DNA from: Clostridiales bacterium | GTDB lineage: Bacteria; Bacillota; Clostridia; Caldicoprobacterales; DTU083 | Direction of reading: 5' to 3' | Length of the DNA stretch: 64,000 bases | Assembly (NCBI GenBank): GCA_012839095.1 | Contig: DUOA01000086.1 | Coordinates: 1 to 64,000, forward strand | In this document: positions 1-64,000 of the stretch, in pieces | How positions within the stretch are numbered: position 1 is the first letter of the stretch | Layout: each line of letters starts with the position of its first letter | The notes under the pieces: generated by a model | What the model was told of the DNA's origin: nothing | The model's input: only the letters and a program-made list of their open reading frames with translations | Database searches by the model: none | Translations under genes and position numbers: made by a program

Positions 1-23
1 AATGATATAAGTAAAGATGGGAG

Positions 24-50
24 GAGGTATGTTTGATACATACCTCTTTC
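24..50 (+). terminator. Intrinsic terminator-like hairpin of an upstream gene
   Basis: A perfect 9-bp inverted repeat (GAGGTATGT at 24-32, ACATACCTC at 38-46) with a 5-nt loop is followed by TTT. It probably ends a transcript entering from the left edge. The U-tract is short, so confidence is moderate. Confidence 0.55.
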
Positions 51-136
51 TGATAAATTCAGATAATTATTTCATCATTATGCTCATATAATACTCACAT
101 ACTGTTGATGTATGCTTTGAAAGGAGAATGCAGCAG

Positions 137-1798
137 ATGATCGATACCATTCAGGTAAACTGGAATGGAAGGGATATACAGGTAAAAAGAGGAGTCACCT
201 TGCAGGAACTGGCAGAGAAGCATTCGGATTCATCCTCTCCGCTGATTGTAGCTGCCAAAGTGGACAACCGTATACGGGAACTGACCTATAAGGTAGAACA
301 GGACTGCAGGATTGAGCCCATAGATTTGTCCATGAAGGACGGAGAGAGGATATATACCCGGAGCCTGGTATTTCTCTTTCTGCGTGCCTGCAGGGAATTA
401 TACAGGGATTGCAGCGTGACCGTTGAGCACTCCTTCGGAGGCGGCCTTTATTGCGAGATTCATGACTGTATCACTCTGAGCCCGCGGGAAGTGGAACGGA
501 TTGAAAAGAGGATGCGCAGGATTGTGGAACAAAATGAACCCTTTGTGAAAAGGGAGGTTTCCATGGAGGAAGCCAACAGTATCTTTCTGTCGATGGGACT
601 TAAGCACAGGGCTGAGATTATGCAATACCGCCCTGATGATACCATCAGCATATACCAATGCGGAGACATGCAGGACTATCTGTACGGATACCTGGTACCC
701 TCCACCGGCTATCTGAAGCAATTCAGCCTGAAGTTCTATCTGCCCGGTGTGATTCTGCGGTATCCCGGCAGTGAGGATCCAGGTCAGCTGCGGCCTTTTC
801 AGGATAATCCAAAGCTATTCAAGGTATTCCGCCAGGCGGAAAAGTGGTCCGCTGCCCTGGGTATCCGCAATATAGCTGATCTGAATAAATGCATTCTGGA
901 AGGAAGGGCTCCGGATTTAATCCGCATCAGTGAAGCCTATCAGGAAAAGCAGATTGGGATGATGGCTGACCAAATAGCCGAACAAAGGGATTCTATAAGG
1001 ATGATTCTTATTGCCGGGCCTTCTTCCTCCGGGAAGACAACCTTTGCCCAGCGGCTGAGGGTACAGCTTATGGTAAACAATCTGCATCCTGTTCCCATTT
1101 CCATGGACAATTATTTTCTGAATCGGGATCAAATTCCTTTGGATGAAAATGGCCAGCAGGATTTGGAATCCATTGATGTAATTGATTTGGAGCTGTTCAA
1201 TGAACAGATGACCCGTCTCATTCAGGGGCAGGAGGTGGAGATCCCTCATTATAATTTCCTGACCGGCAGGAGGGAATACAATGGCCATATAATCAGGCTT
1301 TCACAGGATCAGCCCATAATTGTGGAAGGTATTCACGGCCTTAATGAGAAACTGACGGAAATGATACCTGCAGAAAACAAGTATAAGATATATATCAGTG
1401 CATTGACACAGCTGAATGTGGATGATCACAACAGGATACCAACCACAGATGCCAGACTGATACGCCGGATGGTAAGGGATCATCAGTTCAGAGGAACACC
1501 GGTTGTGGAAACCCTGCGTATGTGGTCTTCTGTCAGAAGAGGAGAGGAAAGGAACATATTCCCCTTTCAGGAATCAGCGGATATCATGTTCAACTCAGCT
1601 CTGCTCTATGAGCTGGCCGTTCTTAAGCCCTTTATCCTGCCTCTGCTGGAAGAGGTGCCCGAGGAGCATGAGTTCTTCCCCGAGGTAAACCGGCTGAAGA
1701 AGTTCCTGAAGTATTTTGTTGAACTGGATCCCGAAGATATTCCAAATAATTCGATCCTGCGGGAATTTATCGGAGGCAGCTGCTTTTATAAACAGTAA
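137..1798 (+). CDS. TGS-domain nucleoside (uridine-type) kinase
   Basis: Probable ATP-dependent nucleoside kinase of the uridine kinase/phosphoribulokinase fold, acting in the cytoplasm on nucleoside salvage. The N-terminal ~60 residues are TGS-like, followed by a threonyl-tRNA-synthetase-like accessory region to about residue 230. The kinase domain carries a Walker A motif GPSSSGKTT near residues 294-302, then SMDNYF and PHYNFLTG, typical of uridine kinases. The C-terminal region after about residue 400 matches the long 'nucleoside kinase' family of Clostridia (about 550 aa). An ATG at 128 lies only one base after AAGGAGA, so the ATG at 137, nine bases downstream of that site, is the better start. 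The monocistronic position and exact nucleoside specificity are inferred. Confidence 0.85.
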   Translation: MIDTIQVNWNGRDIQVKRGVTLQELAEKHSDSSSPLIVAAKVDNRIRELTYKVEQDCRIEPIDLSMKDGERIYTRSLVFLFLRACRELYRDCSVTVEHSFGGGLYCEIHDCITLSPREVERIEKRMRRIVEQNEPFVKREVSMEEANSIFLSMGLKHRAEIMQYRPDDTISIYQCGDMQDYLYGYLVPSTGYLKQFSLKFYLPGVILRYPGSEDPGQLRPFQDNPKLFKVFRQAEKWSAALGIRNIADLNKCILEGRAPDLIRISEAYQEKQIGMMADQIAEQRDSIRMILIAGPSSSGKTTFAQRLRVQLMVNNLHPVPISMDNYFLNRDQIPLDENGQQDLESIDVIDLELFNEQMTRLIQGQEVEIPHYNFLTGRREYNGHIIRLSQDQPIIVEGIHGLNEKLTEMIPAENKYKIYISALTQLNVDDHNRIPTTDARLIRRMVRDHQFRGTPVVETLRMWSSVRRGEERNIFPFQESADIMFNSALLYELAVLKPFILPLLEEVPEEHEFFPEVNRLKKFLKYFVELDPEDIPNNSILREFIGGSCFYKQ

Positions 1799-1916
1799 AA
1801 GGGAGCAATCCTGAGGTAAGGAAGGAAAAGTGATGGAAAGTACGGATTAATGCATATATACAGTGAATTTACAATATGTATAGATATAATCATCTTAAAT
1901 AATGGTATTCATTGTC

Positions 1917-1945
1917 TTTACAAGCTGACAGACCATTGATATAAT
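1917..1945 (+). promoter_or_regulatory. Sigma-A promoter for the CNNM transporter leader
   Basis: TTTACA at 1917-1922 and TATAAT at 1940-1945 are separated by exactly 17 bases. Transcription would start near 1952, about 170 bases before the start codon, giving a long leader. Confidence 0.65.
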
Positions 1946-1951
1946 ATTCTA

Positions 1952-2090
1952 AAGTATTTATTTAAGGTGGTGGGCATTTCGTGGACGATGGTCCTTGTAG
2001 CAGGCTAGACTTTCGGGAAAATACAGGTTATGCAAAAAGACAATGAGTCCCTTGCTTTCACATTGGCTGGGATTTATTGTCTTTTCTGTT
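1952..2090 (+). promoter_or_regulatory. Structured 5' leader with intrinsic terminator (candidate riboswitch)
   Basis: Downstream of the promoter at 1917-1945 lies a leader of about 140 nt. Its 3' part forms a 17-bp stem (2035-2051 with 2069-2085, two G-U pairs) with a 17-nt loop, followed by CTGTTTT: a good intrinsic terminator placed before the coding region. The preceding segment (about 1962-2034) contains short complementary runs (GGAC/GTCC near 1983-1994, CCT/AGG near 1993-2004, GCAT 1974-1977 with ATGC 2030-2033) consistent with a folded sensor. I do not recognise it as the M-box, ykoY, fluoride or guanidine class. The remaining bases between 1799 and 1916 show no gene. Confidence 0.5.
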
Positions 2091-2123
2091 TTATCCTATT
2101 AATTTTCCATGGAGGGCTATGAG

Positions 2124-3422
2124 TTGTTAACAAGTATATTGGTAATTGTTGTATTGATTTTATTGAATGCTTATTTTGCAGGGTCGGAGATGGCCCTGGT
2201 ATCCGTCAATGATGCTAAAATACGAATGATGGCTGACGGAGGCAACAAAAAGGCGGTTTCAGTCCGCAAGCTGCTCAGTGAACCCAGTAAATTTCTGTCT
2301 ACCATACAAATCGGGGTTACCCTGGCCGGGTTTTTGTCCAGTGCCTTTGCATCGGATGCTTTTTCCGACAAACTGGTGGATTGGATGCTGTCTGCGGGCG
2401 TAGGAATTCCTATAGGCATTCTGAAGCCTGCTTCCGTAGTTTTTATCACCCTTGTCCTGTCCTACTTCACCCTGGTATTCGGCGAACTGGTGCCTAAACG
2501 GCTGGCCATGCAGCGAGCGGAAAAGCTGTCTCTTAAGGTTGTCGGCCCCCTGCGCTTGCTGGCCGCTCTTGCTTCACCTGTAGTTGGGCTTCTTACCGCA
2601 TCCACCAATTTCTTTGTAAAACTGGCAGGAGGAAATCCTCATGCAGATGAAGAAGAGATAACAGAAGAAGAAATCCGCATGATGATTGAAGTAGGTGAAG
2701 AGAAAGGCACTATAGACGAAATTGAAAAGCAATTTCTCATCAATGTTTTTGATTTTGATGACAAGACCGTATCAGAAATCATGACCCACAGAACCAGGGT
2801 GGTAGCTGTTCCCATCGATTCGAACATGGAAGATATCCTGGCTTTGTACAAAAATGAAAAATATACCAGGATACCTGTTTATGAAGATTCAATTGATAAT
2901 ATAGTAGGTATCCTGCACGTGAAGGATTTCCTCCTCTATATCACCAACAAGGAGAATAAAGATTTCTCCCTTGAGAAGCTGATGCGCAAGCCGTACTTTG
3001 TTCCGGAATCAAAAAAGCTTGATCAACTGTTTCGGGAGCTGCAGCTTAACAAAACACACATGGTTGTGGTGGTGGATGAATATGGGGGTACTGCAGGAAT
3101 CATCACCGTAGAGGATTTATTGGAGGAAATAGTGGGCAATATCTTCGACGAGTATGATGATGAAGAGGAACACAAATATGAGAAGGTGGACGAGTCTACC
3201 TATCTTTTTGACGGTTCCATAAGCCTGGAACAGGTATCGGCTTTAATAAAGGTATCTTTGCCGATCGAGGAATATGAAACCTTAAGCGGATATGTGATCA
3301 GCCAGCTGGGTAAAATCCCCGAAGAAGGAGAGCATCCGGTAGTGGAATTGGACAGTCTGGTATTTAAGGTAGAAGAGATGGAAGACAAGATGATATCAAG
3401 AATCAAGGTATGCAAGGCATAA
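2124..3422 (+). CDS. CNNM/CorC (HlyC)-family membrane ion transporter
   Basis: Membrane protein of the hemolysin/CNNM family, linked in other bacteria to Mg2+/Co2+ efflux or exchange. The N-terminal DUF21 region (about residues 1-180) has several hydrophobic segments and the typical NAYFAGSEMALVS and GELVPKR motifs. Two CBS repeats follow (about 200-320, with MTHRTRVVAV and VDEYGGTAGIITVEDLLEEIVG). The C-terminal CorC_HlyC domain ends the protein. Length of about 432 aa is normal. An ATG at 2109 has no ribosome site; TTG at 2124 sits 8 bases after GGAGG (2111-2115) and is the better start. Expression is probably controlled by the terminator-bearing leader upstream. The transported ion cannot be told from sequence. 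Confidence 0.88.
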   Translation: MLTSILVIVVLILLNAYFAGSEMALVSVNDAKIRMMADGGNKKAVSVRKLLSEPSKFLSTIQIGVTLAGFLSSAFASDAFSDKLVDWMLSAGVGIPIGILKPASVVFITLVLSYFTLVFGELVPKRLAMQRAEKLSLKVVGPLRLLAALASPVVGLLTASTNFFVKLAGGNPHADEEEITEEEIRMMIEVGEEKGTIDEIEKQFLINVFDFDDKTVSEIMTHRTRVVAVPIDSNMEDILALYKNEKYTRIPVYEDSIDNIVGILHVKDFLLYITNKENKDFSLEKLMRKPYFVPESKKLDQLFRELQLNKTHMVVVVDEYGGTAGIITVEDLLEEIVGNIFDEYDDEEEHKYEKVDESTYLFDGSISLEQVSALIKVSLPIEEYETLSGYVISQLGKIPEEGEHPVVELDSLVFKVEEMEDKMISRIKVCKA

Positions 3423-3449
3423 TACCGGACAGGAAGGTTGGGGTAGGTT

Positions 3450-4274
3450 TTGCTGATTGACTTTATGAAGGGGCTGGCCATAGGAATGGCAGCTATTGCA
3501 CCTGGTGTAAGCGGAGGGACCCTGGCGGTTGTCCTTGGCATCTATGAGAAAGCCGCCAATGCCATTGCCAATCCGTTCCGTGATTTCCGGAAAAAGGTTA
3601 AGGAGTTTTCTCCCCTGGCAGCGGGAGGGGTTGTGGGAGTCCTGGGTTTCAGCAATATTATAAGCTATTTGTTTCGCACTTATGAGCTGGAAGTTAAATA
3701 TCTCTTTATCGGCCTGATGCTGGGAACCTTTCCTTCCCTGCGAAAGCAGGCTGATAAAGACGGCTTTCGAATACTGTATCTGATACCCTTTGCCATAACT
3801 CTGGCTGCGGCCATCCTGTTTTCGATGGAAACGGATCTCATACCCGGCAGTTCCGGTGATGAGGCTTCACATTTCCTGCTGATTGTGCTGTATGGCGCAA
3901 TTATCGGATTTGGAACCATTATACCGGGAATAAGTGCATCGTTTATTCTCATGTATCTGAACGTCTATGATATAGTAATAGACGGGATTTCCCGGCTGAA
4001 TCCCTATGTTCTGATACCGGCAGGCATAGGTTTCGTCCTGAGTGTTCTGGGTTTTGCCAATCTGATCAGTCTCCTGCTGAGAAAAACATATGGATATACC
4101 TACTATGCAATTTTTGGGTTAACGGCAGGCTCCATACTGGCCGTTTTTCCGGGATTCGGCATCGGATGGCGGTATCTGCTCTGTTACCTGCTGTTGACCG
4201 GCGGATTTATACTTTCCTATTATCTGAGCAATCTTGAAAAACCGGATAAGAAAATACAGTTTCGCTTAAGATGA
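3450..4274 (+). CDS. DUF368-family polyprenyl-phosphate transporter (PopT-like)
   Basis: Polytopic membrane protein of the DUF368 family, whose characterised member PopT recycles undecaprenyl phosphate across the membrane for cell wall synthesis. The paired family signatures are visible: GMAAIAPGVSGGTLAVVLGI near residue 10 and GFGTIIPGISASFILM near residue 155, one in each half of an internally repeated fold. About eight hydrophobic segments fill the rest. The gene starts 27 bases after the CNNM gene, so they may share a transcript. The start is TTG at 3450 with AGGAAGG 12 bases upstream; ATG at 3465 is an alternative but would cut into the first conserved segment. Confidence 0.82.
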   Translation: MLIDFMKGLAIGMAAIAPGVSGGTLAVVLGIYEKAANAIANPFRDFRKKVKEFSPLAAGGVVGVLGFSNIISYLFRTYELEVKYLFIGLMLGTFPSLRKQADKDGFRILYLIPFAITLAAAILFSMETDLIPGSSGDEASHFLLIVLYGAIIGFGTIIPGISASFILMYLNVYDIVIDGISRLNPYVLIPAGIGFVLSVLGFANLISLLLRKTYGYTYYAIFGLTAGSILAVFPGFGIGWRYLLCYLLLTGGFILSYYLSNLEKPDKKIQFRLR

Positions 4275-4352
4275 GCCCAGGCATTCAGCTGTTATTTACT
4301 GTCAACCCACTGCAGATTTGCATAACTTCCAAAAGGAAACGGGGCTGTTTTC

Positions 4353-5594
4353 ATGAAGAGAGGTCATAAGAACTATTTTCTCTGCACTCTTTTTTTATGC
4401 CTTATTTTGCTGGTATCCTGTGTTTCCGGCGTTGTTGAATGGGAAAAGTATTATCCCGGTGCAAACAGTCAGCCTGAGGAAATGGATAAGCTCGACCCGG
4501 AAGTGCCGGATTCCACGCCGGAACCTGAACCGCGCGGAACAACAGCCATGCGGATTCGGGCTGTTGGTGACATCATGATGCATATGCCGCTGGTAAATGC
4601 CGCTCAGGTGGCAGCTGACAGCTATGATTTTACGAAATTTTTTGAGCATATAGGCCCTTATCTGGAAGGGGCGGACATTGTGGCGGGCAACCTGGAGACT
4701 ACCATCAGCAACGCTCAAAAGGGCTATGGCGGATATCCCATGTTCCGCACACCGGAAGATCTGCTTCCCGCCCTTAAGAGTGCCGGTTTCAATCTGCTGA
4801 CAACAGCAAACAACCATACCTTTGACGGCAGGGAGTTTGGTGTTCGTAACACTTTGGACAAGCTGGATGAATATGGTTTTCTGCATACAGGCAGTGCCCG
4901 CAGTCAGGAAGAGCGGGATCAGATTCTGGTAATAGAAAAAAACGACATAAAAGCAGGTGTTCTTGCCTACACATATGGTACAAACGGAATGGAAGTTACC
5001 ATATCCGGAGAGAACCTGCCCTTTATGGTAAATTATATTGACAGGGAGCAGATACGAAGGGATGTCCTGCTGGCCAGGGAAGCAGGAGCAGAGGTGCTGA
5101 TTGTATTCATTCACTGGGGTGATGAATATGTCCGTCTTCCAAACAGCTTTCAGAAGGAAACCGCCGATTATCTGATTTCTCTGGGGGTGGACATAATTTT
5201 CGGCAGCCATCCTCATGTGCTGCAGCCGATGGAAAGGCGCCCGGTAACCCTGGATGACGGCACTGAAAAGGAAGCATTTATCATCTACTCCCTGGGTAAC
5301 TTCCTGTCCAACCAGCGTGACCGCTACCGGGACAGCGGCGTGATAGTGGATGTTGATGTCATAAAGGACTATGACAGGGGAACAATTGAGCTGGGCGAAG
5401 TATCCTATACGCCCACCTGGGTATACAAGTATACTGAAAATGGCAGAACTGACTACCGAATTCTGCCGGCCGGGCAGTTTCTGGATGGAAATGATGAGCT
5501 GGATTTAGGCAAAACCGACCTGGAGCGTGTTCAGGCTGTCTGGTCGGAAACTGTCAGCCACCTGGGAACAGAAGGTGCTAAAGCCAACAGATAA
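4353..5594 (+). CDS. CapA-family metallophosphatase-fold lipoprotein
   Basis: Extracellular lipoprotein of the CapA/PgsA-like family (PGA_cap fold, a calcineurin-like metallophosphatase relative). Members are associated with poly-gamma-glutamate capsule but many clostridial ones have no capsule genes nearby, as here. A lipobox ending LVSC puts the lipidated cysteine at residue 23. The metal-binding motifs follow in order: AVGDIMMHMP, GNLETTIS, TTANNHTFD, IHWGDEY and FGSHPHVLQP, then the YSLGNFLSNQ motif near the C-terminus. Length 413 aa is normal. No capBC or racemase genes lie beside it, so a capsule role is not supported; a general envelope role is all that can be inferred. Confidence 0.85.
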   Translation: MKRGHKNYFLCTLFLCLILLVSCVSGVVEWEKYYPGANSQPEEMDKLDPEVPDSTPEPEPRGTTAMRIRAVGDIMMHMPLVNAAQVAADSYDFTKFFEHIGPYLEGADIVAGNLETTISNAQKGYGGYPMFRTPEDLLPALKSAGFNLLTTANNHTFDGREFGVRNTLDKLDEYGFLHTGSARSQEERDQILVIEKNDIKAGVLAYTYGTNGMEVTISGENLPFMVNYIDREQIRRDVLLAREAGAEVLIVFIHWGDEYVRLPNSFQKETADYLISLGVDIIFGSHPHVLQPMERRPVTLDDGTEKEAFIIYSLGNFLSNQRDRYRDSGVIVDVDVIKDYDRGTIELGEVSYTPTWVYKYTENGRTDYRILPAGQFLDGNDELDLGKTDLERVQAVWSETVSHLGTEGAKANR

Positions 5595-5674
5595 AAGGAA
5601 AAGCTAATATTACTTTAATAAAGCTGTTTTTTATACTTAATGATTACAAGCAGTCAAGCGAAGGAGGACAAAAG

Positions 5675-6661
5675 ATGCTGAAAGTGGCAATGTTGAGTGG
5701 ATGGCATGTTCATGCCAAGGATTATGCCAATCAGGTATCCAAAATTGAAAATGCAGCTATATCAGCTGTTTGGGATGAGGACCCTGAAAGGGGCAGGGCA
5801 TGGGCAGATGAACTGGGTGTACCCTTTGAAGAGGATCTTCAGCAGGTATTGAACCGGGATGACGTTGATGCCGTGATTGTGGATGCACCTACCAATATGC
5901 ATACTGAGGTTATGATTGCCGCAGCCAATGCCGGCAAGCATATATTTACCGAAAAGGTCATGGCTCTCACGGTTGCAGAGTGCGAAGCCATTGCAGAAGC
6001 TGTCCGGAAAGCGGGAGTGAAATTCTGCATTTCCTATCCCCACAGGACCTTTCCTGCTAATCTTTTTGCCAAGAAAGCTGTGGAGGAAAACTGGCTGGGT
6101 GAAGTTACCCTGCTTCGGGTAAGGAATGCCCACAATGGAGCAGTAGGCAACTGGCTGCCTCCACATTTCTATGATCCGGAAGCCTGCGGCGGAGGTGCCA
6201 TGATCGATCTTGGTGCCCATCCCATGTATTTGTCCCGCTGGCTCCTGGGCAAGCCAAAAAACATCAGCTCGGTTTTCACCAGGCACACCGGAAGAGCAGT
6301 AGAGGATAATGCCGTAAGTGTCATAGAATTTGAAAACAAGGCGATTGCCATAGTGGAAACCGGATTTGTCACGCCGGTCAGCCCCTTTTCCCTTGAATTG
6401 TATGGCACGGAGGGAAGTCTCTTTGTGGGCGGCATGGACAACACAGTCAGAATCTCTTCCAAAAAGTATGCTCCGGAAGCTGAAGGCTATGTCATACCGG
6501 ACCAATTGCCTCCTGCCCTGCCCTCTGCCATGGAGCAGTGGGTCAACGGTATTTTGAAGGATGAGAAAATTCATTTTGGCCTGGAGGAAGGAATTCAGCT
6601 TACCCAGTTGATGGAAGGCGCTTACCAATCCCATAGAAGTGGATGCCGGGTAGAGCTCTGA
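5675..6661 (+). CDS. Gfo/Idh/MocA-family NAD(P)-dependent oxidoreductase
   Basis: Predicted cytoplasmic sugar or inositol dehydrogenase. The N-terminal Rossmann domain covers about residues 1-120; the C-terminal alpha/beta domain carries GGGAMIDLGAHPMYLSRWL around residue 175, the usual catalytic region. The family EKP motif reads EKVMA here, keeping the lysine but replacing the proline. The ribosome site AAGGAGG lies 8 bases before the ATG. A hairpin at 6710-6743 follows, so the gene is probably transcribed alone. Substrate unknown. Confidence 0.85.
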   Translation: MLKVAMLSGWHVHAKDYANQVSKIENAAISAVWDEDPERGRAWADELGVPFEEDLQQVLNRDDVDAVIVDAPTNMHTEVMIAAANAGKHIFTEKVMALTVAECEAIAEAVRKAGVKFCISYPHRTFPANLFAKKAVEENWLGEVTLLRVRNAHNGAVGNWLPPHFYDPEACGGGAMIDLGAHPMYLSRWLLGKPKNISSVFTRHTGRAVEDNAVSVIEFENKAIAIVETGFVTPVSPFSLELYGTEGSLFVGGMDNTVRISSKKYAPEAEGYVIPDQLPPALPSAMEQWVNGILKDEKIHFGLEEGIQLTQLMEGAYQSHRSGCRVEL

Positions 6662-6709
6662 TAATTTCAGGACAGAAGTGAGAAGGCATACAAGAAAGGA
6701 TTAAATACA

Positions 6710-6743
6710 AGCGGGACAGTGCTCTTTCGGCTACTGTCCCGCT
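6710..6743. terminator. Bidirectional terminator hairpin
   Basis: A perfect 11-bp inverted repeat (6710-6720 with 6733-6743) encloses a 12-nt loop between two convergent genes. AT-rich flanks lie on both sides, so it may serve both strands. Confidence 0.65.
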
Positions 6744-6783
6744 GTTAATGTATTATAACTCTTCTTACAACTCGTATATTACC

Positions 6784-7302
6784 TTATATCTCTTCACTTT
6801 GATTGAAATGTGTCAGGAACAATCTTACTACTATGACGTATATGGGTACCAGGATGAAATTGCCAATAATGCGGGCCGGCAGCAGGACAATGAATGCCTT
6901 TCCCATCATCATGCTAAGCCACAGGGTATTCAGGGTCAGGGAAGTGATGACTGTTGTAATGCCGATGGTTATTGCCAGGGACTGCCAGGTCCACTTTTTC
7001 CGGAACAGAAGACTCATCAATCCGGGCAGCAGTCCGGTAAGGGCGGACGACAGTGTAAAGCCGGGAAAATAGGGACCCATGGGGTTAAAGGGATATCCGA
7101 TTAAATCTGCCAATGCACCGGTAATAGCTCCGTATACAGGTCCCAGCATGATGCCGCTTAATATTACCGGGATTTCGCCAAAACCCAGACGTATGTTCTG
7201 CACTCCCCCAATAACGACCGTATAGCTGAAAAACCTTGTAAGAACAATGTTGAGTGCAATAAACATGCCGGCAAAGGCAACCCTTCTTGCTCTGTTTTTC
7301 AT
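6784..7302 (-). CDS. folT: ECF transporter S component, folate type
   Basis: Substrate-binding membrane subunit of an energy-coupling factor vitamin importer, here most likely for folates. The 172-aa protein has about five to six hydrophobic segments, the family motif of small residues near the N-terminus (RRVAFAGMFIALNIVLTRFF), and IRLGFGEIPVILSGIMLGP typical of the FolT family. The ECF module (T and A components) must be supplied from elsewhere; the CbiMQO genes in this window are a separate transporter. A THF-riboswitch-like leader precedes the gene, which strongly supports folate as substrate. The GGAGGTG ribosome site lies 10 bases before the ATG. Confidence 0.85.
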   Translation of the reverse strand: MKNRARRVAFAGMFIALNIVLTRFFSYTVVIGGVQNIRLGFGEIPVILSGIMLGPVYGAITGALADLIGYPFNPMGPYFPGFTLSSALTGLLPGLMSLLFRKKWTWQSLAITIGITTVITSLTLNTLWLSMMMGKAFIVLLPARIIGNFILVPIYVIVVRLFLTHFNQSEEI

Positions 7303-7377
7303 ATGAAAAAAACACCTCCTCTCCTCAGACGGCTCTTATCGCCACATCCAAGGAGATTTGTGTGTTTCTCTCCTGAC

Positions 7378-7478
7378 TGTGGCAGCGGATGCGGAAGGGT
7401 ACCGCAGGCTGTGAAAGCCTTTCGTTCAGGGGCAACCTCCCATCCCCTGACACTTTACGCACCATTCCTACTCTGCAC
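7378..7478 (-). promoter_or_regulatory. THF (folT-type) riboswitch
   Basis: On the minus strand the leader contains the conserved blocks of the tetrahydrofolate riboswitch in order: AGAGTAG, TGCGT, AAGTGT, ATGGGA, GTTG, AACGAA, TGCGGT and GCATCCGCT, with complementary variable stems between them (CAGGGG/CCCCTG and AGGCT/AGCCT). Downstream, a CTCC segment at 7350-7357 can pair either with the aptamer-proximal GGAGAG (7368-7376) or with the ribosome site region (7313-7325), which suggests control of translation. Recognition is by eye from the known folT motif. Confidence 0.88.
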
Positions 7479-7486
7479 TTTGGCAT

Positions 7487-7515
7487 ATTATAACAGACAA
7501 AGGACAGGATCACAA
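7487..7515 (-). promoter_or_regulatory. Sigma-A promoter for folT
   Basis: Read on the minus strand, TTGTGA (7510-7515) and TATAAT (7487-7492) are spaced by 17 bases, just upstream of the riboswitch aptamer. Confidence 0.65.
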
Positions 7516-7633
7516 GAATAATTGACAACCGGATACAATATTCAGCAATTTTATACATATAGATGCAAGATCACATAAGAGGTAGGAGTTTTCATTTTTA
7601 TGGAGAATACTATAAATGAGGAAGGTGATTTCC

Positions 7634-8212
7634 TTGAGCCATTTTTTTGCCTATCTGGCCAGGATGAAATTCATACAGCGCTGGGGTCTGATGCGCAATG
7701 TCCGGCAGGAAAATATCCAGGAACACAGCCTGCAGACGGCAATGATTGCCCACAATCTGGCTCTTGTAAAAAATAAATTTTTCGGAGGCAGTGTTGATCC
7801 TCTGAGAGTGCTGCTTCTTGCCGTCTATCATGAGGCAAGCGAGGTCATAACAGGCGATCTGGCAACTCCCATAAAATACTTCAATCCGGAGATCAAACGG
7901 GCATATAAGCATATAGAAAAGGTGGCTAACGAGAGGCTTTTGTCCATGCTTCCCGAAGAGCTTAAACCGGATTACGAGCCCATTCTCTTCTCGTCTCATG
8001 ACGATGAAGAACATTGGAAGCTGGTAAAGTCAGCGGATAAAATCTGTGCCTATCTGAAATGCATTGAGGAGCTGAAGGCCGGAAATATGGAGTTCTCAAA
8101 GGCAGAGCGGGCTATACATAAGGAACTGATCAATCTAAACCGTCCCGAAGTGGAGTATTTTATGGAAAAGTTTCTCCCCAGTTTCCACCTGACCCTGGAT
8201 GAGCTGAACTGA
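7634..8212 (+). CDS. yfbR: YfbR-type HD-domain 5'-deoxynucleotidase
   Basis: Predicted cytoplasmic phosphohydrolase that removes phosphate from deoxyribonucleoside 5'-monophosphates. The sequence aligns by eye along its whole length with the E. coli YfbR family: SHFFAYLARMKFIQRW at the N-terminus, the HD-domain metal ligands in EHSLQ, YHEASEVITGDL and SADKICAYLKC, and FLPSFHLTLDEL at the end. An ATG at 7616 is possible, but GGAAGG (7620-7625) is properly spaced for a TTG at 7634, and that start matches the family N-terminus, giving 192 aa. Confidence 0.87.
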   Translation: MSHFFAYLARMKFIQRWGLMRNVRQENIQEHSLQTAMIAHNLALVKNKFFGGSVDPLRVLLLAVYHEASEVITGDLATPIKYFNPEIKRAYKHIEKVANERLLSMLPEELKPDYEPILFSSHDDEEHWKLVKSADKICAYLKCIEELKAGNMEFSKAERAIHKELINLNRPEVEYFMEKFLPSFHLTLDELN

Positions 8213-8285
8213 ATGAGGGGCAGGAAGGAAAAATAAGCATGCAATAATAAATTATAATTGAAGATTATATAGGAAGGTGATAGCT

Positions 8286-9767
8286 GTGAAAGAACTTAAC
8301 ATGCTGGCCTTTGATCTTGGCGCCAGCAGCGGCAGAGGGATGCTTGGCCGGTTTAACGGCAGCCGCCTGAAGGTAGAGGAGCTGCATCGCTTCTCCAACG
8401 ATCCGGTTACGGTTACCGGTCATACCTATTGGGACATCCTGAGATTATACCGGGAGATTGAACAGGGACTTCTTAAGTTTGCCAACAGTAAAGAGGGCAG
8501 CCTGGCCTCAATCGGTATCGATACCTGGGGCGTGGATTTCGGGCTCTTGGATCAGAAGGGACAACTCATGGGCAACCCCTTTCATTACCGGGATGTTCGG
8601 ACTGACGGGATGTTTGAGGAAGCATTTAAAAGGGTGCCGAAAGAGGAAATCTTCAATCGGACAGGCATAGCATTTCAAAAATTCAATACCCTCTACCAGC
8701 TGCTGTCCATGCAGCTGAACAGCCCGGATGTGCTGGAAAGGGCATCCACCATGTTGTTTATTCCCGATCTGCTCACCTATTTCCTGACCGGAGAGAAGCG
8801 AACCGAATTCACTGAAGCCACCACCAGCCAGATGCTGGACGCGGCTACCGGACAATGGAGCAGGGAACTCCTGAAAGCTCTGGGAATTCCGGAGCATTTT
8901 CTGACGGAAATTGATTATCCGGGAGATCCCCGTGGCAGGATCAGGAAGGAAACAGCCGATCTTCTCGGCATAGGCGAGGTTCCATTATATGCTGTAGCTA
9001 CCCATGACACGGGTTCAGCTGTAGCTGCTGTTCCTGCTGTGGAAGGCAATTATGTATTTTTAAGCAGCGGTACCTGGTCCCTGATGGGAGTGGAAGTTGA
9101 TCGGCCCATCGTGAATGAAACAACACTGAAATGGAACTATACCAATGAAGGATGTGTCGGCGGCAAATATCGTCTGCTGAAAAACATCATGGGACTGTGG
9201 ATCTTCCAGGAATGCAAGAGAGAATGGGATCGCAGGGGAGAAGTATACGATTTCAAGGAAATGGATCAGATGGCGGAAGCAAGTACTCCCATGCTGGCAT
9301 TCATTGATCCGGATGATGATTTATTCTATCATCCCGGCGATATGCCTGCCAAGGTTCAGCAATACTGTCAAAAGACCGGGCAGACTGTGCCGCAGAGCAA
9401 GGGGGAAATCATACGCTGCATTTTTGAGAGCCTGGCACTCAAGTATCGCTGGTCCTTTGAGAAGCTGGAGGAGATATTGGGCAAGAAGCTTGATGTTCTC
9501 CATATAGTAGGCGGCGGCACCAAGAATCGTCTCCTGAACCAGTTTACAGCCAACGTTCTGAATAAACCTGTAATCTGCGGTCCGGTGGAGGCAACTGCAA
9601 TCGGCAACCTGATGGTCCAGGCCATGGCCTTGGGCGAGGTCGCAAATCAGGCAGAAATCCGTCAGATCGTCAGGGATTCCTTCCCCACGGAGGATTATCT
9701 GCCCCAGAATACGGATATCTGGGAAGAAGCTTATGCCAGATTCCTTACCATCATTGACAATGAATGA
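8286..9767 (+). CDS. rhaB: Rhamnulokinase (FGGY family)
   Basis: Phosphorylates L-rhamnulose at C1 in rhamnose catabolism. The N-terminal FGGY domain has AFDLGASSGRGMLG and DTWGVDFGLLD; the C-terminal domain has FLSSGTWSLMGVE and HIVGGGTKNRLLNQF, the nucleotide-binding motifs of rhamnulokinases. Length about 494 aa is typical. The start is GTG at 8286, eight bases after AGGAAGG; an in-frame GTG at 8277 lies inside that ribosome site. No rhaA, rhaD or rhamnose transporter is adjacent, so the rest of the pathway must be elsewhere. Confidence 0.87.
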   Translation: MKELNMLAFDLGASSGRGMLGRFNGSRLKVEELHRFSNDPVTVTGHTYWDILRLYREIEQGLLKFANSKEGSLASIGIDTWGVDFGLLDQKGQLMGNPFHYRDVRTDGMFEEAFKRVPKEEIFNRTGIAFQKFNTLYQLLSMQLNSPDVLERASTMLFIPDLLTYFLTGEKRTEFTEATTSQMLDAATGQWSRELLKALGIPEHFLTEIDYPGDPRGRIRKETADLLGIGEVPLYAVATHDTGSAVAAVPAVEGNYVFLSSGTWSLMGVEVDRPIVNETTLKWNYTNEGCVGGKYRLLKNIMGLWIFQECKREWDRRGEVYDFKEMDQMAEASTPMLAFIDPDDDLFYHPGDMPAKVQQYCQKTGQTVPQSKGEIIRCIFESLALKYRWSFEKLEEILGKKLDVLHIVGGGTKNRLLNQFTANVLNKPVICGPVEATAIGNLMVQAMALGEVANQAEIRQIVRDSFPTEDYLPQNTDIWEEAYARFLTIIDNE

Positions 9768-9861
9768 CAGACATCCAAATATTTTCATTGCTAATTTGCG
9801 TCTATGTGGGCAAAATAGAGTCACAAGGGTTGGGATGGTCTGTGACATCAACTAACAAAGC

Positions 9862-9887
9862 AAAAGGCTTATTGTGCAGTGCCTTTT
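9862..9887 (+). terminator. Weak terminator after rhaB
   Basis: AAAAGGC (9862-9868) pairs with GCCTTTT (9881-9887) across a 12-nt loop. The T-rich 3' arm suggests a terminator but the stem is short. Confidence 0.4.
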
Positions 9888-9944
9888 CAATTTGACTTGG
9901 TTTCGAGCTGTGTTTTATCCAACGGATCATTATCCGGCCCTTTT

Positions 9945-9975
9945 CAGGAGAATCCCCTCATGGGGATTCTCCTTC
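9945..9975 (-). terminator. Strong hairpin at the 3' end of the GH18 gene
   Basis: GGAGAATCCCC (9947-9957) and GGGGATTCTCC (9962-9972) form a perfect 11-bp stem with a 4-nt loop. It lies between convergent genes, 27 bases beyond the stop of the minus-strand gene. On the minus strand the 3' flank (TGAAAAGG) has no clear U-tract. Confidence 0.55.
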
Positions 9976-9998
9976 ATTGCGCTCGGAATGGGCCTTCC

Positions 9999-11282
9999 TT
10001 ATACCGGTTTTCTTACAACAAAATTGTCCTCAATCAGAAGCCAGTTTTGCGGAAAGTCCCTGCCGAGAACCCAGTAGAAAAATCCCCGGATTCCGAGTTC
10101 CTTTACCAGGTCGAATTTGGCCTGAATACTGCGTGCATCCTCGAACCATACAATATGGTATCTGCCCTGCTCATCTATATAATTGAAGAAGGGTGCCTGG
10201 GAGTCTGCATCATATTCAATGTTAGTGTTATACCTTAAGGCCAGTTCTACAGCCTGCTGCGGGCTGATGGATCTGGCCCATTGGCCTCCCGGTACGTATG
10301 GCAGTGTCCAGTCGTACCCATAAAGGGGGATGCCCATCATAATTTTGCTCCGGGGTATTTCAGTAAGGGCATATTCCAATACCGCCCGTACCTGATCGAT
10401 TGGTGAGACCGCCATGGGCGGACCTCCCGACCATCCCCATTCATATGTCATCAAAAAGACCATGTCATTGATCTCACCATGAGCCCGGTAATCATGTCCC
10501 TCATAAAGGGTTCCGGGCTGGTCAGCTGACAGCTTGGGTGCAAGAGCCGCGCTCAGAAGCAGATTAAGAGGTCTCAGCCGGGCTGCTGCCTTTCTCATGA
10601 ATTCATTGTAGGGTTCTCTGTTTTCCGCTCCCAGATATTCGAAATCAACATCCAGGCCGCCGTATCCTTTCTGCTGCATAATAGCAACGGCATTATCCAG
10701 CACTGTAGTTTGAAGTTCTTCGCTGGAAAGAATGGTCGCAGCCAATTCTCTGCTGAAGGTTCCGTTCTCAAAGTTTGTCAGCACCATCAGGGGCAGGGCC
10801 CGCTGACGATAGGCAGCCTGAATTACAGGTTCGTCTGTTATCGGGGTCAGTGAGCCGTCCCGATTTACCGCATAACTGAATACATTCAGATAGGTTAAAT
10901 AAATGCCCACCCTGTCCACAATTTCCGGAGAAGCAGCACCTGAGGCCTGTACATCAATATATGCAGCTGTTTCTGTTGTCTGTCTTAGCTTCTGCGGTAT
11001 ATAAATTCTCATTCCCGCCGGCAGGCTGCCGGGATCAGTAATGCCGTTGATTCTCATTAATTCAGCAAGGGGTACATTGTATAGAATGCTGATCTGATAT
11101 AGAGTTTCTCCGGGAACAACCCAATGATAGCTGCCCCATATGGGTATTACCAGAGTCTGGCCTATGACCAGTCTGTTGGGATCAGGAATTTCATTGGATT
11201 CAGCCAGCAGGCTGACATTAACGGAATACATTTGGGCGATTCTCCAAAGGGTGTCACCCGGCCTTACTAGATGTATCTGCAC
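9999..11282 (-). CDS. LysM-GH18 spore-germination hydrolase (YaaH/SleL-like)
   Basis: Predicted peptidoglycan N-acetylglucosaminidase that acts on spore cortex. Two LysM repeats occupy about residues 2-47 and 52-96. The GH18 catalytic domain covers about 105-427 and carries GGLDVDFEYL with the acid E215 and partners D211 and D213. The two-LysM-plus-GH18 layout and the length of 427 aa match YaaH/SleL-type proteins, which lack a signal peptide and are placed in the spore. The start is GTG, eight bases after GGCGGTG. This is one of the best clues that the organism forms endospores. Confidence 0.87.
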   Translation of the reverse strand: MQIHLVRPGDTLWRIAQMYSVNVSLLAESNEIPDPNRLVIGQTLVIPIWGSYHWVVPGETLYQISILYNVPLAELMRINGITDPGSLPAGMRIYIPQKLRQTTETAAYIDVQASGAASPEIVDRVGIYLTYLNVFSYAVNRDGSLTPITDEPVIQAAYRQRALPLMVLTNFENGTFSRELAATILSSEELQTTVLDNAVAIMQQKGYGGLDVDFEYLGAENREPYNEFMRKAAARLRPLNLLLSAALAPKLSADQPGTLYEGHDYRAHGEINDMVFLMTYEWGWSGGPPMAVSPIDQVRAVLEYALTEIPRSKIMMGIPLYGYDWTLPYVPGGQWARSISPQQAVELALRYNTNIEYDADSQAPFFNYIDEQGRYHIVWFEDARSIQAKFDLVKELGIRGFFYWVLGRDFPQNWLLIEDNFVVRKPV

Positions 11283-11617
11283 CTTATCTTCACCGCCTTA
11301 TAAAAAGTTCCTGTTAATCAACTATATTCAAATTAAGGCAGATAGGTGATAGAAGACGGATAAGAAGCGGATACAGCGGAATAGGATATTTTATGAAGCT
11401 GAATAAGGCTTGCAGAAGCCGGACAATCATTAAACGGGAATATATCAGACATAGCAGTTTGGAAAATTACAGTGATTATATATTACAAGTCTGATATAAT
11501 TATATTATTGTATCTGTAAGAGAAAATGGTTTTTAGCAGCTTTACTGAGTTTACTATTTTTCAGTATGGATATATCTTGCCTGATGAGCTGTAATCAAAG
11601 AAGGAGGTTTTTCCGAT
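11283..11617. other. Intergenic region between divergent genes
   Basis: 335 bases between the GH18 gene (minus) and the small lipoprotein gene (plus). It is AT-rich and contains a TATAAT at 11495-11500 without a convincing -35 box. I see no gene, RNA or strong repeat. Confidence 0.6.
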
Positions 11618-11911
11618 ATGAGAAAAAGAATCCTGTTAACCTGTATTCTGCTCTCCCTTATTTTGCTTACCCTGTCCGGATGCATGCCGGGAAACGGTAC
11701 ATACACTGAAGACAAGCCGGCAGGTTTTCTATGGGGCGTCTGGCATGGCTGGATTGCACCGGTTTCGCTCATAGCAGGTTTGTTTAACAAGGATATAAGG
11801 GTATACGAGGCAGTCAACAAAGGCTGGCTGTATGATTTTGGTTTCTATATCGCTATTATCAGCGGATTCGGCGGACTATCACTGTCCCGAAAAGCAAAGT
11901 CAAAAAAGTAG
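11618..11911 (+). CDS. Small lipoprotein of unknown function
   Basis: 97-aa protein that I do not recognise by name. A signal segment ends in a lipobox (TLSGC), giving a lipidated cysteine at about residue 24. A conserved-looking block, WGVWHGWIAPVSLIAGLF, follows near residues 39-56, then a second hydrophobic segment (about 70-88) and a basic tail RKAKSKK. It is therefore probably lipid-anchored outside with one further membrane segment. AAGGAGG lies upstream of the ATG with normal spacing. It precedes the carbohydrate esterase gene by 44 bases, but the functional link is unclear. Confidence 0.75.
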   Translation: MRKRILLTCILLSLILLTLSGCMPGNGTYTEDKPAGFLWGVWHGWIAPVSLIAGLFNKDIRVYEAVNKGWLYDFGFYIAIISGFGGLSLSRKAKSKK

Positions 11912-11955
11912 AAACATCGTAATAAAACATGTAACAATTCTTAGGGGGATGAGAT

Positions 11956-13347
11956 ATGCCCAGGTCATCGGTAGGAGCAATTATTGATTCAGGCCCGCAA
12001 AACTGGCAGATTATTCAGCAGAAGGCAGGTTACGGGGAAATCAGCCTGTCAGGCAGATGGGCAACGGAGGAAAAGGTATCAAATGTCCGGATTTATGCCA
12101 GAGTTGTGCGTGAGGAAACCGGCGAGAGCCTTGTACCATGGCAGGCTGCACAGCAGCTGCCGGATCAAGGGTGGGAGATAGTTCTTAAGGATATCCCGGC
12201 AGGCGGCTTATACAGGATTGAAACCTGCATGAATCATGACGGTACTGCAGGCGCTCTGGAATGGGCCATCCGCGGTGACATGATTCATCATATAGGAATC
12301 GGGGATATCTATGTAATAGCCGGTCAAAGCAATGCTGCAGGCTATGGAAAGGATATCGTCCATGATCCTCCTGAACTGGGGGTACATATTCTAAGAAACA
12401 ACGGAAAATGGGATTTGGCTTCCCACCCGCTGAATGAATCCACAGATACCATACATCCGGTAAATATGGAGCATTCCAATCCGGGTCATTCTCCTTTTCT
12501 TCATTTTGCCAAACTGCTGAAGAAGGAACTGGGATACCCCATCGGACTTTTGCAGACATCTCTGGGCGGCTCTCCCCTAAGCCTCTGGAATCCGGATGAA
12601 AACGGCGCATTATATCGAAACATGATGGAAGTAATCGGTTCACAGGGAAACCGTGTACAGGGGATTCTTTGGTATCAGGGCTGCTCCGATGCATCCCCCG
12701 GTTTGTGTGAAACCTATCTGAAGCGCTTCAGAAACATGGTGGATTCCTTAAGGCGGGATTTGAATATGCCTGAACTTCCTTTTCTTACTGTTCAGCTGAA
12801 TCGGCATTTGGAAACAGCGCAGCCTGAATCAGATCATTGCTGGGGCATGCTCCGCGAAGCGCAAAGGCAGGCAGCACGCAGAATCCCCAATGTTTATGTA
12901 GTACCTTCACTGGACTGCGGCTTATCCGATGTCATCCATATCCGTTCCTCATCCAATATAATTCTGGGTGAGCGGCTGGCCAGGGCAGCTTTGGCAGGCA
13001 TATACGGCCGCAGGTTCTTCCACAAGGCACCTGATCTTATAGAAGCCCGCAGAACAGGAAGAAACTCCATTATGTTGAAATTTGAAAATGTATACGGCAG
13101 GCTGGATACCCTGGGTATGCCTGTATCCGATCTGCCCTTTACCGTGGAAGATGAGATGGGTAAAGCCGCTGTCGTGGACTGCAGACTTCAAGGGCCCAAC
13201 TGGTTTATACTGACTGTGGACAGGGATCTGACAGGCCGGATAAGAGTTCATGGAGCGTATCAGCAAAACCCGCCTTTTTTCCTGCCTATAGACTTTGAAA
13301 CTCATATGCCGATTCTTGCATTTTATGCAGTGGAAGTCATCAGTTAA
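11956..13347 (+). CDS. Sialate O-acetylesterase-like (SASA) carbohydrate esterase
   Basis: Predicted esterase removing acetyl groups from sugars, with an SGNH-like fold of the SASA/DUF303 family. The catalytic serine sits in VIAGQSNAAGYG (S125). The usual late Asp/His pair is probably in SDVIHIRSS near residue 325. An N-terminal beta-rich region (about 1-105) precedes the catalytic domain and a short beta-domain ends the protein. No signal peptide is visible, so it would act inside the cell on imported oligosaccharides. It sits 56 bases before the GH92 gene, suggesting joint use on acetylated glycans. The exact substrate (sialate, xylan or other) is not determined. Confidence 0.78.
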   Translation: MPRSSVGAIIDSGPQNWQIIQQKAGYGEISLSGRWATEEKVSNVRIYARVVREETGESLVPWQAAQQLPDQGWEIVLKDIPAGGLYRIETCMNHDGTAGALEWAIRGDMIHHIGIGDIYVIAGQSNAAGYGKDIVHDPPELGVHILRNNGKWDLASHPLNESTDTIHPVNMEHSNPGHSPFLHFAKLLKKELGYPIGLLQTSLGGSPLSLWNPDENGALYRNMMEVIGSQGNRVQGILWYQGCSDASPGLCETYLKRFRNMVDSLRRDLNMPELPFLTVQLNRHLETAQPESDHCWGMLREAQRQAARRIPNVYVVPSLDCGLSDVIHIRSSSNIILGERLARAALAGIYGRRFFHKAPDLIEARRTGRNSIMLKFENVYGRLDTLGMPVSDLPFTVEDEMGKAAVVDCRLQGPNWFILTVDRDLTGRIRVHGAYQQNPPFFLPIDFETHMPILAFYAVEVIS

Positions 13348-13403
13348 TATAAGATTTACACTATCAATAAATCATCATTACTATTGTTAAGGAGAAATCG
13401 TAT

Positions 13404-15614
13404 ATGAGCTATTTAGACTATGTAAATCCCCTGCAGGGAACCGATTCTGTTTTCAATTTTTCCAACGGTAACACCCTTCCCCTGGTCAGTATGCCCTTTG
13501 GCATGAACGCCTGGACTCTTCAGACAAAGGACGGCAGCAGCACCTGGTTTTTTCACCCGCATGACCGCCATTGCCATGGAGTGCGGCTGACCCATCAACC
13601 CAGCCCCTGGATTGGTGATTACGGGAGCCTCCTTTTCATGCCTCAGACCGGGAAGGAACTGTTTCCGGCAGCTAACTGGGGATCCTCCTGCAGAATTGAT
13701 GAGAGTGTAATATCCCCGGATTACCTGAAAGTATTCCTGATAAAGGACAGGATAAACTTTGAGCTGACTACCACCGAAAGAGGAGCGGTTATCCGGCTTG
13801 AATATCAGGATACCAGGGATCCGCGATTAATAATATCTCAATTTGAAGGAAGCTCCTGTTTCAAGATTAATGAAGAATCCGGAAGGGTAACAGGCTATAC
13901 CGGCAATAACAAAGGCGGTGTTCCTGATAATTTTGCAATGTATTTTGTAATGGATTTTGATTGCAGCTTTCAGATGGACAGAACCAAAATATTCAATAAA
14001 GCCAGAGAGCAGTTCTCCGAAACAAGTATGACGGGGGATGCTTTGGGCCTTATCCTGGGCCTGGATTTGAAAGAGAATAAAAAGGTAACCATTAGAATGG
14101 CCACCTCCTTCATCAGTATCGAGCAGGCTGTACGCAATCTTGAAAGGGAAATAGGCAGCAGGAATTTTGACGAGGTCAGGTCGCAGGCTCGCAGGGTATG
14201 GGAGGAAGCTCTTGGAAGAGTGGAGGTTTCCACCAGAGATGAGGACAAAAAGAGAATATTCTATTCCTGTCTGTATCGGAACCTTCTTTTCCCCAGAATG
14301 TTTTATGAGTATGACAGTCAGGGCAGCAAATACCATTACAGTCCCTATGACGGAAAGGTATACCCCGGTGTCATGTACACTGACAACGGTCTCTGGGATA
14401 CTTACAGAACCACTTATCCTCTTTACAGCCTTCTGTATCCCAGCCGGCTGAGCGAAATCCTTGAAGGCTGGGTAAATGTATACAGGGAAAGCGGCTGGAT
14501 GCCAAGATGGGTATCACCCGGAGTCAGGGACTGCATGCCCGGTACCCTGATAGATGCGGTTTTTGCAGATGCAGCGGTTAAAGGAATAAAGGGCTTCGAT
14601 CTGGAACTGGCTTATGAAGGCCTGCTAAAGCATGCTAAGGAGGCCCCGGATGCAATAGCCGTGGGCCGTTACGGCCTGCAGGATTACCTGGAGCTGGGAT
14701 ACCTTCCTGCGGATACTTACAAGGAAAGCGTCAGCAACAGCCTGGACTTCATTTACGGTGATTTCTGCATTGCTCAGGTTGCCGGACTGCTTGGGAAGCA
14801 GGAGGATTATGAAGAACTAATGGAAAGGGCTTTGAATTACAGAAAACTCTTTGATCCGGCTGTGGGATTTATGCGGGGCAGAAATAAAAACGGGGAATTT
14901 ACAGCGGACTTCGATCCCATTGAATGGGGCGGCCCCTACTGCGAAGGTGGCGCCTGGCAGTGCAGCTGGGCAGTACAGCATGACCTTCGGGGACTGGCTC
15001 AGTTGATGGGCGGAAGGGAGAAGCTGCATGATAAATTGGAAGCGCTGATGACTGAGGAGCCTTACTTCAGAGTGGGAACATACCCCTACGAGATACACGA
15101 GATGTCGGAAATGGCGGCTGCTGATTTCGGGCAGTGTGCCCTTAGCAACCAGCCAAGTTTTCATATTCCCTATATATACGCCGCCATTGGATATCCCCAT
15201 CGAACTCAATACTGGGTCAGGGAAGCGTTAAACAGACTTTTCACTCCGGGAACGGATGGTTTTCCGGGTGATGAGGACAACGGCAGTATGGGAGCCTGGT
15301 ATATCTTCAGTGCTATGGGATTCTATCCCTTATGCCCGGGTGTGAATCAATATGTTTTGGGAAGCCCCCTCTTTGACAGGGTTCAGCTGAATTATGAGGA
15401 TGGGAGGAAACTAACCATCACGGCTGAACATCAGGAAGAGGACTCCCCATACGTTCATGAGGTTTACCTAAACGGCAAAGAGCATCGCTTCCTATACTTT
15501 ACCCAGGAAGAGCTGACTGACAATACGGTTATTCTGTTCAGAATGGGCAGGGCACCTAAAGAAGATCAGGGTTTTGACAAAGGACACCTTCCATTTTCCA
15601 TGAGTTCCTTTTAG
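13404..15614 (+). CDS. GH92-family alpha-mannosidase
   Basis: Predicted calcium-dependent exo-alpha-mannosidase of glycoside hydrolase family 92. The N-terminal domain begins with VNPLQGTD and GNTLPLVSMPFGM, family hallmarks. The (alpha/alpha)6 catalytic domain contains YTDNGLWDTYRTTYPL, GWMPRWVSPG, and FPGDEDNGSMGAWYIFSAMGFYP in its C-terminal third, which in the family includes the calcium- and acid/base-bearing residues. Length 736 aa is typical. No signal peptide is visible, so it appears cytoplasmic, as for its esterase neighbour. The ribosome site AAGGAG is well placed. Confidence 0.9.
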   Translation: MSYLDYVNPLQGTDSVFNFSNGNTLPLVSMPFGMNAWTLQTKDGSSTWFFHPHDRHCHGVRLTHQPSPWIGDYGSLLFMPQTGKELFPAANWGSSCRIDESVISPDYLKVFLIKDRINFELTTTERGAVIRLEYQDTRDPRLIISQFEGSSCFKINEESGRVTGYTGNNKGGVPDNFAMYFVMDFDCSFQMDRTKIFNKAREQFSETSMTGDALGLILGLDLKENKKVTIRMATSFISIEQAVRNLEREIGSRNFDEVRSQARRVWEEALGRVEVSTRDEDKKRIFYSCLYRNLLFPRMFYEYDSQGSKYHYSPYDGKVYPGVMYTDNGLWDTYRTTYPLYSLLYPSRLSEILEGWVNVYRESGWMPRWVSPGVRDCMPGTLIDAVFADAAVKGIKGFDLELAYEGLLKHAKEAPDAIAVGRYGLQDYLELGYLPADTYKESVSNSLDFIYGDFCIAQVAGLLGKQEDYEELMERALNYRKLFDPAVGFMRGRNKNGEFTADFDPIEWGGPYCEGGAWQCSWAVQHDLRGLAQLMGGREKLHDKLEALMTEEPYFRVGTYPYEIHEMSEMAAADFGQCALSNQPSFHIPYIYAAIGYPHRTQYWVREALNRLFTPGTDGFPGDEDNGSMGAWYIFSAMGFYPLCPGVNQYVLGSPLFDRVQLNYEDGRKLTITAEHQEEDSPYVHEVYLNGKEHRFLYFTQEELTDNTVILFRMGRAPKEDQGFDKGHLPFSMSSF

Positions 15615-15728
15615 GAAGGAGTACAGGATTGCTAAATGATAGAACACCACTATGAAGGATCTGATTGAGGTGTCAGGTACTTTTGCTTATCAGCAAGGGA
15701 ATGCTTTGCAATCTTGTCGAATTTTGCC

Positions 15729-15757
15729 TTGACATTTTGCTTCCCAGTTTGTATAGT
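15729..15757 (+). promoter_or_regulatory. Sigma-A promoter of the pyr operon
   Basis: A consensus TTGACA (15729-15734) and TATAGT (15752-15757) are spaced by 17 bases. The start of transcription is expected near 15764, followed by the attenuator leader. Confidence 0.82.
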
Positions 15758-15764
15758 AAATAGG

Positions 15765-15877
15765 AAGAATCTTTAAGCACGGTACAGAGATGCCGGCAAG
15801 AGGACATATTGGTGAGGTATGCTTTATACCAAAGCTATTTTTCTGTTTTCCTGCGGCTCTCGACAGGAATTTTTTTT
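15765..15877 (+). promoter_or_regulatory. PyrR-type attenuator leader of the pyr operon
   Basis: A hairpin at about 15770-15801 has the layout of a PyrR-binding loop: an outer TCTT/AAGA stem, an inner GGTA/TGCC stem and the hexaloop CAGAGA (15785-15790), identical to the classic loop. A terminator follows: TTCCTG (15848-15853), CAGGAA (15864-15869) and eight T at 15870-15877, ending just before the pyrC ribosome site. A small hairpin (GGTAT/ATACC, 15816-15830) lies between. High UMP would be expected to favour termination through PyrR; pyrR itself is not in this window. Confidence 0.72.
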
Positions 15878-15892
15878 GCCGGAGTGATTTCT

Positions 15893-17173
15893 ATGAGATA
15901 CCTTATCAAAAATGCTAATGTATATACCAAGGGCACTTTTATAAAGTGCGATCTTCTGATAGAAGGCGGTATCATCACCAAAGCAGAGCAGGCAATACCT
16001 GCTGATGCTTCCTGCAGGGTTTATGATTTTTCCAGGAGATATGTTTTCCCCGGTTTCGCAGACGTTCATGTTCATCTGCGTGAACCGGGTTTTTCTTATA
16101 AGGAGACAATAAAAAGCGGCACCATGGCTGCAGCTCGAAGCGGTTATACGGCGGTTTGCAGCATGCCCAATCTGAACCCTGTACCGGACAGTTCTGCCAA
16201 TCTGGAAATTCAACTTGACATAATTCGTTCAGATGCCCTTATTCCGGTTTATCCATATGGTGCGATTACAAAAGGTGAAAAGGGGAGGCAGCTGTCTGAC
16301 ATGGAGGATATTGCAGGCAAGGTGGCTGCATTCTCGGATGACGGAAAAGGGGTGCAATGTGAACAGGTGATGCTTGAGGCCATGAAAAGGGCCAAGGCAC
16401 TGAACAGGCTGATTGCTGCCCATTGTGAGGACGAAAGGCTTCTTAATGGAGGATACATTCACCAGGGAGAGTATGCCCGGAAGCATTCACACAGGGGAAT
16501 ACCGTCGGAAAGCGAATGGCGGCAGGTGGAGCGGGACATTGATCTGGTAAGAAAAACGGGCTGTGCCTATCATGTCTGCCATGTCTCAACAAAGGAAAGC
16601 GTGGAGCTGATCCGCCGGGCAAAGGCAGAGGGGCTGGATGTATCCTGTGAAACAGCTCCCCACTATCTTCTGCTGCACGATATGCTTCTGTCCGATGACG
16701 GCAGGTACAAGATGAATCCGCCCATTCGTTCCTATGAGGACATGATTTCACTGATTGAGGGAATCTGCGACGGAACAGTGGACATGATAGCAACCGACCA
16801 TGCACCTCACTCAGAGGAGGAAAAAAGCGGCGGGCTCAGATACAGCCTGAATGGAATAACGGGTCTCGAATGTGCCTTTCCCCTTCTTTACACCGGGCTG
16901 GTGGAAACCGGAAAAATACCGCTGGAGACCCTGATTGAAAAAATCAGCCTTGTTCCGAAAAAAAGATTTACCCTGCCTGGTGATGAGGGTATAAGAGTAG
17001 GTGGAAGGGCCGACATAACAGCCTTTGACCTGGAATCTGAGTATGAAATAGACAGCAGGAAATTTATTTCCCGGGGGAAGTCCACCCCCTTTGACGGATA
17101 CCGGGTTAAGGGAAAATGCCTTCTTACCATGGTGGAGGGCAGGATAGTATGGGAGGATAAAGAGGATGCCTAA
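15893..17173 (+). CDS. pyrC: Dihydroorotase
   Basis: Converts carbamoyl aspartate to dihydroorotate, the third step of UMP synthesis. It is an amidohydrolase-fold metalloenzyme of about 426 aa. The zinc ligands are visible in DVHVHLREPGF, and later AHCED, HVCHVST and ATDHAPHS, with the closing glycine-rich GRADITAFDL. The class I length and motifs fit Gram-positive PyrC. A further in-frame start at 15809 would overlap the attenuator; the ATG at 15893 follows GGAGTGA by six bases and gives the family N-terminus. First gene of the pyr operon, overlapping carB by 8 bases. Confidence 0.93.
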   Translation: MRYLIKNANVYTKGTFIKCDLLIEGGIITKAEQAIPADASCRVYDFSRRYVFPGFADVHVHLREPGFSYKETIKSGTMAAARSGYTAVCSMPNLNPVPDSSANLEIQLDIIRSDALIPVYPYGAITKGEKGRQLSDMEDIAGKVAAFSDDGKGVQCEQVMLEAMKRAKALNRLIAAHCEDERLLNGGYIHQGEYARKHSHRGIPSESEWRQVERDIDLVRKTGCAYHVCHVSTKESVELIRRAKAEGLDVSCETAPHYLLLHDMLLSDDGRYKMNPPIRSYEDMISLIEGICDGTVDMIATDHAPHSEEEKSGGLRYSLNGITGLECAFPLLYTGLVETGKIPLETLIEKISLVPKKRFTLPGDEGIRVGGRADITAFDLESEYEIDSRKFISRGKSTPFDGYRVKGKCLLTMVEGRIVWEDKEDA

Positions 17174-20100
17174 GAGGAAGGACATAAAAAAGATCATGGT
17201 AATCGGTTCCGGCCCCATCGTGATCGGTCAGGCAGCCGAATTCGATTACGCCGGTGCTCAGGCCTGCATGGCACTGAAAGAGGAAGGGTATGAGGTTGTT
17301 CTGCTGAATTCCAATCCGGCAACCATCATGACGGATACCCATATGGCTGACAAGGTCTATATGGAGCCGCTTACACCGGAGTATGCCGCCAGGATTATCC
17401 GCCGTGAAAGGCCGGATGCTCTTCTGCCGGGCATAGGCGGGCAGACGGGTCTGAATCTTGCTATGGACCTGCTGAAATCAGGCGTTCTCCATGCATGCGG
17501 CACTGAGCTTCTGGGCACCGGCGCTGAAAGCATAGAAAGGGCGGAGGACAGAGAGCTGTTCAGACGGTTTTGCGAAAGCATCGGTGAACCGGTTCTGCCC
17601 AGCGAGACGGTTTACAACATGGAGGAAGCAGTGGAGGCAGCCCGGCGGATTGGTTACCCGATAATACTCCGCCTGGCCTTTACCCTGGGCGGAACAGGGG
17701 GAGGCTTTGCTGAAAACGAAGAGGAATTGCGGGAAATGATCGGCAATGCTCTCTCCATGTCGCCTGTGGGCCAGGTTCTCATAGAAAAAAGCGTCAGGGG
17801 CTGGAAGGAAATTGAGTTTGAGGTTATACGGGACCACACTGATGCAGCCATAACGGTATGCGACATGGAAAATATTGATCCTGTGGGAATACATACCGGG
17901 GACAGCATCGTTGTTGCCCCCAGCCAGACGCTTTCAAAAAAGGAACTGGCCATGCTGCGGGATAGCGCCCTGAAGGTAATACGGGGCCTGAAAATCGCCG
18001 GCGGCTGCAATGTGCAGTTTGCCCTGTCTCCTGAGACCCCGGAGTATTATCTGATTGAAGTAAACCCCCGTGTTTCCCGCTCATCTGCACTTGCTTCCAA
18101 GGCCAGCGGCTATCCCATAGCAAGGGTTACAGCCAAAATTGCAGTCGGCATGAATCTGGATGAGATCATGATAGCTGATGGTTGTTCAGCCCATATAAAT
18201 CCCGGGCTTGAATATGTGGTTACCAAGATGAGCCGTTTTCCCTTTGACAAGTTTACAGATGCCTCAAGGCAGCTGGGCACCCAGATGAAGGCAACCGGTG
18301 AAGTAATGAGCATTGGGAAAACCATGGCTGAGAGTCTGCTGAAAGCGATCCGCTCGCTGGAAACGGGAGCCTGTCACATACATATGAAAAAGTTCGATTA
18401 TTGGAATGAGGATGCTCTGCTTGAGTATGTGAAGGAAGGCACCGATGATCGCATTCACGCTATAGCGCAGCTCTGCAGGCTGGGTACTCCTGCGGAAGTG
18501 ATTTCCGGGGTCACAAAAATTGATAAGTATTTTATTGATGTAATACGCAAAATTACGATTCTGGAGAAGGAGATCGCAGCCAGACCCTTTGACAGGGAAG
18601 CCTTGCTGTCGGCAAAAAGGAGCGGCTTTTCCGATCGCTTTATTGCAATGCTGTGGGAGAGCACAGAGCAGGCAGTGTATGATTACCGCTTAAACAGCGG
18701 AATAAAGCCTGTTTATCTGAAAACGGATGGCTGTGCCAGGGAGGGATCCGGCAGCATACCCTGCTATTACTCCACTTATAATGATAAAGGGAGTCATTCA
18801 TATCATTCGGGCAGAAAAATAGTTGTTTTGGGTTCTGGTCCCATCCGGATCGGTCAGGGAGTGGAATTCGACTATTCGACTGTCCATGCAGTCAAAACAA
18901 TTCAGGAAATGGGGTATGAGGCAATTATAATTAACAATAATCCTGAAACCGTTTCCACAGATCCGACTGTTGGGAACAAGCTGTACTTTGAGCCGTTGAC
19001 AGTAGAAAATGTGATGGACATTTATGAACATGAAAAGCCTTTGGGCATAGTTGCCACCCTGGGCGGACAGACTGCAATAAACCTGGCAGCGGAGCTGGAG
19101 AGGAGAGGCATTAAGCTTATCGGTACAGGTATTAAAGCCATTGAGACGGCTGAAAACAGGGATTCCTTCGAAAAGATTCTGCGTTCCCTGTCCATACCCC
19201 AGCCCAGGGGCGAGGCAGTTACATCCATTGAAGAAGGAGTCCGGGTTGCATCGGAAATTGGTTATCCGGTCCTTGTACGCCCCAGTTATGTTTTAGGCGG
19301 GCGGGCCATGCAGATTGTAAACAATGAATCAGCTCTGCGAATGTATTTAAAGAGCGCAGTGGAGATGAGTGATGACCAACCTGTGCTGGTGGACAAGTAC
19401 ATTCAGGGGTATGAGCTGGAGGTTGATGCAGTCTGCGACGGCATGGATGTATTTGTGCCGGGCATAATGCAGCATATTGAGCGGACCGGGATACACTCCG
19501 GGGATTCTATCAGCGTATATCCGCCCTTTGGAATCTCCGACAGGGCCAAGGGAAGGATTTTGGAGTATACCAAGAAGCTGGGCATAGGGCTTGGCATAAC
19601 AGGCCTTTTTAATGTGCAGTTTGTCGTCAGCCCTGAAGGTGAAGTCAGCGTTATAGAGGTTAACCCCCGCTCCAGCAGGACGGTACCGTTTATTTCCAAG
19701 GCAACCGGTTATCCGATTGCTGATATTGCCACCTATTGCATGCTGGGCAGGAGCCTGAAGGAGCAGGGCATATTTGTCCTGTATCCCGAGGAAAAGAAGC
19801 GCTGCTATGTCAAAGCACCTGCATTTTCCTTTTCCAAGCTTCGGGGCATGGATACCTATCTCTCTCCTGAGATGAAATCCACCGGTGAAGCCATAGGATA
19901 TGATGACAGGCTGAACCGGGCAATCTACAAGGCCCTTCAGGCATCGGGCGTACCTATACTGGACAGCGGAACCCTGCTGGCAACCATTGCAGATGCGGAC
20001 AAGGAGGAAGCACTGCCCCTCATAAAGCGTTTCTATGACATGGGATTCAACATAGAGGCGACTCATGGGACAGCAGCCTATCTTAAGGAGCACGGCATAC

Positions 20101-20348
20101 GCACCCGCCCTCGGGCAAAAATTTCAGCCGGCTCAAACGAGATCCTGGACTCCATCAGCCGCGGGCATATGACCTATATCATCAATACCCGTGACATAAA
20201 CTCACTCAGCAATGAGACGGACGGGCAGAAAATACGCCGGTGTGCCGCACAGAACAATGTTCCGATATTCACCTCCCTGGACACGGTAAAAGCCTTGCTT
20301 GACGTGCTGGAGGAGATGACAATGAAAGTATCCACAATAAATGAGTAA
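17166..20348 (+). CDS. carB: Carbamoyl-phosphate synthase large subunit
   Basis: Makes carbamoyl phosphate from bicarbonate, ammonia and two ATP. The 1060-aa protein has the duplicated layout: first ATP-grasp half (about 1-400, GSGPIVIGQAAEFDYAGAQA), oligomerisation domain, second ATP-grasp half (about 550-935, GSGPIRIGQGVEFDYSTVHA) and a C-terminal allosteric MGS-like domain (about 935-1060, THGTAAYLKEHGI). The first half reads GIGGQTGLNLA where most family members have TLGGQTGLN. The glutamine amidotransferase small subunit carA is not beside it, which is unusual; it must be elsewhere for glutamine-dependent activity. Confidence 0.93.
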   Translation: MPKRKDIKKIMVIGSGPIVIGQAAEFDYAGAQACMALKEEGYEVVLLNSNPATIMTDTHMADKVYMEPLTPEYAARIIRRERPDALLPGIGGQTGLNLAMDLLKSGVLHACGTELLGTGAESIERAEDRELFRRFCESIGEPVLPSETVYNMEEAVEAARRIGYPIILRLAFTLGGTGGGFAENEEELREMIGNALSMSPVGQVLIEKSVRGWKEIEFEVIRDHTDAAITVCDMENIDPVGIHTGDSIVVAPSQTLSKKELAMLRDSALKVIRGLKIAGGCNVQFALSPETPEYYLIEVNPRVSRSSALASKASGYPIARVTAKIAVGMNLDEIMIADGCSAHINPGLEYVVTKMSRFPFDKFTDASRQLGTQMKATGEVMSIGKTMAESLLKAIRSLETGACHIHMKKFDYWNEDALLEYVKEGTDDRIHAIAQLCRLGTPAEVISGVTKIDKYFIDVIRKITILEKEIAARPFDREALLSAKRSGFSDRFIAMLWESTEQAVYDYRLNSGIKPVYLKTDGCAREGSGSIPCYYSTYNDKGSHSYHSGRKIVVLGSGPIRIGQGVEFDYSTVHAVKTIQEMGYEAIIINNNPETVSTDPTVGNKLYFEPLTVENVMDIYEHEKPLGIVATLGGQTAINLAAELERRGIKLIGTGIKAIETAENRDSFEKILRSLSIPQPRGEAVTSIEEGVRVASEIGYPVLVRPSYVLGGRAMQIVNNESALRMYLKSAVEMSDDQPVLVDKYIQGYELEVDAVCDGMDVFVPGIMQHIERTGIHSGDSISVYPPFGISDRAKGRILEYTKKLGIGLGITGLFNVQFVVSPEGEVSVIEVNPRSSRTVPFISKATGYPIADIATYCMLGRSLKEQGIFVLYPEEKKRCYVKAPAFSFSKLRGMDTYLSPEMKSTGEAIGYDDRLNRAIYKALQASGVPILDSGTLLATIADADKEEALPLIKRFYDMGFNIEATHGTAAYLKEHGIRTRPRAKISAGSNEILDSISRGHMTYIINTRDINSLSNETDGQKIRRCAAQNNVPIFTSLDTVKALLDVLEEMTMKVSTINE

Positions 20349-20357
20349 GGAGGAGCC

Positions 20358-21095
20358 ATGAAGAAAAACAAGTTTATTGTAAAGAGCAACCGCCTTCTGG
20401 CGAAGTACACCTATGAAATGGAGCTGAAAGGAGACATCTCATCCATTAAGCGCCCAGGCCAGTTTATACATATTGAGCTGGATGGATTCTTTCTTCGGCG
20501 CCCTATATCGATATGCGACTGGACGGCATCCTCATTAACCATTGTCTACAAGGCAGTGGGAAGAGGAACTGAATACATGGCCGGGCTGGCCGAGGGGGCT
20601 GAACTGGAAGCATTGGTCGGGCTGGGCAATGGATTTGATACCCAAAAAAGCGGAGAGAAGCCTCTTCTGATAGGAGGCGGGGCAGGCATACCCCCATTGT
20701 ATGCACTTACGAGAAAACTTCTGGAGAATGGGAAGAAGGTTACGGTAGTTCTTGGCTTCAACAGTGCTGATGAAGCATTTTACATCAGCAAATTCACAAC
20801 TCTGGGAGCGAATGTGATAATCACAACTGCAGACGGCTCATTGGGAGTCAGGGGTCTTGTGACTGATGCAATGGATGGTCTGGATTACTCCTACACCTAT
20901 GCATGCGGTCCCGAGCCGATGCTTAAGGCTGTTTATGATAAAGCCCTTACCGACGGCCAATACTCCTTTGAAGAGCGAATGGGATGCGGCATCGGTGTGT
21001 GCATGGGCTGTGTGTATCGGTCAAAAACCGGGTATAAACGCATATGCAAGGACGGACCGGTTCTGGAAAAGGAGGAGATTTTATGGCAGACTTGA
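20358..21095 (+). CDS. pyrK: Dihydroorotate dehydrogenase electron-transfer subunit
   Basis: FAD and [2Fe-2S] subunit that passes electrons from PyrD to NAD+. The N-terminal FAD domain has RRPISICDW, the NAD domain has LLIGGGAGIPPLYAL, and the C-terminus carries the iron-sulfur cysteines in MGCGIGVCMGCVY and RICKDGP. Length 245 aa is normal. It follows carB by 9 bases with an AAGGAGG ribosome site and overlaps the start of pyrD by 13 bases, consistent with making a PyrD-PyrK complex. Confidence 0.93.
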   Translation: MKKNKFIVKSNRLLAKYTYEMELKGDISSIKRPGQFIHIELDGFFLRRPISICDWTASSLTIVYKAVGRGTEYMAGLAEGAELEALVGLGNGFDTQKSGEKPLLIGGGAGIPPLYALTRKLLENGKKVTVVLGFNSADEAFYISKFTTLGANVIITTADGSLGVRGLVTDAMDGLDYSYTYACGPEPMLKAVYDKALTDGQYSFEERMGCGIGVCMGCVYRSKTGYKRICKDGPVLEKEEILWQT

Positions 21096-21994
21096 GCGTA
21101 AATCTGTCCGGATTGCATATATCGAATCCAATAATACCGGCAAGCGGCACCTTCGGTTTCGGGCATGAGTTTGCCGGGTTCTATGACATCAATATCCTGG
21201 GTTCCTTTTCTTTCAAGGGAACAACAAGGGAGCCGCGTTTTGGCAATCCTGCACCAAGAATAGCCGAAGCCAGTGCCGGAATGCTTAATGCCATAGGGCT
21301 TCAAAACCCCGGCATAGACAGGGTTATTTCGGAGGAACTTCCCAGGCTCAGGCAAGTGTTTTCCAAACCGGTTATTGCCAATATCAGCGGTTTTTCACTG
21401 GAAGAGTACGCTTATTGCTGCGAAAGAATTGATAAGGAGGAGCAGGTCGGTATTATTGAGGTCAATATCAGCTGTCCCAATGTCCGCGATGGAGGGATGA
21501 GCTTCGGCACGACGCCTGAAAGTGCAGCGGCTGTTACCAGGGCGGTTAAGGCTGTCACGACAAAACCGGTATATATGAAGCTTTCTCCCAATGTAACTGA
21601 TATAGCGGAGATCGCAGCAGCCTGCGAGGAGGCAGGGGCAGACGGCATCAGCCTCATCAATACCCTGACGGGCATGCGGATTGATTTAAAGAGCAGAAAA
21701 CCGGTACTGAGCAACATCACCGGAGGCCTGTCGGGGCCGGCTGTTTTTCCCATTGCCCTGAGAATGGTATGGGAAGTATATGAGGCGGTGAGCATACCGA
21801 TTATAGGCATGGGAGGCGTGTCCACTGCCGATGATGTAATTGAAATGATGCTTGCAGGTGCTGCTGCAGTAGGTGTGGGGGCTGCCAACATCAGGGATCC
21901 CTTTGCCTCGAAGAAGATTATTGAAAGCCTGCCCGATTCCATGGAAAGGCTGGGTATAAGCAGGCTGGCAGACATAATAGGAGGTGCTCACTGA
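21083..21994 (+). CDS. pyrD: Dihydroorotate dehydrogenase, NAD-dependent (class 1B) catalytic subunit
   Basis: FMN enzyme oxidising dihydroorotate to orotate, working with PyrK. The TIM-barrel protein is about 303 aa. The N-terminus has LSGLHISNPIIPASGTFG; the catalytic cysteine lies in EVNISCPNVRDGG; GGLSGPAVFP and GMGGVSTADDVIEMMLAGA bind FMN phosphate. An upstream in-frame start at 21044 lies deep within pyrK; the ATG at 21083 has AAGGAGGAG in front of it and gives the family N-terminus. Confidence 0.93.
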   Translation: MADLSVNLSGLHISNPIIPASGTFGFGHEFAGFYDINILGSFSFKGTTREPRFGNPAPRIAEASAGMLNAIGLQNPGIDRVISEELPRLRQVFSKPVIANISGFSLEEYAYCCERIDKEEQVGIIEVNISCPNVRDGGMSFGTTPESAAAVTRAVKAVTTKPVYMKLSPNVTDIAEIAAACEEAGADGISLINTLTGMRIDLKSRKPVLSNITGGLSGPAVFPIALRMVWEVYEAVSIPIIGMGGVSTADDVIEMMLAGAAAVGVGAANIRDPFASKKIIESLPDSMERLGISRLADIIGGAH

Positions 21995-22698
21995 TGGGTA
22001 AGGATGTAATTATTGCCTGTGACTTTTCATCAGGCAGGGAGGTAATGGCTTTCCTTAACCGCTTCGGAGAAGATAAACCCTTCGTTAAAATAGGCATGGA
22101 GCTCTATTATGCAGAAGGGCCTGGGATTGTGAGGGAAATTAAGAAACGGGGCTACAGGATATTTCTGGACCTGAAGCTCCATGACATACCTAATACTGTG
22201 AAAAAGGCCATGCGTGCATTGTCCTCTCTTGACATTGATATGGCCAACCTGCATGCAGCCGGTTCTTCTGCTATGATGCGTGCAGCTCTGGAAGGCCTGA
22301 CCAGAGCCGACGGTACCCGTCCCATACTGCTGGCAGTCACCATGCTGACAAGCATAGATGAGGATATCATGAACAGGGAACTGCTTATAGACAGGCCGCT
22401 TCCGGAGACTGTCATGAGCTATGCAAAAGGAGCGAAGGAAGCTGGGCTTGACGGAGTTATATGCTCTCCCCATGAGTCGCCGATGGTTCATGAAAGCTGT
22501 GGAAGTGCCTTTCTGACGGTTACGCCGGGAGTGCGCTTTTCCGACTCCGGACGGGGTGATCAGGCCAGGGTGACGACACCGGCTGAGGCGCGGAGGCTGG
22601 GCTCTGACTATATCGTTGTCGGAAGGCCGATTACGCAGGCAGGGGATCCGGTGGCCGCATATCAGAGATGCGTTCAGGAATTTGTGGGAGGTCGCTGA
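21994..22698 (+). CDS. pyrF: Orotidine 5'-phosphate decarboxylase
   Basis: Last enzyme of UMP synthesis. The catalytic Asp/Lys array is visible in FLDLKLHDIPNTVKKA near residue 55, and the phosphate-binding GSDYIVVGRPITQA lies near the C-terminus. Length 234 aa matches the bacterial short form. Its ATG shares the final A of the pyrD stop codon, so translation is probably coupled. The next gene begins one base after its stop. Confidence 0.93.
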   Translation: MGKDVIIACDFSSGREVMAFLNRFGEDKPFVKIGMELYYAEGPGIVREIKKRGYRIFLDLKLHDIPNTVKKAMRALSSLDIDMANLHAAGSSAMMRAALEGLTRADGTRPILLAVTMLTSIDEDIMNRELLIDRPLPETVMSYAKGAKEAGLDGVICSPHESPMVHESCGSAFLTVTPGVRFSDSGRGDQARVTTPAEARRLGSDYIVVGRPITQAGDPVAAYQRCVQEFVGGR

Positions 22699-22699
22699 C

Positions 22700-23338
22700 A
22701 TGAAGAAACTTATTGCAAAACATCTGCTGTCCATAAAAGCGGTTTTTTTCAGGCCGGATGAACCCTTTACATGGGCAAGCGGAATAATAAGCCCGGTATA
22801 CTGTGACAACAGGCTGACACTGTCTGATCACAGGGTGAGGACTGATATCGAAACAGGCCTCAGCAAGCTGATCCGCGAGCATTTCCCCGAAACCGAGGCG
22901 CTGATGGGAACAAGCACTGCCGGCATTCCCCATGCTGCAATTACAGCCCATATTATGGGCCTGCCCATGGGTTATGTAAGAGCCGGTGAGAAGGGCCACG
23001 GAAGGCGGAACAGAATTGAGGGCAGGCTGGAGCTGGGACAGAAGGTTTGTGTGGTAGAGGATCTTATCTCCACCGGCGGCAGTGTGATTGAGGTATGTGA
23101 GGCTCTGCGCGAGGAAGGGGCTGAGGTACTTGGAGTGGTCTGCATCTTTACCTATGGCCTGAAAAAGGGCATTGAGCGGCTCAGGTCCGCAGGGATTAAG
23201 GCTGTAAGCCTTACCGACTTTGACACTGTGGCAGAAGTGGCAGCAGAAGAAGGCTATATTCATAGTGATGACATTGAGCGGCTGATTGCCTTTCGGAACA
23301 ACCCTGCCGACAGGAGCTGGATGGGGGTAGGAAAATGA
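22700..23338 (+). CDS. pyrE: Orotate phosphoribosyltransferase
   Basis: Joins orotate to PRPP to give OMP. The PRPP-binding motif is [14 protein letters not shown] and the flexible catalytic loop is in [14 protein letters not shown]. The N-terminus has [16 protein letters not shown], matching the family. A longer reading from 22616 overlaps pyrF, while the ATG at 22700 follows GGGAGGT with normal spacing and yields 212 aa. The gene overlaps pyrB by 4 bases. Confidence 0.92.
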
Positions 23339-24249
23339 GGAGCCTGATTGATATCCTGGACCTTAGCACGGAAGAGATTGATCAGCTCATGGATTGTGCC
23401 GAGGATATAATAGCAAATCCGGAGCTGTATGAGGATAAATGCAGGGGAAAAAAGCTGGCAACCCTCTTTTATGAGCCTTCCACCAGAACCCGCCTGTCCT
23501 TTGAGGCAGCCATGCTTGAACTGGGCGGGAAGGTACTGGGTTTCTCCGACGGTCAGTCATCCTCTGCCGCCAAGGGAGAAAGCATAGCCGACACTGCCAG
23601 GGTTGTAAGTGCATTTGCTGATATCATGGCCATCCGTCATCCGAAGGAGGGAGCACCTCTGGTCGCTGCCATGAACGCAACCATTCCGGTTATCAATGCA
23701 GGCGACGGCGGGCATAACCATCCCACCCAGACACTGACGGATCTTCTAACCATAAGACGGGAGAAGGGCAGAACCGATTCCCTGACCATAGGACTCTGCG
23801 GGGATCTGAAGTTTGGCAGGACCGTGCATTCACTTCTGCAGGCCATGTCCAGATATGACGGGATTCGCTTCATACTGATATCGCCGGAAGAACTTCAGGT
23901 GCCGGAACACGTAAAGACGGACATACTTGAAACAGGGAATCTTTCTTACATGGAGACGGACAGTCTGATGCAGGTAATACCCGATCTTGATGTCCTGTAC
24001 ATGACCCGGGTGCAGCGAGAGCGGTTTATAAGCGAGGCGGATTATGTCAGACTGAAGGATACCTACATACTCACACCGGACAAGCTGAAAATAGCCAGGA
24101 GAGATCTTTCCATCCTCCATCCGCTTCCCAGGGTGAATGAAATCCCCTCCCTTATCGATTCCGACCCGCGGGCCTGTTACTTCAAGCAGGTGCTTTACGG
24201 AAAGTATATCAGAATGGCCTTGATACTGAAACTGCTGGAGGTAGATTAA
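23335..24249 (+). CDS. pyrB: Aspartate carbamoyltransferase catalytic chain
   Basis: Condenses carbamoyl phosphate with aspartate. The carbamoyl phosphate site [19 protein letters not shown] lies near residue 45 and a second binding site [12 protein letters not shown] near 130; the aspartate site is in [10 protein letters not shown] and [10 protein letters not shown]. At 304 aa it is the class with a separate regulatory chain, which is encoded directly downstream. Confidence 0.94.
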
Positions 24250-24681
24250 ATGCGCATAGATACAATTGTTGAAGGCGTTGTCATTGATCATATTCCTGCC
24301 GGGGGAGGCATGGAGCTTTACAGGTATCTGGGGCTGGACAAGCTGCGCTGCCAGGTTGCTCTGATTAAAAATGCCTCATCCACAAAAATGAAAAGAAAGG
24401 ATATTATAAAAATAAGCGGGAATATTGATATAAATCTTGATATACTGGGTTACATTGATCCCGGCATAACGATAAACATTATTAAAGACAGCAAAATAAT
24501 TCTCAAGCATCATCCGCCATTGCCGGAAAGAATTATAGATGTGGTACGCTGCAGGAACCCGCGCTGCATCACTGCCTCTGAGCAGGATATATCCCACATT
24601 TTCAAGCTGACTGATGCAAAAAAAGGAATATACAGATGTGTCTATTGCGATACCAGGGCTGAAAGGGACAGAACAAGATAA
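24250..24681 (+). CDS. pyrI: Aspartate carbamoyltransferase regulatory chain
   Basis: Zinc protein that assembles with PyrB and confers allosteric control by nucleotides. The N-terminal nucleotide-binding domain covers about residues 1-95, the zinc domain about 100-143. The four zinc cysteines are visible in RCRNPRC and RCVYC. Length 143 aa is slightly short but normal for clostridial PyrI. It starts directly after the pyrB stop codon. Confidence 0.93.
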   Translation: MRIDTIVEGVVIDHIPAGGGMELYRYLGLDKLRCQVALIKNASSTKMKRKDIIKISGNIDINLDILGYIDPGITINIIKDSKIILKHHPPLPERIIDVVRCRNPRCITASEQDISHIFKLTDAKKGIYRCVYCDTRAERDRTR

Positions 24682-24692
24682 GGTGATTGATT

Positions 24693-25361
24693 ATGGAAAA
24701 AACAGTAACATATGAAGATGTAAGGAACAATGAAATAATAAAGACTTATATTCAAAAAGCGGACGAATCGCTGTCTGCACTTGGGTATACCGAACACAGC
24801 TTTGCCCATGTTGCCCGTGTTGCCGAGGTTGCAGGCTATATTCTCTCCACACTTGGTTATGAAGAAAGAGAGGTGGAAGCAGTGAAAATTGCTGCCTACC
24901 TCCACGATATCGGCAACCTGGTAAACCGGGTGGACCACTCTCACTCAGGGGCCATTATGGCCTTTCGCATCTTAGGGGAGATGGGGATGAATCCTGCCGA
25001 TATTGCCACAATTGTAACAGCAATAGGCAACCATGATGAGGGTAACGGGGTTCCGGTCAATGCCCTGTCAGCAGCCCTGATCCTCGCAGACAAATCCGAT
25101 GTGCGCAGAACCCGTGTAAGGAATACTGATATATCCACTTTTGACATCCACGATCGGGTCAATTATTCCGTTGAGCGTTCGGTGCTGAGAATAAATGAAG
25201 AACGAAACCAAATTAAGCTGAATCTGGAAATTGACACCCAGTATGGATCCGTAATGGATTATTTTGAGATATTTCTCCAGCGCATGGTGCTGTGCCGGAA
25301 GGCAGCAGAAAAGCTGGGACTGGACTTCAAACTCTTCATTAACGACCATCCTATTTTATAG
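24693..25361 (+). CDS. HD-domain phosphohydrolase-like protein
   Basis: Predicted metal-dependent phosphohydrolase of the HD superfamily, about 223 aa, substrate unknown. Metal ligands are visible in HSFAHVARVAEVAG (H), AAYLHDIGN (HD) and ILADKSDVRR (D), with HSHSGA and GNHDEG between them. AAGGTGA lies 6 bases before the ATG at 24693; a TTG six bases earlier touches that site. It starts only 11 bases after pyrI, so it is probably the last gene of the pyr operon, which hints at a nucleotide-related role, but nothing in the sequence proves this. Confidence 0.78.
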   Translation: MEKTVTYEDVRNNEIIKTYIQKADESLSALGYTEHSFAHVARVAEVAGYILSTLGYEEREVEAVKIAAYLHDIGNLVNRVDHSHSGAIMAFRILGEMGMNPADIATIVTAIGNHDEGNGVPVNALSAALILADKSDVRRTRVRNTDISTFDIHDRVNYSVERSVLRINEERNQIKLNLEIDTQYGSVMDYFEIFLQRMVLCRKAAEKLGLDFKLFINDHPIL

Positions 25362-25437
25362 CTGATGCACCAAGGGGTGGAAGTTGCTTTTTCAATTAAC
25401 TCTGCAGGCACGAGCAAAAAACAGAAATATCCACCGG

Positions 25438-25466
25438 TTGACAAACAGCACTATATGGGTTATTAT
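25438..25466 (+). promoter_or_regulatory. Promoter of the tRNA pair
   Basis: A consensus TTGACA (25438-25443) and TATTAT (25461-25466) lie 17 bases apart, about 30 bases before the first tRNA. Confidence 0.65.
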
Positions 25467-25497
25467 AATAAAGCATCGCATTTCGGTGCATTTATTT

Positions 25498-25574
25498 GGG
25501 GAGTTAGCTCAGCAGGCTAGAGCGCCACGTTGACATCGTGGAGGTCGTTGGTTCGATCCCAATACTTCCCACCA
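25498..25574 (+). tRNA. tRNA-Val (GAC)
   Basis: A complete cloverleaf of 77 nt with encoded CCA. The acceptor stem GGGGAGT/ACTTCCC pairs fully with one G-U; the anticodon arm CCACG-TTGACAT-CGTGG presents GAC; the T arm carries TTCGATC. Confidence 0.95.
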
Positions 25575-25580
25575 TTTTAT

Positions 25581-25656
25581 CGCGGGGTAGAGCAGCTGGC
25601 AGCTCGTCGGGCTCATAACCCGGAGGTCGGGGGTTCAAATCCCTCCCCCGCTACCA
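25581..25656 (+). tRNA. Initiator tRNA-Met (CAT)
   Basis: A complete cloverleaf of 76 nt with encoded CCA and anticodon CAT. Three consecutive G-C pairs close the anticodon loop (GGG/CCC) and the first acceptor pair is a mismatch, both hallmarks of the bacterial initiator. Position 72 is T, giving C1-U72 rather than the usual C1-A72. Confidence 0.93.
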
Positions 25657-25660
25657 GTCT

Positions 25661-25704
25661 GAATACTCATAAGGGGCCTTTATCCTTTATGAGTATTCTT
25701 TTTT
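25661..25704 (+). terminator. Terminator of the tRNA transcript
   Basis: Left arm 25661-25674 pairs with right arm 25684-25698 (GAATACTCAT/ATGAGTATTC plus AAGG/CCTT), followed by TTTTTT. Confidence 0.85.
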
Positions 25705-25868
25705 ATATGCTCATACCGCTCTGTAGTTTTCTGATCTGCCCTGCCAAGCTATTCATAAAAATTCTTTATTTTCTTGTTTTTTATTTCATGATAAAGTATA
25801 TGATATAAACTTGCGAGTGAAAGATAGCAGGTCCCATGATGTAAGCAGTATAATGGAGGAGCCAAACT

Positions 25869-27407
25869 ATGAACAAGTACAAAAACAATCCGGCCATCGA
25901 CGGGGGACTGGAAAAGGGAAACTGGAAAGATGAGGCACGCTGCTTGTCTATAATGACGGGACTCTTAATTTCTGCAACAGTTACAGGATATATATTTCGT
26001 GCCGTTGATTTCCCGGAAACCAATATTGTGCTTGTTTATCTCCTTGCAGTATTGCTGACAGCCCGAATGACCCATGGATATATCTTCGGTATTCTTGCCG
26101 GTGTAATTGCAACCGGTGCCTTTAATTACTTTTTTGCAGAGCCATATCTTGCATTATCTGTTGATGCTTCGAATTATATAGTTACCTTTGTTATTATGAC
26201 CATAACAGCCCTTATTACAAGTACGCTTGCATCCCACGACAAGAAAAAAACATTGGAAGCTCAAAAGAAAGAAGCAGAGACAAAAGCGCTGTATACACTT
26301 ACAAACAGGCTGACAGGAGCAGCAGATCTGAATGATATTGCTGACATTGCCGTCAGTACAATCAGTGATACTATGTCCACACAGGCTGAATTTTTCTCCT
26401 TTGACGAGAATGAGCTGACCGGAAAGATCTCACTACGGCAGGTACCTCCCAAAAAGCAAATACAAGGAAACCTCACAGATACGACTGAAGCAGGTTATAG
26501 CAGAGACGCTGAACTTTATGACTGGCCGCTCTATGGCAGAGAAACGAAACTGGGTATCATCCGCATACCTAAAGATAGAGCAGAAACCATGAACGAATCC
26601 CAAAAGCGATTGCTTCAAACAATGATTGAAAGCATTGCATTGGCTATGGACCGCTATTGGTCAATGAAGCAGCGAGTACGTTCCAATGAAGAGACCATGC
26701 GGGAGCGATACCGGGGAAATATGCTGCGTGCAATTTCCCATGATTTACGTACCCCGCTTTCAGGTATTATCGGAACGGCCGAGGTGCTTATGGATATGAC
26801 ACAAAAGGACGATGTGCGTTATAATCTTGCTGAAGGAATACATAAGGAAGCCAAGTGGCTTCACTCCCTGGTAGAAAATATATTGAATCTTACCCGGCTG
26901 CAGGACGGCAGACTGACATTAAGCAAACAAACGGAGGCTGTAGAAGAGGTGGTAGGCAGCGCTGTCAGCCACATTCAAAGGAGCTGCCCTGAACGTGAAA
27001 TCACGGTCAGCGTACCGGACGAGTTCCTTCTGGTCCCCATGGATGCCAAACTAATTGAACAAGTCTTAATCAATCTTTTGGAAAATGCGGTCAAGCATAC
27101 TCTCCCGGAGCAGGAAATCAGCGTTTCGGTAACGGCGGATAAGGCAAATAATTATATTGTCTTTACTGTAGCGGACAGAGGTGAAGGTATAGACCCGGTC
27201 GATTTGCCCAATATATTTCAAATGTTTTATACTTCCGGTTTAAAACACGCTGATTCACAGTATGGCATTGGTTTGGGACTTTCAATATGTGATGCAATCA
27301 TTAAAGCACATGGCGGCAGTATAGAGGCGCAAAACCGTACAGAGGGACAAGGGGCAGTGTTTATTTTTAAGCTTCCCATGGAGGGTAATGAAAGTGAGTT
27401 ATTATAA
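25869..27407 (+). CDS. DUF4118 sensor histidine kinase, KdpD C-terminal-like
   Basis: Membrane histidine kinase resembling the C-terminal three quarters of KdpD. Four hydrophobic segments of the DUF4118 domain span about residues 25-125, a GAF-like region covers about 140-260, then HisKA with AISHDLRTPLSG (phosphorylated H291), and an ATPase domain with LLENAVKHT, DRGEGID and GIGLGLSI. The N-terminal KdpD sensor and Usp domains are absent, so length is 512 aa instead of about 900. It overlaps the response regulator gene by 20 bases. Given TrkAH downstream, a role in potassium or turgor control is a reasonable inference. Confidence 0.88.
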   Translation: MNKYKNNPAIDGGLEKGNWKDEARCLSIMTGLLISATVTGYIFRAVDFPETNIVLVYLLAVLLTARMTHGYIFGILAGVIATGAFNYFFAEPYLALSVDASNYIVTFVIMTITALITSTLASHDKKKTLEAQKKEAETKALYTLTNRLTGAADLNDIADIAVSTISDTMSTQAEFFSFDENELTGKISLRQVPPKKQIQGNLTDTTEAGYSRDAELYDWPLYGRETKLGIIRIPKDRAETMNESQKRLLQTMIESIALAMDRYWSMKQRVRSNEETMRERYRGNMLRAISHDLRTPLSGIIGTAEVLMDMTQKDDVRYNLAEGIHKEAKWLHSLVENILNLTRLQDGRLTLSKQTEAVEEVVGSAVSHIQRSCPEREITVSVPDEFLLVPMDAKLIEQVLINLLENAVKHTLPEQEISVSVTADKANNYIVFTVADRGEGIDPVDLPNIFQMFYTSGLKHADSQYGIGLGLSICDAIIKAHGGSIEAQNRTEGQGAVFIFKLPMEGNESELL

Positions 27408-28092
27408 CGAGTATGTATTGGTTGTTGAAGATGATATGCAGATACGAAATTTCATCTGCTATGCATTGAATTCGGAAGGGTTTCGGTATATTACTGCAGG
27501 CACAGGCCAGGGGGCATTGAGCCTTCTTGTATCAGAACCGATAGATTTGATGCTGCTTGATCTTGGGCTGCCGGATGTGGACGGCATGGAGGTTATCAGG
27601 AAGGTGCGGGAATGGTCTGAAATGCCAATAATTGTTGTATCTGCCCGGGACCAGGATAAAGAAAAAGCAGCTGCCCTTGACCAGGGAGCAGATGATTACC
27701 TGACAAAACCCTTTTCTGCAACCGAGCTTTTGGCACGTATCCGTGTAGCCCTGCGTCATTATTATAAGCAAGGTGGCAGCAGGACACAGGCAATCATTCA
27801 GGTTGGCGGTTTGCGGATAGATTTTAATAAACGGCTGGTTTACCTGGATAATCAGGAGCTGCATGTGACGCCCATGGAATATAATCTGCTGTCACTCTTT
27901 TTCAAAAATATCGGCAGGGTGCTGACAACAAAATATATACTTAAAGAGATTTGGGGAGTCGATTACGGCAGTGATACACAGGTACTGCGGGCTCTAATGG
28001 CCGGGCTCAGACGGAAAATAGAAAAGAATCCGGCCAAACCCCGCTATATAGTGACGGAGGTGGGTGTCGGATACCGGCTTGTGGACGAATAA
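27388..28092 (+). CDS. KdpE-like OmpR-family response regulator
   Basis: Transcription regulator partnered with the kinase gene that it overlaps. The receiver domain covers about residues 8-125 with acidic VVEDD, phosphorylation site D58 in LMLLDLGLPDVDG and the K of LTKPF. The winged-helix DNA-binding domain occupies about 140-232 and ends with TEVGVGYRL, as in KdpE. ATG at 27388 lies very close to GGAGGG (27380-27385); a GTG at 27394 is equally possible. A terminator follows, so the target genes are probably in a separate transcript such as trkAH. Confidence 0.88.
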   Translation: MKVSYYNEYVLVVEDDMQIRNFICYALNSEGFRYITAGTGQGALSLLVSEPIDLMLLDLGLPDVDGMEVIRKVREWSEMPIIVVSARDQDKEKAAALDQGADDYLTKPFSATELLARIRVALRHYYKQGGSRTQAIIQVGGLRIDFNKRLVYLDNQELHVTPMEYNLLSLFFKNIGRVLTTKYILKEIWGVDYGSDTQVLRALMAGLRRKIEKNPAKPRYIVTEVGVGYRLVDE

Positions 28093-28107
28093 GAATACAG
28101 ATTGTTA

Positions 28108-28136
28108 AAACCGTTTAGATACGGTTTTTTCTTTTT
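28108..28136 (+). terminator. Terminator after the response regulator
   Basis: AAACCGT (28108-28114) pairs with ACGGTTT (28121-28127), followed by a T-rich run with one C. Confidence 0.75.
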
Positions 28137-28235
28137 CTCACAGAATTCTAACAGCATTTTCACACCGTTCTCACTACATTTTTGTTTTTATATAAGTATG
28201 AGGATATACCCATTTTTTTGCGGAGGGAAATAGAA

Positions 28236-28559
28236 ATGAAGGATATAAACACAGCAGTGAGCCATAAGGAATTGACTGTACTATGCAAAGCTGTAAGAAA
28301 ACTTGTAGAGCAAAAAGAATACAGTAAATGTGAGCTTCTTATCAAGGATGCCATGAGAAAATATCCTCATGCTCCGCAGCCTCATAACCTGATCGGCATA
28401 CTGCTTGAAAAGAAAGGCGATCATGTGGCTGCAATGAAGCACTTTCGCGCAGCCTGGGCTCTTGATCCTACCTATATTCCGGCCCGGTGTAATCTGGAGC
28501 GTTTTGGCAGTTTATATCCAAATGAGAAGTGCGCTTTTGACGAATCAGACTGCCCTTAA
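28236..28559 (+). CDS. Small TPR-repeat protein
   Basis: A 107-aa soluble protein with one to two tetratricopeptide-like helical repeats: CELLIKDAMRKYPHAPQPHN and the following ILLEKKGDHVAAMKHFRAAW match the TPR spacing of small and aromatic residues. No signal peptide or catalytic motif is seen. GGAGGG lies 8-10 bases before the ATG at 28236; a longer upstream reading (28182) begins too close to the previous terminator. It sits between the KdpDE-like system and trkA, so it may be a scaffold for the potassium module, but that is inferred from position only. Confidence 0.75.
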   Translation: MKDINTAVSHKELTVLCKAVRKLVEQKEYSKCELLIKDAMRKYPHAPQPHNLIGILLEKKGDHVAAMKHFRAAWALDPTYIPARCNLERFGSLYPNEKCAFDESDCP

Positions 28560-28652
28560 GATTAATAAAAGCTATACACAGGACTGAATATGGTATAACT
28601 GCCTGGCTTATATCAATAATGAATTAATACTAATGCTCTTATAGGAGGAAAA

Positions 28653-30023
28653 ATGAAAATTATTATTATAGGTGACGGTAAAGTCGGCTACAGCCTGGCT
28701 GAAAATCTGTCAAAGGAGAATCATGATGTTACTATTATAGACAAGAACTCGGATGCACTAAAAAAGGCCGAGGAAAACCTGGATGTTATGTGTATTAAAG
28801 GAAACGGTGTCAGCACCAAAATACTTTTGGAAGCCGATGTGGAGAATAGCGATCTGCTAATTGCCGCCACCTCCAGCGATGAAATGAATATGGTATGCTG
28901 TCTTACCGCCAAAAAGCTTGGTGTAGGTCATACAATTGCCCGAATAAGGGATCCTGAATATGCCAGTGAGCTTTCCCTTTTGAAAAAGGAACTGGGTCTG
29001 GATATGGTTATCAACCCCGAACAGGCTGCCGGCAGCGAAATAGCCCGGCTTATTAAGTTTCCGCCTGCCGTCAATGTTGAGATATTTGCCAAAGGAAGGG
29101 TCGAGATGGTGGAAATCAGCGTAACCAGGAGCATGGCTATAGCGGAAATGCGCTTAAAGCATATTGCAAATCGGTTTTCATCATCTGTTCTTATAGGTGC
29201 CGTGCATCGGGGGGATGAGGTTATCATTCCCGACGGAGAGTTTAAAATAAAAGAAAATGATTCAATATATATTATTGGTCAGCCGTCCAAGGTATATGAC
29301 TTTTGCACCCGCATAGGCATTCATATCCAAAAGATAAAAAATGTCATGATCATGGGAGGCGGCCGAATTTCTTATTATTTGGCAGCCTATCTGGACGAAA
29401 TGAATATCAGGGTAAAGATTGTAGAGATCGATCGAGGCAGATGCATGGAGCTAACCGAACTGCTTCCGCGGGCTCTGATCATCTGCGGCGATGGTTCTGA
29501 TGAAGCCCTGTTAAGGTCGGAAAATATCAGCGAGATGGGTGCCTTTGTGGCTATTACCGGACGGGATGAAGATAATCTCATATCCGCCTTAATGGCAAAA
29601 CAGTATGGTGTCGGAAAGGTAATAGCAAAGATTAATAGACTGAATCATTCAGATATCATTAAGAGTCTGGGCATTGACAGTGTAGTGAGCCCAAAGCTTA
29701 TTACTGTGAATTACATTCTGAGATATGTAAGAGGTCTGCAAAACGCAATGGGCAACCCTGTGAATGCCTTATACCGAATCGTCGGGGATAAGGCAGAAGT
29801 TATTGAGCTGATTGCCGGCAATTACGCTAAATATACAGATATACCATTAAAGAAGCTGAATGTTAAAAAAGGTATTTTAATTGCTGCTATTGTCAGAAAG
29901 AATGAGATCATTATTCCTCATGGGAATGATGTGCTCAAATCAGGAGACAATGTCATCCTTATTACCAAAGATAAGATAGTGACGGATTTGGATAATATTA
30001 TCGGTACGGAGATTAGCAGATGA
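28653..30023 (+). CDS. trkA: Trk potassium uptake regulatory subunit TrkA
   Basis: Cytoplasmic gating subunit of the Trk potassium channel-transporter. The 456-aa protein has the duplicated RCK layout: an N-terminal Rossmann domain (IIIGDGKVGYSLAENL), TrkA_C near residues 140-220, a second Rossmann domain (VMIMGGGRISYYLAAYL near 230) and a second TrkA_C to the end. NAD(H) or adenine nucleotides and c-di-AMP are known ligands in the family. It overlaps trkH by 4 bases. Confidence 0.93.
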   Translation: MKIIIIGDGKVGYSLAENLSKENHDVTIIDKNSDALKKAEENLDVMCIKGNGVSTKILLEADVENSDLLIAATSSDEMNMVCCLTAKKLGVGHTIARIRDPEYASELSLLKKELGLDMVINPEQAAGSEIARLIKFPPAVNVEIFAKGRVEMVEISVTRSMAIAEMRLKHIANRFSSSVLIGAVHRGDEVIIPDGEFKIKENDSIYIIGQPSKVYDFCTRIGIHIQKIKNVMIMGGGRISYYLAAYLDEMNIRVKIVEIDRGRCMELTELLPRALIICGDGSDEALLRSENISEMGAFVAITGRDEDNLISALMAKQYGVGKVIAKINRLNHSDIIKSLGIDSVVSPKLITVNYILRYVRGLQNAMGNPVNALYRIVGDKAEVIELIAGNYAKYTDIPLKKLNVKKGILIAAIVRKNEIIIPHGNDVLKSGDNVILITKDKIVTDLDNIIGTEISR

Positions 30024-31471
30024 ATTATAGAATGATTTTCAGAAGCTTAGGAACTGTAATGTGTATTGAGGCTGCATGCATGGTGCCTTCTCTGCTGGTT
30101 TCGGTCATTTACCGGCAGGGGGATGCCATGTCTTTCCTCTTGTCCATCATGATACTGGCAGTCTTGGGACTTGGACTGCGCCGGATAAAAGCCATAACAA
30201 GCGATATTTATGCCCGGGACGGTTTTGCAATTGTAGCCTTAGCCTGGCTGCTGGTTTCAGCATTTGGAGCATTGCCTTTTCTTTTAAGCGGGGCCATTCC
30301 TTCTGTGACGGATGCCATATTTGAATCTGCATCGGCTTTCAGCACCACAGGTGCAAGCATCTTAAGGGAAGTTGAGGTATTACCCAGAGGAATCATATTC
30401 TGGAGAAGCTTTGCCCACTGGATGGGCGGTATGGGTGTTCTAATCCTAATGATTGCCATCCTGCCTTCTGTAAAAGCCAACACACTTCACATTATGAAGG
30501 CGGAATCTCCCGGTCCCGCTCCTGAAAAGTTTGTCCCCAAAATAGGACAGACGGCCAAGATTTTATATACTATTTATATAGCCCTGACTGCTGTGGAAGT
30601 TATATTCTTACTTGCAGGAGGAATGCCCCTGTATGATTCACTGATTCATGCCTTCGGAACGGCCAGTACAGGCGGTTTTTCCAGCAAAAATGCCAGTGTA
30701 GGCGCTTACGGCAGTGTTTATATGGAAACTGTAATCACCATCTTTATGCTGATTTTTGGTGTGAATTTTTCTGTATATTATACAGCCTTAAAAGGCAACC
30801 TGAAATCAATCATGCGGGATGAAGAACTGCTCTTTTATTTGGGAACAGTTATAACCGCCATTATACTGATTGTTTTGAATACCTATGGAAAAGTATATCA
30901 ATCCATAGGTGAAGCTGTAAGGTATGCGTCTTTTCAGGTCGGCTCCGTCATTACAACAACCGGTTACGCAACTGCAGATTTTACCCTTTGGCCTGTATTC
31001 AGTCAATGCCTGTTAGTCCTGCTGATGCTTATGGGGGCAAGTGCCGGGTCCACCGCGGGCGGTATGAAATGCCTTCGAATAATACTGTTAGTTAAAATAA
31101 TAAAGCGGGAAATCGTAAAGATAATTCACCCAAGGTCAGTGCAGACTGTTAAAATTAACGGGAGAGCCGTGGATGAAGAAGTACTGTCCGGGGTAATGGC
31201 CTTTTTCTTTGTCTATTTTGCCGTATTTGCTGCATCTGCTATAGTATTGTCACTGGATAATAAAGATATGGTTTCCACCACAACGGCAGTTATTGCATGC
31301 CTCAGCAATATCGGTCCGGGTTTGGGAACAGTCGGTCCGGCGGGAAATTTTGCCGACTTCTCCAACCTTGGCAAAGCAGTCTTATCTTTGTGTATGATTG
31401 TAGGAAGACTGGAAATATATCCGATACTTTTGCTCTTTGCTCCTGCATTCTGGAAGCGTGTGAACATATGA
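30020..31471 (+). CDS. trkH: Trk potassium uptake membrane subunit TrkH
   Basis: Membrane channel subunit for potassium uptake, 483 aa, with four pseudo-repeats. Each pore loop carries a selectivity-filter-like glycine segment: SAFSTTGAS, GTASTGGFS, VITTTGYAT and LSNIGPGLG, in order. The AHWMGGMGVL and GASAGSTAGGMK segments are typical. It overlaps trkA by ATGA, so the two are translationally coupled. A terminator-like hairpin follows at 31491-31524. Confidence 0.93.
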   Translation: MNYRMIFRSLGTVMCIEAACMVPSLLVSVIYRQGDAMSFLLSIMILAVLGLGLRRIKAITSDIYARDGFAIVALAWLLVSAFGALPFLLSGAIPSVTDAIFESASAFSTTGASILREVEVLPRGIIFWRSFAHWMGGMGVLILMIAILPSVKANTLHIMKAESPGPAPEKFVPKIGQTAKILYTIYIALTAVEVIFLLAGGMPLYDSLIHAFGTASTGGFSSKNASVGAYGSVYMETVITIFMLIFGVNFSVYYTALKGNLKSIMRDEELLFYLGTVITAIILIVLNTYGKVYQSIGEAVRYASFQVGSVITTTGYATADFTLWPVFSQCLLVLLMLMGASAGSTAGGMKCLRIILLVKIIKREIVKIIHPRSVQTVKINGRAVDEEVLSGVMAFFFVYFAVFAASAIVLSLDNKDMVSTTTAVIACLSNIGPGLGTVGPAGNFADFSNLGKAVLSLCMIVGRLEIYPILLLFAPAFWKRVNI

Positions 31472-31490
31472 TCTGCCAATTAAGCACCCT

Positions 31491-31524
31491 TCTCTTTGCT
31501 AAACCTGTTAACAAGAGCTTTTTT
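31491..31524 (+). terminator. Terminator after trkH
   Basis: CTCTTTG (31492-31498) pairs imperfectly with CAAGAG (31512-31517), followed by CTTTTTT. Confidence 0.6.
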
Positions 31525-31546
31525 ATGTTACTGCATTGAATGAGTA

Positions 31547-31606
31547 TTGACAATACCTATACCTGTGTGTTAACATTAGACCAGGTAGTTTAGACCAAGT
31601 GGTCTA
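31547..31606 (+). promoter_or_regulatory. Promoter with palindromic TetR-type operator
   Basis: TTGACA (31547-31552) and TAACAT (31571-31576, spacing 18) form a plausible promoter. Just downstream, 31591-31606 is a palindrome with TAGACCA arms and a 2-nt centre, and a further half-site TTAGACCAGG lies at 31577-31586. The position suggests repression by the adjacent TetR-family protein. Confidence 0.65.
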
Positions 31607-31705
31607 CATTGTGTATCAGCAAGGTTCAGCTGCAAAATTCTCTTAAACTCAGTCAAAAGAAGCTTTGGCATGCAGCTGTTGTCCATTGTCAGAAAGGTGT
31701 TTAAA

Positions 31706-32347
31706 TTGAGTAAGAAGATTAATTATCATGCGCTCATCGGTGAAGGAAACCCTCTTTTGCGTTATCCCCGGCTTCAGGAGGCAGCAATTAATGAGTTTTC
31801 CATGAAAAAGTACGAGGATGCATCGCTTAACGATATTCTGAAGAATGCCGGGATGAGCAAGGGAAGCTTTTATCATCACTTTGGCGATAAGTTTGGGCTT
31901 TACCTGTCCATGATGGGTATTATTGTAAGGAAGAAGCTTTCCTGCTTTTATCCTCTTATCCAGGAGAAAACTGACAGCAGTGATTTTTTCGCTTCACTCA
32001 AAGATATTATGAAGAGTACAATGGATTTTATGCTGGCAGATGAGCGTATGCATCACTTTTTGAACAGAGTGATGGAGGAAAGCGTAGAATTTCGAAACCG
32101 CTTGTATGATTTTTTTCCGTATGATTATTCCCGTCCTTTCTATGAGTACATCAGCCAGGCGGTTAAATCGGGCCAGATTAACAGCAGTTATCCCGCCGAA
32201 TTAGTTGCCGGTATTATTGAGATAATGTTTTCCAATCTGCACAAACTGATTAATGCCGGAGACCCGGATGAATTAATAAACATAGCAAGCCAGGTGGTAG
32301 ACATACTCCAGTATGGGATATCAGGAAGGCAGGCACTCAATTTATAG
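31706..32347 (+). CDS. TetR/AcrR-family transcriptional regulator
   Basis: DNA-binding repressor of about 213 aa. The N-terminal helix-turn-helix is visible in YEDASLNDILKNAGMSKGSF followed by YHHFGDKFGLY, near residues 40-65. The C-terminal ligand domain is not assignable. The start is TTG at 31706, six bases after AAAGGTG; an ATG at 31670 lacks a ribosome site. It lies directly before a three-gene ABC exporter and next to a palindromic operator, so it probably controls its own operon in response to a toxic or signalling compound. Confidence 0.85.
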   Translation: MSKKINYHALIGEGNPLLRYPRLQEAAINEFSMKKYEDASLNDILKNAGMSKGSFYHHFGDKFGLYLSMMGIIVRKKLSCFYPLIQEKTDSSDFFASLKDIMKSTMDFMLADERMHHFLNRVMEESVEFRNRLYDFFPYDYSRPFYEYISQAVKSGQINSSYPAELVAGIIEIMFSNLHKLINAGDPDELINIASQVVDILQYGISGRQALNL

Positions 32348-32395
32348 CTATTAATATTATATAAGCTTCAATAGCATATGGAGGGAGGAAATATA

Positions 32396-33256
32396 ATGGG
32401 AGCAGCGTTTAATGTGGAAAATCTGACTTTCAAATATCCGTCATCCGGGGAAGATACAATCAAAGGTATCAGCTTTGACGTTCTTGAGGGCGAGATATTT
32501 GGGCTTCTGGGTCCCTCTGGAGCAGGGAAGTCCACCACCCAGAAAATACTGATAAAACTACTTGAGGATTACAGGGGAACAATTAAATACTTTGGAAGAA
32601 GTCTGAATTCCATGGACAATTCCTTTTATGAAGAGATAGGTGTTGGATTTGAGGTTCCCGTACATTTTTCCAAGTTGACCGCCCTTGAGAATATGAAGTT
32701 TTTCTCAGGATTTTACAAAAAGACTGCAAATATTCAGGAATTAATGGAAAGAGTCGGGCTTTGGGAGTACCGTGATGTTAAGGTCGGTGAATTTTCCAAG
32801 GGTATGAAGGTACGATTAAACTTCGTCCGTGCCATGCTTAACAATCCACGGGTTCTTTTTCTGGACGAGGTAACAAATGGACTGGATCCTAAGAATGCCA
32901 GGATTATAAAGGACATGATAGCTGAATACCGGGCCGATGGCGGTACGGTTTTCCTGAGCACCCATTTGATGAATGACGTTGAGCAGCTATGCGATCGAAT
33001 AGCATTCTGTGTGAACGGCAGGCTGGTAGAAACTTCAACACCCAGGGAGCTTAAATTGAAATACGGTAAACGGGAAGTAAAGGTTGAATACAGGGAGAAC
33101 GGGACCATTGCAAGCGCTGTTTTTCCCCTCGACGGCATAGGATTTAATGATGAATTTCAAAAGCTGCTTAAATCCGGAAAGATAGAGACGATTCACAGCG
33201 GAGAGACATCCATGGAAGAAATATTCATTATCGTGACAGGGGTTGAACTGAAATGA
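32396..33256 (+). CDS. ABC transporter ATP-binding protein
   Basis: ATPase subunit of an exporter-type ABC system, about 286 aa. Walker A GPSGAGKST is near residue 44, the signature reads EFSKGMKVRLN in place of the common LSGGQ, and Walker B LFLDEVTNGLDP follows, with the H-loop in FLSTHLMND. A C-terminal extension after residue 215 is typical of drug or peptide exporters. The ATG at 32396 follows GGAGGGAGG; it overlaps the next gene by 4 bases. The two permeases downstream should complete the transporter. Confidence 0.9.
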   Translation: MGAAFNVENLTFKYPSSGEDTIKGISFDVLEGEIFGLLGPSGAGKSTTQKILIKLLEDYRGTIKYFGRSLNSMDNSFYEEIGVGFEVPVHFSKLTALENMKFFSGFYKKTANIQELMERVGLWEYRDVKVGEFSKGMKVRLNFVRAMLNNPRVLFLDEVTNGLDPKNARIIKDMIAEYRADGGTVFLSTHLMNDVEQLCDRIAFCVNGRLVETSTPRELKLKYGKREVKVEYRENGTIASAVFPLDGIGFNDEFQKLLKSGKIETIHSGETSMEEIFIIVTGVELK

Positions 33257-33972
33257 GTATTCTGATAAAACTTGCTATGGGTGAGCTTAAGCGGCTGGTG
33301 AGATACAAAATTCTGCCTGTCAGTCTGGCAACCGCCATTATTTGGATTGTGTTTTTTTTATTTCTTTCCGAAACTGAGGCACTTGAAATTGCCCCGCTCC
33401 TCATAATAGTAGATGCAGCAGCAATGTCGATACTGCTGCTCGGCGCTTCCCACCATCTGGAAAAACAGGAAGGCACTATAAGAACGATGATGGTAATGCC
33501 GGTATCCCTGGGGCAGATATTGACAGCTAAAACTGCTGCTTCTATGGTGCTGGCACTTGAATCGGCTGTTGTTACGTCAGCTGCCTTGTTCTTTATTCAT
33601 GGGATTACCTTTAACTATGGTCTTCTTTTGCTGTTTGTTGCCATAGCAGGTGCAGCCCATGCGGCAATCGGGTTTTTTATTTCGCTCAGAAGCAGGGATT
33701 TTACCTATATGCTGGTTTTGCTTATGGCTTATATGTTTTTATTTACTATACCGTCTTTCCTGTTAAACCTTGGATTAATCGATGTAAAATACGAGTGGCT
33801 GCTGATGCTGTCCCCTTCTCATTCTGCAAGCCGTTTGATTATTTCTGCCGTCACCGGTGACTTTGATCTTGTCTTGACGACAGCGGGATGCCTTTATCTG
33901 ATACTTCTTACAGCAGTGCTTTTTAAGTTTACTGTCTATCCCATGTTTAAAGATAATGCAGCAAGGGGGTAA
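33253..33972 (+). CDS. ABC transporter permease (exporter type), first subunit
   Basis: Integral membrane protein of 239 aa with about six hydrophobic segments: LPVSLATAIIWIVFFLFL, then several between residues 50 and 180, and a last one near 215-230. The pattern resembles the membrane subunits of fluoroquinolone-type or ABC-2 exporters. Its start overlaps the ATPase stop codon (ATGA). Substrate unknown. Confidence 0.82.
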   Translation: MSILIKLAMGELKRLVRYKILPVSLATAIIWIVFFLFLSETEALEIAPLLIIVDAAAMSILLLGASHHLEKQEGTIRTMMVMPVSLGQILTAKTAASMVLALESAVVTSAALFFIHGITFNYGLLLLFVAIAGAAHAAIGFFISLRSRDFTYMLVLLMAYMFLFTIPSFLLNLGLIDVKYEWLLMLSPSHSASRLIISAVTGDFDLVLTTAGCLYLILLTAVLFKFTVYPMFKDNAARG

Positions 33973-33978
33973 TTATTG

Positions 33979-34770
33979 ATGAACAAATATCTGTCATTAC
34001 TTAAATATGAGGCAAAAACCGTTATCCGGGACCCTATAAACCTGTATATGTGTTTATTTCCGATTATAGTACTTTTATTATCATCATTTGTGTTTCCTAT
34101 TATATTAGAGTCGATAGATCCGATGCAGAGTGCTGTACTCAGGCTGACAATGCTGCTGCTGCTGATTATCATACTTGCCTTTGGATCATTCTTTCTTGCT
34201 GCTATGGCCACTTTTCTGCTGCTGGATCAGAAAGATGAGCACACATTGCATACGATTGCAGTTACTCCTGTCGGAACATCCGGCTATCTGAAGTTTAAAA
34301 TGGCATATATTTACATGATGTCTGTTGCAGGTATCATTTTAATACTTATGGGTACGAAGCTGATTGCAGGAGACAAATACATGATAGGCGGTCTGTCTGT
34401 TTTTGATAATATAGGCTTTCTCCATATTGTTTCTTTCGCTGTAGTCAATGGACTTTTTACTCCGGCACTGGGCCTGCTGCAAAGCGCTTTTGCCAGGAAC
34501 AAGGTGGAAGGCTTTGCCTATATAAAAGGAACAGGCATCCTGTCATTGGTTCCTGCCTTGATGATCCTTGAAGCTTTTCAAGGGAATTTACAATACTTAT
34601 TAGGCATATTTCCAAACTTCTGGGCAATCAGAGGTTTAGTACTCGAGCTCATGCCTGTTAAAAACAGCGCTGATTTGAGCTACCCATTATATCTTATTAT
34701 CGGCGGAGTGTATAATTTGATCTTGCTGATTGCAGCATACAGGTTTTTTCTGAAAAAGGCACAATACTAA
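33979..34770 (+). CDS. ABC transporter permease (exporter type), second subunit
   Basis: Integral membrane protein of about 263 aa with six or so hydrophobic segments; an ABC-2-like pattern, with the first segment YMCLFPIIVLLLSSFVFP and a cytosolic loop including LLDQKDEHTLHTIAVTP. It follows the first permease by six bases with GGGGG as ribosome site. The two permeases and the ATPase together look like one heteromeric exporter under the TetR regulator. Confidence 0.82.
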   Translation: MNKYLSLLKYEAKTVIRDPINLYMCLFPIIVLLLSSFVFPIILESIDPMQSAVLRLTMLLLLIIILAFGSFFLAAMATFLLLDQKDEHTLHTIAVTPVGTSGYLKFKMAYIYMMSVAGIILILMGTKLIAGDKYMIGGLSVFDNIGFLHIVSFAVVNGLFTPALGLLQSAFARNKVEGFAYIKGTGILSLVPALMILEAFQGNLQYLLGIFPNFWAIRGLVLELMPVKNSADLSYPLYLIIGGVYNLILLIAAYRFFLKKAQY

Positions 34771-34817
34771 TAAATAACTTGTACCATTTCGGAAAGCCGT
34801 AACTATATAGAATACAG

Positions 34818-35546
34818 TTAAATATCTTGTCCTAAAGCCTGCCTGGCAGACAGCTTGGCTGTTTGAATTTCCCATTCAGAAACCGGCTGGTCAAATTCGC
34901 GAAGTCTGTTATCCTCTATTGGCCGGCCGGTTAAATATCCATACCAGGTCAGGGCTATTGCATATCTGGCAGCTCCTGTGCCTGCATGGAAGGTATCCCG
35001 GTGGACTTTCTCCATCCCGTTCGCCAGCAAATTCTGCATGCATTGTCCGGCCGGAATTATACCGTCAGCGCTGATGGCTTCTGCTGCCTGTTCATAAGCC
35101 GCTTTCAAATCCCGGAACATGTCATTTGGGTCTTCATACCCAAGCTGAATCAGCCTTTCACTATCCTGCTCGTAAGCCCATGTCTGGTGAAGCAGAAGCC
35201 TGGATTTTGGAGCATGATAACGGATATACCCGGAAAGCTCCTGTATGTAGGGGTGGTAGGTTTCGTAGGAAATACTCTGATTGCTTACCTGCTGGATGGT
35301 AATGTAGTCCCAGTCGTCACTTTGCAGTGCTTCCTTTATGGTAACGTAAATACCCGTTACCTCGCCGTTGAATTCGAATGAATATGCTTTGGCATCGTTG
35401 TTAATGTTTTTGAAGTGCTGGGAAAGAGAGCATCCGCCTATAACCAGGTTCACACACTTCATTTGAAAACCATCGGCCCTGGCTGCCTTGTGCAGATATC
35501 TGTGTGCATCCTGTGAAAAACTGTTTCCAATTGATAATATCTTCAT
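34818..35546 (-). CDS. DUF4886-family SGNH-hydrolase-like protein
   Basis: Probable SGNH/GDSL-type esterase of about 242 aa. The N-terminus ILSIGNSFSQDAHRYLHKAA carries the family's nucleophile serine in GNSFS (S9). DWDYITIQQVSNQS around residue 88 and a late D-x-F-H-x-G (RDTFHAGTGAARYA) would supply the rest of the catalytic set. No signal peptide is seen. The ATG at 35546 follows GGAGGAGAT; it overlaps the small membrane protein gene by 4 bases. Substrate unknown, probably an acylated or glycosylated compound. Confidence 0.8.
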   Translation of the reverse strand: MKILSIGNSFSQDAHRYLHKAARADGFQMKCVNLVIGGCSLSQHFKNINNDAKAYSFEFNGEVTGIYVTIKEALQSDDWDYITIQQVSNQSISYETYHPYIQELSGYIRYHAPKSRLLLHQTWAYEQDSERLIQLGYEDPNDMFRDLKAAYEQAAEAISADGIIPAGQCMQNLLANGMEKVHRDTFHAGTGAARYAIALTWYGYLTGRPIEDNRLREFDQPVSEWEIQTAKLSARQALGQDI

Positions 35547-35845
35547 AAACTTATCTCCTCCGGAAGATGGGCTGACTCCCTGTCCAGCCTGGAATTTCTG
35601 ATATACAGGCAAATATCGGTTGCCACCAGTACAAGATTGATAGTATAAAAAACAATAACATAGTCTGCCGTATTGACCAGTTTATTTATGATTCCGCTTA
35701 TATAGCCCAGCAGCAGAACGATTAGAAAAAATAAACTCTTTCCCTTGGCTGTCCTGGATTTGTATGATTTGGCAATGGAAAAGGGCCAGGCTAATCCAAA
35801 ACACAAAAGCATAATTACCTCGAAAATCTTGTTGATAGTACTCAA
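35543..35845 (-). CDS. Small PQ-loop-like membrane protein
   Basis: A 100-aa hydrophobic protein with about three transmembrane segments, with GLAWPFSIAKSYKSRTAKGKS between the first two and YTINLVLVATDICLYIRN as the third. The SRTAKGKSL motif and three-helix size recall SemiSWEET/PQ-loop small transporters, but I cannot show that it transports anything. The start used is TTG at 35845; an ATG at 35812 with a GAGGT site is an alternative. It overlaps the DUF4886 gene by ATGA, so the two are coupled. Confidence 0.68.
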   Translation of the reverse strand: MSTINKIFEVIMLLCFGLAWPFSIAKSYKSRTAKGKSLFFLIVLLLGYISGIINKLVNTADYVIVFYTINLVLVATDICLYIRNSRLDRESAHLPEEISL

Positions 35846-35873
35846 CTCCCTCTATATAGCTCACTGATTTCTT

Positions 35874-35902
35874 ATTATATCCTATACTCAGAGAGACTTC
35901 AA
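35874..35902 (-). promoter_or_regulatory. Promoter for the membrane protein/DUF4886 pair
   Basis: On the minus strand TTGAAG (35897-35902) and TATAAT (35874-35879) are 17 bases apart, about 30 bases before the TTG start. Confidence 0.55.
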
Positions 35903-35919
35903 AGGAAAAACAACCTGAT

Positions 35920-35935
35920 CCGGATATATATCCGG
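35920..35935. repeat. Perfect 16-bp palindrome
   Basis: CCGGATAT followed by its complement ATATCCGG lies in the divergent intergenic region. It could be an operator for either side; no regulator gene is adjacent. Confidence 0.5.
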
Positions 35936-36036
35936 TAAATATGTTTATTAATAGTTGCATTAATAAGGGTAAATGATAAGCATAACCGGAACCTGAGCAT
36001 CGCCGAAAACCGGATTACAGAGGAGAGACAGACAAT

Positions 36037-36441
36037 ATGATGAACGAAAAGTTAAAGCTGGCACTTATAATCATATTAATAATTATTGTGCCTGCGGCAG
36101 GCTGCAGCAGACAGGCAGGCAGGGAATCCTATCAGACAATAAGCAGCGAAGAGGCCAAGTCCATGATAGACGAAATGGAGGATGCAGTCATACTTGATGT
36201 CCGTACCCGGGAGGAATTTGAGCAGGGCCACATAGAAAAAGCAGTCTTAATTCCCTACACTGATATAGAAGACAAGATCGAAAATATAATTCCTGACAAG
36301 GAAACAACCTTATTGGTGTACTGCCGTTCAGGAAGGCGAAGTGCAATTGCAGCAGGTAAACTGGCAGAGATGGGATATGTCAAGGTGTATGATTTCGGCG
36401 GAATTATTGACTGGCCTTACGGAACCGTGAATCAGGAATAG
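36037..36441 (+). CDS. Rhodanese-domain lipoprotein
   Basis: Extracytoplasmic sulfurtransferase-like protein of 134 aa. A signal segment with lipobox PAAGC gives a lipidated Cys23. The rhodanese domain covers about residues 33-134, with VILDVRTREEFEQGHI and the active-site loop VYCRSGRRS (catalytic C96). ATGs at 36037 and 36040 are both usable with AGGAGA upstream. It probably has a promoter of its own. Confidence 0.87.
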   Translation: MMNEKLKLALIIILIIIVPAAGCSRQAGRESYQTISSEEAKSMIDEMEDAVILDVRTREEFEQGHIEKAVLIPYTDIEDKIENIIPDKETTLLVYCRSGRRSAIAAGKLAEMGYVKVYDFGGIIDWPYGTVNQE

Positions 36442-36450
36442 ATTAAGAAT

Positions 36451-36510
36451 GTAAAACCCCGGAGTCCGAGGCAGACCCCGATAAGGTCTGCTGCCGTCAT
36501 CTCCGGGGTT
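36451..36510. terminator. Compound hairpin between convergent genes
   Basis: Outer arms AACCCCGGAG (36455-36464) and CTCCGGGGTT (36501-36510) enclose an inner GGCAGACC/GGTCTGC stem. On the minus strand the arm is followed by TTTTA, so it best serves the GH172 gene; on the plus strand there is no clear U-tract. Confidence 0.65.
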
Positions 36511-36539
36511 ATCAGGACTTATTTGGAATACTGAAAAGC

Positions 36540-37619
36540 TCAGATTACTTCCAGGTGATCAGGATCCAGGTTGGAATTATAAGGCAGATGCGGTTCTGCC
36601 TGATACCAGTAAGCCACTGAGGCAATATCGTCCTTGAGAGGCAGATAACGGCCTTCAGAACGCCAGCCGAGGGCCTGAATAGTAACCCTTAAATCGCTTT
36701 CGAACCTGATAGGATCCATGACATGGAACCTGTACATTCCAAAACGCAGGTTGGCCCTGTTAAAGTTGTCAGTCCTGCAAATTTGGTGCATTCCAAGGAA
36801 TGGTGTGGTGTAAGTCTCATACTGCCCGTTTACGTGCCAGCACCAGGCGCCTCCGACGTAGTCTTCAGTTCCTGTGCCGCAGATAGTCGGGAAATCAGTG
36901 TCGCCGTCCATGTAAAACTTGATTTCGCCTTCTCCGAACCAGTTGTTGTTATTGCTCTGCCAGGCCAGGTATGTACCTACATAATGTCCCTTTCCTTCTA
37001 TCCTGTCTACAATTACATGGTCCTCTTTGTACTGGAGGGGATTGCTTCTGTTCCATTTCGCATGGAAGTAGGCGGCATTTTCCGGAATTTCGGTGAGTGC
37101 ATAGTCCACCTGATAGAAGAATCCATGTATTTCACGATTTGTTAAGTTTTCAACAGTAATTCTGGCTGATTTTCTGAAGGGCATCTCCCAATAGCTGTTC
37201 ATGGCTCCCCTGGGGTTTACCGATATAGGAAGGGCATTTACAGGTGCATATTCACACCAGCCGCTGCAGAAGAAATCGCCGTAGGGAACCTCCACAGACG
37301 GATGCTCCTCATCATCCCAATACATCCTTATAATCAGATTTCTCCATTCCTTTACGTCTACTGTCATCCATATATGCTGAATTACGCCAGGTCCTTCTAT
37401 TTCAGCAACTGTAAAGGTTTCCTTCGGCTTCAGGTGAACGCAGGGAGAAACCTTCCAACCCTGTCCCAAATCCCGGGCGCTGTAGGCACCGGTTCCATCC
37501 GTTGCCATACCGCCTTTGCCTTTTTCGCCTTTAAAGTTCTCAGCACTGATTGAACGGCTGACTGCATTTGATAACAAAGACAGATTCCCCAGCCCCATAC
37601 CTAATCCCTTGAAAGACAT
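36540..37619 (-). CDS. GH172-family (DUF2961) glycoside hydrolase
   Basis: Predicted glycoside hydrolase of family 172, whose characterised members act on D-arabinofuranose or D-fructofuranose. The 359-aa protein has two jelly-roll-like regions. Conserved blocks include GPGVIQHIWMTVD near residue 77, VPYGDFFCSGW near 110 and FPTICGTGTEDYVGGAW near 240, with the acidic residues TED likely in the active site. No signal peptide, so cytoplasmic. A GAGG-type ribosome site precedes the ATG. An inverted repeat at 37641-37659 lies just upstream. Confidence 0.85.
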   Translation of the reverse strand: MSFKGLGMGLGNLSLLSNAVSRSISAENFKGEKGKGGMATDGTGAYSARDLGQGWKVSPCVHLKPKETFTVAEIEGPGVIQHIWMTVDVKEWRNLIIRMYWDDEEHPSVEVPYGDFFCSGWCEYAPVNALPISVNPRGAMNSYWEMPFRKSARITVENLTNREIHGFFYQVDYALTEIPENAAYFHAKWNRSNPLQYKEDHVIVDRIEGKGHYVGTYLAWQSNNNNWFGEGEIKFYMDGDTDFPTICGTGTEDYVGGAWCWHVNGQYETYTTPFLGMHQICRTDNFNRANLRFGMYRFHVMDPIRFESDLRVTIQALGWRSEGRYLPLKDDIASVAYWYQAEPHLPYNSNLDPDHLEVI

Positions 37620-37640
37620 ACTATTACCTCCATATCTATT

Positions 37641-37659
37641 GTGGTATTCTGATTACCAC
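37641..37659. promoter_or_regulatory. Inverted repeat upstream of the GH172 gene
   Basis: GTGGTA (37641-37646) and TACCAC (37654-37659), spaced by 7 bases, lie about 22 bases upstream of the GH172 start. It may be a sugar-responsive operator, but the match to any regulator is not known. Confidence 0.4.
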
Positions 37660-37791
37660 CAGTTTAATCCATAAATGAGAAAAATGCAATGCCTGTCCGG
37701 TTGTGCTGTCATTGACTGGATCAGCAGAGCCGCCTATAATAACAGCAGAGGTATGTCGGCAATATTATACAACTGTCAGGAGTTCAGCTTA

Positions 37792-38499
37792 ATGAGATAT
37801 TCCAATGTCATAGAAGGTATTTTTTTAAAAAGGCCCAACCGTTTTATAGCCCATGTTATGATTAACGGCCGGGAGGAAACAGCACATGTAAAAAACACCG
37901 GCAGATGCAGAGAACTGCTGATTCCAGGTGTAAAGGTTTATCTGCAGCAGCATGACAATCCCAGCCGAAAGACAAAGTTTTCACTGATAGCAGTACAAAA
38001 GGAAGATCTGCTGGTTAATATAGACAGCCAGGCACCGAATAAAGTGGTAATGGAGGTCTTAACCCAGAAAAAAAGAGTTAAGTCCTTCCTTGGTTTAATG
38101 CATCCTGTGGACAAAATCAGGCAGGAATCTGTCTATGGCAGCTCCAGATTTGACTTTCAGATAACTGCGGGCGAAAGGCAGGCTTTTTTGGAGATTAAGG
38201 GAGTTACCCTGGAGCAGCAGGGCGTGGCCATGTTTCCGGATGCTCCTACCGAAAGGGGTGTAAGGCATGTAAGAGAGCTTCAGAAGGCTGTGGAAGAGGG
38301 CTTTCTGGCCTATGTAGTGTTTATCGTGCAGATGCAGGGTATCCGTTATGTTACGCCCAATGACCAAACGCACATGGAATTCGGACAGGCTTTGCGTGAA
38401 GCGGAGAGTGCCGGGGTAAAAGTGCTTGCCTATGACTGCCTTGTTGCACCGGACGAACTTAGAATAAACCATACCGTACCTGTAAAATTGCAGCCTTAA
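37792..38499 (+). CDS. sfsA: SfsA-family nuclease
   Basis: Protein of the SfsA family ('sugar fermentation stimulation' by its old name), now regarded as a DNA/RNA nuclease with a PD-(D/E)xK-type core. The N-terminus FLKRPNRFIAHVMINGRE, then HVKNTGRCRELLIPG, SRFDFQI, FLEIKGVTLE and MFPDAPTERGVRH are the family blocks, in order. About 235 aa. An upstream in-frame ATG at 37675 adds 39 unsupported residues; the ATG at 37792 follows CAGGAG by about 9 bases. Confidence 0.9.
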   Translation: MRYSNVIEGIFLKRPNRFIAHVMINGREETAHVKNTGRCRELLIPGVKVYLQQHDNPSRKTKFSLIAVQKEDLLVNIDSQAPNKVVMEVLTQKKRVKSFLGLMHPVDKIRQESVYGSSRFDFQITAGERQAFLEIKGVTLEQQGVAMFPDAPTERGVRHVRELQKAVEEGFLAYVVFIVQMQGIRYVTPNDQTHMEFGQALREAESAGVKVLAYDCLVAPDELRINHTVPVKLQP

Positions 38500-38518
38500 T
38501 GAATGGAATAAATGTCAA

Positions 38519-38548
38519 TTGAATCCAAATTCGTCGGTGTGCTATAAT
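38519..38548 (+). promoter_or_regulatory. Sigma-A promoter
   Basis: TTGAAT (38519-38524) and TATAAT (38543-38548) at 18-base spacing, about 45 bases before the GTG at 38594. Confidence 0.65.
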
Positions 38549-38593
38549 TGATGTGTGATTGCATATCCGTATATCAAAGCAGAGGTGAAGACA

Positions 38594-39049
38594 GTGTACA
38601 ATGAAACGGATTATATTGAAGTCAGGGAACAGCGAAAAAAAATAATGTTACTGACAGCAGGCATCTTTCTTGCTTTTCTTATCCCTGCTATAGCTTTTCT
38701 CCTGAGAAAACCCCAATGGATAGGCGCAACCTTTTTATCAGTTGGTGTGTGTCTGGCCATATTTGTCTGGGGTGTCTACGGGACACCGATTTACAGTTAT
38801 CATCGTTTTATCAGGGACATAATGGAAGGGCGAACCCGTGAGCTGAAGGGCAGGGTGATGCAGGTAGCAGAGAGACCCATATACAAGGACAACCGGCTGC
38901 TGTATTATGAAATTGTGGTTATGGATATGGAGGACGAAGTCGAAAGAGTAGTCTTGTACGACAACAACAAGGGCGAACCTCCCCTGGAGGTGGGCAGAAG
39001 CTACACCTTTGGAATTCATCAGAATTTTATTGTTCAAATATCAAAGTAA
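38594..39049 (+). CDS. Small membrane protein of unknown function
   Basis: About 151 aa. Two adjacent transmembrane segments (IMLLTAGIFLAFLIPAIAFL and FLSVGVCLAIFVWGVYG) lie near residues 18-65, followed by a C-terminal soluble domain with RELKGRVMQVAERP and EVGRSYTFGIHQNFIVQI, which looks beta-rich (OB-like). The start is GTG at 38594, with AGAGGTGAA just upstream; an earlier TTG at 38555 lies too near the promoter. Function not recognised. Confidence 0.7.
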   Translation: MYNETDYIEVREQRKKIMLLTAGIFLAFLIPAIAFLLRKPQWIGATFLSVGVCLAIFVWGVYGTPIYSYHRFIRDIMEGRTRELKGRVMQVAERPIYKDNRLLYYEIVVMDMEDEVERVVLYDNNKGEPPLEVGRSYTFGIHQNFIVQISK

Positions 39050-39118
39050 TAAAAGCAGTTCAATTATCATTCAAACTAAAGTTTATACCGAAATGATTTG
39101 TCTAAGGAGGTTATTGAG

Positions 39119-40192
39119 ATGCCTGACAGACCGTTATATCTGCATGAGTATCACCCCAAATCGGAGCTGGTGGTAGAATCCCATGAGCTGCTGACTCCGA
39201 AATTTCCTGCAATTGATGTTCATGGGCATTTTGCTGCCCTGTATTCAGATTTGTGGCTGGCTGAAATGAATAAATCCAGGCCTGATCCGGACAGTGTGGT
39301 GGATATGCTGCGCAAATGCGGAATCAGAAGAATCGTAAATCTGGATGGTTTCTGGGACGGTTTCATGGGAATTACAAGGGAAAAGGTTCTGAAGACTCTT
39401 AAGCCTTACGGAGACTTTTTCATTAACTTCGTATCGGTCAACACCAATATGGTTCATGACAAGGGCTTCGACGATTATATCAGGGATCATCTGAGAACCT
39501 CCAAGGAAATGGGTTTTCACGGCATAAAGCTGTTCAAGCATGTAAGCATAATGGTTCCGGATGAAAAGGGCAATTTTGTACCCGGCAGAAACATAGCCGT
39601 TGATGATCCACGTCTGAAGATTATCTGGGATACGGCCGCAGAACTTTCCATGCCCGTCCTAATCCATATTGCCGATCCGGTCGCCTTCTTCAGGCCGGTG
39701 GACAGGTTCAATGAAAGATACGAGGAACTGATGAGCCATCCGGACTGGCAGTTTGGAGAACATCCGGATATGTATGCCTTTGAAGAGCTTATGGACATGC
39801 AGGAGAATCTGCTCAGTTCCAATCCCCATACAACATTCATCATTGCCCATGTTGGTTCTTACTCGGAAAACCTGGGGTTTGTAGGCAGTTGTCTGGATAA
39901 GTACCCCAATATGTACATAGATATTGCCGAACGCATCAATGAACTGGGCAGACAGCCCTATACAAGCAGGAAGTTCTTTCATCGGTATCAGGACAGAATC
40001 CTCTTTGGTTCCGATGCCTTTCCCTGGGATATGGAAGGGCGTTATCCCTATTATTTCCGCTTCCTGGAAACCTGGGACGAATATTTCGGTTACGGAGGAA
40101 GATGGGGCCTTTATGGAATCGGCCTGGAGGATGATATCCTGAGGAAGGTATACTATCAGAATGCGGAAAAGGTGCTCATGCTGGAAGGCTGA
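39119..40192 (+). CDS. Amidohydrolase-family (TIM-barrel) protein
   Basis: Predicted metal-dependent hydrolase or decarboxylase of the amidohydrolase-2 family, about 357 aa. The metal site residues are visible in AIDVHGHFA near residue 30, VLIHIADP near 180, FIIAHVGS near 242 and RILFGSDAFPW near 300. No signal peptide is seen. The ATG at 39119 follows AAGGAGG by 8 bases; an in-frame TTG at 39098 precedes that site. It is convergent with the next gene. Substrate unknown. Confidence 0.83.
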   Translation: MPDRPLYLHEYHPKSELVVESHELLTPKFPAIDVHGHFAALYSDLWLAEMNKSRPDPDSVVDMLRKCGIRRIVNLDGFWDGFMGITREKVLKTLKPYGDFFINFVSVNTNMVHDKGFDDYIRDHLRTSKEMGFHGIKLFKHVSIMVPDEKGNFVPGRNIAVDDPRLKIIWDTAAELSMPVLIHIADPVAFFRPVDRFNERYEELMSHPDWQFGEHPDMYAFEELMDMQENLLSSNPHTTFIIAHVGSYSENLGFVGSCLDKYPNMYIDIAERINELGRQPYTSRKFFHRYQDRILFGSDAFPWDMEGRYPYYFRFLETWDEYFGYGGRWGLYGIGLEDDILRKVYYQNAEKVLMLEG

Positions 40193-40218
40193 GGGAAGCA
40201 GGCCGGCAGATACAGTTT

Positions 40219-40692
40219 TTACTCAGCCGGCTCTTCCGGATCGGGAATAACTACCGGTATTTTGTTCCGGCCAAGGATTTTTCCGTCCTGTGAGATGTAT
40301 ACTATGTTGCACTCAGCACAGTGGTCATGTTCATCCGGACAGCTGTTATACAAGCGGACCTCCAGATAATCGCCTGAATATTCAATTGTTCTTCCGTCAG
40401 TCAGGGGGATTCGGCCGCTGGTTTGCTCTGAATCATGATATTCAATATAGGTCTCCTGAAATGTTACCGTTTCCCCCTGGGCTTTTAAGTAATTGGCAGC
40501 CATGTTGATGGCTTTCATATCATCCATCCGGGTCAGCAGAAAGCTGCCGCGAAAAGCAGGATCATGAGGATGCTGCATTCCGGAATGAGATTGAAGTTCA
40601 GGCTCCTGTGCCTGTTCTGACAGGATGCCGCAGGAAACAGTGAACAGCAGGATTACAGATATGAATAACTTGACTGCAGTCTTATTATACAT
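40219..40692 (-). CDS. Lipoprotein with Cys/His-rich segment
   Basis: A 157-aa secreted lipoprotein of unknown function. The signal segment ends with a lipobox LFTVSC. The mature part has a predicted alpha/beta region with NMAANYLKAQGETV and, near the C-terminus, a metal-ligand-like cluster CPDEHDHCAEC followed by NIVYISQDGKILGRNKIP. The ATG at 40692 follows GGGAGAG. The Cys/His cluster suggests metal binding, but no close family is recognised. Confidence 0.72.
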   Translation of the reverse strand: MYNKTAVKLFISVILLFTVSCGILSEQAQEPELQSHSGMQHPHDPAFRGSFLLTRMDDMKAINMAANYLKAQGETVTFQETYIEYHDSEQTSGRIPLTDGRTIEYSGDYLEVRLYNSCPDEHDHCAECNIVYISQDGKILGRNKIPVVIPDPEEPAE

Positions 40693-40838
40693 GATCAACT
40701 CTCCCTGTCTTTGCTCTTTAAATAGTATGCAGGGCAGGCAGCGAAGCATTCCACTTTTCCTTACTTACCAATAAAGCAATGATTCAATATACGTTTGTTT
40801 AAATGAGTAATTATTATTAAAATGGAGGGACCAAGCAA

Positions 40839-42641
40839 ATGAGTCAAGTGAATAAACTGCCCAAAAGAGAAGAAATACCTGCTGAACTGAAATGGAAACT
40901 GGAGCATATCTATCCTGATGAACAGGCATGGGAAGAAGACTACCAATGGGTGAAGAATGCTGTTTCCCGGGCTGCAGAATATAAGGGGACGCTGGGCCGG
41001 TCTGCGGAGCAATTGCAGAAGGGCCTGGACTTCTATGCCCTGGTTGCTGAAAAGATTGATAAGCTGTATGTCTTTGCCCATATGAAAAAGGATGAGGATA
41101 ACAGCAACACAAAGGCACAGGCACTCTTTGACAGAGCCCGGTCGCTCATGGTGGAAGGATCCAGTGCTGTTTCTTTTCTGATGCCTGAGCTCTTAACCGT
41201 CCCCGAAGAAAAGCTGAAAAGTTATCTGAATGAAAACGAAGGACTCAGGATATATGATCATTTTCTGGATGAAATAATTCGCAGAAGGGAGCATACACTT
41301 TCTGAAGAACAGGAACAAATCCTGGCCATGGCAGGGGAGCTGGCAGCTGCACCGGGCACCATTTTTACCATGCTGAACAATGCCGATCTGCGCTTTCCCA
41401 ATGTTCATGATGAAAAGGGTGAGGAGATAGAGCTGACCAAGGGAAGATATATTCAGCTCATGGAAAGCCGGAACAGGGAAGTTCGCAAGGAAGCCTTCCA
41501 GACCCTGTATCAGACCTATGAGAAGCAGAAAAATACCATTGCGGCCACGCTTAACTCCAGTATCAAGAAGGATGTATTTTTCAGCAGGGTTAGAAAATAT
41601 GCCTCAACACTGGAAGCCTCTCTTGACGATAACAACATTCCCTTATCTGTATATGACAACCTGATAGAAACAGTCAGCCAAAACCTGGATGCCATGTATA
41701 AGTATGTAGCTCTTCGTAAACGGGCCCTCGGAGTAGACGAGCTTCACATGTACGATCTGTATGTTCCCATAGTCAGAGATGTTGAGATGAAAATTCCTTA
41801 TGATGATGCCAGGAAGATGGTGGCGGAAGGGCTGAAGCCATTGGGTGATGAGTATCTGTCCATACTGCAGGAGGGTTATGCCAATGGATGGATCGATGTT
41901 ATGGAGAATGAGGGCAAAACCAGCGGTGCATATTCATGGGGCACCTACTCAGCCCATCCCTATGTACTGCTCAATTATCAGGACAATGTGGACAATGTGT
42001 TTACCCTTGCTCATGAGATGGGTCATGCCCTTCATACCTGGTTCTCCTCAAAAAACCAGCCCTTTATCAAGGCGGAGTACAAAATCTTTGTAGCTGAAGT
42101 GGCTTCCACCCTGAATGAGATCCTTCTGACTGAGCATTTGCTGAATACCCTGGAGGATCCCGGGCAGAAGGCCTATATTCTGAATCATTATCTGGAGCAG
42201 TTCAGGGGCACAGTATACCGTCAGACCATGTTTGCTGAGTTTGAAAAAATAATTCATAACATGGAGGAGACGGGGCAGCCGCTTACCTGTGAAAGCATGT
42301 CCCGGGTATATCGGGATCTGAATGAGAAATATTACGGTCCTGAAATGCATATTGATCAGGAAATCAGCCTGGAATGGATGCGAATTCCGCATTTTTACCG
42401 TTCCTTTTACGTGTACCAGTATGCTACCGGATTCTGTGCAGCCGCAGCCCTGGCCAATAAGATTCTGAACGAAGGCGAGCCCGCTGTGAAGCGTTATATT
42501 CAGTTTTTATCGGGAGGCGGCTCTGATTATCCCATCAATCTCCTGAAAATGGCAGGTGTGGATATGACAACAACTGAGCCTGTCGAAACAGCACTGAAGA
42601 ATTTCTCCGTCATGGTTGATAAACTGGAAAAATTGCTGTAA
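40839..42641 (+). CDS. pepF: Oligoendopeptidase F
   Basis: Cytoplasmic zinc metallopeptidase of family M3 that degrades oligopeptides. Length 600 aa is standard. The zinc motif HEMGH sits at residues 392-396, with the third ligand in FVAEVASTLNE about 25 residues later. N-terminal PepF domain about residues 115-185. GGAGGG lies upstream of the ATG. It precedes the uroporphyrinogen-decarboxylase-family gene by 26 bases and the two may be one operon. Confidence 0.93.
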   Translation: MSQVNKLPKREEIPAELKWKLEHIYPDEQAWEEDYQWVKNAVSRAAEYKGTLGRSAEQLQKGLDFYALVAEKIDKLYVFAHMKKDEDNSNTKAQALFDRARSLMVEGSSAVSFLMPELLTVPEEKLKSYLNENEGLRIYDHFLDEIIRRREHTLSEEQEQILAMAGELAAAPGTIFTMLNNADLRFPNVHDEKGEEIELTKGRYIQLMESRNREVRKEAFQTLYQTYEKQKNTIAATLNSSIKKDVFFSRVRKYASTLEASLDDNNIPLSVYDNLIETVSQNLDAMYKYVALRKRALGVDELHMYDLYVPIVRDVEMKIPYDDARKMVAEGLKPLGDEYLSILQEGYANGWIDVMENEGKTSGAYSWGTYSAHPYVLLNYQDNVDNVFTLAHEMGHALHTWFSSKNQPFIKAEYKIFVAEVASTLNEILLTEHLLNTLEDPGQKAYILNHYLEQFRGTVYRQTMFAEFEKIIHNMEETGQPLTCESMSRVYRDLNEKYYGPEMHIDQEISLEWMRIPHFYRSFYVYQYATGFCAAAALANKILNEGEPAVKRYIQFLSGGGSDYPINLLKMAGVDMTTTEPVETALKNFSVMVDKLEKLL

Positions 42642-42667
42642 AGCTGAAAACAGGGAGGAGCAAAGAT

Positions 42668-43900
42668 ATGCTTAAAACCGACATACTGATAATACGGGAG
42701 CTGGCCAAACAGGCAGCAGAAGTTGCTGCACTTCCGGTGCAGGAAGAAAAACGCGCTTTGTGGCGGAAACTGAACAGCAAGCAGCCGGAGCGGCCTATGG
42801 TTATGATAGATCAGGTATGCTGGCATGAAATGAATGTTGACGATGAGCTTACCCTGAGGTGCCGGGATGAGGAACTTAGGGGCTGGGAATATTCTCTCAG
42901 GAAAACCCTGTATCAATGGCGGCATTTTCCCGGGGATATGGTAGTGGAGGATTTCGTCCGGGTACCCAAGGCTGTTGAAGGTTTGAATTTCGGTATTCAG
43001 GTTGAAGAGACGACTTTGATCACAGATGCATCCAGCGATGTTGTATCCCACTCCTATGTTAATCAGTTTGAAACCATGGATGATCTGGAGAAAATAAAGA
43101 TGCCGGTTGTAACCCATAACAGCAGGGAAACCGCCAGACGCATGGACCTGGCCGAGGAAATGTTCGGCGGTATACTAAAAATCCGGGAAGAAGGGGCGGT
43201 TCCATATGTATCTGTTTGGGATCCCCTTGCCACCTGGATGGGACCGGAAAACATATTGTACGGTTTCTTTGATAATCCGGAACTGATGCGTGCCATAGCA
43301 GAAAAAATGGTAAAAGGTTACAATTCCATGCTGGACCAGCTGGAAGACCAGGGACTGCTTTGTCATCCTCAGTCTTACATCCACTGTACAGGAGCCTGGA
43401 CGGATGAGCTGCCCGGAAGCGGCTTTGATCCGGCAAAGCCGACTACAAGGAACATATGGATGTATGGCCTGGCGCAGGTATTCTCAAGTGTTTCTCCGGC
43501 CATGTTTTATGAATATGAGATAGAGATGTGCAGGCCGCTTTTTGAACGGTTCGGGCTGGTTTATTACGGCTGCTGTGATCCGCTTGACGGCAAGATGAAT
43601 GAAGTCCGGGCTATTCCCAATCTTCGCAAGGTATCCATGAGCCCATGGGTGAACAAGGAGCGCGGAGCGGAGGAAATTGGAAAGGATTATGTATATTCCT
43701 GCAAGCCCAATCCTGCCCATCTTGCATCTGTTACCTTTGACGAAGACCTTGTAAGGCGCGATTTGATGGAGACAAAGAAGATTTGCGAGCAGTATGGCTG
43801 CCCGCTGGAATTCATCTTAAAGGACATAAGCACAGTTGCATATCAACCTCAGCGGCTCTGGCGCTGGGCAGAGATTGCCATGGAGGTCGCACAAAGCTGA
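42668..43900 (+). CDS. Uroporphyrinogen decarboxylase-family protein (methyltransferase-like)
   Basis: 410-aa TIM-barrel protein of the UroD/MtaA superfamily; clostridial members of this type are often corrinoid-linked methyltransferases rather than heme enzymes. Motifs include VSVWDPLATWMGPENILYG near residue 180, CHPQSYIHCTGAWTDELP near 238 and LVYYGCCDPLDGKM near 298, where Cys/His may bind zinc. No heme genes are nearby. GGAGGAG precedes the ATG. The methyltransferase reading is an inference from family habit, not proven here. Confidence 0.75.
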   Translation: MLKTDILIIRELAKQAAEVAALPVQEEKRALWRKLNSKQPERPMVMIDQVCWHEMNVDDELTLRCRDEELRGWEYSLRKTLYQWRHFPGDMVVEDFVRVPKAVEGLNFGIQVEETTLITDASSDVVSHSYVNQFETMDDLEKIKMPVVTHNSRETARRMDLAEEMFGGILKIREEGAVPYVSVWDPLATWMGPENILYGFFDNPELMRAIAEKMVKGYNSMLDQLEDQGLLCHPQSYIHCTGAWTDELPGSGFDPAKPTTRNIWMYGLAQVFSSVSPAMFYEYEIEMCRPLFERFGLVYYGCCDPLDGKMNEVRAIPNLRKVSMSPWVNKERGAEEIGKDYVYSCKPNPAHLASVTFDEDLVRRDLMETKKICEQYGCPLEFILKDISTVAYQPQRLWRWAEIAMEVAQS

Positions 43901-43906
43901 ATCCAT

Positions 43907-43948
43907 AAATCATAAGAGGCATACATGAAATCATAAGAGGCATACATG
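43907..43948 (+). repeat. Exact 21-bp tandem duplication
   Basis: Two exact copies of a 21-bp unit lie head to tail (43907-43927 and 43928-43948). Each contains AGAGGCATACATG, the left arm of the terminator at 43936-43973. Confidence 0.85.
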
Positions 43949-43973
43949 GAAGGCAGTTCCCATATATGCCTCT
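43936..43973. terminator. Terminator between convergent genes
   Basis: AGAGGCATA at 43936-43944 pairs with TATGCCTCT at 43965-43973, with an inner ATGG/CCAT extension and one mismatch, followed by TTAATC on the plus strand. The second copy of the tandem repeat gives an alternative left arm. Confidence 0.65.
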
Positions 43974-43988
43974 TTAATCTTTCTAAAC

Positions 43989-44228
43989 TCAACCTTCTGA
44001 CGAAACCTCTTCCATTATTTCTGTATGCTTTGCCAGCTTCATATCCCAGTCCAGGGTATCCTTGCCCAGCAGATAGAGCAAGGGACAAAAACGCAAAACT
44101 CCTTCAGCAACCTTCATGGAACCGAGTATGGTCAGGGTTTTGGAGGAACCCATTATACCAAAGCCCAGTAAGGCAAGTCCGCCGGCAATCCGGCAGTAAG
44201 CATCCAGTTCACCTACATTTTTTATCAT
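43989..44228 (-). CDS. DUF2892-family small membrane protein
   Basis: A 79-aa membrane protein with two hydrophobic segments (GGLALLGFGIMGSS and LTILGSMKVAEGVLRFCPLLYL), matching the YgaP-tail-like DUF2892 family, which often accompanies rhodanese domains. Function not well known. The ATG at 44228 with AAGGATGGTG upstream fits the family N-terminus (IKNVGELDAYCRIAGG); ATG at 44240 is a second choice. It is 99 bases downstream of the LTA-synthase-like gene on the same strand and may be co-transcribed. Confidence 0.75.
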   Translation of the reverse strand: MIKNVGELDAYCRIAGGLALLGFGIMGSSKTLTILGSMKVAEGVLRFCPLLYLLGKDTLDWDMKLAKHTEIMEEVSSEG

Positions 44229-44326
44229 AGGATTCACCATCCTTTCACGTTGTTACAAAGTGTCTGTCATTATTTTGCCCAAAGGATGGTCAGGTATTAC
44301 ATGCAGGAAAGACTGCAGCCAGGACT

Positions 44327-46447
44327 TCATGGTTTTGCAGACGATTGCTGTTCCGGTGCATTTGTTTGATACAAAATGGATGTTGAAAGCAAATTATTCT
44401 GGTAATAAATGGATGTATTTTTTGCTCCGGCTCTGTAAGCAGCCTCCTTCAGGCGCTGAAAGTCGCGGGAGTAGTCAAAGTCATCGGGATTGACCGGTGT
44501 CAGTCCTATTGGTTGATAATAATGCAGGAGATCTGTTTCCAATATCAGGTCGGAAATGGTCAGTTGTTCCTTTGCCTGTTCTCTTAATACCTCCATTTCA
44601 TTATAGATGACCTCGTTGTCATCATCTATCATATCTCCGGTGCGGGAATCATACACATTATCCCCGATAAAGGAGTAATCGGGTGTTATGATGTCTCCGT
44701 TACGGAAGACAACAATTTCCTTTTTACCGGCCGAAAGAAGATCCTGACCCATTAATATATAAGGTTGAGTATCAATACCCAGCAGATGGAGCAGGGTAGG
44801 AAGTACATCTATCTGGCCGGCGTAAATATCGCTTTCAAAGCCCTTCCCGTAACCGGGTATATGGATAATCAGGGGTACCCGTTTCATTTGGGCGTCATCA
44901 AATTCAGTCCAGGAATCCTCATCCCTTCCCAGCAAAGGCGCCAGGGTTTTGTTTCTGGAATCCGAAATACCGTAATGATCCCCATAAAGAACTATAATCG
45001 AGTTCTCATAGATGCCGGCTGATTTCAGGTAGTTGAAAAACTCCTCCAATGCCTGATCGGTATAATTGGAGGTGGCAAAGTATCCGTTTACAGAATCGTC
45101 CGATGTATCTGCCTGAGGGAATGAATCATTGTTTTCATCATAGGGAAAGGGATAATGGTTGGACAGGGTGATGAATTTGGCGTAAAAAGGCTGCTGCAAA
45201 TGCTCAAAATACCTAACCGACTGTTTAAAAAACAGCTTGTCCTTGAGCCCGTATTCCGTTGAATTTTCCTCGGTCAGCATAAAATCGCCGGCATCAAAGA
45301 AGTATTCGTAGCCCAGATGCTGATACATATCGTTCCGATTCCAGAAGGAACCCGAATTACCGTGAAAAGCGGCACTGGTATAGCCCGCCTTGCATCGCAA
45401 TATATGGGGAAGAGCATAGTAGGTATTGTCAGCGTTTTTTACAAATGCTGCACCGCGGTGCAGCCCAAACAGGGATGTTTCCATCATCAATTCTGCATCA
45501 CTGCTTTTACCCTGGCCGACCTGGGTAAAGAGATTGGAAAAACTAATGCTGTCCGGGCTGTGATAAAGTTCATTTAAAAAGGGGAGAACCTCCCACTGCC
45601 TGCCTTCATTATCAGTGTAATTATAATCGATGAGAAACTGCTGAATGCTTTCCATGTGGATCATAATAAGGTTACGGCCTTTGGCCAAACCGAACATTTT
45701 TCGATTCGGGGCAGCATGATTTCCGGAAACGTAAGCTAGCACCTCCTCCAGATCGCCCTTTTCCGGAACAGAAGAAAAGGCTGCTGACTTAAGGGTCTGA
45801 ACGCCGTCATATACGGCAAAAGCGGGGATACCAAGGTATTTTACAATATAATTTCTATCGAAGGTGCGCGTCAGCAGCATAGGCCTGCTGATTTCCGCCA
45901 GACCAAGATTAATCAGAAAAATGACCAGGGAACAGATAAGTGCCTTTCTTCCTGTCGGTTTGGAAAAAAACATCCTTTCGTCCGCCTCTGCCAGGGGAGA
46001 GTTTCTTTTTCTCAGTAACATAAACAGGAAGGGCACATCGACCCAGTAGAACAGGTCATACCAATTCATCAGTGCAATTGTTCCGGTAATGAAATTTTCA
46101 CCGCCTACAAAAATACTACTAGCACCAAGTATCGTGGAGAAGGTGAGAAAATCAGTAAACTCCCGGTAGTAGAGAACATTGGCATATAAAAAGAGGGTGC
46201 TTAGGATATATAAGCCCAGAAGATACCTGTGGCCCCTTTTTGCATTTTTGGCAAATAAACTCAGGGCAAGCAGGAATATGGTGCCTGCCATGGGATTGAT
46301 CAGAAGGATGAAATGCTGATACCATCCCTTTACACCCAAATCAAAATCAATGAAATAGCTGAAACAAGTTTTGGCCCAAATCAGTATAACAGCCGGCAGG
46401 AAAACACATCGGTATTTATAATAAAAGAGACGGACTTTTTGCCTCAT
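44327..46447 (-). CDS. LTA synthase-family (sulfatase-fold) membrane protein
   Basis: Predicted polyglycerolphosphate transferase of the LtaS type. Five hydrophobic segments occupy about residues 15-185, then an extracellular sulfatase-fold domain to 706. Metal and active-site motifs align by eye with LtaS: IHMESIQQF (E266), GQGKSSDAEL, AFHGNSGSFWNRNDMY and LYGDHYGISD. The position of the catalytic threonine in LtaS (GKTSD) is a serine here (S315). The ATG at 46447 follows TTAGGAGG by 9 bases. It lies 37 bases after ychF on the same strand. Products could be lipoteichoic acid or a related glycerolphosphate polymer. Confidence 0.85.
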   Translation of the reverse strand: MRQKVRLFYYKYRCVFLPAVILIWAKTCFSYFIDFDLGVKGWYQHFILLINPMAGTIFLLALSLFAKNAKRGHRYLLGLYILSTLFLYANVLYYREFTDFLTFSTILGASSIFVGGENFITGTIALMNWYDLFYWVDVPFLFMLLRKRNSPLAEADERMFFSKPTGRKALICSLVIFLINLGLAEISRPMLLTRTFDRNYIVKYLGIPAFAVYDGVQTLKSAAFSSVPEKGDLEEVLAYVSGNHAAPNRKMFGLAKGRNLIMIHMESIQQFLIDYNYTDNEGRQWEVLPFLNELYHSPDSISFSNLFTQVGQGKSSDAELMMETSLFGLHRGAAFVKNADNTYYALPHILRCKAGYTSAAFHGNSGSFWNRNDMYQHLGYEYFFDAGDFMLTEENSTEYGLKDKLFFKQSVRYFEHLQQPFYAKFITLSNHYPFPYDENNDSFPQADTSDDSVNGYFATSNYTDQALEEFFNYLKSAGIYENSIIVLYGDHYGISDSRNKTLAPLLGRDEDSWTEFDDAQMKRVPLIIHIPGYGKGFESDIYAGQIDVLPTLLHLLGIDTQPYILMGQDLLSAGKKEIVVFRNGDIITPDYSFIGDNVYDSRTGDMIDDDNEVIYNEMEVLREQAKEQLTISDLILETDLLHYYQPIGLTPVNPDDFDYSRDFQRLKEAAYRAGAKNTSIYYQNNLLSTSILYQTNAPEQQSSAKP

Positions 46448-46484
46448 AAGGATTTTCCTCCTAACTCCTCTTTTATGGAAGGGG

Positions 46485-47579
46485 CTATACATTAAACCGG
46501 AACAGTATTACGTCCCCGTCTTTTACTTCATATTCCCTTCCTTCCGAGCGGACCAGGCCTTTTTCCCTGGCAGCAGCCATGGAACCCGATTCCATCAGAG
46601 TGTCATAATCAACCACTTCAGCCCTTATAAAGCCTCTCTCAAAATCTGAATGGATTTTACCTGCAGCCTGGGGTGCCCTGGTTCCCCTCTTTATGGTCCA
46701 GGCGCGGACTTCTTCAGGTCCGGCTGTAAGGAAGCTGATCAGATCAAGAAGCCGGTAACATCTTCTTACCAGCCGATCAAGACCGGATTCGGGAATACCC
46801 AGTTCCCGCAGAAACAACAGTTTTTCCTCTGCATCCAGCTGGGCGATCTCCGCCTCCACTTTGGCACTTATAATAAGAACCTCGGATTGCTCCTTTTCGG
46901 CATAATTCATGACCTGCTGCACCATGGAATTGGACTCCGAGCCGGAAAGCAGCGCATCCTCCGCAATATTAGCCGCATATATAACCGGTTTCGAGGTAAG
47001 CAGAAACATCTGCTTCAGCATCTGCGCTTCCTCATCGGTGCAGGCAAGGTTACGCGCAGGTATACCCTTTTCCAGATTGTTCTTAACTCTCTCCATAAGG
47101 TCCAGTTCCGCCTGATACTTTCTGTCGCCTTTCAGGGCCTTGCGTACGCGTTCCATGCGTTTCTCCAGGCTTTCCAGGTCGGCAAATATGAGTTCCAGGT
47201 TAATTGTTTCAATATCCCGGATGGGATCTACCGTCTCATCCACATGGGTGATCTTATCATCCTCGAAACAGCGCACCACATGAACAACAGCATCCACTTC
47301 GCGGATGTGGGCCAGAAACTTGTTGCCCAGACCTTCACCCCGGCTGGCGCCTCTTACCAGGCCGGCGATGTCTACAAACTCAATAACCGTAGGGGTAACC
47401 TTTTTGGGATGGTATATCCCAGCAAGCTTGTCCAGCCGGTCATCCGGAACAGCCACCATGCCTACATTGGGTTCTATGGTACAAAAGGGGTAATTCGCTG
47501 ATTCAGCTCCCGCTTTGGTTATGGCATTGAACAATGTGCTTTTGCCTACATTGGGCAGGCCTACAATTCCCAGTTTCAT
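46485..47579 (-). CDS. ychF: YchF, Obg-family ATPase
   Basis: Ribosome-associated P-loop ATPase of the Obg family, redox-sensitive in studied members. The 364-aa protein has the P-loop [18 protein letters not shown] at residues 6-23, the switch [14 protein letters not shown], an internal coiled-coil region near 130-200 and the C-terminal TGS-like domain ending [14 protein letters not shown]. Length and order are standard. It is the first gene of a probable two- or three-gene minus-strand run with the LTA-synthase-like gene. Confidence 0.95.
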
Positions 47580-47667
47580 TTTACTTCCTCCGTCCTTCCA
47601 GGTTGTCCAAATCTTAATTATATACCATCAGGCGTAGGTTTACAATCAAGAAAGGAATTTAAAGCGA

Positions 47668-47691
47668 TGCCGGCAGCATAAATTACCGGCA
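47668..47691 (-). terminator. Hairpin after azlD
   Basis: TGCCGG (47668-47673) pairs with CCGGCA (47686-47691), directly downstream of the azlD stop on the minus strand, followed there by a weak TTTAAATT. It may end the azlCD transcript. Confidence 0.45.
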
Positions 47692-48015
47692 CTACAGAAC
47701 TATTTGCAGAAGTGCAGAAAAGACGATTCCGGTCAGCACAGTGAGGAAGAGATTCTTGGTTTTTACAGCAAGAATGATGCAGGGTATGGCAGCTATAAGG
47801 GCTTTATTGTACAGGGAAAGATTTACAGCGCCTTCGGATATAAGAAGCGAAGGCAGGAGGAGAGCTGACAGCACGGCAATGGGAATCTGCTTCAGCCAGC
47901 GGACTACCAATGGCGGCAAAGATATGCGGGTCAGCACTACCAGGGGCAGAACCCGGGGAAGCTGGGTAACAAGGCTCATTCCGATTATTATTAGAAACAT
48001 ATCAGGCTTCATCAT
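47692..48015 (-). CDS. azlD: AzlD-family branched-chain amino acid transport protein
   Basis: Small membrane partner of AzlC in amino-acid (branched-chain) efflux. The 107-aa protein has about four hydrophobic segments and the LPRVLPLVVLTR and KQIPIAVLSALLLPSLL blocks of the family. It overlaps azlC by 14 bases. Confidence 0.87.
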   Translation of the reverse strand: MMKPDMFLIIIGMSLVTQLPRVLPLVVLTRISLPPLVVRWLKQIPIAVLSALLLPSLLISEGAVNLSLYNKALIAAIPCIILAVKTKNLFLTVLTGIVFSALLQIVL

Positions 48016-48676
48016 CCAGACACACTCCTACAAAAGCCGCTGCCACGGTTGCAGCTATTATATTAAAATTATCCTTTAAAAGAAAGGTAAATGCCAGGGA
48101 CAGCGAGCCGCCGGCCAGGGCTACAATAATATCCTTTCTGCTTTTCATTTGCATGAATAAAAGGCCTATAAACATGGCAGGCAGGGCAAAATCCAATCCC
48201 CATTTCTCAGGACTGGAAATCCCGCCGCCCAGCAGGCAGCCGATCACGGTGCTGGCTATCCAGCTTGCCTGAGACAGGCTGTTAAGCCCCAGGTAGAACC
48301 GGGCGGAGACCTTTCCCGCAGAGGCCTCCGGGTAACCGGCAGCATAGGTTTCGTCGGTAATGCCCAGGCTGATCAGGGAAAGCACGGGGGTGGAAAGATG
48401 CTTCAGGAAGGGGGCCAGGGAAGCGCTCATCAACAGATGTCTTAGATTCACCAGGAAGGTGGTAAAAATGATGGCTGCAGCTGCCGCTCCGGATGCAATC
48501 ATGGCTGCTGCTATGAATTGCGCAGAACCTGCATATACAAGAAGAGACATGAAAAAGACATCCGCCGCTGTCATACCCTGCTGTGCAGCCAAAATTCCAA
48601 AAGCAAGACCGATGGGCAGATAACCAAGGGCAACCGGAACAGCTGCCTTCCATCCCTTTATAAGTTCATTCTTCAT
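48002..48676 (-). CDS. azlC: AzlC-family branched-chain amino acid permease
   Basis: Inner-membrane permease, about 224 aa, part of the AzlCD exporter of branched-chain amino acids or analogues. Family signature segments GYLPIGLAFGILAAQQG, YAGSAQFIAAAM and LRHLLMSASLAPFL occur in order. The ATG at 48676 follows AGGAGA; an ATG at 48706 is less well supported. No leucine-responsive regulator is adjacent. Confidence 0.9.
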   Translation of the reverse strand: MKNELIKGWKAAVPVALGYLPIGLAFGILAAQQGMTAADVFFMSLLVYAGSAQFIAAAMIASGAAAAAIIFTTFLVNLRHLLMSASLAPFLKHLSTPVLSLISLGITDETYAAGYPEASAGKVSARFYLGLNSLSQASWIASTVIGCLLGGGISSPEKWGLDFALPAMFIGLLFMQMKSRKDIIVALAGGSLSLAFTFLLKDNFNIIAATVAAAFVGVCLDDEA

Positions 48677-48721
48677 CTGTTGTTCTCCTGTCTGATAGTA
48701 TTCCAACCATGTATACTAAGT

Positions 48722-48742
48722 GAATAAAAAGTATTTTTATTC
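48722..48742. repeat. Inverted repeat upstream of azlC
   Basis: GAATAAAAA (48722-48730) and TTTTTATTC (48734-48742) flank GTA. It lies in the divergent region 48677-48904, which holds no gene; it could be a hairpin or operator for azlC. Confidence 0.4.
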
Positions 48743-48904
48743 AGAATCTACAGGTTCAATTAATATACTATCTTAAAGCAAATTGCAGACTAAGGCAAGA
48801 ATACATAATTCTTAATTTCCTTTGGCAGATGTTTTACTTACTGGAAATTGTTTAATAATAAAGAAGGTATGAATTGTATAAACATAAGAAAAGGAGTGTA
48901 GAAT

Positions 48905-49399
48905 ATGGGAACGGCACAGTATACCTATGAGTATGTAATCAGTTACGCAATAATAATTGAACAGCGGGGCATTAAGCTATATGAGGATGCTGCCAATGAA
49001 CTGGATTACGAGCCGGCAAAAAACATACTTCTTCATCTGGCAGAGCAGGAAAGAATGCACGAAAAATACTTTATGAAGCTGAAGGATGAAATGAACAGCA
49101 GCCGAAGACTGGAACTCAATGATGAAGCAGTTGGTTACCTGAGTGTATTGGTTGAAAGCGAAATCTTACCCGAAGATAACAGGCCCTTTAATGAAAGATT
49201 CAAAACCCTTCAGGACGTAATAGAATTTGGAATGCAGACTGAAAAGGATTCCATACTGTTTTATACACAGCTTTCCATGCTGGATTGGGATGAAGGTACA
49301 AAAAAGGTGCTGCATACCATTATACAGGAAGAGAAAAAACATCTCATTCAACTGGTTGAGCTAAGGAACTTAATAGAAGAGCGGGACGTATACTATTAA
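48905..49399 (+). CDS. Ferritin-like (rubrerythrin-type) diiron protein
   Basis: A 164-aa four-helix ferritin-like protein. Diiron ligands are visible as an E in IIEQRGIKLYEDAAN, then EQERMHEKY, QTEKDSILFY and EEKKHLIQL, in the order expected for a rubrerythrin/erythrin-type fold. There is no rubredoxin domain. It probably acts in iron storage or peroxide defence in this anaerobe. AAGGAG precedes the ATG. A strong terminator follows. Confidence 0.85.
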   Translation: MGTAQYTYEYVISYAIIIEQRGIKLYEDAANELDYEPAKNILLHLAEQERMHEKYFMKLKDEMNSSRRLELNDEAVGYLSVLVESEILPEDNRPFNERFKTLQDVIEFGMQTEKDSILFYTQLSMLDWDEGTKKVLHTIIQEEKKHLIQLVELRNLIEERDVYY

Positions 49400-49440
49400 T
49401 TGATTTAAATTGGGTACTGTATATGATCGTAAAGACAGCA

Positions 49441-49479
49441 GCATAAAAATTGTACTCTCCGGGAGTACAATTTTTATGC
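49441..49479. terminator. Strong bidirectional terminator
   Basis: A perfect 17-bp inverted repeat (49441-49457 and 49463-49479) with a 5-nt loop. Each arm contains a T-run on one strand (AAAAA/TTTTT), so it can terminate in both directions, between the ferritin-like gene and the chromate transporter pair. Confidence 0.85.
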
Positions 49480-49528
49480 CCTGCAATATCCAATCTGAAT
49501 CCGGTTTTAAAAAATGGCAGTTATTAAG

Positions 49529-50089
49529 CTAAAGCCAGGTAAAAAACAGAATTCCAAGTATTGCGCTTATGATTATCATTAATGCAGGATGAATTTTCGC
49601 TTTCATGATTCCTATCAGGCTGATGGCGAAAATAGCTATGCTTTTCCAGCTGATATCCCTGAGCAGATCTTCCATAGCATCGGGATAGAGGGCATTTTTC
49701 AGAATGAGGAAGGTGGAGGAAGCGATAAGCCCGATCACAGCCGGCCTCAAACCTTTTAAAACACCCTGAACAATGGGGTGGTCCTTAAACTTAGTAAAGT
49801 ATTTGGCAACCAGCACTACTATTATGAAGGACGGAGTTATGACGCCCAGGGTTGCTGCTGCCGCCGCGGTGAGGCCCCCCTGTTGAATTCCTATAAAGGT
49901 GGCAGAATTTATGGCAAAGGGGCCGGGAGTCATCTCGGAAATGGCTATGATATCAATAACCCCCTCCAGGGTAAGCCAATTGCGCTGGGTAATCTCCTGG
50001 GTAATGAGAGGGATCATGGCATAGCCGCCCCCAATGGTAAACAGGCCTATTTTGGCAAAAACCAGAAAAAGTTCAATCATTATATGCAT
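49529..50089 (-). CDS. chrA: Chromate transporter half-protein, second gene
   Basis: Membrane protein of the CHR family, half-size (186 aa). Such proteins act in pairs. The conserved N-terminal FAKIGLFTIGGGYAMIPLI and EMTPGPFAINSATFIG are visible, with further hydrophobic segments to the end. The start shares its A with the previous gene's stop. The natural substrate in strict anaerobes is uncertain. Confidence 0.87.
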   Translation of the reverse strand: MHIMIELFLVFAKIGLFTIGGGYAMIPLITQEITQRNWLTLEGVIDIIAISEMTPGPFAINSATFIGIQQGGLTAAAAATLGVITPSFIIVVLVAKYFTKFKDHPIVQGVLKGLRPAVIGLIASSTFLILKNALYPDAMEDLLRDISWKSIAIFAISLIGIMKAKIHPALMIIISAILGILFFTWL

Positions 50090-50667
50090 CAGCTCTTCTC
50101 CTTTTTCTCAGCTTTTTTCAAAGAGCGGACTGAAACGGCAGTCAGCCCAAGTACACCGGACACAAGAAGTATGACAATGGCCGGTGCGCCGAATACTGTC
50201 AGTGCCAGAAAAGAGGCAATTGCCAGGGCCAGACCGTACCCATTCCTGATTCCGGTCTTTCCCAGCCTGAGTACAACGTGGAACATAAGAGCTGCGACAC
50301 CTGCCTGTATTCCATGAAATGCCTCATTTACATAGGGATAATCCTTAAAATTGTATAGAAACAGGGCAATAATGGATATTATTATATAGGATGGCAGTAC
50401 CACGCCCAGCGTGGCGGCAACTGCACCTGCCCAGCCGGCTACCCGGTACCCTACAAAGGTGGAGGAGTTTACCGCAATGACACCGGGAACTGACTGTACA
50501 ACCGCGAATATGTCGATGATTTCCTCTCTCTCTATCCAATGGTTTTTCTCTACTATTTCCCTTTCGATGTAGGGGATCATGGCATATCCGCCTCCAAAGG
50601 TAAAGGCGCCTATTCGAAAAAATACGGTGAAGAGTTTAAGAATTTTGCTTGGTAACTTTACATCCAT
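50089..50667 (-). CDS. chrA: Chromate transporter half-protein, first gene
   Basis: Half-size CHR-family membrane protein (192 aa), related to its downstream neighbour. The N-terminus has FFRIGAFTFGGGYAMIPYI followed by VQSVPGVIAVNSSTFVGY and the basic-rich loops of the family. It overlaps the next gene so the heterodimer is probably made in a fixed ratio. A promoter lies upstream at 50701-50729. Confidence 0.87.
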   Translation of the reverse strand: MDVKLPSKILKLFTVFFRIGAFTFGGGYAMIPYIEREIVEKNHWIEREEIIDIFAVVQSVPGVIAVNSSTFVGYRVAGWAGAVAATLGVVLPSYIIISIIALFLYNFKDYPYVNEAFHGIQAGVAALMFHVVLRLGKTGIRNGYGLALAIASFLALTVFGAPAIVILLVSGVLGLTAVSVRSLKKAEKKEKS

Positions 50668-50700
50668 ATACTATTCTCCTAATAAAAATTCACTTATAAT

Positions 50701-50729
50701 AGTATAAAGCCGGGAGGCCGGTTTGGCAA
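50701..50729 (-). promoter_or_regulatory. Promoter for the chromate transporter pair
   Basis: On the minus strand TTGCCA (50724-50729) and TATACT (50701-50706) lie 17 bases apart. Confidence 0.55.
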
Positions 50730-50746
50730 GGAGAAACCCTGCCTGC

Positions 50747-50775
50747 TTGACATGACTGTACGTGATTAATACAAT
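50747..50775 (+). promoter_or_regulatory. Sigma-A promoter of the cobalt transport operon
   Basis: Consensus TTGACA (50747-50752) and TACAAT (50770-50775) with 17-base spacing. Confidence 0.8.
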
Positions 50776-50781
50776 GGAATC

Positions 50782-50804
50782 GTAAATGTAGATAATACAT
50801 TTAC
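50782..50804 (+). promoter_or_regulatory. Operator-like perfect inverted repeat before cbiM
   Basis: GTAAATGTA (50782-50790) and TACATTTAC (50796-50804) are exact complements around a 5-bp AT-rich centre. The repeat overlaps the expected start of transcription and lies just before the GAGGAGG ribosome site of cbiM. It fits a metal- or vitamin-responsive repressor; I cannot name the regulator. Confidence 0.7.
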
Positions 50805-50821
50805 ATGAGGAGGACAAAAAC

Positions 50822-51562
50822 ATGAGTCACATTCACTTGCCGGATGGTGTTATACCGCCTTTCTGGTGGATTACCGGCCTTATCTTATGCCTTGCCCTGC
50901 TTTGGATATTTGCCGGAAGAATTAAAAAAGATGAGGTCCGCCGAAAAATTCCCTTTGCCGGGGTAATAGGTGCCCTGATGCTGATCTTTATGTCTGTACC
51001 CCTCGGCATCCTGCCGGTGCATCTGAATCTGGCTGTGCTCTGCGGCATTCTGGCCGGTCCGGGTCTCGGTTTTGTTGCTGTATTTGCGGTCAACACAATT
51101 CTTGCCCTTATCGGGCATGGAGGGTTTACGGTAATAGGCCTTAATACCCTTCTGATGGGCGGTGAAGCCATACTGGGCTATTATATTTTCCGGGCTGCGT
51201 CCGGCAGACTGGGCAGTGCCTCCTCTGCTGTAACTGCCAATATTCTTGCCCTTCTTTTGTCAACTGTCCTTATGATATTGATTGTAGGAACATCTGTTGG
51301 TCTTGGGGAGGCTCTGCTCCCCCATGACCATACCCATGAATCGGTACATGCCGGTGAAGATCATATTGATGACAGGGAAAACAATAGTGAGTCCCATTCC
51401 GGGGAGATAAAGGATGCGAGATTTCTTTTCTTAACCGGCTGGACAGCAGTCATTGCAGTCATTCTTGCGGGCATATTGCTGGAATCACTGGTAACAGGGC
51501 TTATCGTAAGTTTCTTTTCAAAGGTCAGGCCGGATCTGCTGAAGCCGGCGGCGGAAGGGTAA
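50822..51562 (+). CDS. cbiM: Cobalt ECF transporter membrane component CbiM
   Basis: Substrate-binding membrane protein for Co2+ (or Ni2+). Family members bind the metal at the extreme N-terminus, here MSHIHLPDGV. About six hydrophobic segments follow; the loop near residues 165-195 is rich in His, Asp and Glu (HDHTHES and later HAGEDHIDD). GFTVIGLNTLLMGGEAILGY is a family block. 246 aa. No separate cbiN is present; cbiQ follows 13 bases later. Confidence 0.9.
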   Translation: MSHIHLPDGVIPPFWWITGLILCLALLWIFAGRIKKDEVRRKIPFAGVIGALMLIFMSVPLGILPVHLNLAVLCGILAGPGLGFVAVFAVNTILALIGHGGFTVIGLNTLLMGGEAILGYYIFRAASGRLGSASSAVTANILALLLSTVLMILIVGTSVGLGEALLPHDHTHESVHAGEDHIDDRENNSESHSGEIKDARFLFLTGWTAVIAVILAGILLESLVTGLIVSFFSKVRPDLLKPAAEG

Positions 51563-51575
51563 AGGAGAGAGATAA

Positions 51576-52289
51576 ATGCACATAGCCGCTATTGATCATA
51601 TGGCCAACAACGGTGACAGCTTTCTTCACAATGCCCGGCCCATCACCAAGGTTAGCATGGCACTCTTGTTTTTAGTAAGCCTGATTGTTACAAACCATAT
51701 ATTTAAGGCACTTATTTTACTGGCCATTCCCATTGCTCTGATACTTCTGTCCAGGGTGAATGTCAGGGAAATACTGCATCTGGCTGCATATCCACTTGTT
51801 TTCAGTATCCTCTTTGCACTTATCCGGATACAGCAATCATGGGTGGCAGGCCTGCTGGTCATGACCAAGGCTTTGGGAGCAGCACTTAATATGCTGCTTC
51901 TTATTGCAACCACACCCTATACGGATTTATTCGGTATTTTTTCCTATGTGCTGCCGGGGCCGATCATAGATGTATTTATTTTTACATACCGGTCGCTTTT
52001 TATTCTCCTGGACAAACTGGAGAACATGATGAAGAGCATCCGGCTCAGGGGTGGATTCCATCCTGTGAGAATTCTTTTTAATCTGAAAAATACAGCAGGG
52101 GCACTGGGAGTCATGACGATTCATGCTTTTGATATGAGCGAGAGACTTTATCGCATATACTCTCTCAGGGGGTACAAGGGGAAGATACCCCTTTCCCGTG
52201 AATGGGAACCGCTAAAGCCGGTGGACGGCTTCCTGCTGCTGTTTTCACTGATTGTACTGACAGGAGTGTTTATTCCATGGAACATCTGA
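51576..52289 (+). CDS. cbiQ: Cobalt ECF transporter T component CbiQ
   Basis: Coupling membrane subunit linking CbiM to the ATPase, 237 aa with about five hydrophobic segments. It has RLRGGFHPVRILF and RIYSLRGYKGK, equivalents of the two Arg-containing coupling helices that touch the ATPase in T components. The start has AAGGAGAG in front. It overlaps cbiO by 13 bases. Confidence 0.9.
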   Translation: MHIAAIDHMANNGDSFLHNARPITKVSMALLFLVSLIVTNHIFKALILLAIPIALILLSRVNVREILHLAAYPLVFSILFALIRIQQSWVAGLLVMTKALGAALNMLLLIATTPYTDLFGIFSYVLPGPIIDVFIFTYRSLFILLDKLENMMKSIRLRGGFHPVRILFNLKNTAGALGVMTIHAFDMSERLYRIYSLRGYKGKIPLSREWEPLKPVDGFLLLFSLIVLTGVFIPWNI

Positions 52290-53140
52290 TCAAGGTAAAA
52301 TGTATCCGGCATGTATATCCGGATAAAACCGAGGTGGACATATGCGGCCTGGATTTTGTAGTCCGCCCCGGAGAAAGGGTGGTGATCCTGGGTCCCAACG
52401 GGGCCGGCAAGACCACCCTGCTGTCCCACATACTTGGCCTGCTGTCGCCTGTGGAGGGGCAGGTTGAAGTGATGGGCATGAAGCCGGACAAGGATTTCAA
52501 CAAGGTACGGAAGCATATAGGGATTGTCTTTCAGAATGTGGATGAGCAGATAATCGGCCCCAGGGTATATGACGACATTGCCTTTACTCTGAGGAACGAG
52601 GGCTTTTCCAGGCAGGAAACGGAAGACAGGGTGAGCGAAGTGGCAGCCATGCTGGGACTGGAAGATATACTGGAAAAAATACCCCATTACCTCAGCGGAG
52701 GACAGAAGAAAAAGGTTGCCCTGGCAGGTGCGGTTTCCATGATGCCGGAGATCCTTATACTGGATGAACCATTTGACGGGCTGGATCCCAAATCCAAATC
52801 GGAAATGATAGACATGCTCAACCGGCTGAACGGAGAAAAGGGAATTACACTGGTTATAACAACCCACGACATAAACATAGTGCCCAGGATTGCCGATCTG
52901 ATATATGTAATCAATAAAGGGAAGATAGTTACCAAGGGCAGTCCTGCAGATGTTTTCGCTGAGGTGGAGATGCTTCGTGAAGCCAATCTGGAGCCGCCTA
53001 TACTGACTGATTTATTTGATCGTCTTGCTAAAAAGGGGTACCCGCTGACGGCGCCGGCCAGCATAGACAATGCCCTGGAACAGCTGGAAATGATTTTAGG
53101 AGGGCAGGTGCAGGATGAAGAGAGAATTGTTTCAGGATGA
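52277..53140 (+). CDS. cbiO: Cobalt ECF transporter ATPase CbiO
   Basis: ABC ATPase of the cobalt ECF transporter, about 287 aa. Walker A ILGPNGAGKTT near residue 38, Q-loop in IGIVFQNVDEQ, signature LSGGQKKKVAL, Walker B ILILDEPFDGLD and H-loop ITTHD occur in order. The ATG at 52277 follows AGGAGTG; longer in-frame readings lie within cbiQ. Its end overlaps the methionine synthase gene by 26 bases, which ties cobalt supply to a B12 enzyme. Confidence 0.92.
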   Translation: MEHLIKVKCIRHVYPDKTEVDICGLDFVVRPGERVVILGPNGAGKTTLLSHILGLLSPVEGQVEVMGMKPDKDFNKVRKHIGIVFQNVDEQIIGPRVYDDIAFTLRNEGFSRQETEDRVSEVAAMLGLEDILEKIPHYLSGGQKKKVALAGAVSMMPEILILDEPFDGLDPKSKSEMIDMLNRLNGEKGITLVITTHDINIVPRIADLIYVINKGKIVTKGSPADVFAEVEMLREANLEPPILTDLFDRLAKKGYPLTAPASIDNALEQLEMILGGQVQDEERIVSG

Positions 53141-54779
53141 CAAGCTGGTCTTCTTTGACGGAGCCATGGGCACCATGCTGCAGGAAGCGGGCTGGAGTGA
53201 CGGCCGGCCTCCGGAAATATGCAATCTGGCACGACCGGAGCTGGTGGAATCCATTCACCGGGCTTATGCTGAGAGCGGTGCAGATGTTATTACAGCCAAT
53301 ACTTTTGGCGCAAGTCCAATGAAGATTCTTCCACTGGGCTATTCAGCGGAAGAAGTGATAAAAAGGGCAGTGGCCCTTGCCAAAAGAGCTGCGGGCAGCC
53401 GTCCGGTTGCCTTGGATATCGGCCCTCTCGGACAATTGATGGCACCTATGGGAACCTTGTCCTTTAATGATGCATATGAACAGTTTGCTGTTCAGGTCAA
53501 AGCCGGCAGAGAAGCAGGTGCAGACTTAATCCTGATAGAGACCATGTCGGATATATACGAGGCAAAGGCTGCTGTGCTGGCAGCAAAGGAGCACAGCGAA
53601 CTTCCGGTAGTGTGTTCTCTGACCTTTCAGAAGAATGGAAGAACCCTGATGGGAAATGATGCCCTGACGGCGGTAACCGTGCTGGAGGGGCTGAAAGTTG
53701 ATGCAATCGGTGTTAATTGTTCTCTCGGACCGGAGGAGCTGCTCCCTGTTATTGAAAAGCTGACAAAGTCTGCCCATGTCCCCATACTGGTACAGGCCAA
53801 TGCCGGACTGCCCGAGCTTAAGGGCGGCCGGGTCGTTTATCCTTTAAAACCCGATGCTTTTGCTCAGGCGGCAAAAAAGATGGTATCCATGGGCGTTAAG
53901 ATGCTGGGCGGCTGCTGCGGGACCAGTCCCGGCTTTATAAGAGCTCTGCGCGGCCATCTGGAAGGGGAGAGCTGGAGAAAGCCCGGCAACCCTGAAAAAA
54001 CAACCCTTGCATCATCCAGACAGACCCTGCTCCTGGATGAAGGTATATTTATAGTAGGACAGCGAATCAATCCCACCGGTCGGCAGAACCTCCAAAATGC
54101 GCTTCTTAGCGGTAATTTGGACTTGCTGTATGAGGAGGCACTAATGCAAAAGCAGGCAGGGGCTGACATATTGGATATCAATGTCCATACGGGCAGGGGA
54201 AATGAAGCAGAACTCATGGTTGAGGCAGTGGAGTATATTCAGTCCATGATACCGATTCCACTTCAGTTGGACAGCGCAAACAGTAAAGTATTGGAAGCCG
54301 GTGCAAGAGTGATGAATGGAAAGCCTGTGCTGAACTCTGTTAACGGTTCCAGGCTTTCCCTGGAGCAGATACTTCCCATTGCCCGCAGATATGGTGCCTG
54401 TCTTATCGGCATGACTCTGGATGATAAGGGCATCCCGGACAGGGCGGAAGACAGGCTGGCTCTTGCAGAAAAAATTCTGGAAGCATGCCTGAACTACGGC
54501 TTAAAAAAAGCAGATCTGATAATCGACTGCATTGCGGAAAGCAAATCGGCTAAACCCGAAGCTGCTTCTGAGACTCTGAAGGCTGTACGGCTGATTAAAA
54601 AGCATTTGGGTCTTAAAACCATTCTGGGCATCAGCAACATATCCTATGGCATGAAAAACAGATCATCCCTTAATGCAGAATTTATGGCCCTGGCCCTGGA
54701 TGCGGGGCTGGATCTGGCTATAGTGGATCCGCTGGACAGGGCAGTTGCGAATCTCATAAAGACCAAAAATGCAAGGTAA
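53115..54779 (+). CDS. metH: Methionine synthase N-terminal half (homocysteine and methyl-folate domains)
   Basis: Transfers methyl groups in the B12-dependent methionine cycle. The homocysteine-binding barrel (about residues 1-290) has FFDGAMGTMLQEAG and the zinc cysteines in GVNCSLG and GGCCGTSP. The pterin/methyl-THF-binding barrel (about 305-554) has VGQRINPTGRQ, DILDINVH, PLQLDSA and GISNISYGM. The cobalamin-binding and reactivation domains of full-length MetH (about 1200 aa) are absent, so a separate corrinoid protein is expected elsewhere. It is translationally overlapped with cbiO, a cobalt importer. An alternative is a dedicated corrinoid methyltransferase, but the two-barrel layout favours split MetH. 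Confidence 0.85.
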   Translation: MKRELFQDDKLVFFDGAMGTMLQEAGWSDGRPPEICNLARPELVESIHRAYAESGADVITANTFGASPMKILPLGYSAEEVIKRAVALAKRAAGSRPVALDIGPLGQLMAPMGTLSFNDAYEQFAVQVKAGREAGADLILIETMSDIYEAKAAVLAAKEHSELPVVCSLTFQKNGRTLMGNDALTAVTVLEGLKVDAIGVNCSLGPEELLPVIEKLTKSAHVPILVQANAGLPELKGGRVVYPLKPDAFAQAAKKMVSMGVKMLGGCCGTSPGFIRALRGHLEGESWRKPGNPEKTTLASSRQTLLLDEGIFIVGQRINPTGRQNLQNALLSGNLDLLYEEALMQKQAGADILDINVHTGRGNEAELMVEAVEYIQSMIPIPLQLDSANSKVLEAGARVMNGKPVLNSVNGSRLSLEQILPIARRYGACLIGMTLDDKGIPDRAEDRLALAEKILEACLNYGLKKADLIIDCIAESKSAKPEAASETLKAVRLIKKHLGLKTILGISNISYGMKNRSSLNAEFMALALDAGLDLAIVDPLDRAVANLIKTKNAR

Positions 54780-54979
54780 TTGCAAGCTGTTTTTTCATAC
54801 AGCCTGTTGCCATTTTAAGTCCTCTTGTAGTAGAATTATTTTAGTTGATGCTTTAATGCTTTACAAGCACAGAACGCCCTCGGCGATAAATTATCCTTCC
54901 GTTTTTCTGCACTATGCAGGTGAATGTGTTCCGGATAAACTGTGCCATCCAACAGACAGGAATAAGGAGGATTTCAAAA
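54780..54979. other. Intergenic region before adk
   Basis: About 200 bases with a weak hairpin (GCTGT/ACAGC near 54786-54802) that may end the cobalt/MetH operon. No gene or clear promoter is visible. Confidence 0.5.
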
Positions 54980-55648
54980 ATGGACATTGTATTACTGGGC
55001 CCTCCCGGCTCGGGGAAGGGAACCCAGGGAAACTTGCTGGCTGAGCCTCTGAATGCAAAGCCCTTATCTACAGGTGATTTGTTTCGCTCGATCCTGAAAG
55101 ATGATTCCCATCCCCTGTACTCCAAGGTACAGGTGATTAATGAAGGAAAACTGGTATCTGATGATGTTGTGAACAAGGTAGTGGAATACGGGATAAATAA
55201 GCCGGAAAACAGGAACGGCATCATATTCGACGGTTATCCCCGCACCATTGCCCAGGCCGAAAAACTGGATGAAATGCTTGCTGCAAGGGGCAGGAAGATT
55301 GATCTTGTCATCGAACTGAATGTAACCCAGGAGGTTCTGTTTTACCGTATTTTAGGCAGAAGGGTCTGCCCCGGCTGCAAGCGGATTTTTCATGAAAGGG
55401 ACGGGTTGGACGTCTGTCCCCATTGCGGACTTGAGCTTATTCGCCGGGAGGATGACAATGAACAAACCATTCTTCAGCGGTTGGAGGAGTATAGAGCAAA
55501 AACAGCCCCTCTGCAGGACTACTATGAAAACAGCGGTGCTGTCATTCTCGACATGGAAATAAACGATGCCTCCCTGACAGCCCAGGAAGTTAATCAGCAG
55601 ATTATGGACATGCTGAAGCAAAGCCGGGTATTGCAGGAGAAGTTATGA
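54980..55648 (+). CDS. adk: Adenylate kinase
   Basis: Converts AMP and ATP to two ADP. The P-loop GPPGSGKGTQ is at the N-terminus; the AMP site STGDLFRSIL follows; DGYPRT is typical. The LID domain carries four zinc cysteines (CPGCKRIF and CPHC), as in Gram-positive zinc-type Adk. 222 aa. The ATG at 54980 follows AAGGAGG; an ATG at 54914 has no support. It overlaps the next gene by 4 bases. Confidence 0.95.
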   Translation: MDIVLLGPPGSGKGTQGNLLAEPLNAKPLSTGDLFRSILKDDSHPLYSKVQVINEGKLVSDDVVNKVVEYGINKPENRNGIIFDGYPRTIAQAEKLDEMLAARGRKIDLVIELNVTQEVLFYRILGRRVCPGCKRIFHERDGLDVCPHCGLELIRREDDNEQTILQRLEEYRAKTAPLQDYYENSGAVILDMEINDASLTAQEVNQQIMDMLKQSRVLQEKL

Positions 55649-56349
55649 AAACCTCTGTTTATGCAATAGGTGATTTGCACTTATCCGGCGCTGTGGATAA
55701 GCCCATGGATGTTTTTGGAAAACACTGGGAAGGCCATTGGGACAGGATCAGGCAGGATTGGACAGAACAGGTGAAACCTGAAGATATCGTACTGATACCA
55801 GGAGATATTAGCTGGGCTATGAAATTGTCCCAGGCTAAACCGGATCTGGACAGCATAGGCCAACTTCCCGGAAAAAAGGTCCTTATCAGGGGGAATCATG
55901 ATTATTGGTGGTCCTCCGTTTCCAGGGTCAGAAGCATGCTGCCGCCTTCCCTGCATGTAATTCAAAATGACAGCCTGGAGGCAGCAGGGTATATTCTCTG
56001 CGGTACCAGGGGATGGAATAATCCAGGCATGAAGGATTTTACAGAGCACGATGCCAAGGTATACAAACGGGAACTGCAGAGGCTCAGGCTTTCCCTTGAA
56101 CATGCTTCGGGAAAACTTAGGGCAGAAGAAAGCAAGCTGATAGTTCTGCTTCACTATCCGCCCTTTGATGACAAAGGCCGGCCGACTGAGATGGTCAGCC
56201 TGCTGGCCGAGTACCGGCCCATGCATGTGGTCTACGGCCATCTCCATGGGGAAGGCACCGCGTATGCTTACGAAGGAGTCTATCAGGGAACGGAGTACCA
56301 TCTTGTATCCTGTGATTATCTGAATTTCCGCCTTAAGCGGATTGTCTGA
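55645..56349 (+). CDS. Calcineurin-like metallophosphoesterase
   Basis: Predicted two-metal phosphoesterase of 234 aa. Motifs in order: GDLHLSG, PGDISWAM, RGNHDYWW, LLHYPPFD and YGHLHGEG. No signal peptide. It overlaps the adk stop by ATGA and so is likely co-expressed with it. Substrate unknown. Confidence 0.87.
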   Translation: MKTSVYAIGDLHLSGAVDKPMDVFGKHWEGHWDRIRQDWTEQVKPEDIVLIPGDISWAMKLSQAKPDLDSIGQLPGKKVLIRGNHDYWWSSVSRVRSMLPPSLHVIQNDSLEAAGYILCGTRGWNNPGMKDFTEHDAKVYKRELQRLRLSLEHASGKLRAEESKLIVLLHYPPFDDKGRPTEMVSLLAEYRPMHVVYGHLHGEGTAYAYEGVYQGTEYHLVSCDYLNFRLKRIV

Positions 56350-56378
56350 AATATTGATTTGATGCTGCAATTGTAAAT

Positions 56379-56425
56379 GAGCACATTAGGGAGTAATTCC
56401 TTAAAGTGCTCTTTCTTTTTTTTAT
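56379..56425 (+). terminator. Terminator before the dcw cluster
   Basis: GAGCAC (56379-56384) pairs with GTGCTC (56406-56411) around a smaller stem, followed by TTTCTTTTTTTT. Confidence 0.8.
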
Positions 56426-56436
56426 TTTTTCTTAAT

Positions 56437-56466
56437 TTGTGGAAGGAATTTGCGAATGAATATAGA
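56437..56466 (+). promoter_or_regulatory. Possible promoter of the dcw cluster
   Basis: TTGTGG (56437-56442) and TATAGA (56461-56466) at 18-base spacing lie just upstream of the MraZ-box repeats. The boxes are weak. Confidence 0.4.
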
Positions 56467-56480
56467 ATAGTAGATAAAAG

Positions 56481-56505
56481 TGGTGTGAAGTGGGGAAAAG
56501 TGGTG
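56481..56505 (+). promoter_or_regulatory. MraZ-box repeats
   Basis: Three direct repeats of TGGNG (TGGTG, TGGGG, TGGTG) start at 56481, 56491 and 56501, exactly 10 bp apart. This matches the known MraZ target (repeated TGGGN with 5-bp spacers) and its usual place before mraZ, so autoregulation is likely. Confidence 0.75.
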
Positions 56506-56562
56506 TATAAGTACTAACAATACCCATTGTCATGTCCCATGTGGCTGAAAGGGGGGTGCGCT

Positions 56563-56994
56563 GTGTTTATCGGGGAGTATCAGCATAACATTGATCAAAA
56601 GGGCAGAGTCTTTATGCCGGCCAAATTCCGCGAGGAACTGGGTGATAAGTTTGTTGTCACAAAAGGCCTGGACAAATGTCTCTTTGTATATCCCTATGAA
56701 GAGTGGAAAAACTTTGAACAAAAACTGCGCACCCTGCCGCTGACCAGTAAGGAGGCCCGGGCATTCATCCGCTTCTTCTTTGCCGGTGCTGCCGAATGTG
56801 AAGCAGACAAGCAGGGAAGGGTATTAATCCCGGCCGGCCTCCGTGAACATGCATCCCTGGAAAAGGAATTGTCCATTATAGGGGTATCCACCCGGGTCGA
56901 AATCTGGAACAGAGAAGCATGGGAGAACTACAATGACGATGCCAGTCTTGATCAGGATGCCATAGTGGAGAAAATGGCCGAACTGGGAATTTAA
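56563..56994 (+). CDS. mraZ: Transcriptional regulator MraZ
   Basis: DNA-binding regulator of the division and cell wall cluster; forms rings of duplicated AbrB-like domains. The family N-terminus [22 protein letters not shown] is visible, with a second copy reading [19 protein letters not shown] near residue 78. 143 aa is normal. The start is GTG at 56563 after a GGGGGGTG site; an in-frame TTG at 56527 adds residues not seen in the family. Confidence 0.93.
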
Positions 56995-57024
56995 TGCCAG
57001 GTGCAGGTCAGGAGAGAACTATCC

Positions 57025-57984
57025 ATGAAATTTGAACATGTACCTGTTTTGCTGAAGGAAACACTGGAATATCTTAATCCGGTCCCCGGCGGAATCTATG
57101 TGGACGGAACCCTGGGGGGCGGCGGTCATGCTCTCGAGATTCTGAAACGAATCCATCCTCAGGGTCGATTGATTGGCATTGATCGGGATCCGGCAGCCAT
57201 ACAGGCAGCTTCTGCAAGGCTGGAAGCTTATGCTGGATCCTTTGAGGCAGTCCATGCCAACTATGTTGATATCAGGCGCGTACTGGAGGAACTAAATATA
57301 CTATCTGTGGACGGAATCCTGCTGGATCTGGGTGTGTCTTCCCATCAGCTGGACACTCCTGAAAGGGGTTTTTCCTATCATGAGGATGTCAGGCTGGATA
57401 TGCGGATGGATACTACTCAGGGGTTCAGCGCTTATGAACTGGTAAATGAGTCCACCACTGAGGAGCTTTCCAGGATTATTTGGGAGTACGGAGAGGAGCG
57501 CTGGGCCAAGCGCATAGCTGAGTTCATTGCAGCAAACCGACCTGTGGAAACCACTGCTCAGCTGGTGGAGGTCATCAAGAAGGCGGTGCCTTCGGCAGCC
57601 AGGCGCGGCGGTCCTCACCCGGCCAGGCGTACTTTTCAGGCGCTTCGCATAGCGGTGAATCAGGAACTCAGTCTACTGGAAGAGGCTGTCCGCAGTGCAG
57701 CAGATGCATTGAAGCCGGGAGGCAGGCTTTGTATTATTACTTTCCATTCCCTGGAGGACAGGATAGTAAAGAATACTTTTCGCAGTCTGCAGAATCCCTG
57801 TACCTGTCCGCCGGGAGCACCGGTCTGTATCTGCAACAAAACTCCTGTAATAGAAATCCTGACCAGAAAACCCCTTGTGCCGACCAGGGAGGAGCAGGAA
57901 AGAAATATAAGGTCCAGAAGTGCGAAGTTAAGAGTGTGCCGCAGACTGCAGCACAATGGGACATATAAACAGCGGGGAGGCTGA
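57025..57984 (+). CDS. rsmH: 16S rRNA m4C1402 methyltransferase RsmH
   Basis: Methylates C1402 of 16S rRNA using SAM. About 319 aa. Motifs: [27 protein letters not shown] (SAM site), [21 protein letters not shown] and [18 protein letters not shown] at 57025 has AGGAGAG upstream; an earlier GTG at 57001 adds eight residues. It follows mraZ closely as in other Firmicutes. Confidence 0.95.
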
Positions 57985-57990
57985 ATAAAA

Positions 57991-58500
57991 GTGTTGGCAA
58001 AGAAATATGCATATTATGAAGAAATATTTCCGGCAGCGGAGCCCGTGCGCAGAGATGAGCCGAACCGACAGAATGTTCCCAGACACCGGGAAGAAACCGA
58101 CAGCCAGGTGGAGACCAGGCAGGCGCCGGCTGCATGGAAACTGACATGGAACAAGGCAGTTACCGTAGGGTTGGTATTGATTTGCTTTGCAGCAGCCTGT
58201 TTTGTGGTTTTCCGATATGCGGTCATATCTGATAACCACACGACCATTCTGGCGCTGGAGAAGCAACTGGAGCAGGAAATACTCAGAAGGGATAACCTGG
58301 AAGTGGAATTGTCCTACAGCAGAGATCTCAACACTATTGAGTTCTCAGCAACAGAACTGGGCATGAGTTATCCGGCAGAGGATCAGATACATTATGTAAA
58401 TCTGCCTCAGGACATGGGGCAGGAGGTTGAACATGCCGATGCCGCTGTGGGCGATACCGGCCAGACCCTGTGGAGCCGCTTTCTGGGACTGATCAACTGA
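57991..58500 (+). CDS. ftsL: FtsL-type division protein
   Basis: Bitopic membrane protein of 169 aa in the usual ftsL place. A charged N-terminal tail of about 50 residues leads to a single transmembrane segment (VTVGLVLICFAAACFVVF, near 58-76), followed by an extracellular coiled coil (ALEKQLEQEILRRDNLEVEL). FtsL joins DivIC/FtsB and recruits the division PBP. The sequence is poorly conserved, so identity rests mainly on position and topology. GTG start after GGGGAGG. Confidence 0.78.
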   Translation: MLAKKYAYYEEIFPAAEPVRRDEPNRQNVPRHREETDSQVETRQAPAAWKLTWNKAVTVGLVLICFAAACFVVFRYAVISDNHTTILALEKQLEQEILRRDNLEVELSYSRDLNTIEFSATELGMSYPAEDQIHYVNLPQDMGQEVEHADAAVGDTGQTLWSRFLGLIN

Positions 58501-58536
58501 TAACTGTTTTCTGTTTCCTGGAAGGGGGGATTGCTG

Positions 58537-60687
58537 GTGTCTGCACCGGCAGTGACGAATCGAAAGAGACTTCTGTTTCTCTTACTGATGATATCCCTGA
58601 TGCTTATAGGATTGATTGTCAGAAACGGCTATATCCAGCTGGTTTGGGGAAGGGAATTGCAGGAGAAGGCATTGGAGCAATGGACCCGCTCCCTGGATGT
58701 ATATCCGCAAAGAGGAATCATATATGATCGGAATAAAGAGGTGTTGGCGCAAAGCGCCAGCGCCGACAGCATAGCTGTCCGTCCCAGCCAGCTGGCGGAT
58801 GCAAAATATACAGCCGACAGGCTGGCTGAAATACTGGAGCTGGATGCAGAGGAACTATATCAGAAGATATCGGACACATCCAAGTCCGAAGTCTGGGTCA
58901 AGCGGCAGCTTACCCGGGAAGAATCCGTTCAAATCAGGGAGCTTAATATAAAGGGCATTTATTTTACCGAGGAACCAAAGAGATATTATCCCAATGGCAA
59001 TCTGGCCTCTCATATCCTCGGCTTTACCATGAAATATGCGGAACCCGGTGAGGGCATAAAGGGTCAGGAGGGCATTGAGCTCTATTACGATAAGTATCTG
59101 AAGGGTTGGCCCGGTCAGATAGTAATGGAGACGGATGCTCACGGCAGGGAAACACCTACCAATGTGGAAAGAATGATTCCTCCCATAGACGGCTGGAATG
59201 TGATTCTTACCATTGATCAGGCGATTCAGCATTTTGCGGAAAAGGCCGTCTCAGACGCCATGGAACAATACAGAGCCAATAAGGTCTACTGCATAGTAAT
59301 GGATCCCAATACCGGAGATATTCTGGCTATGGCAAACCGCCCGGATTTCGATCCCAATGATCCGCCCCGTGAGCTGGGCTATGAGGGAATGGAGGCATTT
59401 GTTAAGAATATTGCGGCAAAGGATAATATGGATCCGGGGTCTACCTTCAAAATCATTACTACAGCTGCTGCCCTGGAGGCAGGAGTGATAAGCAGAAACT
59501 CCACTTTCAACGATCCCGGTTACCGGATAGTTGACGGTCAGAGAATCAGGTGCTGGAGAGCCGGGGGCCACGGCCATCAGAATTTGTTTGAAGCAGTACA
59601 GAATTCATGCAACCCTGCATTTATGGATATGGCCCTTGGCCTGGGAACAAAACAGTTTTATGGATACCTGGATGCATTTGGTTTTGGCAGCAGGACCGGA
59701 ATTGACATATATGGAGAGGAAAAAGGGGTCGTCATGAGCCGGTCATCCGTTAAAAATGTGGACCTGGCCAGGATGGGCTTTGGTCAGGCTATTGCAGTGA
59801 CACCGCTTCAGCTTATTAATGCCGTATCCGCTGTCATAAACGGCGGTAATCTGATGCAGCCCCGGCTGGTCAGAGCACTGGAATTTGACGACGGTAATGA
59901 ATATATCTATGAAGAAATGAAGCCGGTGAAGCTCAGGGAGGTCATTTCGGATAGCACTTCCCTTCTCATGCGGGAAATATTGGAAAGCGTTGTCAAAAAG
60001 GGCAGCGGGAAAAATGCATATATTCCGGGTTACAGGGTAGCCGGCAAGACCGGCACTGCACAGAAGTATAGTCCGGGAGGCGGAATCAAGCAGGGAGCCG
60101 TTATTGCCTCCTTTATAGGCTTTGCACCGGCGGATGACCCGCAGGTAGTGGTATTGTTCATGGTGGATGAACCCCAGGTCGCAGTGGATTTCGGTAGCGT
60201 GGTAGCCGCTCCGTATGTTAAGATGATATTGGAGGATACCTTGCATTATCTGGGCGTGGAACCGGTATTTGATGAAAACACCAGCCAGGAGACCAAAAGT
60301 GTGATTGTACCCGAAGTAACAGGCAAACCTCTGGTTGAGGCAGTTAAGGAGCTGCGGGAAGCCGGCCTGGACTATCTGGCAGAGCAGACCGGAACCGTCG
60401 TAATCAAACAAGTGCCCCTGCCGGGTGCCGAGGTATTGGTGGATACCACAGTGCTTTTATATACAGGCAATGAAGGTGATTCAGGTGAGGATCCTGTGGA
60501 TGAAGAACTGGTAACAGTGCCGGACCTTACAAGGAAATCCATACGGGAAGCCAACAATATTCTGACATCCGAGGGTCTGAAGCTGAAAATTGAGGGCATC
60601 GGGCTGGCAGTAGGCCAGGCTCCGGCACCCGGAACCATGGTGGAACCGGGTACAACAGTAACCGTCTACTTTGAAACGCCTGAATAG
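58537..60687 (+). CDS. PASTA-domain class B penicillin-binding protein (SpoVD/PBP2 type)
   Basis: Membrane-anchored transpeptidase that cross-links peptidoglycan. One transmembrane segment lies near residues 10-30; the dimerisation domain follows to about 200; the transpeptidase domain has STFK with S302, SCN at 357-359 and KTGTA at 504. Two PASTA repeats end the protein (about 590-655 and 660-715, VPEVTGKPLVEA and VPDLTRKSIREA). About 716 aa, as in SpoVD. With only one such gene in this cluster, it could serve in division or in sporulation. GTG at 58537 is favoured over TTG at 58531 by ribosome-site spacing. Confidence 0.9.
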   Translation: MSAPAVTNRKRLLFLLLMISLMLIGLIVRNGYIQLVWGRELQEKALEQWTRSLDVYPQRGIIYDRNKEVLAQSASADSIAVRPSQLADAKYTADRLAEILELDAEELYQKISDTSKSEVWVKRQLTREESVQIRELNIKGIYFTEEPKRYYPNGNLASHILGFTMKYAEPGEGIKGQEGIELYYDKYLKGWPGQIVMETDAHGRETPTNVERMIPPIDGWNVILTIDQAIQHFAEKAVSDAMEQYRANKVYCIVMDPNTGDILAMANRPDFDPNDPPRELGYEGMEAFVKNIAAKDNMDPGSTFKIITTAAALEAGVISRNSTFNDPGYRIVDGQRIRCWRAGGHGHQNLFEAVQNSCNPAFMDMALGLGTKQFYGYLDAFGFGSRTGIDIYGEEKGVVMSRSSVKNVDLARMGFGQAIAVTPLQLINAVSAVINGGNLMQPRLVRALEFDDGNEYIYEEMKPVKLREVISDSTSLLMREILESVVKKGSGKNAYIPGYRVAGKTGTAQKYSPGGGIKQGAVIASFIGFAPADDPQVVVLFMVDEPQVAVDFGSVVAAPYVKMILEDTLHYLGVEPVFDENTSQETKSVIVPEVTGKPLVEAVKELREAGLDYLAEQTGTVVIKQVPLPGAEVLVDTTVLLYTGNEGDSGEDPVDEELVTVPDLTRKSIREANNILTSEGLKLKIEGIGLAVGQAPAPGTMVEPGTTVTVYFETPE

Positions 60688-60778
60688 AAGTGCTTAAAGG
60701 TATGCTCCGGAAATATTCTGTAAATACTTACTAATGATACAAACCGCTGCAGAGGCGGGTATCCGGGAGGGAATGGGA

Positions 60779-62230
60779 ATGAAACTGAGTGACATGTTGA
60801 CTGGAACAGAGGTTCTTCGTGTTGAAGGCTCTTTGGACATCGACATCAAAGGGATACATTATGATTCAAGACAGGTGACCCCAGGGTCCTTGTTTTTTTG
60901 TATAGAAGGATATCGGGCAGACGGTCATGATTTTGCCGTTATGGCAGCGGAAAAGGGGGCCGGGGCTCTTGTACTGCGCAGGGATGTACAGCTGCCGGAC
61001 GGGATCACCAAGGTATTCGTAGAAAACACACGAAAAGCAATGGGTCTCATATCCTCTTCTTTTTATGGAAATCCCTCTGATAATCTGATATTATTTGGAG
61101 TAACCGGTACCAACGGCAAGACCACCACCACCTATATGATAAAGTCCATTTTGGAGCAGGCAGGTAAGAAAACCGGGCTTATCGGTACCATAACCAATAT
61201 GATAGGCAGCCGGATGATTCCAACTGAAAGAACTACCCCGGAATCGCCGGATTTGCAGAGAATTCTGGCAGAAATGCTGAAAGAGGACGTGGAGGCTGCT
61301 GTTATGGAGGTATCCTCCCATTCCCTGGAGCTTAACCGGGTTACCGGCTGCATTTATGAGGTTGGCATATTTACCAATCTGAGCCGGGATCATCTCGATT
61401 TTCACGGAACCGTGGATAATTACAGGGCATCCAAGGCAAAGCTTTTTGAGCAAAGCCGGCTGGCTGTCATCAATGTGGATGATGAGAGCGGGCGCCTTAT
61501 TCTGGATCAGCTGGATCGCCACTCCTTTACCTATGGCATTTACCATCCGGCGGATATTTTTGCCCGGGACATTGAAATTGCCGCAGACGGCGTAAGTTTC
61601 AATCTCCATATTCTGGGCGGGAAGATCGGCATAAATCTGCGTATTCCAGGAATATTCAGCGTATATAACGCACTTGCTGCTGCTGCCTCCTGCTATGCAG
61701 CCGGCATTTCACTGGGTGATATACAGGCTGGTCTTGAAAACATTGACGGTGTTCCCGGACGCTTTGAGCTCCTGGATACAGGAAGTGATTACCGGGTTAT
61801 TCTGGACTATGCCCATACTCCGGACGGACTGGAAAATATCCTGAGGACAGCCAGGGATCTGACAAAGGGAAGACTGGTCACCCTCTTCGGATGCGGGGGA
61901 GATCGGGACAAGGCCAAACGTCCCCTGATGGGAGAGGTGGCAGGCAGATATTCGGATTTCTGCATTATTACTTCCGATAATCCACGCAGTGAAGAACCCA
62001 TGAATATTATAAGGGATATTCTGCCGGGCATGAAAAGGAGCGGCTGTCCCTATGAAGTTATTGCTGACCGGCGATCGGCCATTGAGTATGCATTGAAGCA
62101 TGCACGAAAGGATGATGTGATAATTTTGGCCGGCAAGGGTCACGAAACTTATCAGGAAATAAAGGGGAAAACCATCCAGTTTGATGAAAAGAAAATCGTA
62201 GCAGAGATACTTGGAAGGGAGAAGGTTTGA
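60779..62230 (+). CDS. murE: UDP-MurNAc-L-Ala-D-Glu:meso-DAP ligase
   Basis: Adds the third residue of the peptidoglycan stem peptide. About 483 aa. The ATP site is VTGTNGKTTTTYM near residue 110; the Mur family EVSSH and FTNLSRDHLDFH blocks follow; the substrate motif DNPRSEEP in the C-terminal domain is the form associated with meso-diaminopimelate rather than lysine. The ATG at 60779 is seven bases after GGGAGGG; upstream ATGs in the same frame lack this spacing. Its stop shares an A with the murF start. Confidence 0.94.
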   Translation: MKLSDMLTGTEVLRVEGSLDIDIKGIHYDSRQVTPGSLFFCIEGYRADGHDFAVMAAEKGAGALVLRRDVQLPDGITKVFVENTRKAMGLISSSFYGNPSDNLILFGVTGTNGKTTTTYMIKSILEQAGKKTGLIGTITNMIGSRMIPTERTTPESPDLQRILAEMLKEDVEAAVMEVSSHSLELNRVTGCIYEVGIFTNLSRDHLDFHGTVDNYRASKAKLFEQSRLAVINVDDESGRLILDQLDRHSFTYGIYHPADIFARDIEIAADGVSFNLHILGGKIGINLRIPGIFSVYNALAAAASCYAAGISLGDIQAGLENIDGVPGRFELLDTGSDYRVILDYAHTPDGLENILRTARDLTKGRLVTLFGCGGDRDKAKRPLMGEVAGRYSDFCIITSDNPRSEEPMNIIRDILPGMKRSGCPYEVIADRRSAIEYALKHARKDDVIILAGKGHETYQEIKGKTIQFDEKKIVAEILGREKV

Positions 62231-63639
62231 TGAAACCTTTATCCATAAAGGAAATAAGGGATGCAGTCGGAGGCAGGATCATCCGGGAAGGCAGCAGTCA
62301 GATGATCACCGGTGTTTCAACGGATACACGCACCATACAGCCGGGAGACCTGTTTATTCCCCTGGAAGGTGAACGTTTTGACGGGCACGATTATCTGGCG
62401 GAGGCTGCTGAGAAAGGTGCTGCAGCTGTTTTGACACACAATCTTAATAAAACTTTGCCACAGGGTGTACATACAATAGTTACAGGAAATACCCTGACAG
62501 CTCTGCAGGATTTGGCAGCATGGTATCTGAAAAGCTTTTCCGTTGACGTGATTGCCATAACAGGCAGTACAGGCAAAACAACAACCAAGGATATGGTCAG
62601 CAGTGTTCTTTCCCGGAAATTCCAGGTACTAAAAACCCAGGGCAATCTGAACAATGAAATCGGACTGCCCCTTACCCTCTTCAGGCTGGAGCCTCATCAT
62701 CAGATTGCAGTTTTGGAGATGGGAATGAGCGGATTCGGAGAAATTCGCCGTCTGGCTGCCATTGCTCCACCTAAGGCAGCAATTTTTACAAACATAGGAA
62801 TATCCCACATCGAGAAACTGGGCAGCCGGGACAATATCTGGAAAGCTAAATCGGAGCTCCTTGAGCACTTCCATGAAGGCTGTACCGTAATACTTAATGA
62901 TGACAACGATATTCTGCACCGGGAAGCTGAGATGATGATGCGGGATCGGGTCGGCTGCAAAGTCATTCGCTTCGGAACCGGCTCTCATGCGGAATTTTGT
63001 GCAACAGATATTCAAAGCCATGAAAACGGCATTTCCTACACTCTTAGGGTGAAGGACGAAAGCTTTGGAATAAGGCTGAATGTACCCGGCATCCACAATG
63101 TATACAACAGCCTTGCGGCTGTTGCGGCAGGGAGGATGCTTGGTATGGAAATGCAGGAGATTCAGGCAGGTCTGCTGGAGTTTGCCGGTGACAATATGCG
63201 CCTGCATATCTTTCCCTTGAAGGCATATAAGGATGTCAAGGTGATAGATGATACATACAACGCCAGTCCCGATTCGATGCAGGCTGCCCTGCGGGTATTG
63301 AAGGATATGGAAGGACACCGGAAAATTGCCATACTTGGGGATATGCTGGAGCTGGGCATGCACTCCCGGGAAGCTCACAGACAGGTGGGGCGGTTTGCAG
63401 CAGAGTGCGGCATCCATATTCTGGCCACACGGGGGCAGGAAAGCGTCTGGGCGGGAGAAGGCGCTCTGCAGGCAGGAATGCCGTCAAAGTCAGTTTTCCA
63501 CGTCAGCAGCAATCAGGAAATCATTCACTGGCTGAAAAACAACATATATGAGGGAGACAGGATCCTGGTCAAGGGCTCCCGAGGCATGCAGATGGAGGAA
63601 ATTGTATCGTTTTTAAAAGATGGGGGGAGCTCGGAATGA
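62230..63639 (+). CDS. murF: UDP-MurNAc-tripeptide:D-Ala-D-Ala ligase
   Basis: Adds D-Ala-D-Ala to complete the UDP-MurNAc-pentapeptide. About 469 aa. ATP site AITGSTGKTTTKDMV near residue 115, then TQGNLNNEIGLPLTLF, EMGMSGFGEI, and in the C-terminal domain IDDTYNASPDSM and ILGDMLELG. It starts by ATGA overlap with murE and ends by overlap with mraY. Confidence 0.94.
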   Translation: MKPLSIKEIRDAVGGRIIREGSSQMITGVSTDTRTIQPGDLFIPLEGERFDGHDYLAEAAEKGAAAVLTHNLNKTLPQGVHTIVTGNTLTALQDLAAWYLKSFSVDVIAITGSTGKTTTKDMVSSVLSRKFQVLKTQGNLNNEIGLPLTLFRLEPHHQIAVLEMGMSGFGEIRRLAAIAPPKAAIFTNIGISHIEKLGSRDNIWKAKSELLEHFHEGCTVILNDDNDILHREAEMMMRDRVGCKVIRFGTGSHAEFCATDIQSHENGISYTLRVKDESFGIRLNVPGIHNVYNSLAAVAAGRMLGMEMQEIQAGLLEFAGDNMRLHIFPLKAYKDVKVIDDTYNASPDSMQAALRVLKDMEGHRKIAILGDMLELGMHSREAHRQVGRFAAECGIHILATRGQESVWAGEGALQAGMPSKSVFHVSSNQEIIHWLKNNIYEGDRILVKGSRGMQMEEIVSFLKDGGSSE

Positions 63640-64000
63640 AGTATTTTGCATCCATAATTCTGCTGGCCTTTCTGACAACACTTCTGATGGGCATACTGCT
63701 CATCCCGTGGCTTCGAAGGCTGAAATTCGGACAGACCGTCCGGGAAGACGGGCCTGAAAGTCATCTGGCCAAATCCGGTACTCCTACCATGGGCGGAATT
63801 TTGTTTCTGATACCTCTGATTCTCATCGGTCTGATACTGCCGAAGGGAAGAGGCAGCTTTGCCCTGGCTGCCGTACTGTCCACTGCCGGTTTTGCCTTGA
63901 TTGGTTTCCTGGATGATTACATCATCGTGGTTAAAAAACGTTCCCTGGGGCTGCGAGCTTATCAGAAAATCATAGGTCAGCTTGTTGTTTCAGTTGCTCT
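63636..64000 (+). CDS. mraY: Phospho-MurNAc-pentapeptide transferase, 5' part
   Basis: First membrane step of lipid I synthesis. Only the first 121 codons are in the window; the right edge cuts the gene. The start overlaps the murF stop. A first hydrophobic segment is followed by FGQTVREDGPESHLAKSGTP and TMGGILF, and then FLDDYIIVVKKRSLGL with the catalytic aspartates; all are family blocks in order. Confidence 0.93.
   Translation, partial: MKYFASIILLAFLTTLLMGILLIPWLRRLKFGQTVREDGPESHLAKSGTPTMGGILFLIPLILIGLILPKGRGSFALAAVLSTAGFALIGFLDDYIIVVKKRSLGLRAYQKIIGQLVVSVA

Follow-up and report, generated by a model that had tools for sequence, protein, structure and literature searches.

In pyrBI, a leader open reading frame (ORF) runs into the terminator hairpin and its translation prevents termination, with UTP being sensed through pausing of the RNA polymerase. 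In TnaC and SpeFL, a ribosome at the leader stop codon blocks the terminating structure. Sensing of Mg2+ through ribosome drop-off is already known from the enterobacterial MgtL-type leaders: MgtL, which precedes mgtA in Salmonella and E. coli, is short and has an acidic, proline-containing start (EPDP) at which early drop-off reports low Mg2+ (PMC11282234). Its readout depends on Rho and switches an importer on at low Mg2+. The acidic leader of mgtQ uses Asp2 and Glu5 (PMC8092293). CorC/YbeX and YoaL-mgpA represent CorC-domain genes that rise with Mg2+ and have an early destabilising sequence or leader; in CorC/YbeX this sequence is at the protein's own N-terminus and corC is induced by high Mg2+ (PMC12421838). 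YoaL and the region upstream of its gene overlap. In Bacillota, the M-box (ykoK, RF00380) exerts Mg2+ control of Mg2+ transporters in cis.

The leader described here, located upstream of a CNNM-family ion transporter gene, is most likely a leader-peptide attenuator and not a riboswitch, and is best explained as MgtL-like sensing joined to a pyrBI-like readout. It resembles MgtL in its shortness, in the acidic residues and proline of its first codons and in preceding a putative Mg2+ transporter gene, but differs in having an intrinsic terminator in place of Rho and an exporter-type CNNM in place of the mgtA importer, so that the regulatory sign would be opposite; no sequence homology to MgtL is claimed, and given the terminator and the CNNM gene the leader may work in an MgtL-like way without being counted among the MgtL leaders. 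As in pyrBI, the ORF runs into the terminator hairpin, but there is no sign of UTP-type sensing. The element is a separate leader, in contrast to the destabilising sequence within CorC, and it does not share the arrangement of YoaL. It shares its type of target gene and its cis location with the M-box, but neither the leader nor any other part of the genome it comes from has an M-box match (RF00380). It has no recognised sequence similarity to TnaC or SpeFL, and the C-terminus that recalls them is not universal in the CNNM set. No leader peptides of this type ahead of CNNM or mgtE genes in Bacillota were found in the literature searched, most of it freely accessible papers.

Layout of the CNNM leader

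The window, the whole stretch of 64,000 nucleotides that was analysed, contains the following features, with coordinates counted from its first letter.

1917..1945, + strand: sigma-A-type promoter TTTACA-17-TATAAT, 11/12 consensus matches, TG ahead of the -10
1964..1974, + strand: Shine-Dalgarno of the leader ORF, AAGGTGGTGGG, almost invariant in 7 genomes
1981..2046, + strand: leader-peptide ORF, 21 residues, GTG start, TGA stop, (V/M)DDGPCSRLDFRENTGYAKRQ, conserved at the peptide level within the family, throughout the order and in further Bacillota
2034..2051, + strand: 5' arm of the intrinsic terminator, including the codons AGA CAA TGA (R-Q-stop)
2069..2085, + strand: 3' arm of the terminator, followed by TTTTCTGTTTT, with the T-rich tract reaching 2094
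2111..2116, + strand: Shine-Dalgarno of the CNNM gene, GGAGGG, read from the sequence, conserved ATGGAGGGCGA block
2124..3422, + strand: CNNM/CorC-family ion transporter gene, 432 aa from TTG 2124, Pfam CNNM, CBS pair and CorC_HlyC

The original prediction placed here a sigma-A-like promoter, about 80 nt of potentially structured RNA, a 17-bp terminator stem with a T-rich tail ending about 35 bases before the coding start, and a CNNM/CorC gene, and read this layout as a riboswitch or a protein-controlled attenuator. The promoter holds, and both hexamers are kept in the aligned leaders of relatives. The stem is likewise borne out: GTCTTTT at its 3' side is conserved in the relatives' alignment, and the 126-nt leader folds at -40.9 kcal/mol compared with -26.6 +/- 3.4 for shuffled sequences (z = -4.2; 0/200 as good). 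A simple terminator scan did not list the hairpin (2034-2085), probably because its loop exceeds the 8-nt limit of the scan. The predicted gap needs adjustment, being about 39 nt to the TTG at 2124 and 24 nt to the ATG at 2109; the TTG is most likely the start, since relatives align from it. The segment of about 80 nt is present, but what is conserved in it is an ORF and not a structure: a short, Shine-Dalgarno-preceded and putatively translated ORF lies between promoter and terminator at 1981-2046. The attenuator half of the predicted layout therefore stands, and six further genomes of this family share the order of promoter, roughly 80 nt, terminator and gene.

The CNNM assignment is confirmed by the transmembrane, CBS and CorC_HlyC domains, all of which were found, and the best solved relative is 7m1u ('Hemolysin, contains CBS domains'). 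By family precedent (MpfA, PMC6711546; PMC12421838), the protein may be a Mg2+ exporter. It also has a sub-threshold NCBIfam match to PaeA, a CNNM relative that exports polyamines (PMC12421838). On the same strand 3' of the CNNM gene, 3450-5594 contains a polyprenyl-phosphate-transporter-like gene (VCA0040-like/PopT) and a PGA_cap gene, and the three genes possibly share a transcript. Elsewhere in the window, a THF riboswitch (RF01831, 81 bits; 7381-7477, - strand) lies ahead of the gene for a 172-aa membrane protein (6784-7302, - strand).

Conservation and spread of the leader peptide

The leader peptide of the window (1981-2046) reads VDDGPCSRLDFRENTGYAKRQ, followed by the stop. When 61 genomes were searched with it as DNA, the leader turned up in six others, belonging to several genera of the same family. 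The conserved block AAGGTGGTGGG...GTGGACGAYGGTCC in the alignment, for which L007 was taken from the opposite strand, corresponds to the Shine-Dalgarno and the GTG start. The frame is open to the stop in 7/7 family genomes, with the product (V/M)D[DE]GP[CG]...RQ before the stop, and the length differences among the seven leaders are exclusively multiples of three. That a leader peptide is encoded upstream of the CNNM gene is near certain, and the sequence suggests that it is translated. A search of a plasmid collection gave no match to the leader.

In other families of the order, CNNM orthologues are 55-61% identical as proteins and their leaders match as peptides, not as DNA: MDDSPGG...IGYYIRA, MDDDSGD...IGYYMRA and MDDNPGD...IYLRW, each followed by a stop codon, with MDDNPGSKTG... 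in another genus of the family to which the window belongs. Searched in its exact f1 form, the leader has matches confined to that family except for L041, and a broader form was derived from the CNNM orthologues. A CNNM alignment run against some 85,000 species genomes gave 80 named loci, among which are stop-terminated leaders MDDEPGE...FYHLRP in an Acetobacterium MAG, MDDEPGE...FYHRSP in a Bacillales MAG, and MDDDIGD...FYYLRP and MEDSFGE...FYYPRP, as well as NASDDPESS and SDSDDPESS in two cultured Paenibacillus. Across Bacillota the CNNM leaders are analogous, with M-D-D-x-P-G at the start and, in most of them, Y-x-x-R-[QAP]-stop at the end. The acidic start with its proline is the part of the peptide that occurs most widely. 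Residues 2-3 are [DE][DE] in 24/28 leaders, 19 of which have Pro5, and D2, D3, P5 and G6 are retained with differing codons. At the other end, Arg occupies position -2 in 20/28 leaders (codons AGA, AGG, CGG and CGT) and Tyr position -5 in 16/28 (TAT and TAC), although L049, L051, L116 and L119 lack this C-terminus and keep the acidic start. Conservation is poor in the middle of the peptide, and peptide length ranges from 18 to 40 residues. No leader has a run of a single codon, and classical amino-acid attenuation was rejected on this ground. In an Erysipelotrichaceae CNNM locus (L099), MNDDPGDED... precedes the gene in a frame that appears to continue across the terminator hairpin as far as the start of the CNNM gene and may represent a translationally coupled variant.

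The leader stop codon of the window, UGA at 2044-2046, falls within the terminator 5' arm. The same is seen in most lineages, and the position of the ORF is thus able to alter terminator folding. In most members of families f1, f3 and f4, and in L094 and L127, the distance from the start of the arm to the end of the stop codon is exactly 10 nt despite differing hairpin sequences; an Acetobacterium MAG is among the carriers of this offset of -10 nt, and other lineages have offsets of -9, -8, -2 and +2. In L056 and L085 the leader ORF passes through the hairpin, and in L074, L075, L077, L078 and L084 no convincing terminator was detected by the same procedure.

Statistical support was sought under identical rules for all genes of the retrieved loci and the window, the flanks serving as background. 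An upstream ORF with a Shine-Dalgarno and an acidic N-terminus (at least 2 acidic residues in positions 2-6) precedes 25/74 CNNM genes and 1/215 other genes (Fisher 1e-15, or 6.5e-6 when reduced to about 10 independent lineages); as the acidic rule was post hoc, suggested by the first leaders seen, and the sampled loci are related to each other, these P values are descriptive and not proof. In the class, 245 genomes together contain the pattern GGAGG-(MDDxPG) 3 times, and 2 of these matches are CNNM leaders of this set. Frame 0 is free of stops, compared with 8-18 stops in the other frames, and in two further groups synonymous changes are enriched in frame 0 (2.0 and 1.9, compared with 0.58-1.24 in other frames). 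For the family of the window itself, the synonymous-change test gives near-equal ratios (1.38 in frame and 1.34 in frame +1), because the leader is short and overlaps the hairpin.

Leaders of mgtE and acidic starts of CNNM proteins

About a dozen genomes of the order carry leaders ahead of mgtE, the gene of a Mg2+ importer, which read MDPGPLP, MVLDSGPVP or MDYPDPLP and share their Asp/Pro start with enterobacterial MgtL (MEPDPTPLP). The window's own genome has one, MVLDSGPVP... at G000:C27, about 3544-3660 (loci L167, L189 and L203), and further Asp/Pro leaders precede mgtE at L165, L166, L168, L172, L173, L175, L177, L188, L191, L199 and L201. At L176, ahead of mgtE, there is a Shine-Dalgarno-preceded, leader-like ORF, MDAGSSSGTIPDRRRNEYINTAAASACS followed by a stop, that lacks the D/P motif. 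A search with MDxxP[VL]P gave extra matches antisense to another gene, presumably guaB, which were set aside on inspection. The mgtE leaders end beside the mgtE ribosome-binding site and overlap a predicted switch of that site: among eight mgtE sequences folded, predicted accessibility of the Shine-Dalgarno usually falls on removal of the first arm, from 0.87 to 0.34 in L201 and from 0.74 to 0.46 in L199, and barely changes in L191. In f3 genomes, the mgtE Asp/Pro leader lies downstream of an M-box, and an M-box and the CNNM leader coexist in several genomes of f3 and f4.

CNNM proteins whose genes are leaderless often start with MDPDP, MDDPGP, MDDPDP or MSDDP themselves. Their own N-terminus has at least 2 acidic residues and Pro in 11/69 CNNM genes, compared with 1/156 other genes. 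Eight leaderless loci with acidic/proline starts (L122, L126, L128, L140, L143, L148, L150 and L106) include MDDPDPAG, MDDPGP, MESVPEPEPG, MDPDPA, MDDLPG and MPDPGS. Leader and own motif occur together in 1 of the 98 CNNM loci sampled, the leader only in 27, the own motif only in 24 and neither in 46 (P = 0.0015, ignoring kinship); the 46 with neither, nearly half, count against the mechanism proposed below.

Proposed mechanism and alternatives

From the computed ORF, its conservation, its overlap with the terminator and the association with CNNM and mgtE genes, we infer a mechanism whose further elements, namely translation, ribosome occlusion, drop-off, Mg2+ as the signal and the direction of transport, are worded conditionally here. 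On balance, we favour a ribosome-controlled transcription attenuator in which the ribosome drops off the leader early at low Mg2+. The transcript would start near 1952, with a ribosome initiating at the GTG at 1981 and, on completing the 21-codon leader, reaching the UGA at 2044-2046, where it would cover the terminator 5' arm. Were it there while RNA polymerase crosses the U-tract, the hairpin would not form and the CNNM gene would be transcribed; upon early drop-off the hairpin would form and transcription would end. In E. coli, one report describes an intrinsic terminator just behind a translated gene as almost completely repressed (PMC4824070). The M-D-D-G-P start, acidic and then proline, would destabilise the ribosome intrinsically, and more so at low Mg2+, so that the CNNM exporter would be made when Mg2+ is plentiful. 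At mgtE in the same genome, an aborted leader would instead free the ribosome-binding site and switch the importer on, a wiring opposite to that of CNNM.

Several observations bear on this mechanism. The acidic motif of the CNNM leaders is shorter than proven destabilising sequences, and Pro5 is missing in a few. In Bacillus subtilis, transcription and translation are largely uncoupled, a serious caveat that weakens any mechanism in which a ribosome has to follow RNA polymerase closely, though one study documents attenuation by leader peptides with polymerase pausing in Bacillus (PMC6851288). The attenuator has a recurrent MDDxPG start, is associated with the CNNM genes of Bacillota, has a parallel on mgtE and is probably a ribosome-based Mg2+ control. 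A broader proposal, which we advance tentatively and with rather less conviction than the attenuator itself, is that in many Bacillota, including this lineage without an M-box, oppositely wired Asp/Pro leaders run Mg2+ export (CNNM) and import (mgtE), the same motif appears in leaderless CNNM starts, and ribosome stability is the Mg2+ sensor.

Destabilisation leaves the Y-x-x-R-[QAP] end of the leader unexplained; base-pairing to the hairpin's U-tract side accounts for it in part, and it could mean stalling at the stop. A ligand-dependent arrest peptide, on which polyamine or another ligand stalls the ribosome at Y-x-x-R-[QAP]-stop as in TnaC and SpeFL and so blocks the terminator, would account for the retention of Arg at -2 through four codons and of Tyr at -5 through both, and for the fixed stop within the terminator arm, and would fit the polyamine export by PaeA (PMC12421838). 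We consider it unlikely, given the four leaders that have the acidic start only, the part of the C-terminus explained by pairing, and the recurrence of the N-terminal motif on mgtE and on CNNM proteins where no such C-terminus follows. Less probable again is that the leader reports general translation status (initiation capacity, EF-P/ABC-F, antibiotics) in place of Mg2+, with CNNM following the state of the ribosome. Any drop in leader translation would indeed let the terminator form, EttA has an effect at early acidic residues and on MgtL (PMC11282234), as ABC-F/EF-P factors have at charged and Asp-Pro motifs (PMC11381351), but D/P leaders are strongly associated with two families of Mg2+ transporters in the same order.

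The original prediction had held an ion-sensing RNA possible, and a metal-sensing riboswitch with an aptamer outside the known classes would fit the order of promoter, leader and terminator and the strong DNA conservation inside the family. Its observation that the segment matches none of the metal, fluoride or guanidine classes is upheld, as Rfam covariance models gave no match to the leader at the gathering threshold, and at a relaxed one only a microRNA and an sRNA hairpin came up, by chance. The check for covariation it had proposed went against an aptamer: RNAalifold on six leaders, a small set that is weak evidence alone, found 0 pairs with changes on both sides, and outside the terminator no pair covaries. 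A GGAC/GUCC hairpin that is invariant inside the family is missing in f3/f4 by inspection, and is thus not a general element. Beyond the family and across orders, the nucleotides diverge and the conserved letters encode the peptide. A riboswitch is therefore very improbable; the predicted link to Mg2+ or ion handling probably survives, but sensing by the RNA is unsupported, and if an ion is sensed, a ribosome on the leader peptide is the likelier sensor. That the ORF encodes a small functional protein sharing the transcript, with an ordinary leaky terminator behind it, is scarcely credible despite conservation of both peptide ends, given the variable middle and length and the stop codon fixed within the terminator arm.

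The CNNM leader, read as a leader-peptide attenuator, is an example of a conserved 'orphan RNA' that proves to be a peptide gene. If the drop-off mechanism is true, it would explain, in terms of regulation, the acidic/proline starts seen in CNNM proteins, and independent leaders of the same type on unrelated Mg2+ transporters of Bacillota, wired in opposite directions, would point to ribosome stability as a general and repeatedly evolved gauge of intracellular Mg2+.

Follow-up and report, generated by a model that had tools for sequence, protein, structure and literature searches.

Results

Gene arrangement and putative control sites at the cbiMQO-metH locus

The DNA analysed here, hereafter the window, is a 64,000-nucleotide stretch of a contig from a Clostridiales bacterium. 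Four of its genes, cbiM, cbiQ, cbiO and a metH-like gene, form a tight array at 50822-54779 (Table 1). The spacing between cbiM and cbiQ is 13 nt, cbiQ and cbiO overlap by 13 nt, and cbiO overlaps the metH-like frame by 26 nt, with the sequence AGGAGGG at 53098-53104. The open reading frames and the Pfam domains agree with the first-pass annotation, which had described cbiM, cbiQ and cbiO as running with overlap into a two-domain MetH fragment. The cbiMQO-metH order is common to six genomes of the family, representing five genera. The cbiO/metH overlap is not kept: in the five relatives with the same order, and depending on the start codon, the junction varies between a slight overlap and an intergenic gap of some 100 nt.

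Table 1. Features of the locus and candidate partner genes on contig C90
Feature	Position	Strand	Evidence or remark
chromate-transporter-family gene	50089..50667	-	divergent; left neighbour also in relatives
sigma-70-like promoter TTGACA-N17-TACAAT before cbiM	50747..50775	+	consensus match only, 11/12
operator-like perfect palindrome GTAAATGTA-GATAA-TACATTTAC	50782..50804	+	directly 3' of the -10 box
cbiM-like, ECF S component, 246 aa	50822..51562	+	Pfam CbiM, 7e-36
cbiQ-like, ECF T component, 237 aa	51576..52289	+	Pfam CbiQ, 2e-18
cbiO-like, ECF ATPase, 287 aa from ATG 52277	52277..53140	+	ABC_tran, 8e-31
metH-like, two-domain split methionine synthase, 554 residues	53115..54779	+	S-methyl_trans, 3e-72; Pterin_bind, 5e-24
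adk	54980..55648	+	boundary of the metH insertion; 3' neighbour of cbiO in relatives without metH
stand-alone corrinoid protein, cap and B12 domains	C90:23289-23924		PF02607 + PF02310
RACo/RamA-like activator, 599 aa	C90:27521-29320		one RACo_C_ter place in the genome

A scan of the + strand gave no terminator-like site between cbiO and metH or between metH and adk; weak sites of this kind were seen within cbiM and cbiQ, and a promoter-like site (9/12) lies within cbiO at 52734-52761. The whole scan gave 18 promoter-like sites, as compared with 13.8 (sd 4.3) in shuffles, and 10 terminator-like sites, as compared with 7.7 (sd 3.4). Because the scan is no richer than the shuffles, a single promoter for the operon is at best plausible. 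Judged from the layout, co-transcription of cbiMQO and metH is likely.

The search pattern for the palindrome in the window was derived from that site itself, so that its chance figure is after the fact. Applied to the 200 bases before cbiM, a strict pattern finds a related palindrome, TGCAAAYNATWTGCA, 3' of the promoter in 15 of the 19 genomes; the strict box is absent from the window's genome (G000), G008, G015 and G026. Away from cbiM promoters, none was found in the 2.02 Mb of locus records searched, many of which overlap and many of which were chosen for cbiM, so that "nowhere else" refers to these records. By its sequence, the palindrome in the window is a diverged version of this order-wide box, with half-sites two bases closer than those in the relatives. 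The nickel Nur box was matched at 11 of 12 letters in four of the 15 box-bearing genomes, and matches of 10-11 letters were seen in G009, G010, G027 and G028 and in G001, G003, G005 and G007. The window operator reaches 8 letters at best, and the box-bearing f1 genomes, except G009 and G010, reach only 9, as does G008, which has no box. Since 8 or 9 letters are reached without the box, only the 10-11/12 matches are informative. In some relatives, the putative operator resembles a nickel-type Fur-family box.

The metH-like gene encodes the two N-terminal domains of methionine synthase

The 554-residue product matches PF02574 (244 bits) and PF00809 (86 bits), and a Pfam scan of its whole length bore out the earlier description of a MetH fragment without B12-binding and activation domains. 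Residues Cys202, 267 and 268, which we take to be the zinc ligands, are invariant in 9/9 aligned sequences. Residues 8-552 align with the same two N-terminal barrels of Thermotoga maritima MetH (PDB 1q7m and others; E 2e-100), the solved chain of which has 566 residues; we take 1q7m to be the Thermotoga maritima protein and assume that the native enzyme continues with a B12 part. The score against the metH equivalog model, 317 bits, is below its cut-off of 1011 bits. The reading frame is intact in 17 genomes, and its product is the sole homocysteine methyltransferase found in the window's genome, which has one S-methyl_trans place. A methionine synthase of the MetE kind may also exist, so the split enzyme is not necessarily the only one.

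A stand-alone corrinoid protein and a candidate activator on contig C90

The first-pass annotation had argued that a corrinoid protein and an activator must be encoded separately. A search of the genome gave one stand-alone corrinoid protein and one RACo/RamA-like activator, both on contig C90, with the activator gene downstream of the corrinoid gene at a distance of about 3.6 kb. The genome has three B12-binding places, namely, the C90 protein, one other protein, in our reading a radical-SAM enzyme of the B12 type, and one weak match under the cut-off. The B12-carrying part that the split enzyme lacks is probably another protein, encoded elsewhere in the genome. Contig C32 carries a MetH-activation-like protein, the one PF02965 place in the genome (25.5 bits, barely above the cut-off of 25); its structure model was poor (mean pLDDT 54) and was set aside.

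A PocR-AraC regulator gene precedes the corrinoid gene, which is followed on C90 by genes for a membrane protein and a glycosyltransferase. In the window's genome, G001 and G002, metH does not adjoin the corrinoid gene. In G003 the two are separated by about 3 kb, and in G007, a sister-family genome, the corrinoid gene directly precedes the split metH. The order in G016 is RamA, PocR, corrinoid protein and activation-like protein. An orthologue of the corrinoid protein with at least 65% identity was found in all 19 split-MetH genomes, a count that includes G006 and G009, with contig-edge pieces only. Of the 11 genomes that lack split MetH, 8 have the orthologue as well, which indicates that it has another job and makes the co-occurrence weak evidence of partnership.

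The carriers most similar to the corrinoid protein are of the methyltransferase type (MtgC/MtbC models, PDB 1y80). In a tree for which the tool warns of long branches meeting, 28 stand-alone rows were separated from 16 MetH domains with SH-aLRT 100; the window row is the L150 sequence, so that 27 genomes are represented, and L179 was left out as too short. This grouping disfavours the idea that the corrinoid protein is a detached MetH domain.

Subunits and fold of the importer

CbiM begins with MSHIHLPDG, His67 is conserved and the loop is His-rich. The operon contains no cbiN, no NikN and no NikK/NikL subunit, and CbiM has no PDGLE part. Its fold is nearest to NikM and CbiM structures (Foldseek, E 0.007-0.02, none below 0.001). 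With the single CbiM sequence as query, phmmer returned no metal transporter from the PDB up to E 10. A profile of 18 relatives recovered such transporters, and in this profile His2 and His67 of the NikM/CbiM structures, presumably metal ligands, align with positions in CbiM. As compared with PDB 4m58, 4m5b and 5x3x, ECF nickel/cobalt transporters that it resembles in fold and in these aligned histidines, the window CbiM has three extra residues (MSH) before the aligned Met1, and thus its N-terminal metal ligand set is probably different; the operon also differs from these systems in having neither CbiN nor NikN. The nearest NCBIfam models are those of cobalt transporter CbiM, far under cut-off (54 as compared with 205 bits), and neither fold nor sequence tells cobalt and nickel members apart. 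Elsewhere, CbiN and CbiM have been described as the minimum for cobalt transport (PMC7689651, as excerpted).

Distribution of the importer, split MetH and corrin-ring methylases

CbiM is present in 22 of 30 genomes of the order. It is kept in three genomes in which the MetH search matched no homocysteine domain (G013, G014 and G018), and six genomes (G020-G025) have split MetH without CbiM. Among the best 80 of the 569 GTDB loci found, 76 carry a corrinoid-protein-like segment in frame after these two domains. A MetH tree of 30 of these 80 loci and 25 rows from the search of the order, with the G006 and G009 fragments left out, placed the split form in one clade within an order of Clostridia and one independent case. 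On the importer tree (14 genomes; G010, with a cut cbiM, and the f2 genomes left out), metH changes three times. These changes are most simply read as one insertion between cbiO and adk followed by two losses, with the importer retained.

PF00590 gave only 1-3 places per genome in 30/30 genomes of the order, all of the size of RsmI or a MazG fusion, which argues that there is no corrin-ring pathway. A control showed that the search works in 14/14 genomes, a result that does not imply recovery of every corrin methylase. Cobalt imported here would, therefore, have no known route into B12, and import of cobalt for de novo B12 synthesis was rejected on this absence. No cobalamin riboswitch was found at cbiM or anywhere in the window at the gathering score. 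The one in the genome is on contig C85, in front of a DUF4430 gene and the gene of a small membrane protein; we found no paper joining DUF4430, a cobalamin riboswitch and ECF.

Discussion

We propose that the window's methionine synthase is a split MetH served by the corrinoid protein and activator of C90, that its corrinoid is salvaged, and that the adjoining genes encode a nickel-leaning ECF importer under its own operator; as a whole, we consider this explanation more probable than not. The sequences themselves show the domain content, the single-copy state of the parts, the gene orders, the absence of corrin methylases and the conservation of the box, whereas the partnership of the proteins, the transcript and the metal are inferred. 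The two-domain gene would have been inserted once between cbiO and adk in the family ancestor, and with this insertion metH is probably on the importer transcript. Of the split enzyme, the protein would provide both the acceptor part and the methyl-THF part. Its pterin domain would transfer a methyl group from methyl-THF to the cobalt in the C90 corrinoid protein, and through its zinc domain homocysteine would receive that group from the carrier. The ATP-driven RACo/RamA-like reductase would reset cobalt that has become oxidised, perhaps with help from the C32 activation-like protein. The corrinoid would be salvaged rather than synthesized. The importer itself, CbiMQO-like with no N subunit in the operon and with its own operator, would carry a transition metal, which is more likely nickel than cobalt.

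One could envision that the 554-residue protein methylates another thiol or is a vestige. The low equivalog score and the two losses of metH within the family would fit such a role. We consider it very improbable, given the invariant cysteines, the almost end-to-end alignment of both domains with Thermotoga MetH, the intact frame in 17 genomes and the lack of another homocysteine methyltransferase in the genome. Another scenario is that the imported metal is cobalt destined for cobalamin synthesis, so that the operon couples its supply to a cobalamin-using MetH. The gene order kept in six genomes and the names of the nearest NCBIfam models favour it, and the inability of fold or sequence to separate cobalt from nickel members leaves room for it. 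The first-pass annotation had gone further and taken the context to identify a cobalt rather than a nickel importer, a claim that we do not uphold: the 30 genomes show no corrin-ring methylases beyond RsmI-/MazG-type proteins, CbiM without MetH and split MetH without CbiM both occur, and the box is nickel-like in some relatives. The operon has no CbiN, the window no cobalamin riboswitch (the single one being elsewhere, on C85), and the importer is kept where metH was lost. In addition, the part of Zhang 2009 available to us, in which the table is partly based on gene context, lists no organism with a cobalt transporter and no B12 synthesis. We regard cobalt import for this purpose as improbable. 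Thus, a CbiMQO-MetH neighbourhood is no proof of cobalt transport, as this order has such an importer without corrin-ring synthesis and under its own operator.

The corrinoid protein might also be a shared hub that serves UroD-family and AcsE-like methyltransferases, with split MetH tapping the methylated pool with or without methyl-THF. The genome has 22 UroD-family places and one corrinoid protein, and the H[STN]CG motif occurs in 9 of the 22. The corrinoid protein lies nearest to methyltransferase-type carriers, apart from MetH domains, has a PocR-AraC regulator upstream and is retained in genomes without MetH; MtgC in Ruegeria and the mlp gene clusters, as excerpted, offer precedents. However, none of the 22 places is on C90, 13 lack the motif, and the five UroD proteins scanned were all under the MtaA/CmuA-type cut-offs (best 119 of 244 bits); some may be unrelated to corrinoids. 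We hold a shared hub to be a real possibility, if short of an even one. A more specific version, which we put forward quite tentatively, is that MetH of the order gave up its B12 domain and became a client of a corrinoid protein shared with UroD methyltransferases, and that one family placed metH under the promoter of a metal-responsive, probably nickel, importer. If this is true, plant or sulfur compounds could donate methyl groups to methionine through one carrier, and methionine synthesis would be tied to metal status in a cell that makes no B12. The shared-carrier idea becomes testable in anaerobes.

Returning to the split enzyme with its C90 partners, split methionine synthase is already known, and the two-domain fused form described here is a variant of it. 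The present findings point to a clostridial route to such an enzyme, for which a candidate corrinoid protein and activator can be named. In Phaeobacter inhibens, a split methionine synthase works with a RamA-like DUF4445 protein (Price 2018, PMC5764234, as excerpted); there, as proposed here, the corrinoid function is on a separate methyltransferase-type chain and reactivation is RamA-like, whereas the Phaeobacter homocysteine and pterin domains are encoded individually, in a three-part set, and those of the window are fused and belong to another phylum. In Ruegeria pomeroyi, MtgC/MtgD are, according to the available part of PMC12478193, common to glycine betaine demethylation and methionine synthesis, and here, too, one corrinoid protein is suspected in both demethylation and methionine synthesis; the Ruegeria system involves MttB-type methyltransferases and was studied with mutants, whereas our candidates are UroD-type, in Clostridia, and known from sequence. 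Finally, recycling of methyl groups into methionine has been proposed for Type I mlp clusters (Kountz and Balskus 2023, PMC10418091, in the portion seen), which likewise combine UroD-superfamily methyltransferases, a corrinoid protein and a Ram/RACE protein; unlike in those clusters, the UroD genes here are scattered, with none on the contig of the corrinoid gene.

Results

The first-pass annotation had described cbiM, cbiQ and cbiO running into a two-domain methionine synthase, and ORF calls and Pfam domains showed this gene content to be correct. In the last protein (split MetH), Pfam detects domains for homocysteine methyltransferase and pterin binding but none for B12. The junctions are tight: cbiM and cbiQ are 13 nt apart, cbiQ and cbiO overlap by 13 nt, and cbiO and metH by 26 nt. 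A search of the window's own genome (G000; 2.74 Mb in 169 contigs, 96% complete, 2.4% contamination) found neither a second homocysteine methyltransferase nor a second CbiM. Elsewhere in the window, a THF riboswitch (81 bits; 7381-7477, − strand) lies ahead of an ECF S component (6787-7302, − strand), which is presumably a folate importer.

Features of the importer-metH array in the window
Feature	Position	Strand	Basis
Promoter-like site before cbiM	50747-50775	+	consensus match
cbiM	50822-51562	+	ORF call, Pfam
cbiQ	51576-52289	+	ORF call, Pfam
cbiO	52277-53140	+	ORF call, Pfam
split metH, 554 residues	53115-54779	+	ORF call, Pfam

In four genomes of the window's family (G013, G014, G018 and G019), adk rather than metH comes next after cbiO, and metH is likewise absent after cbiO in the outgroup family f4, where other genes intervene in G029. 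The importer and metH lie apart in family f2, and six genomes of family f3 have the split MetH and no CbiM. These layouts indicate that the importer and the split MetH are each kept without the other. On a locus-history tree built from 14 genomes with five linked proteins, the presence of metH beside cbiO requires three changes, most simply one insertion of metH and two losses. An exception is G010, where a short contig has metH behind a fragment of a sugar kinase. Divergent to cbiM, f2 and f4 carry a gene for a protein of ~1300 residues (L204:7257-11219, L206:2336-6238 and L208:1962-5873), helicase-like by Pfam in L204, at the place where f1 mostly has chromate-transporter genes. Genomes of g10, a genus in the sister family, have another CbiM besides the MSHIH type (L180:1072-2178 in G001), and the extra CbiM of G001 is fused to a PDGLE domain.

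The MetH context had also been taken to identify a cobalt rather than a nickel importer, a reading that is not supported. A profile search for PF00590, the family covering the corrin-ring methylases, found one to three places in each of the order's 30 genomes, with the sizes of RsmI-like and MazG-fused proteins, the MazG part being confirmed by Pfam in G000 alone; three places occurred only in G027, as two pieces of one frame and another. The search control found the family in 14 of 14 known genomes, and this is the extent of what it shows. With only RsmI- and MazG-type proteins, imported cobalt has no known route into B12. Zhang 2009 counts 0 organisms with a cobalt transporter but without a B12 pathway, a count for which gene context was part of the basis. 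G000 has a single cobalamin riboswitch; it stands elsewhere, before one gene for a DUF4430 protein and another for a small membrane protein that has no Pfam match (C85, L217:6237-7608); these genes are likely to serve corrinoid salvage, as a candidate corrinoid importer. The best Foldseek matches of the CbiM model were NikM and CbiM structures (E 0.007-0.02, probability 1.00). His5 and His67 of the window's CbiM align with His2 and His67 of NikM, residues that presumably bind metal, and an extra MSH ahead of the NikM-aligned start is invariant (18/18).

The sequence TGCAAAYNATWTGCA stands just past the cbiM −10 box in 15 of 19 genomes (families f1, f2 and f4); in four of them it agrees with the nickel-type Nur box at 11 of 12 letters. 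Among 264 records (2.02 Mb, overlaps included), all distinct sites listed stand before cbiM, and no site occurred in three randomised sets matched for first-order composition. Upstream regions lacking the box still reach 8-9 of the 12 letters of the nickel-type Nur box, so that Nur scores of 9 mean nothing alone. The window's counterpart at this position is a perfect palindrome of 9-5-9 form (50782-50804), whose half-sites are two bases closer than those of the relatives and which, at 8 of 12 letters, is not itself a Nur box. The AT core is common to other Fur-family boxes. One paper reports Nur from Streptomyces only. For both reasons nickel is favoured only as the more likely metal of the importer.

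The prediction that the split enzyme must have a separate corrinoid protein and activator was borne out by the genome search, which placed both on contig C90 of G000. The stand-alone corrinoid carrier has both halves (C90:23289-23924), and ~3.6 kb downstream lies the gene for a 599-residue RACo/RamA-like protein (C90:27521-29320), the only one found in G000; its sequence reads as ferredoxin-like over an N-terminal stretch. A protein of 233-248 residues on contig C32 weakly matches the MetH activation domain. In G007, which belongs to another family, a PocR regulator is followed by the corrinoid protein, the split metH, a membrane protein and a glycosyltransferase, and the corrinoid locus of G000 has the same row minus metH. 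In the one-contig genome G016, where a MetH search gave no match, RamA, PocR, the corrinoid protein and an activation-like protein follow one another. These two gene orders link the corrinoid protein, the activators and the split metH. The RamA-like gene of G016 consists of two overlapping frames (L215:3415-5287), possibly a frameshift. Within the 30 genomes, a stand-alone corrinoid orthologue is present at at least 65% identity in all 19 with a split MetH and at at least 60% identity in 8 of the 11 without one; in G018, G028 and G029 the corrinoid-protein matches are weak or MetH-borne only.

A corrinoid-protein-like segment follows the two MetH domains in the same frame in 76 of the best 80 of 569 GTDB loci. 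Four loci lack this segment: L061 and L134, both of this order, L127, and L075, where the contig runs out at that point. On a tree of 55 rows, split MetH needs two changes, one for a clade of 17 rows, all from this order (SH-aLRT 99), and a second, independent one for L127, an Oscillospiraceae record. The two-domain MetH of the latter (L127:7001-8520) groups with fused enzymes. When the tree is rooted on the 900-residue forms, the split clade falls among the fused enzymes, with modest support (81) at the nesting fork. One might suppose that the C90 corrinoid protein descends from the domain that MetH lost. This is disfavoured, as stand-alone and MetH-borne corrinoid forms make separate groups on the tree, and the models that come nearest to the C90 protein describe methyltransferase carriers, MtgC among them, although no match reaches the cut-off of its model.

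Discussion

G000 has 22 UroD-family places by genome search, 9 of them with the H[STN]CG motif, so many UroD-family proteins stand against a single corrinoid protein. A 410-residue protein of the window (42668-43900, + strand), for which Pfam gave no match, shares 39% identity with a protein on contig C123 that matches the UroD family weakly, and the two are predicted to be a diverged UroD-like family. An operon on contig C93 (L038:8808-14903) contains MTHFR-like, two electron-transfer-flavoprotein-like (ETF) and AcsE-like methyltransferase genes, together with genes for a channel of formate type and for a protein resembling formate-THF ligase; the names of the flavoproteins, the channel and the ligase come from reading the sequence. 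No acetyl-CoA synthase gene was recognised among the ORFs of part of C93. In Ruegeria, a carrier shared by demethylation and methionine is reported (PMC12478193). By analogy, a single corrinoid carrier that would feed both demethylation and methionine fits G000 as a wider possibility.
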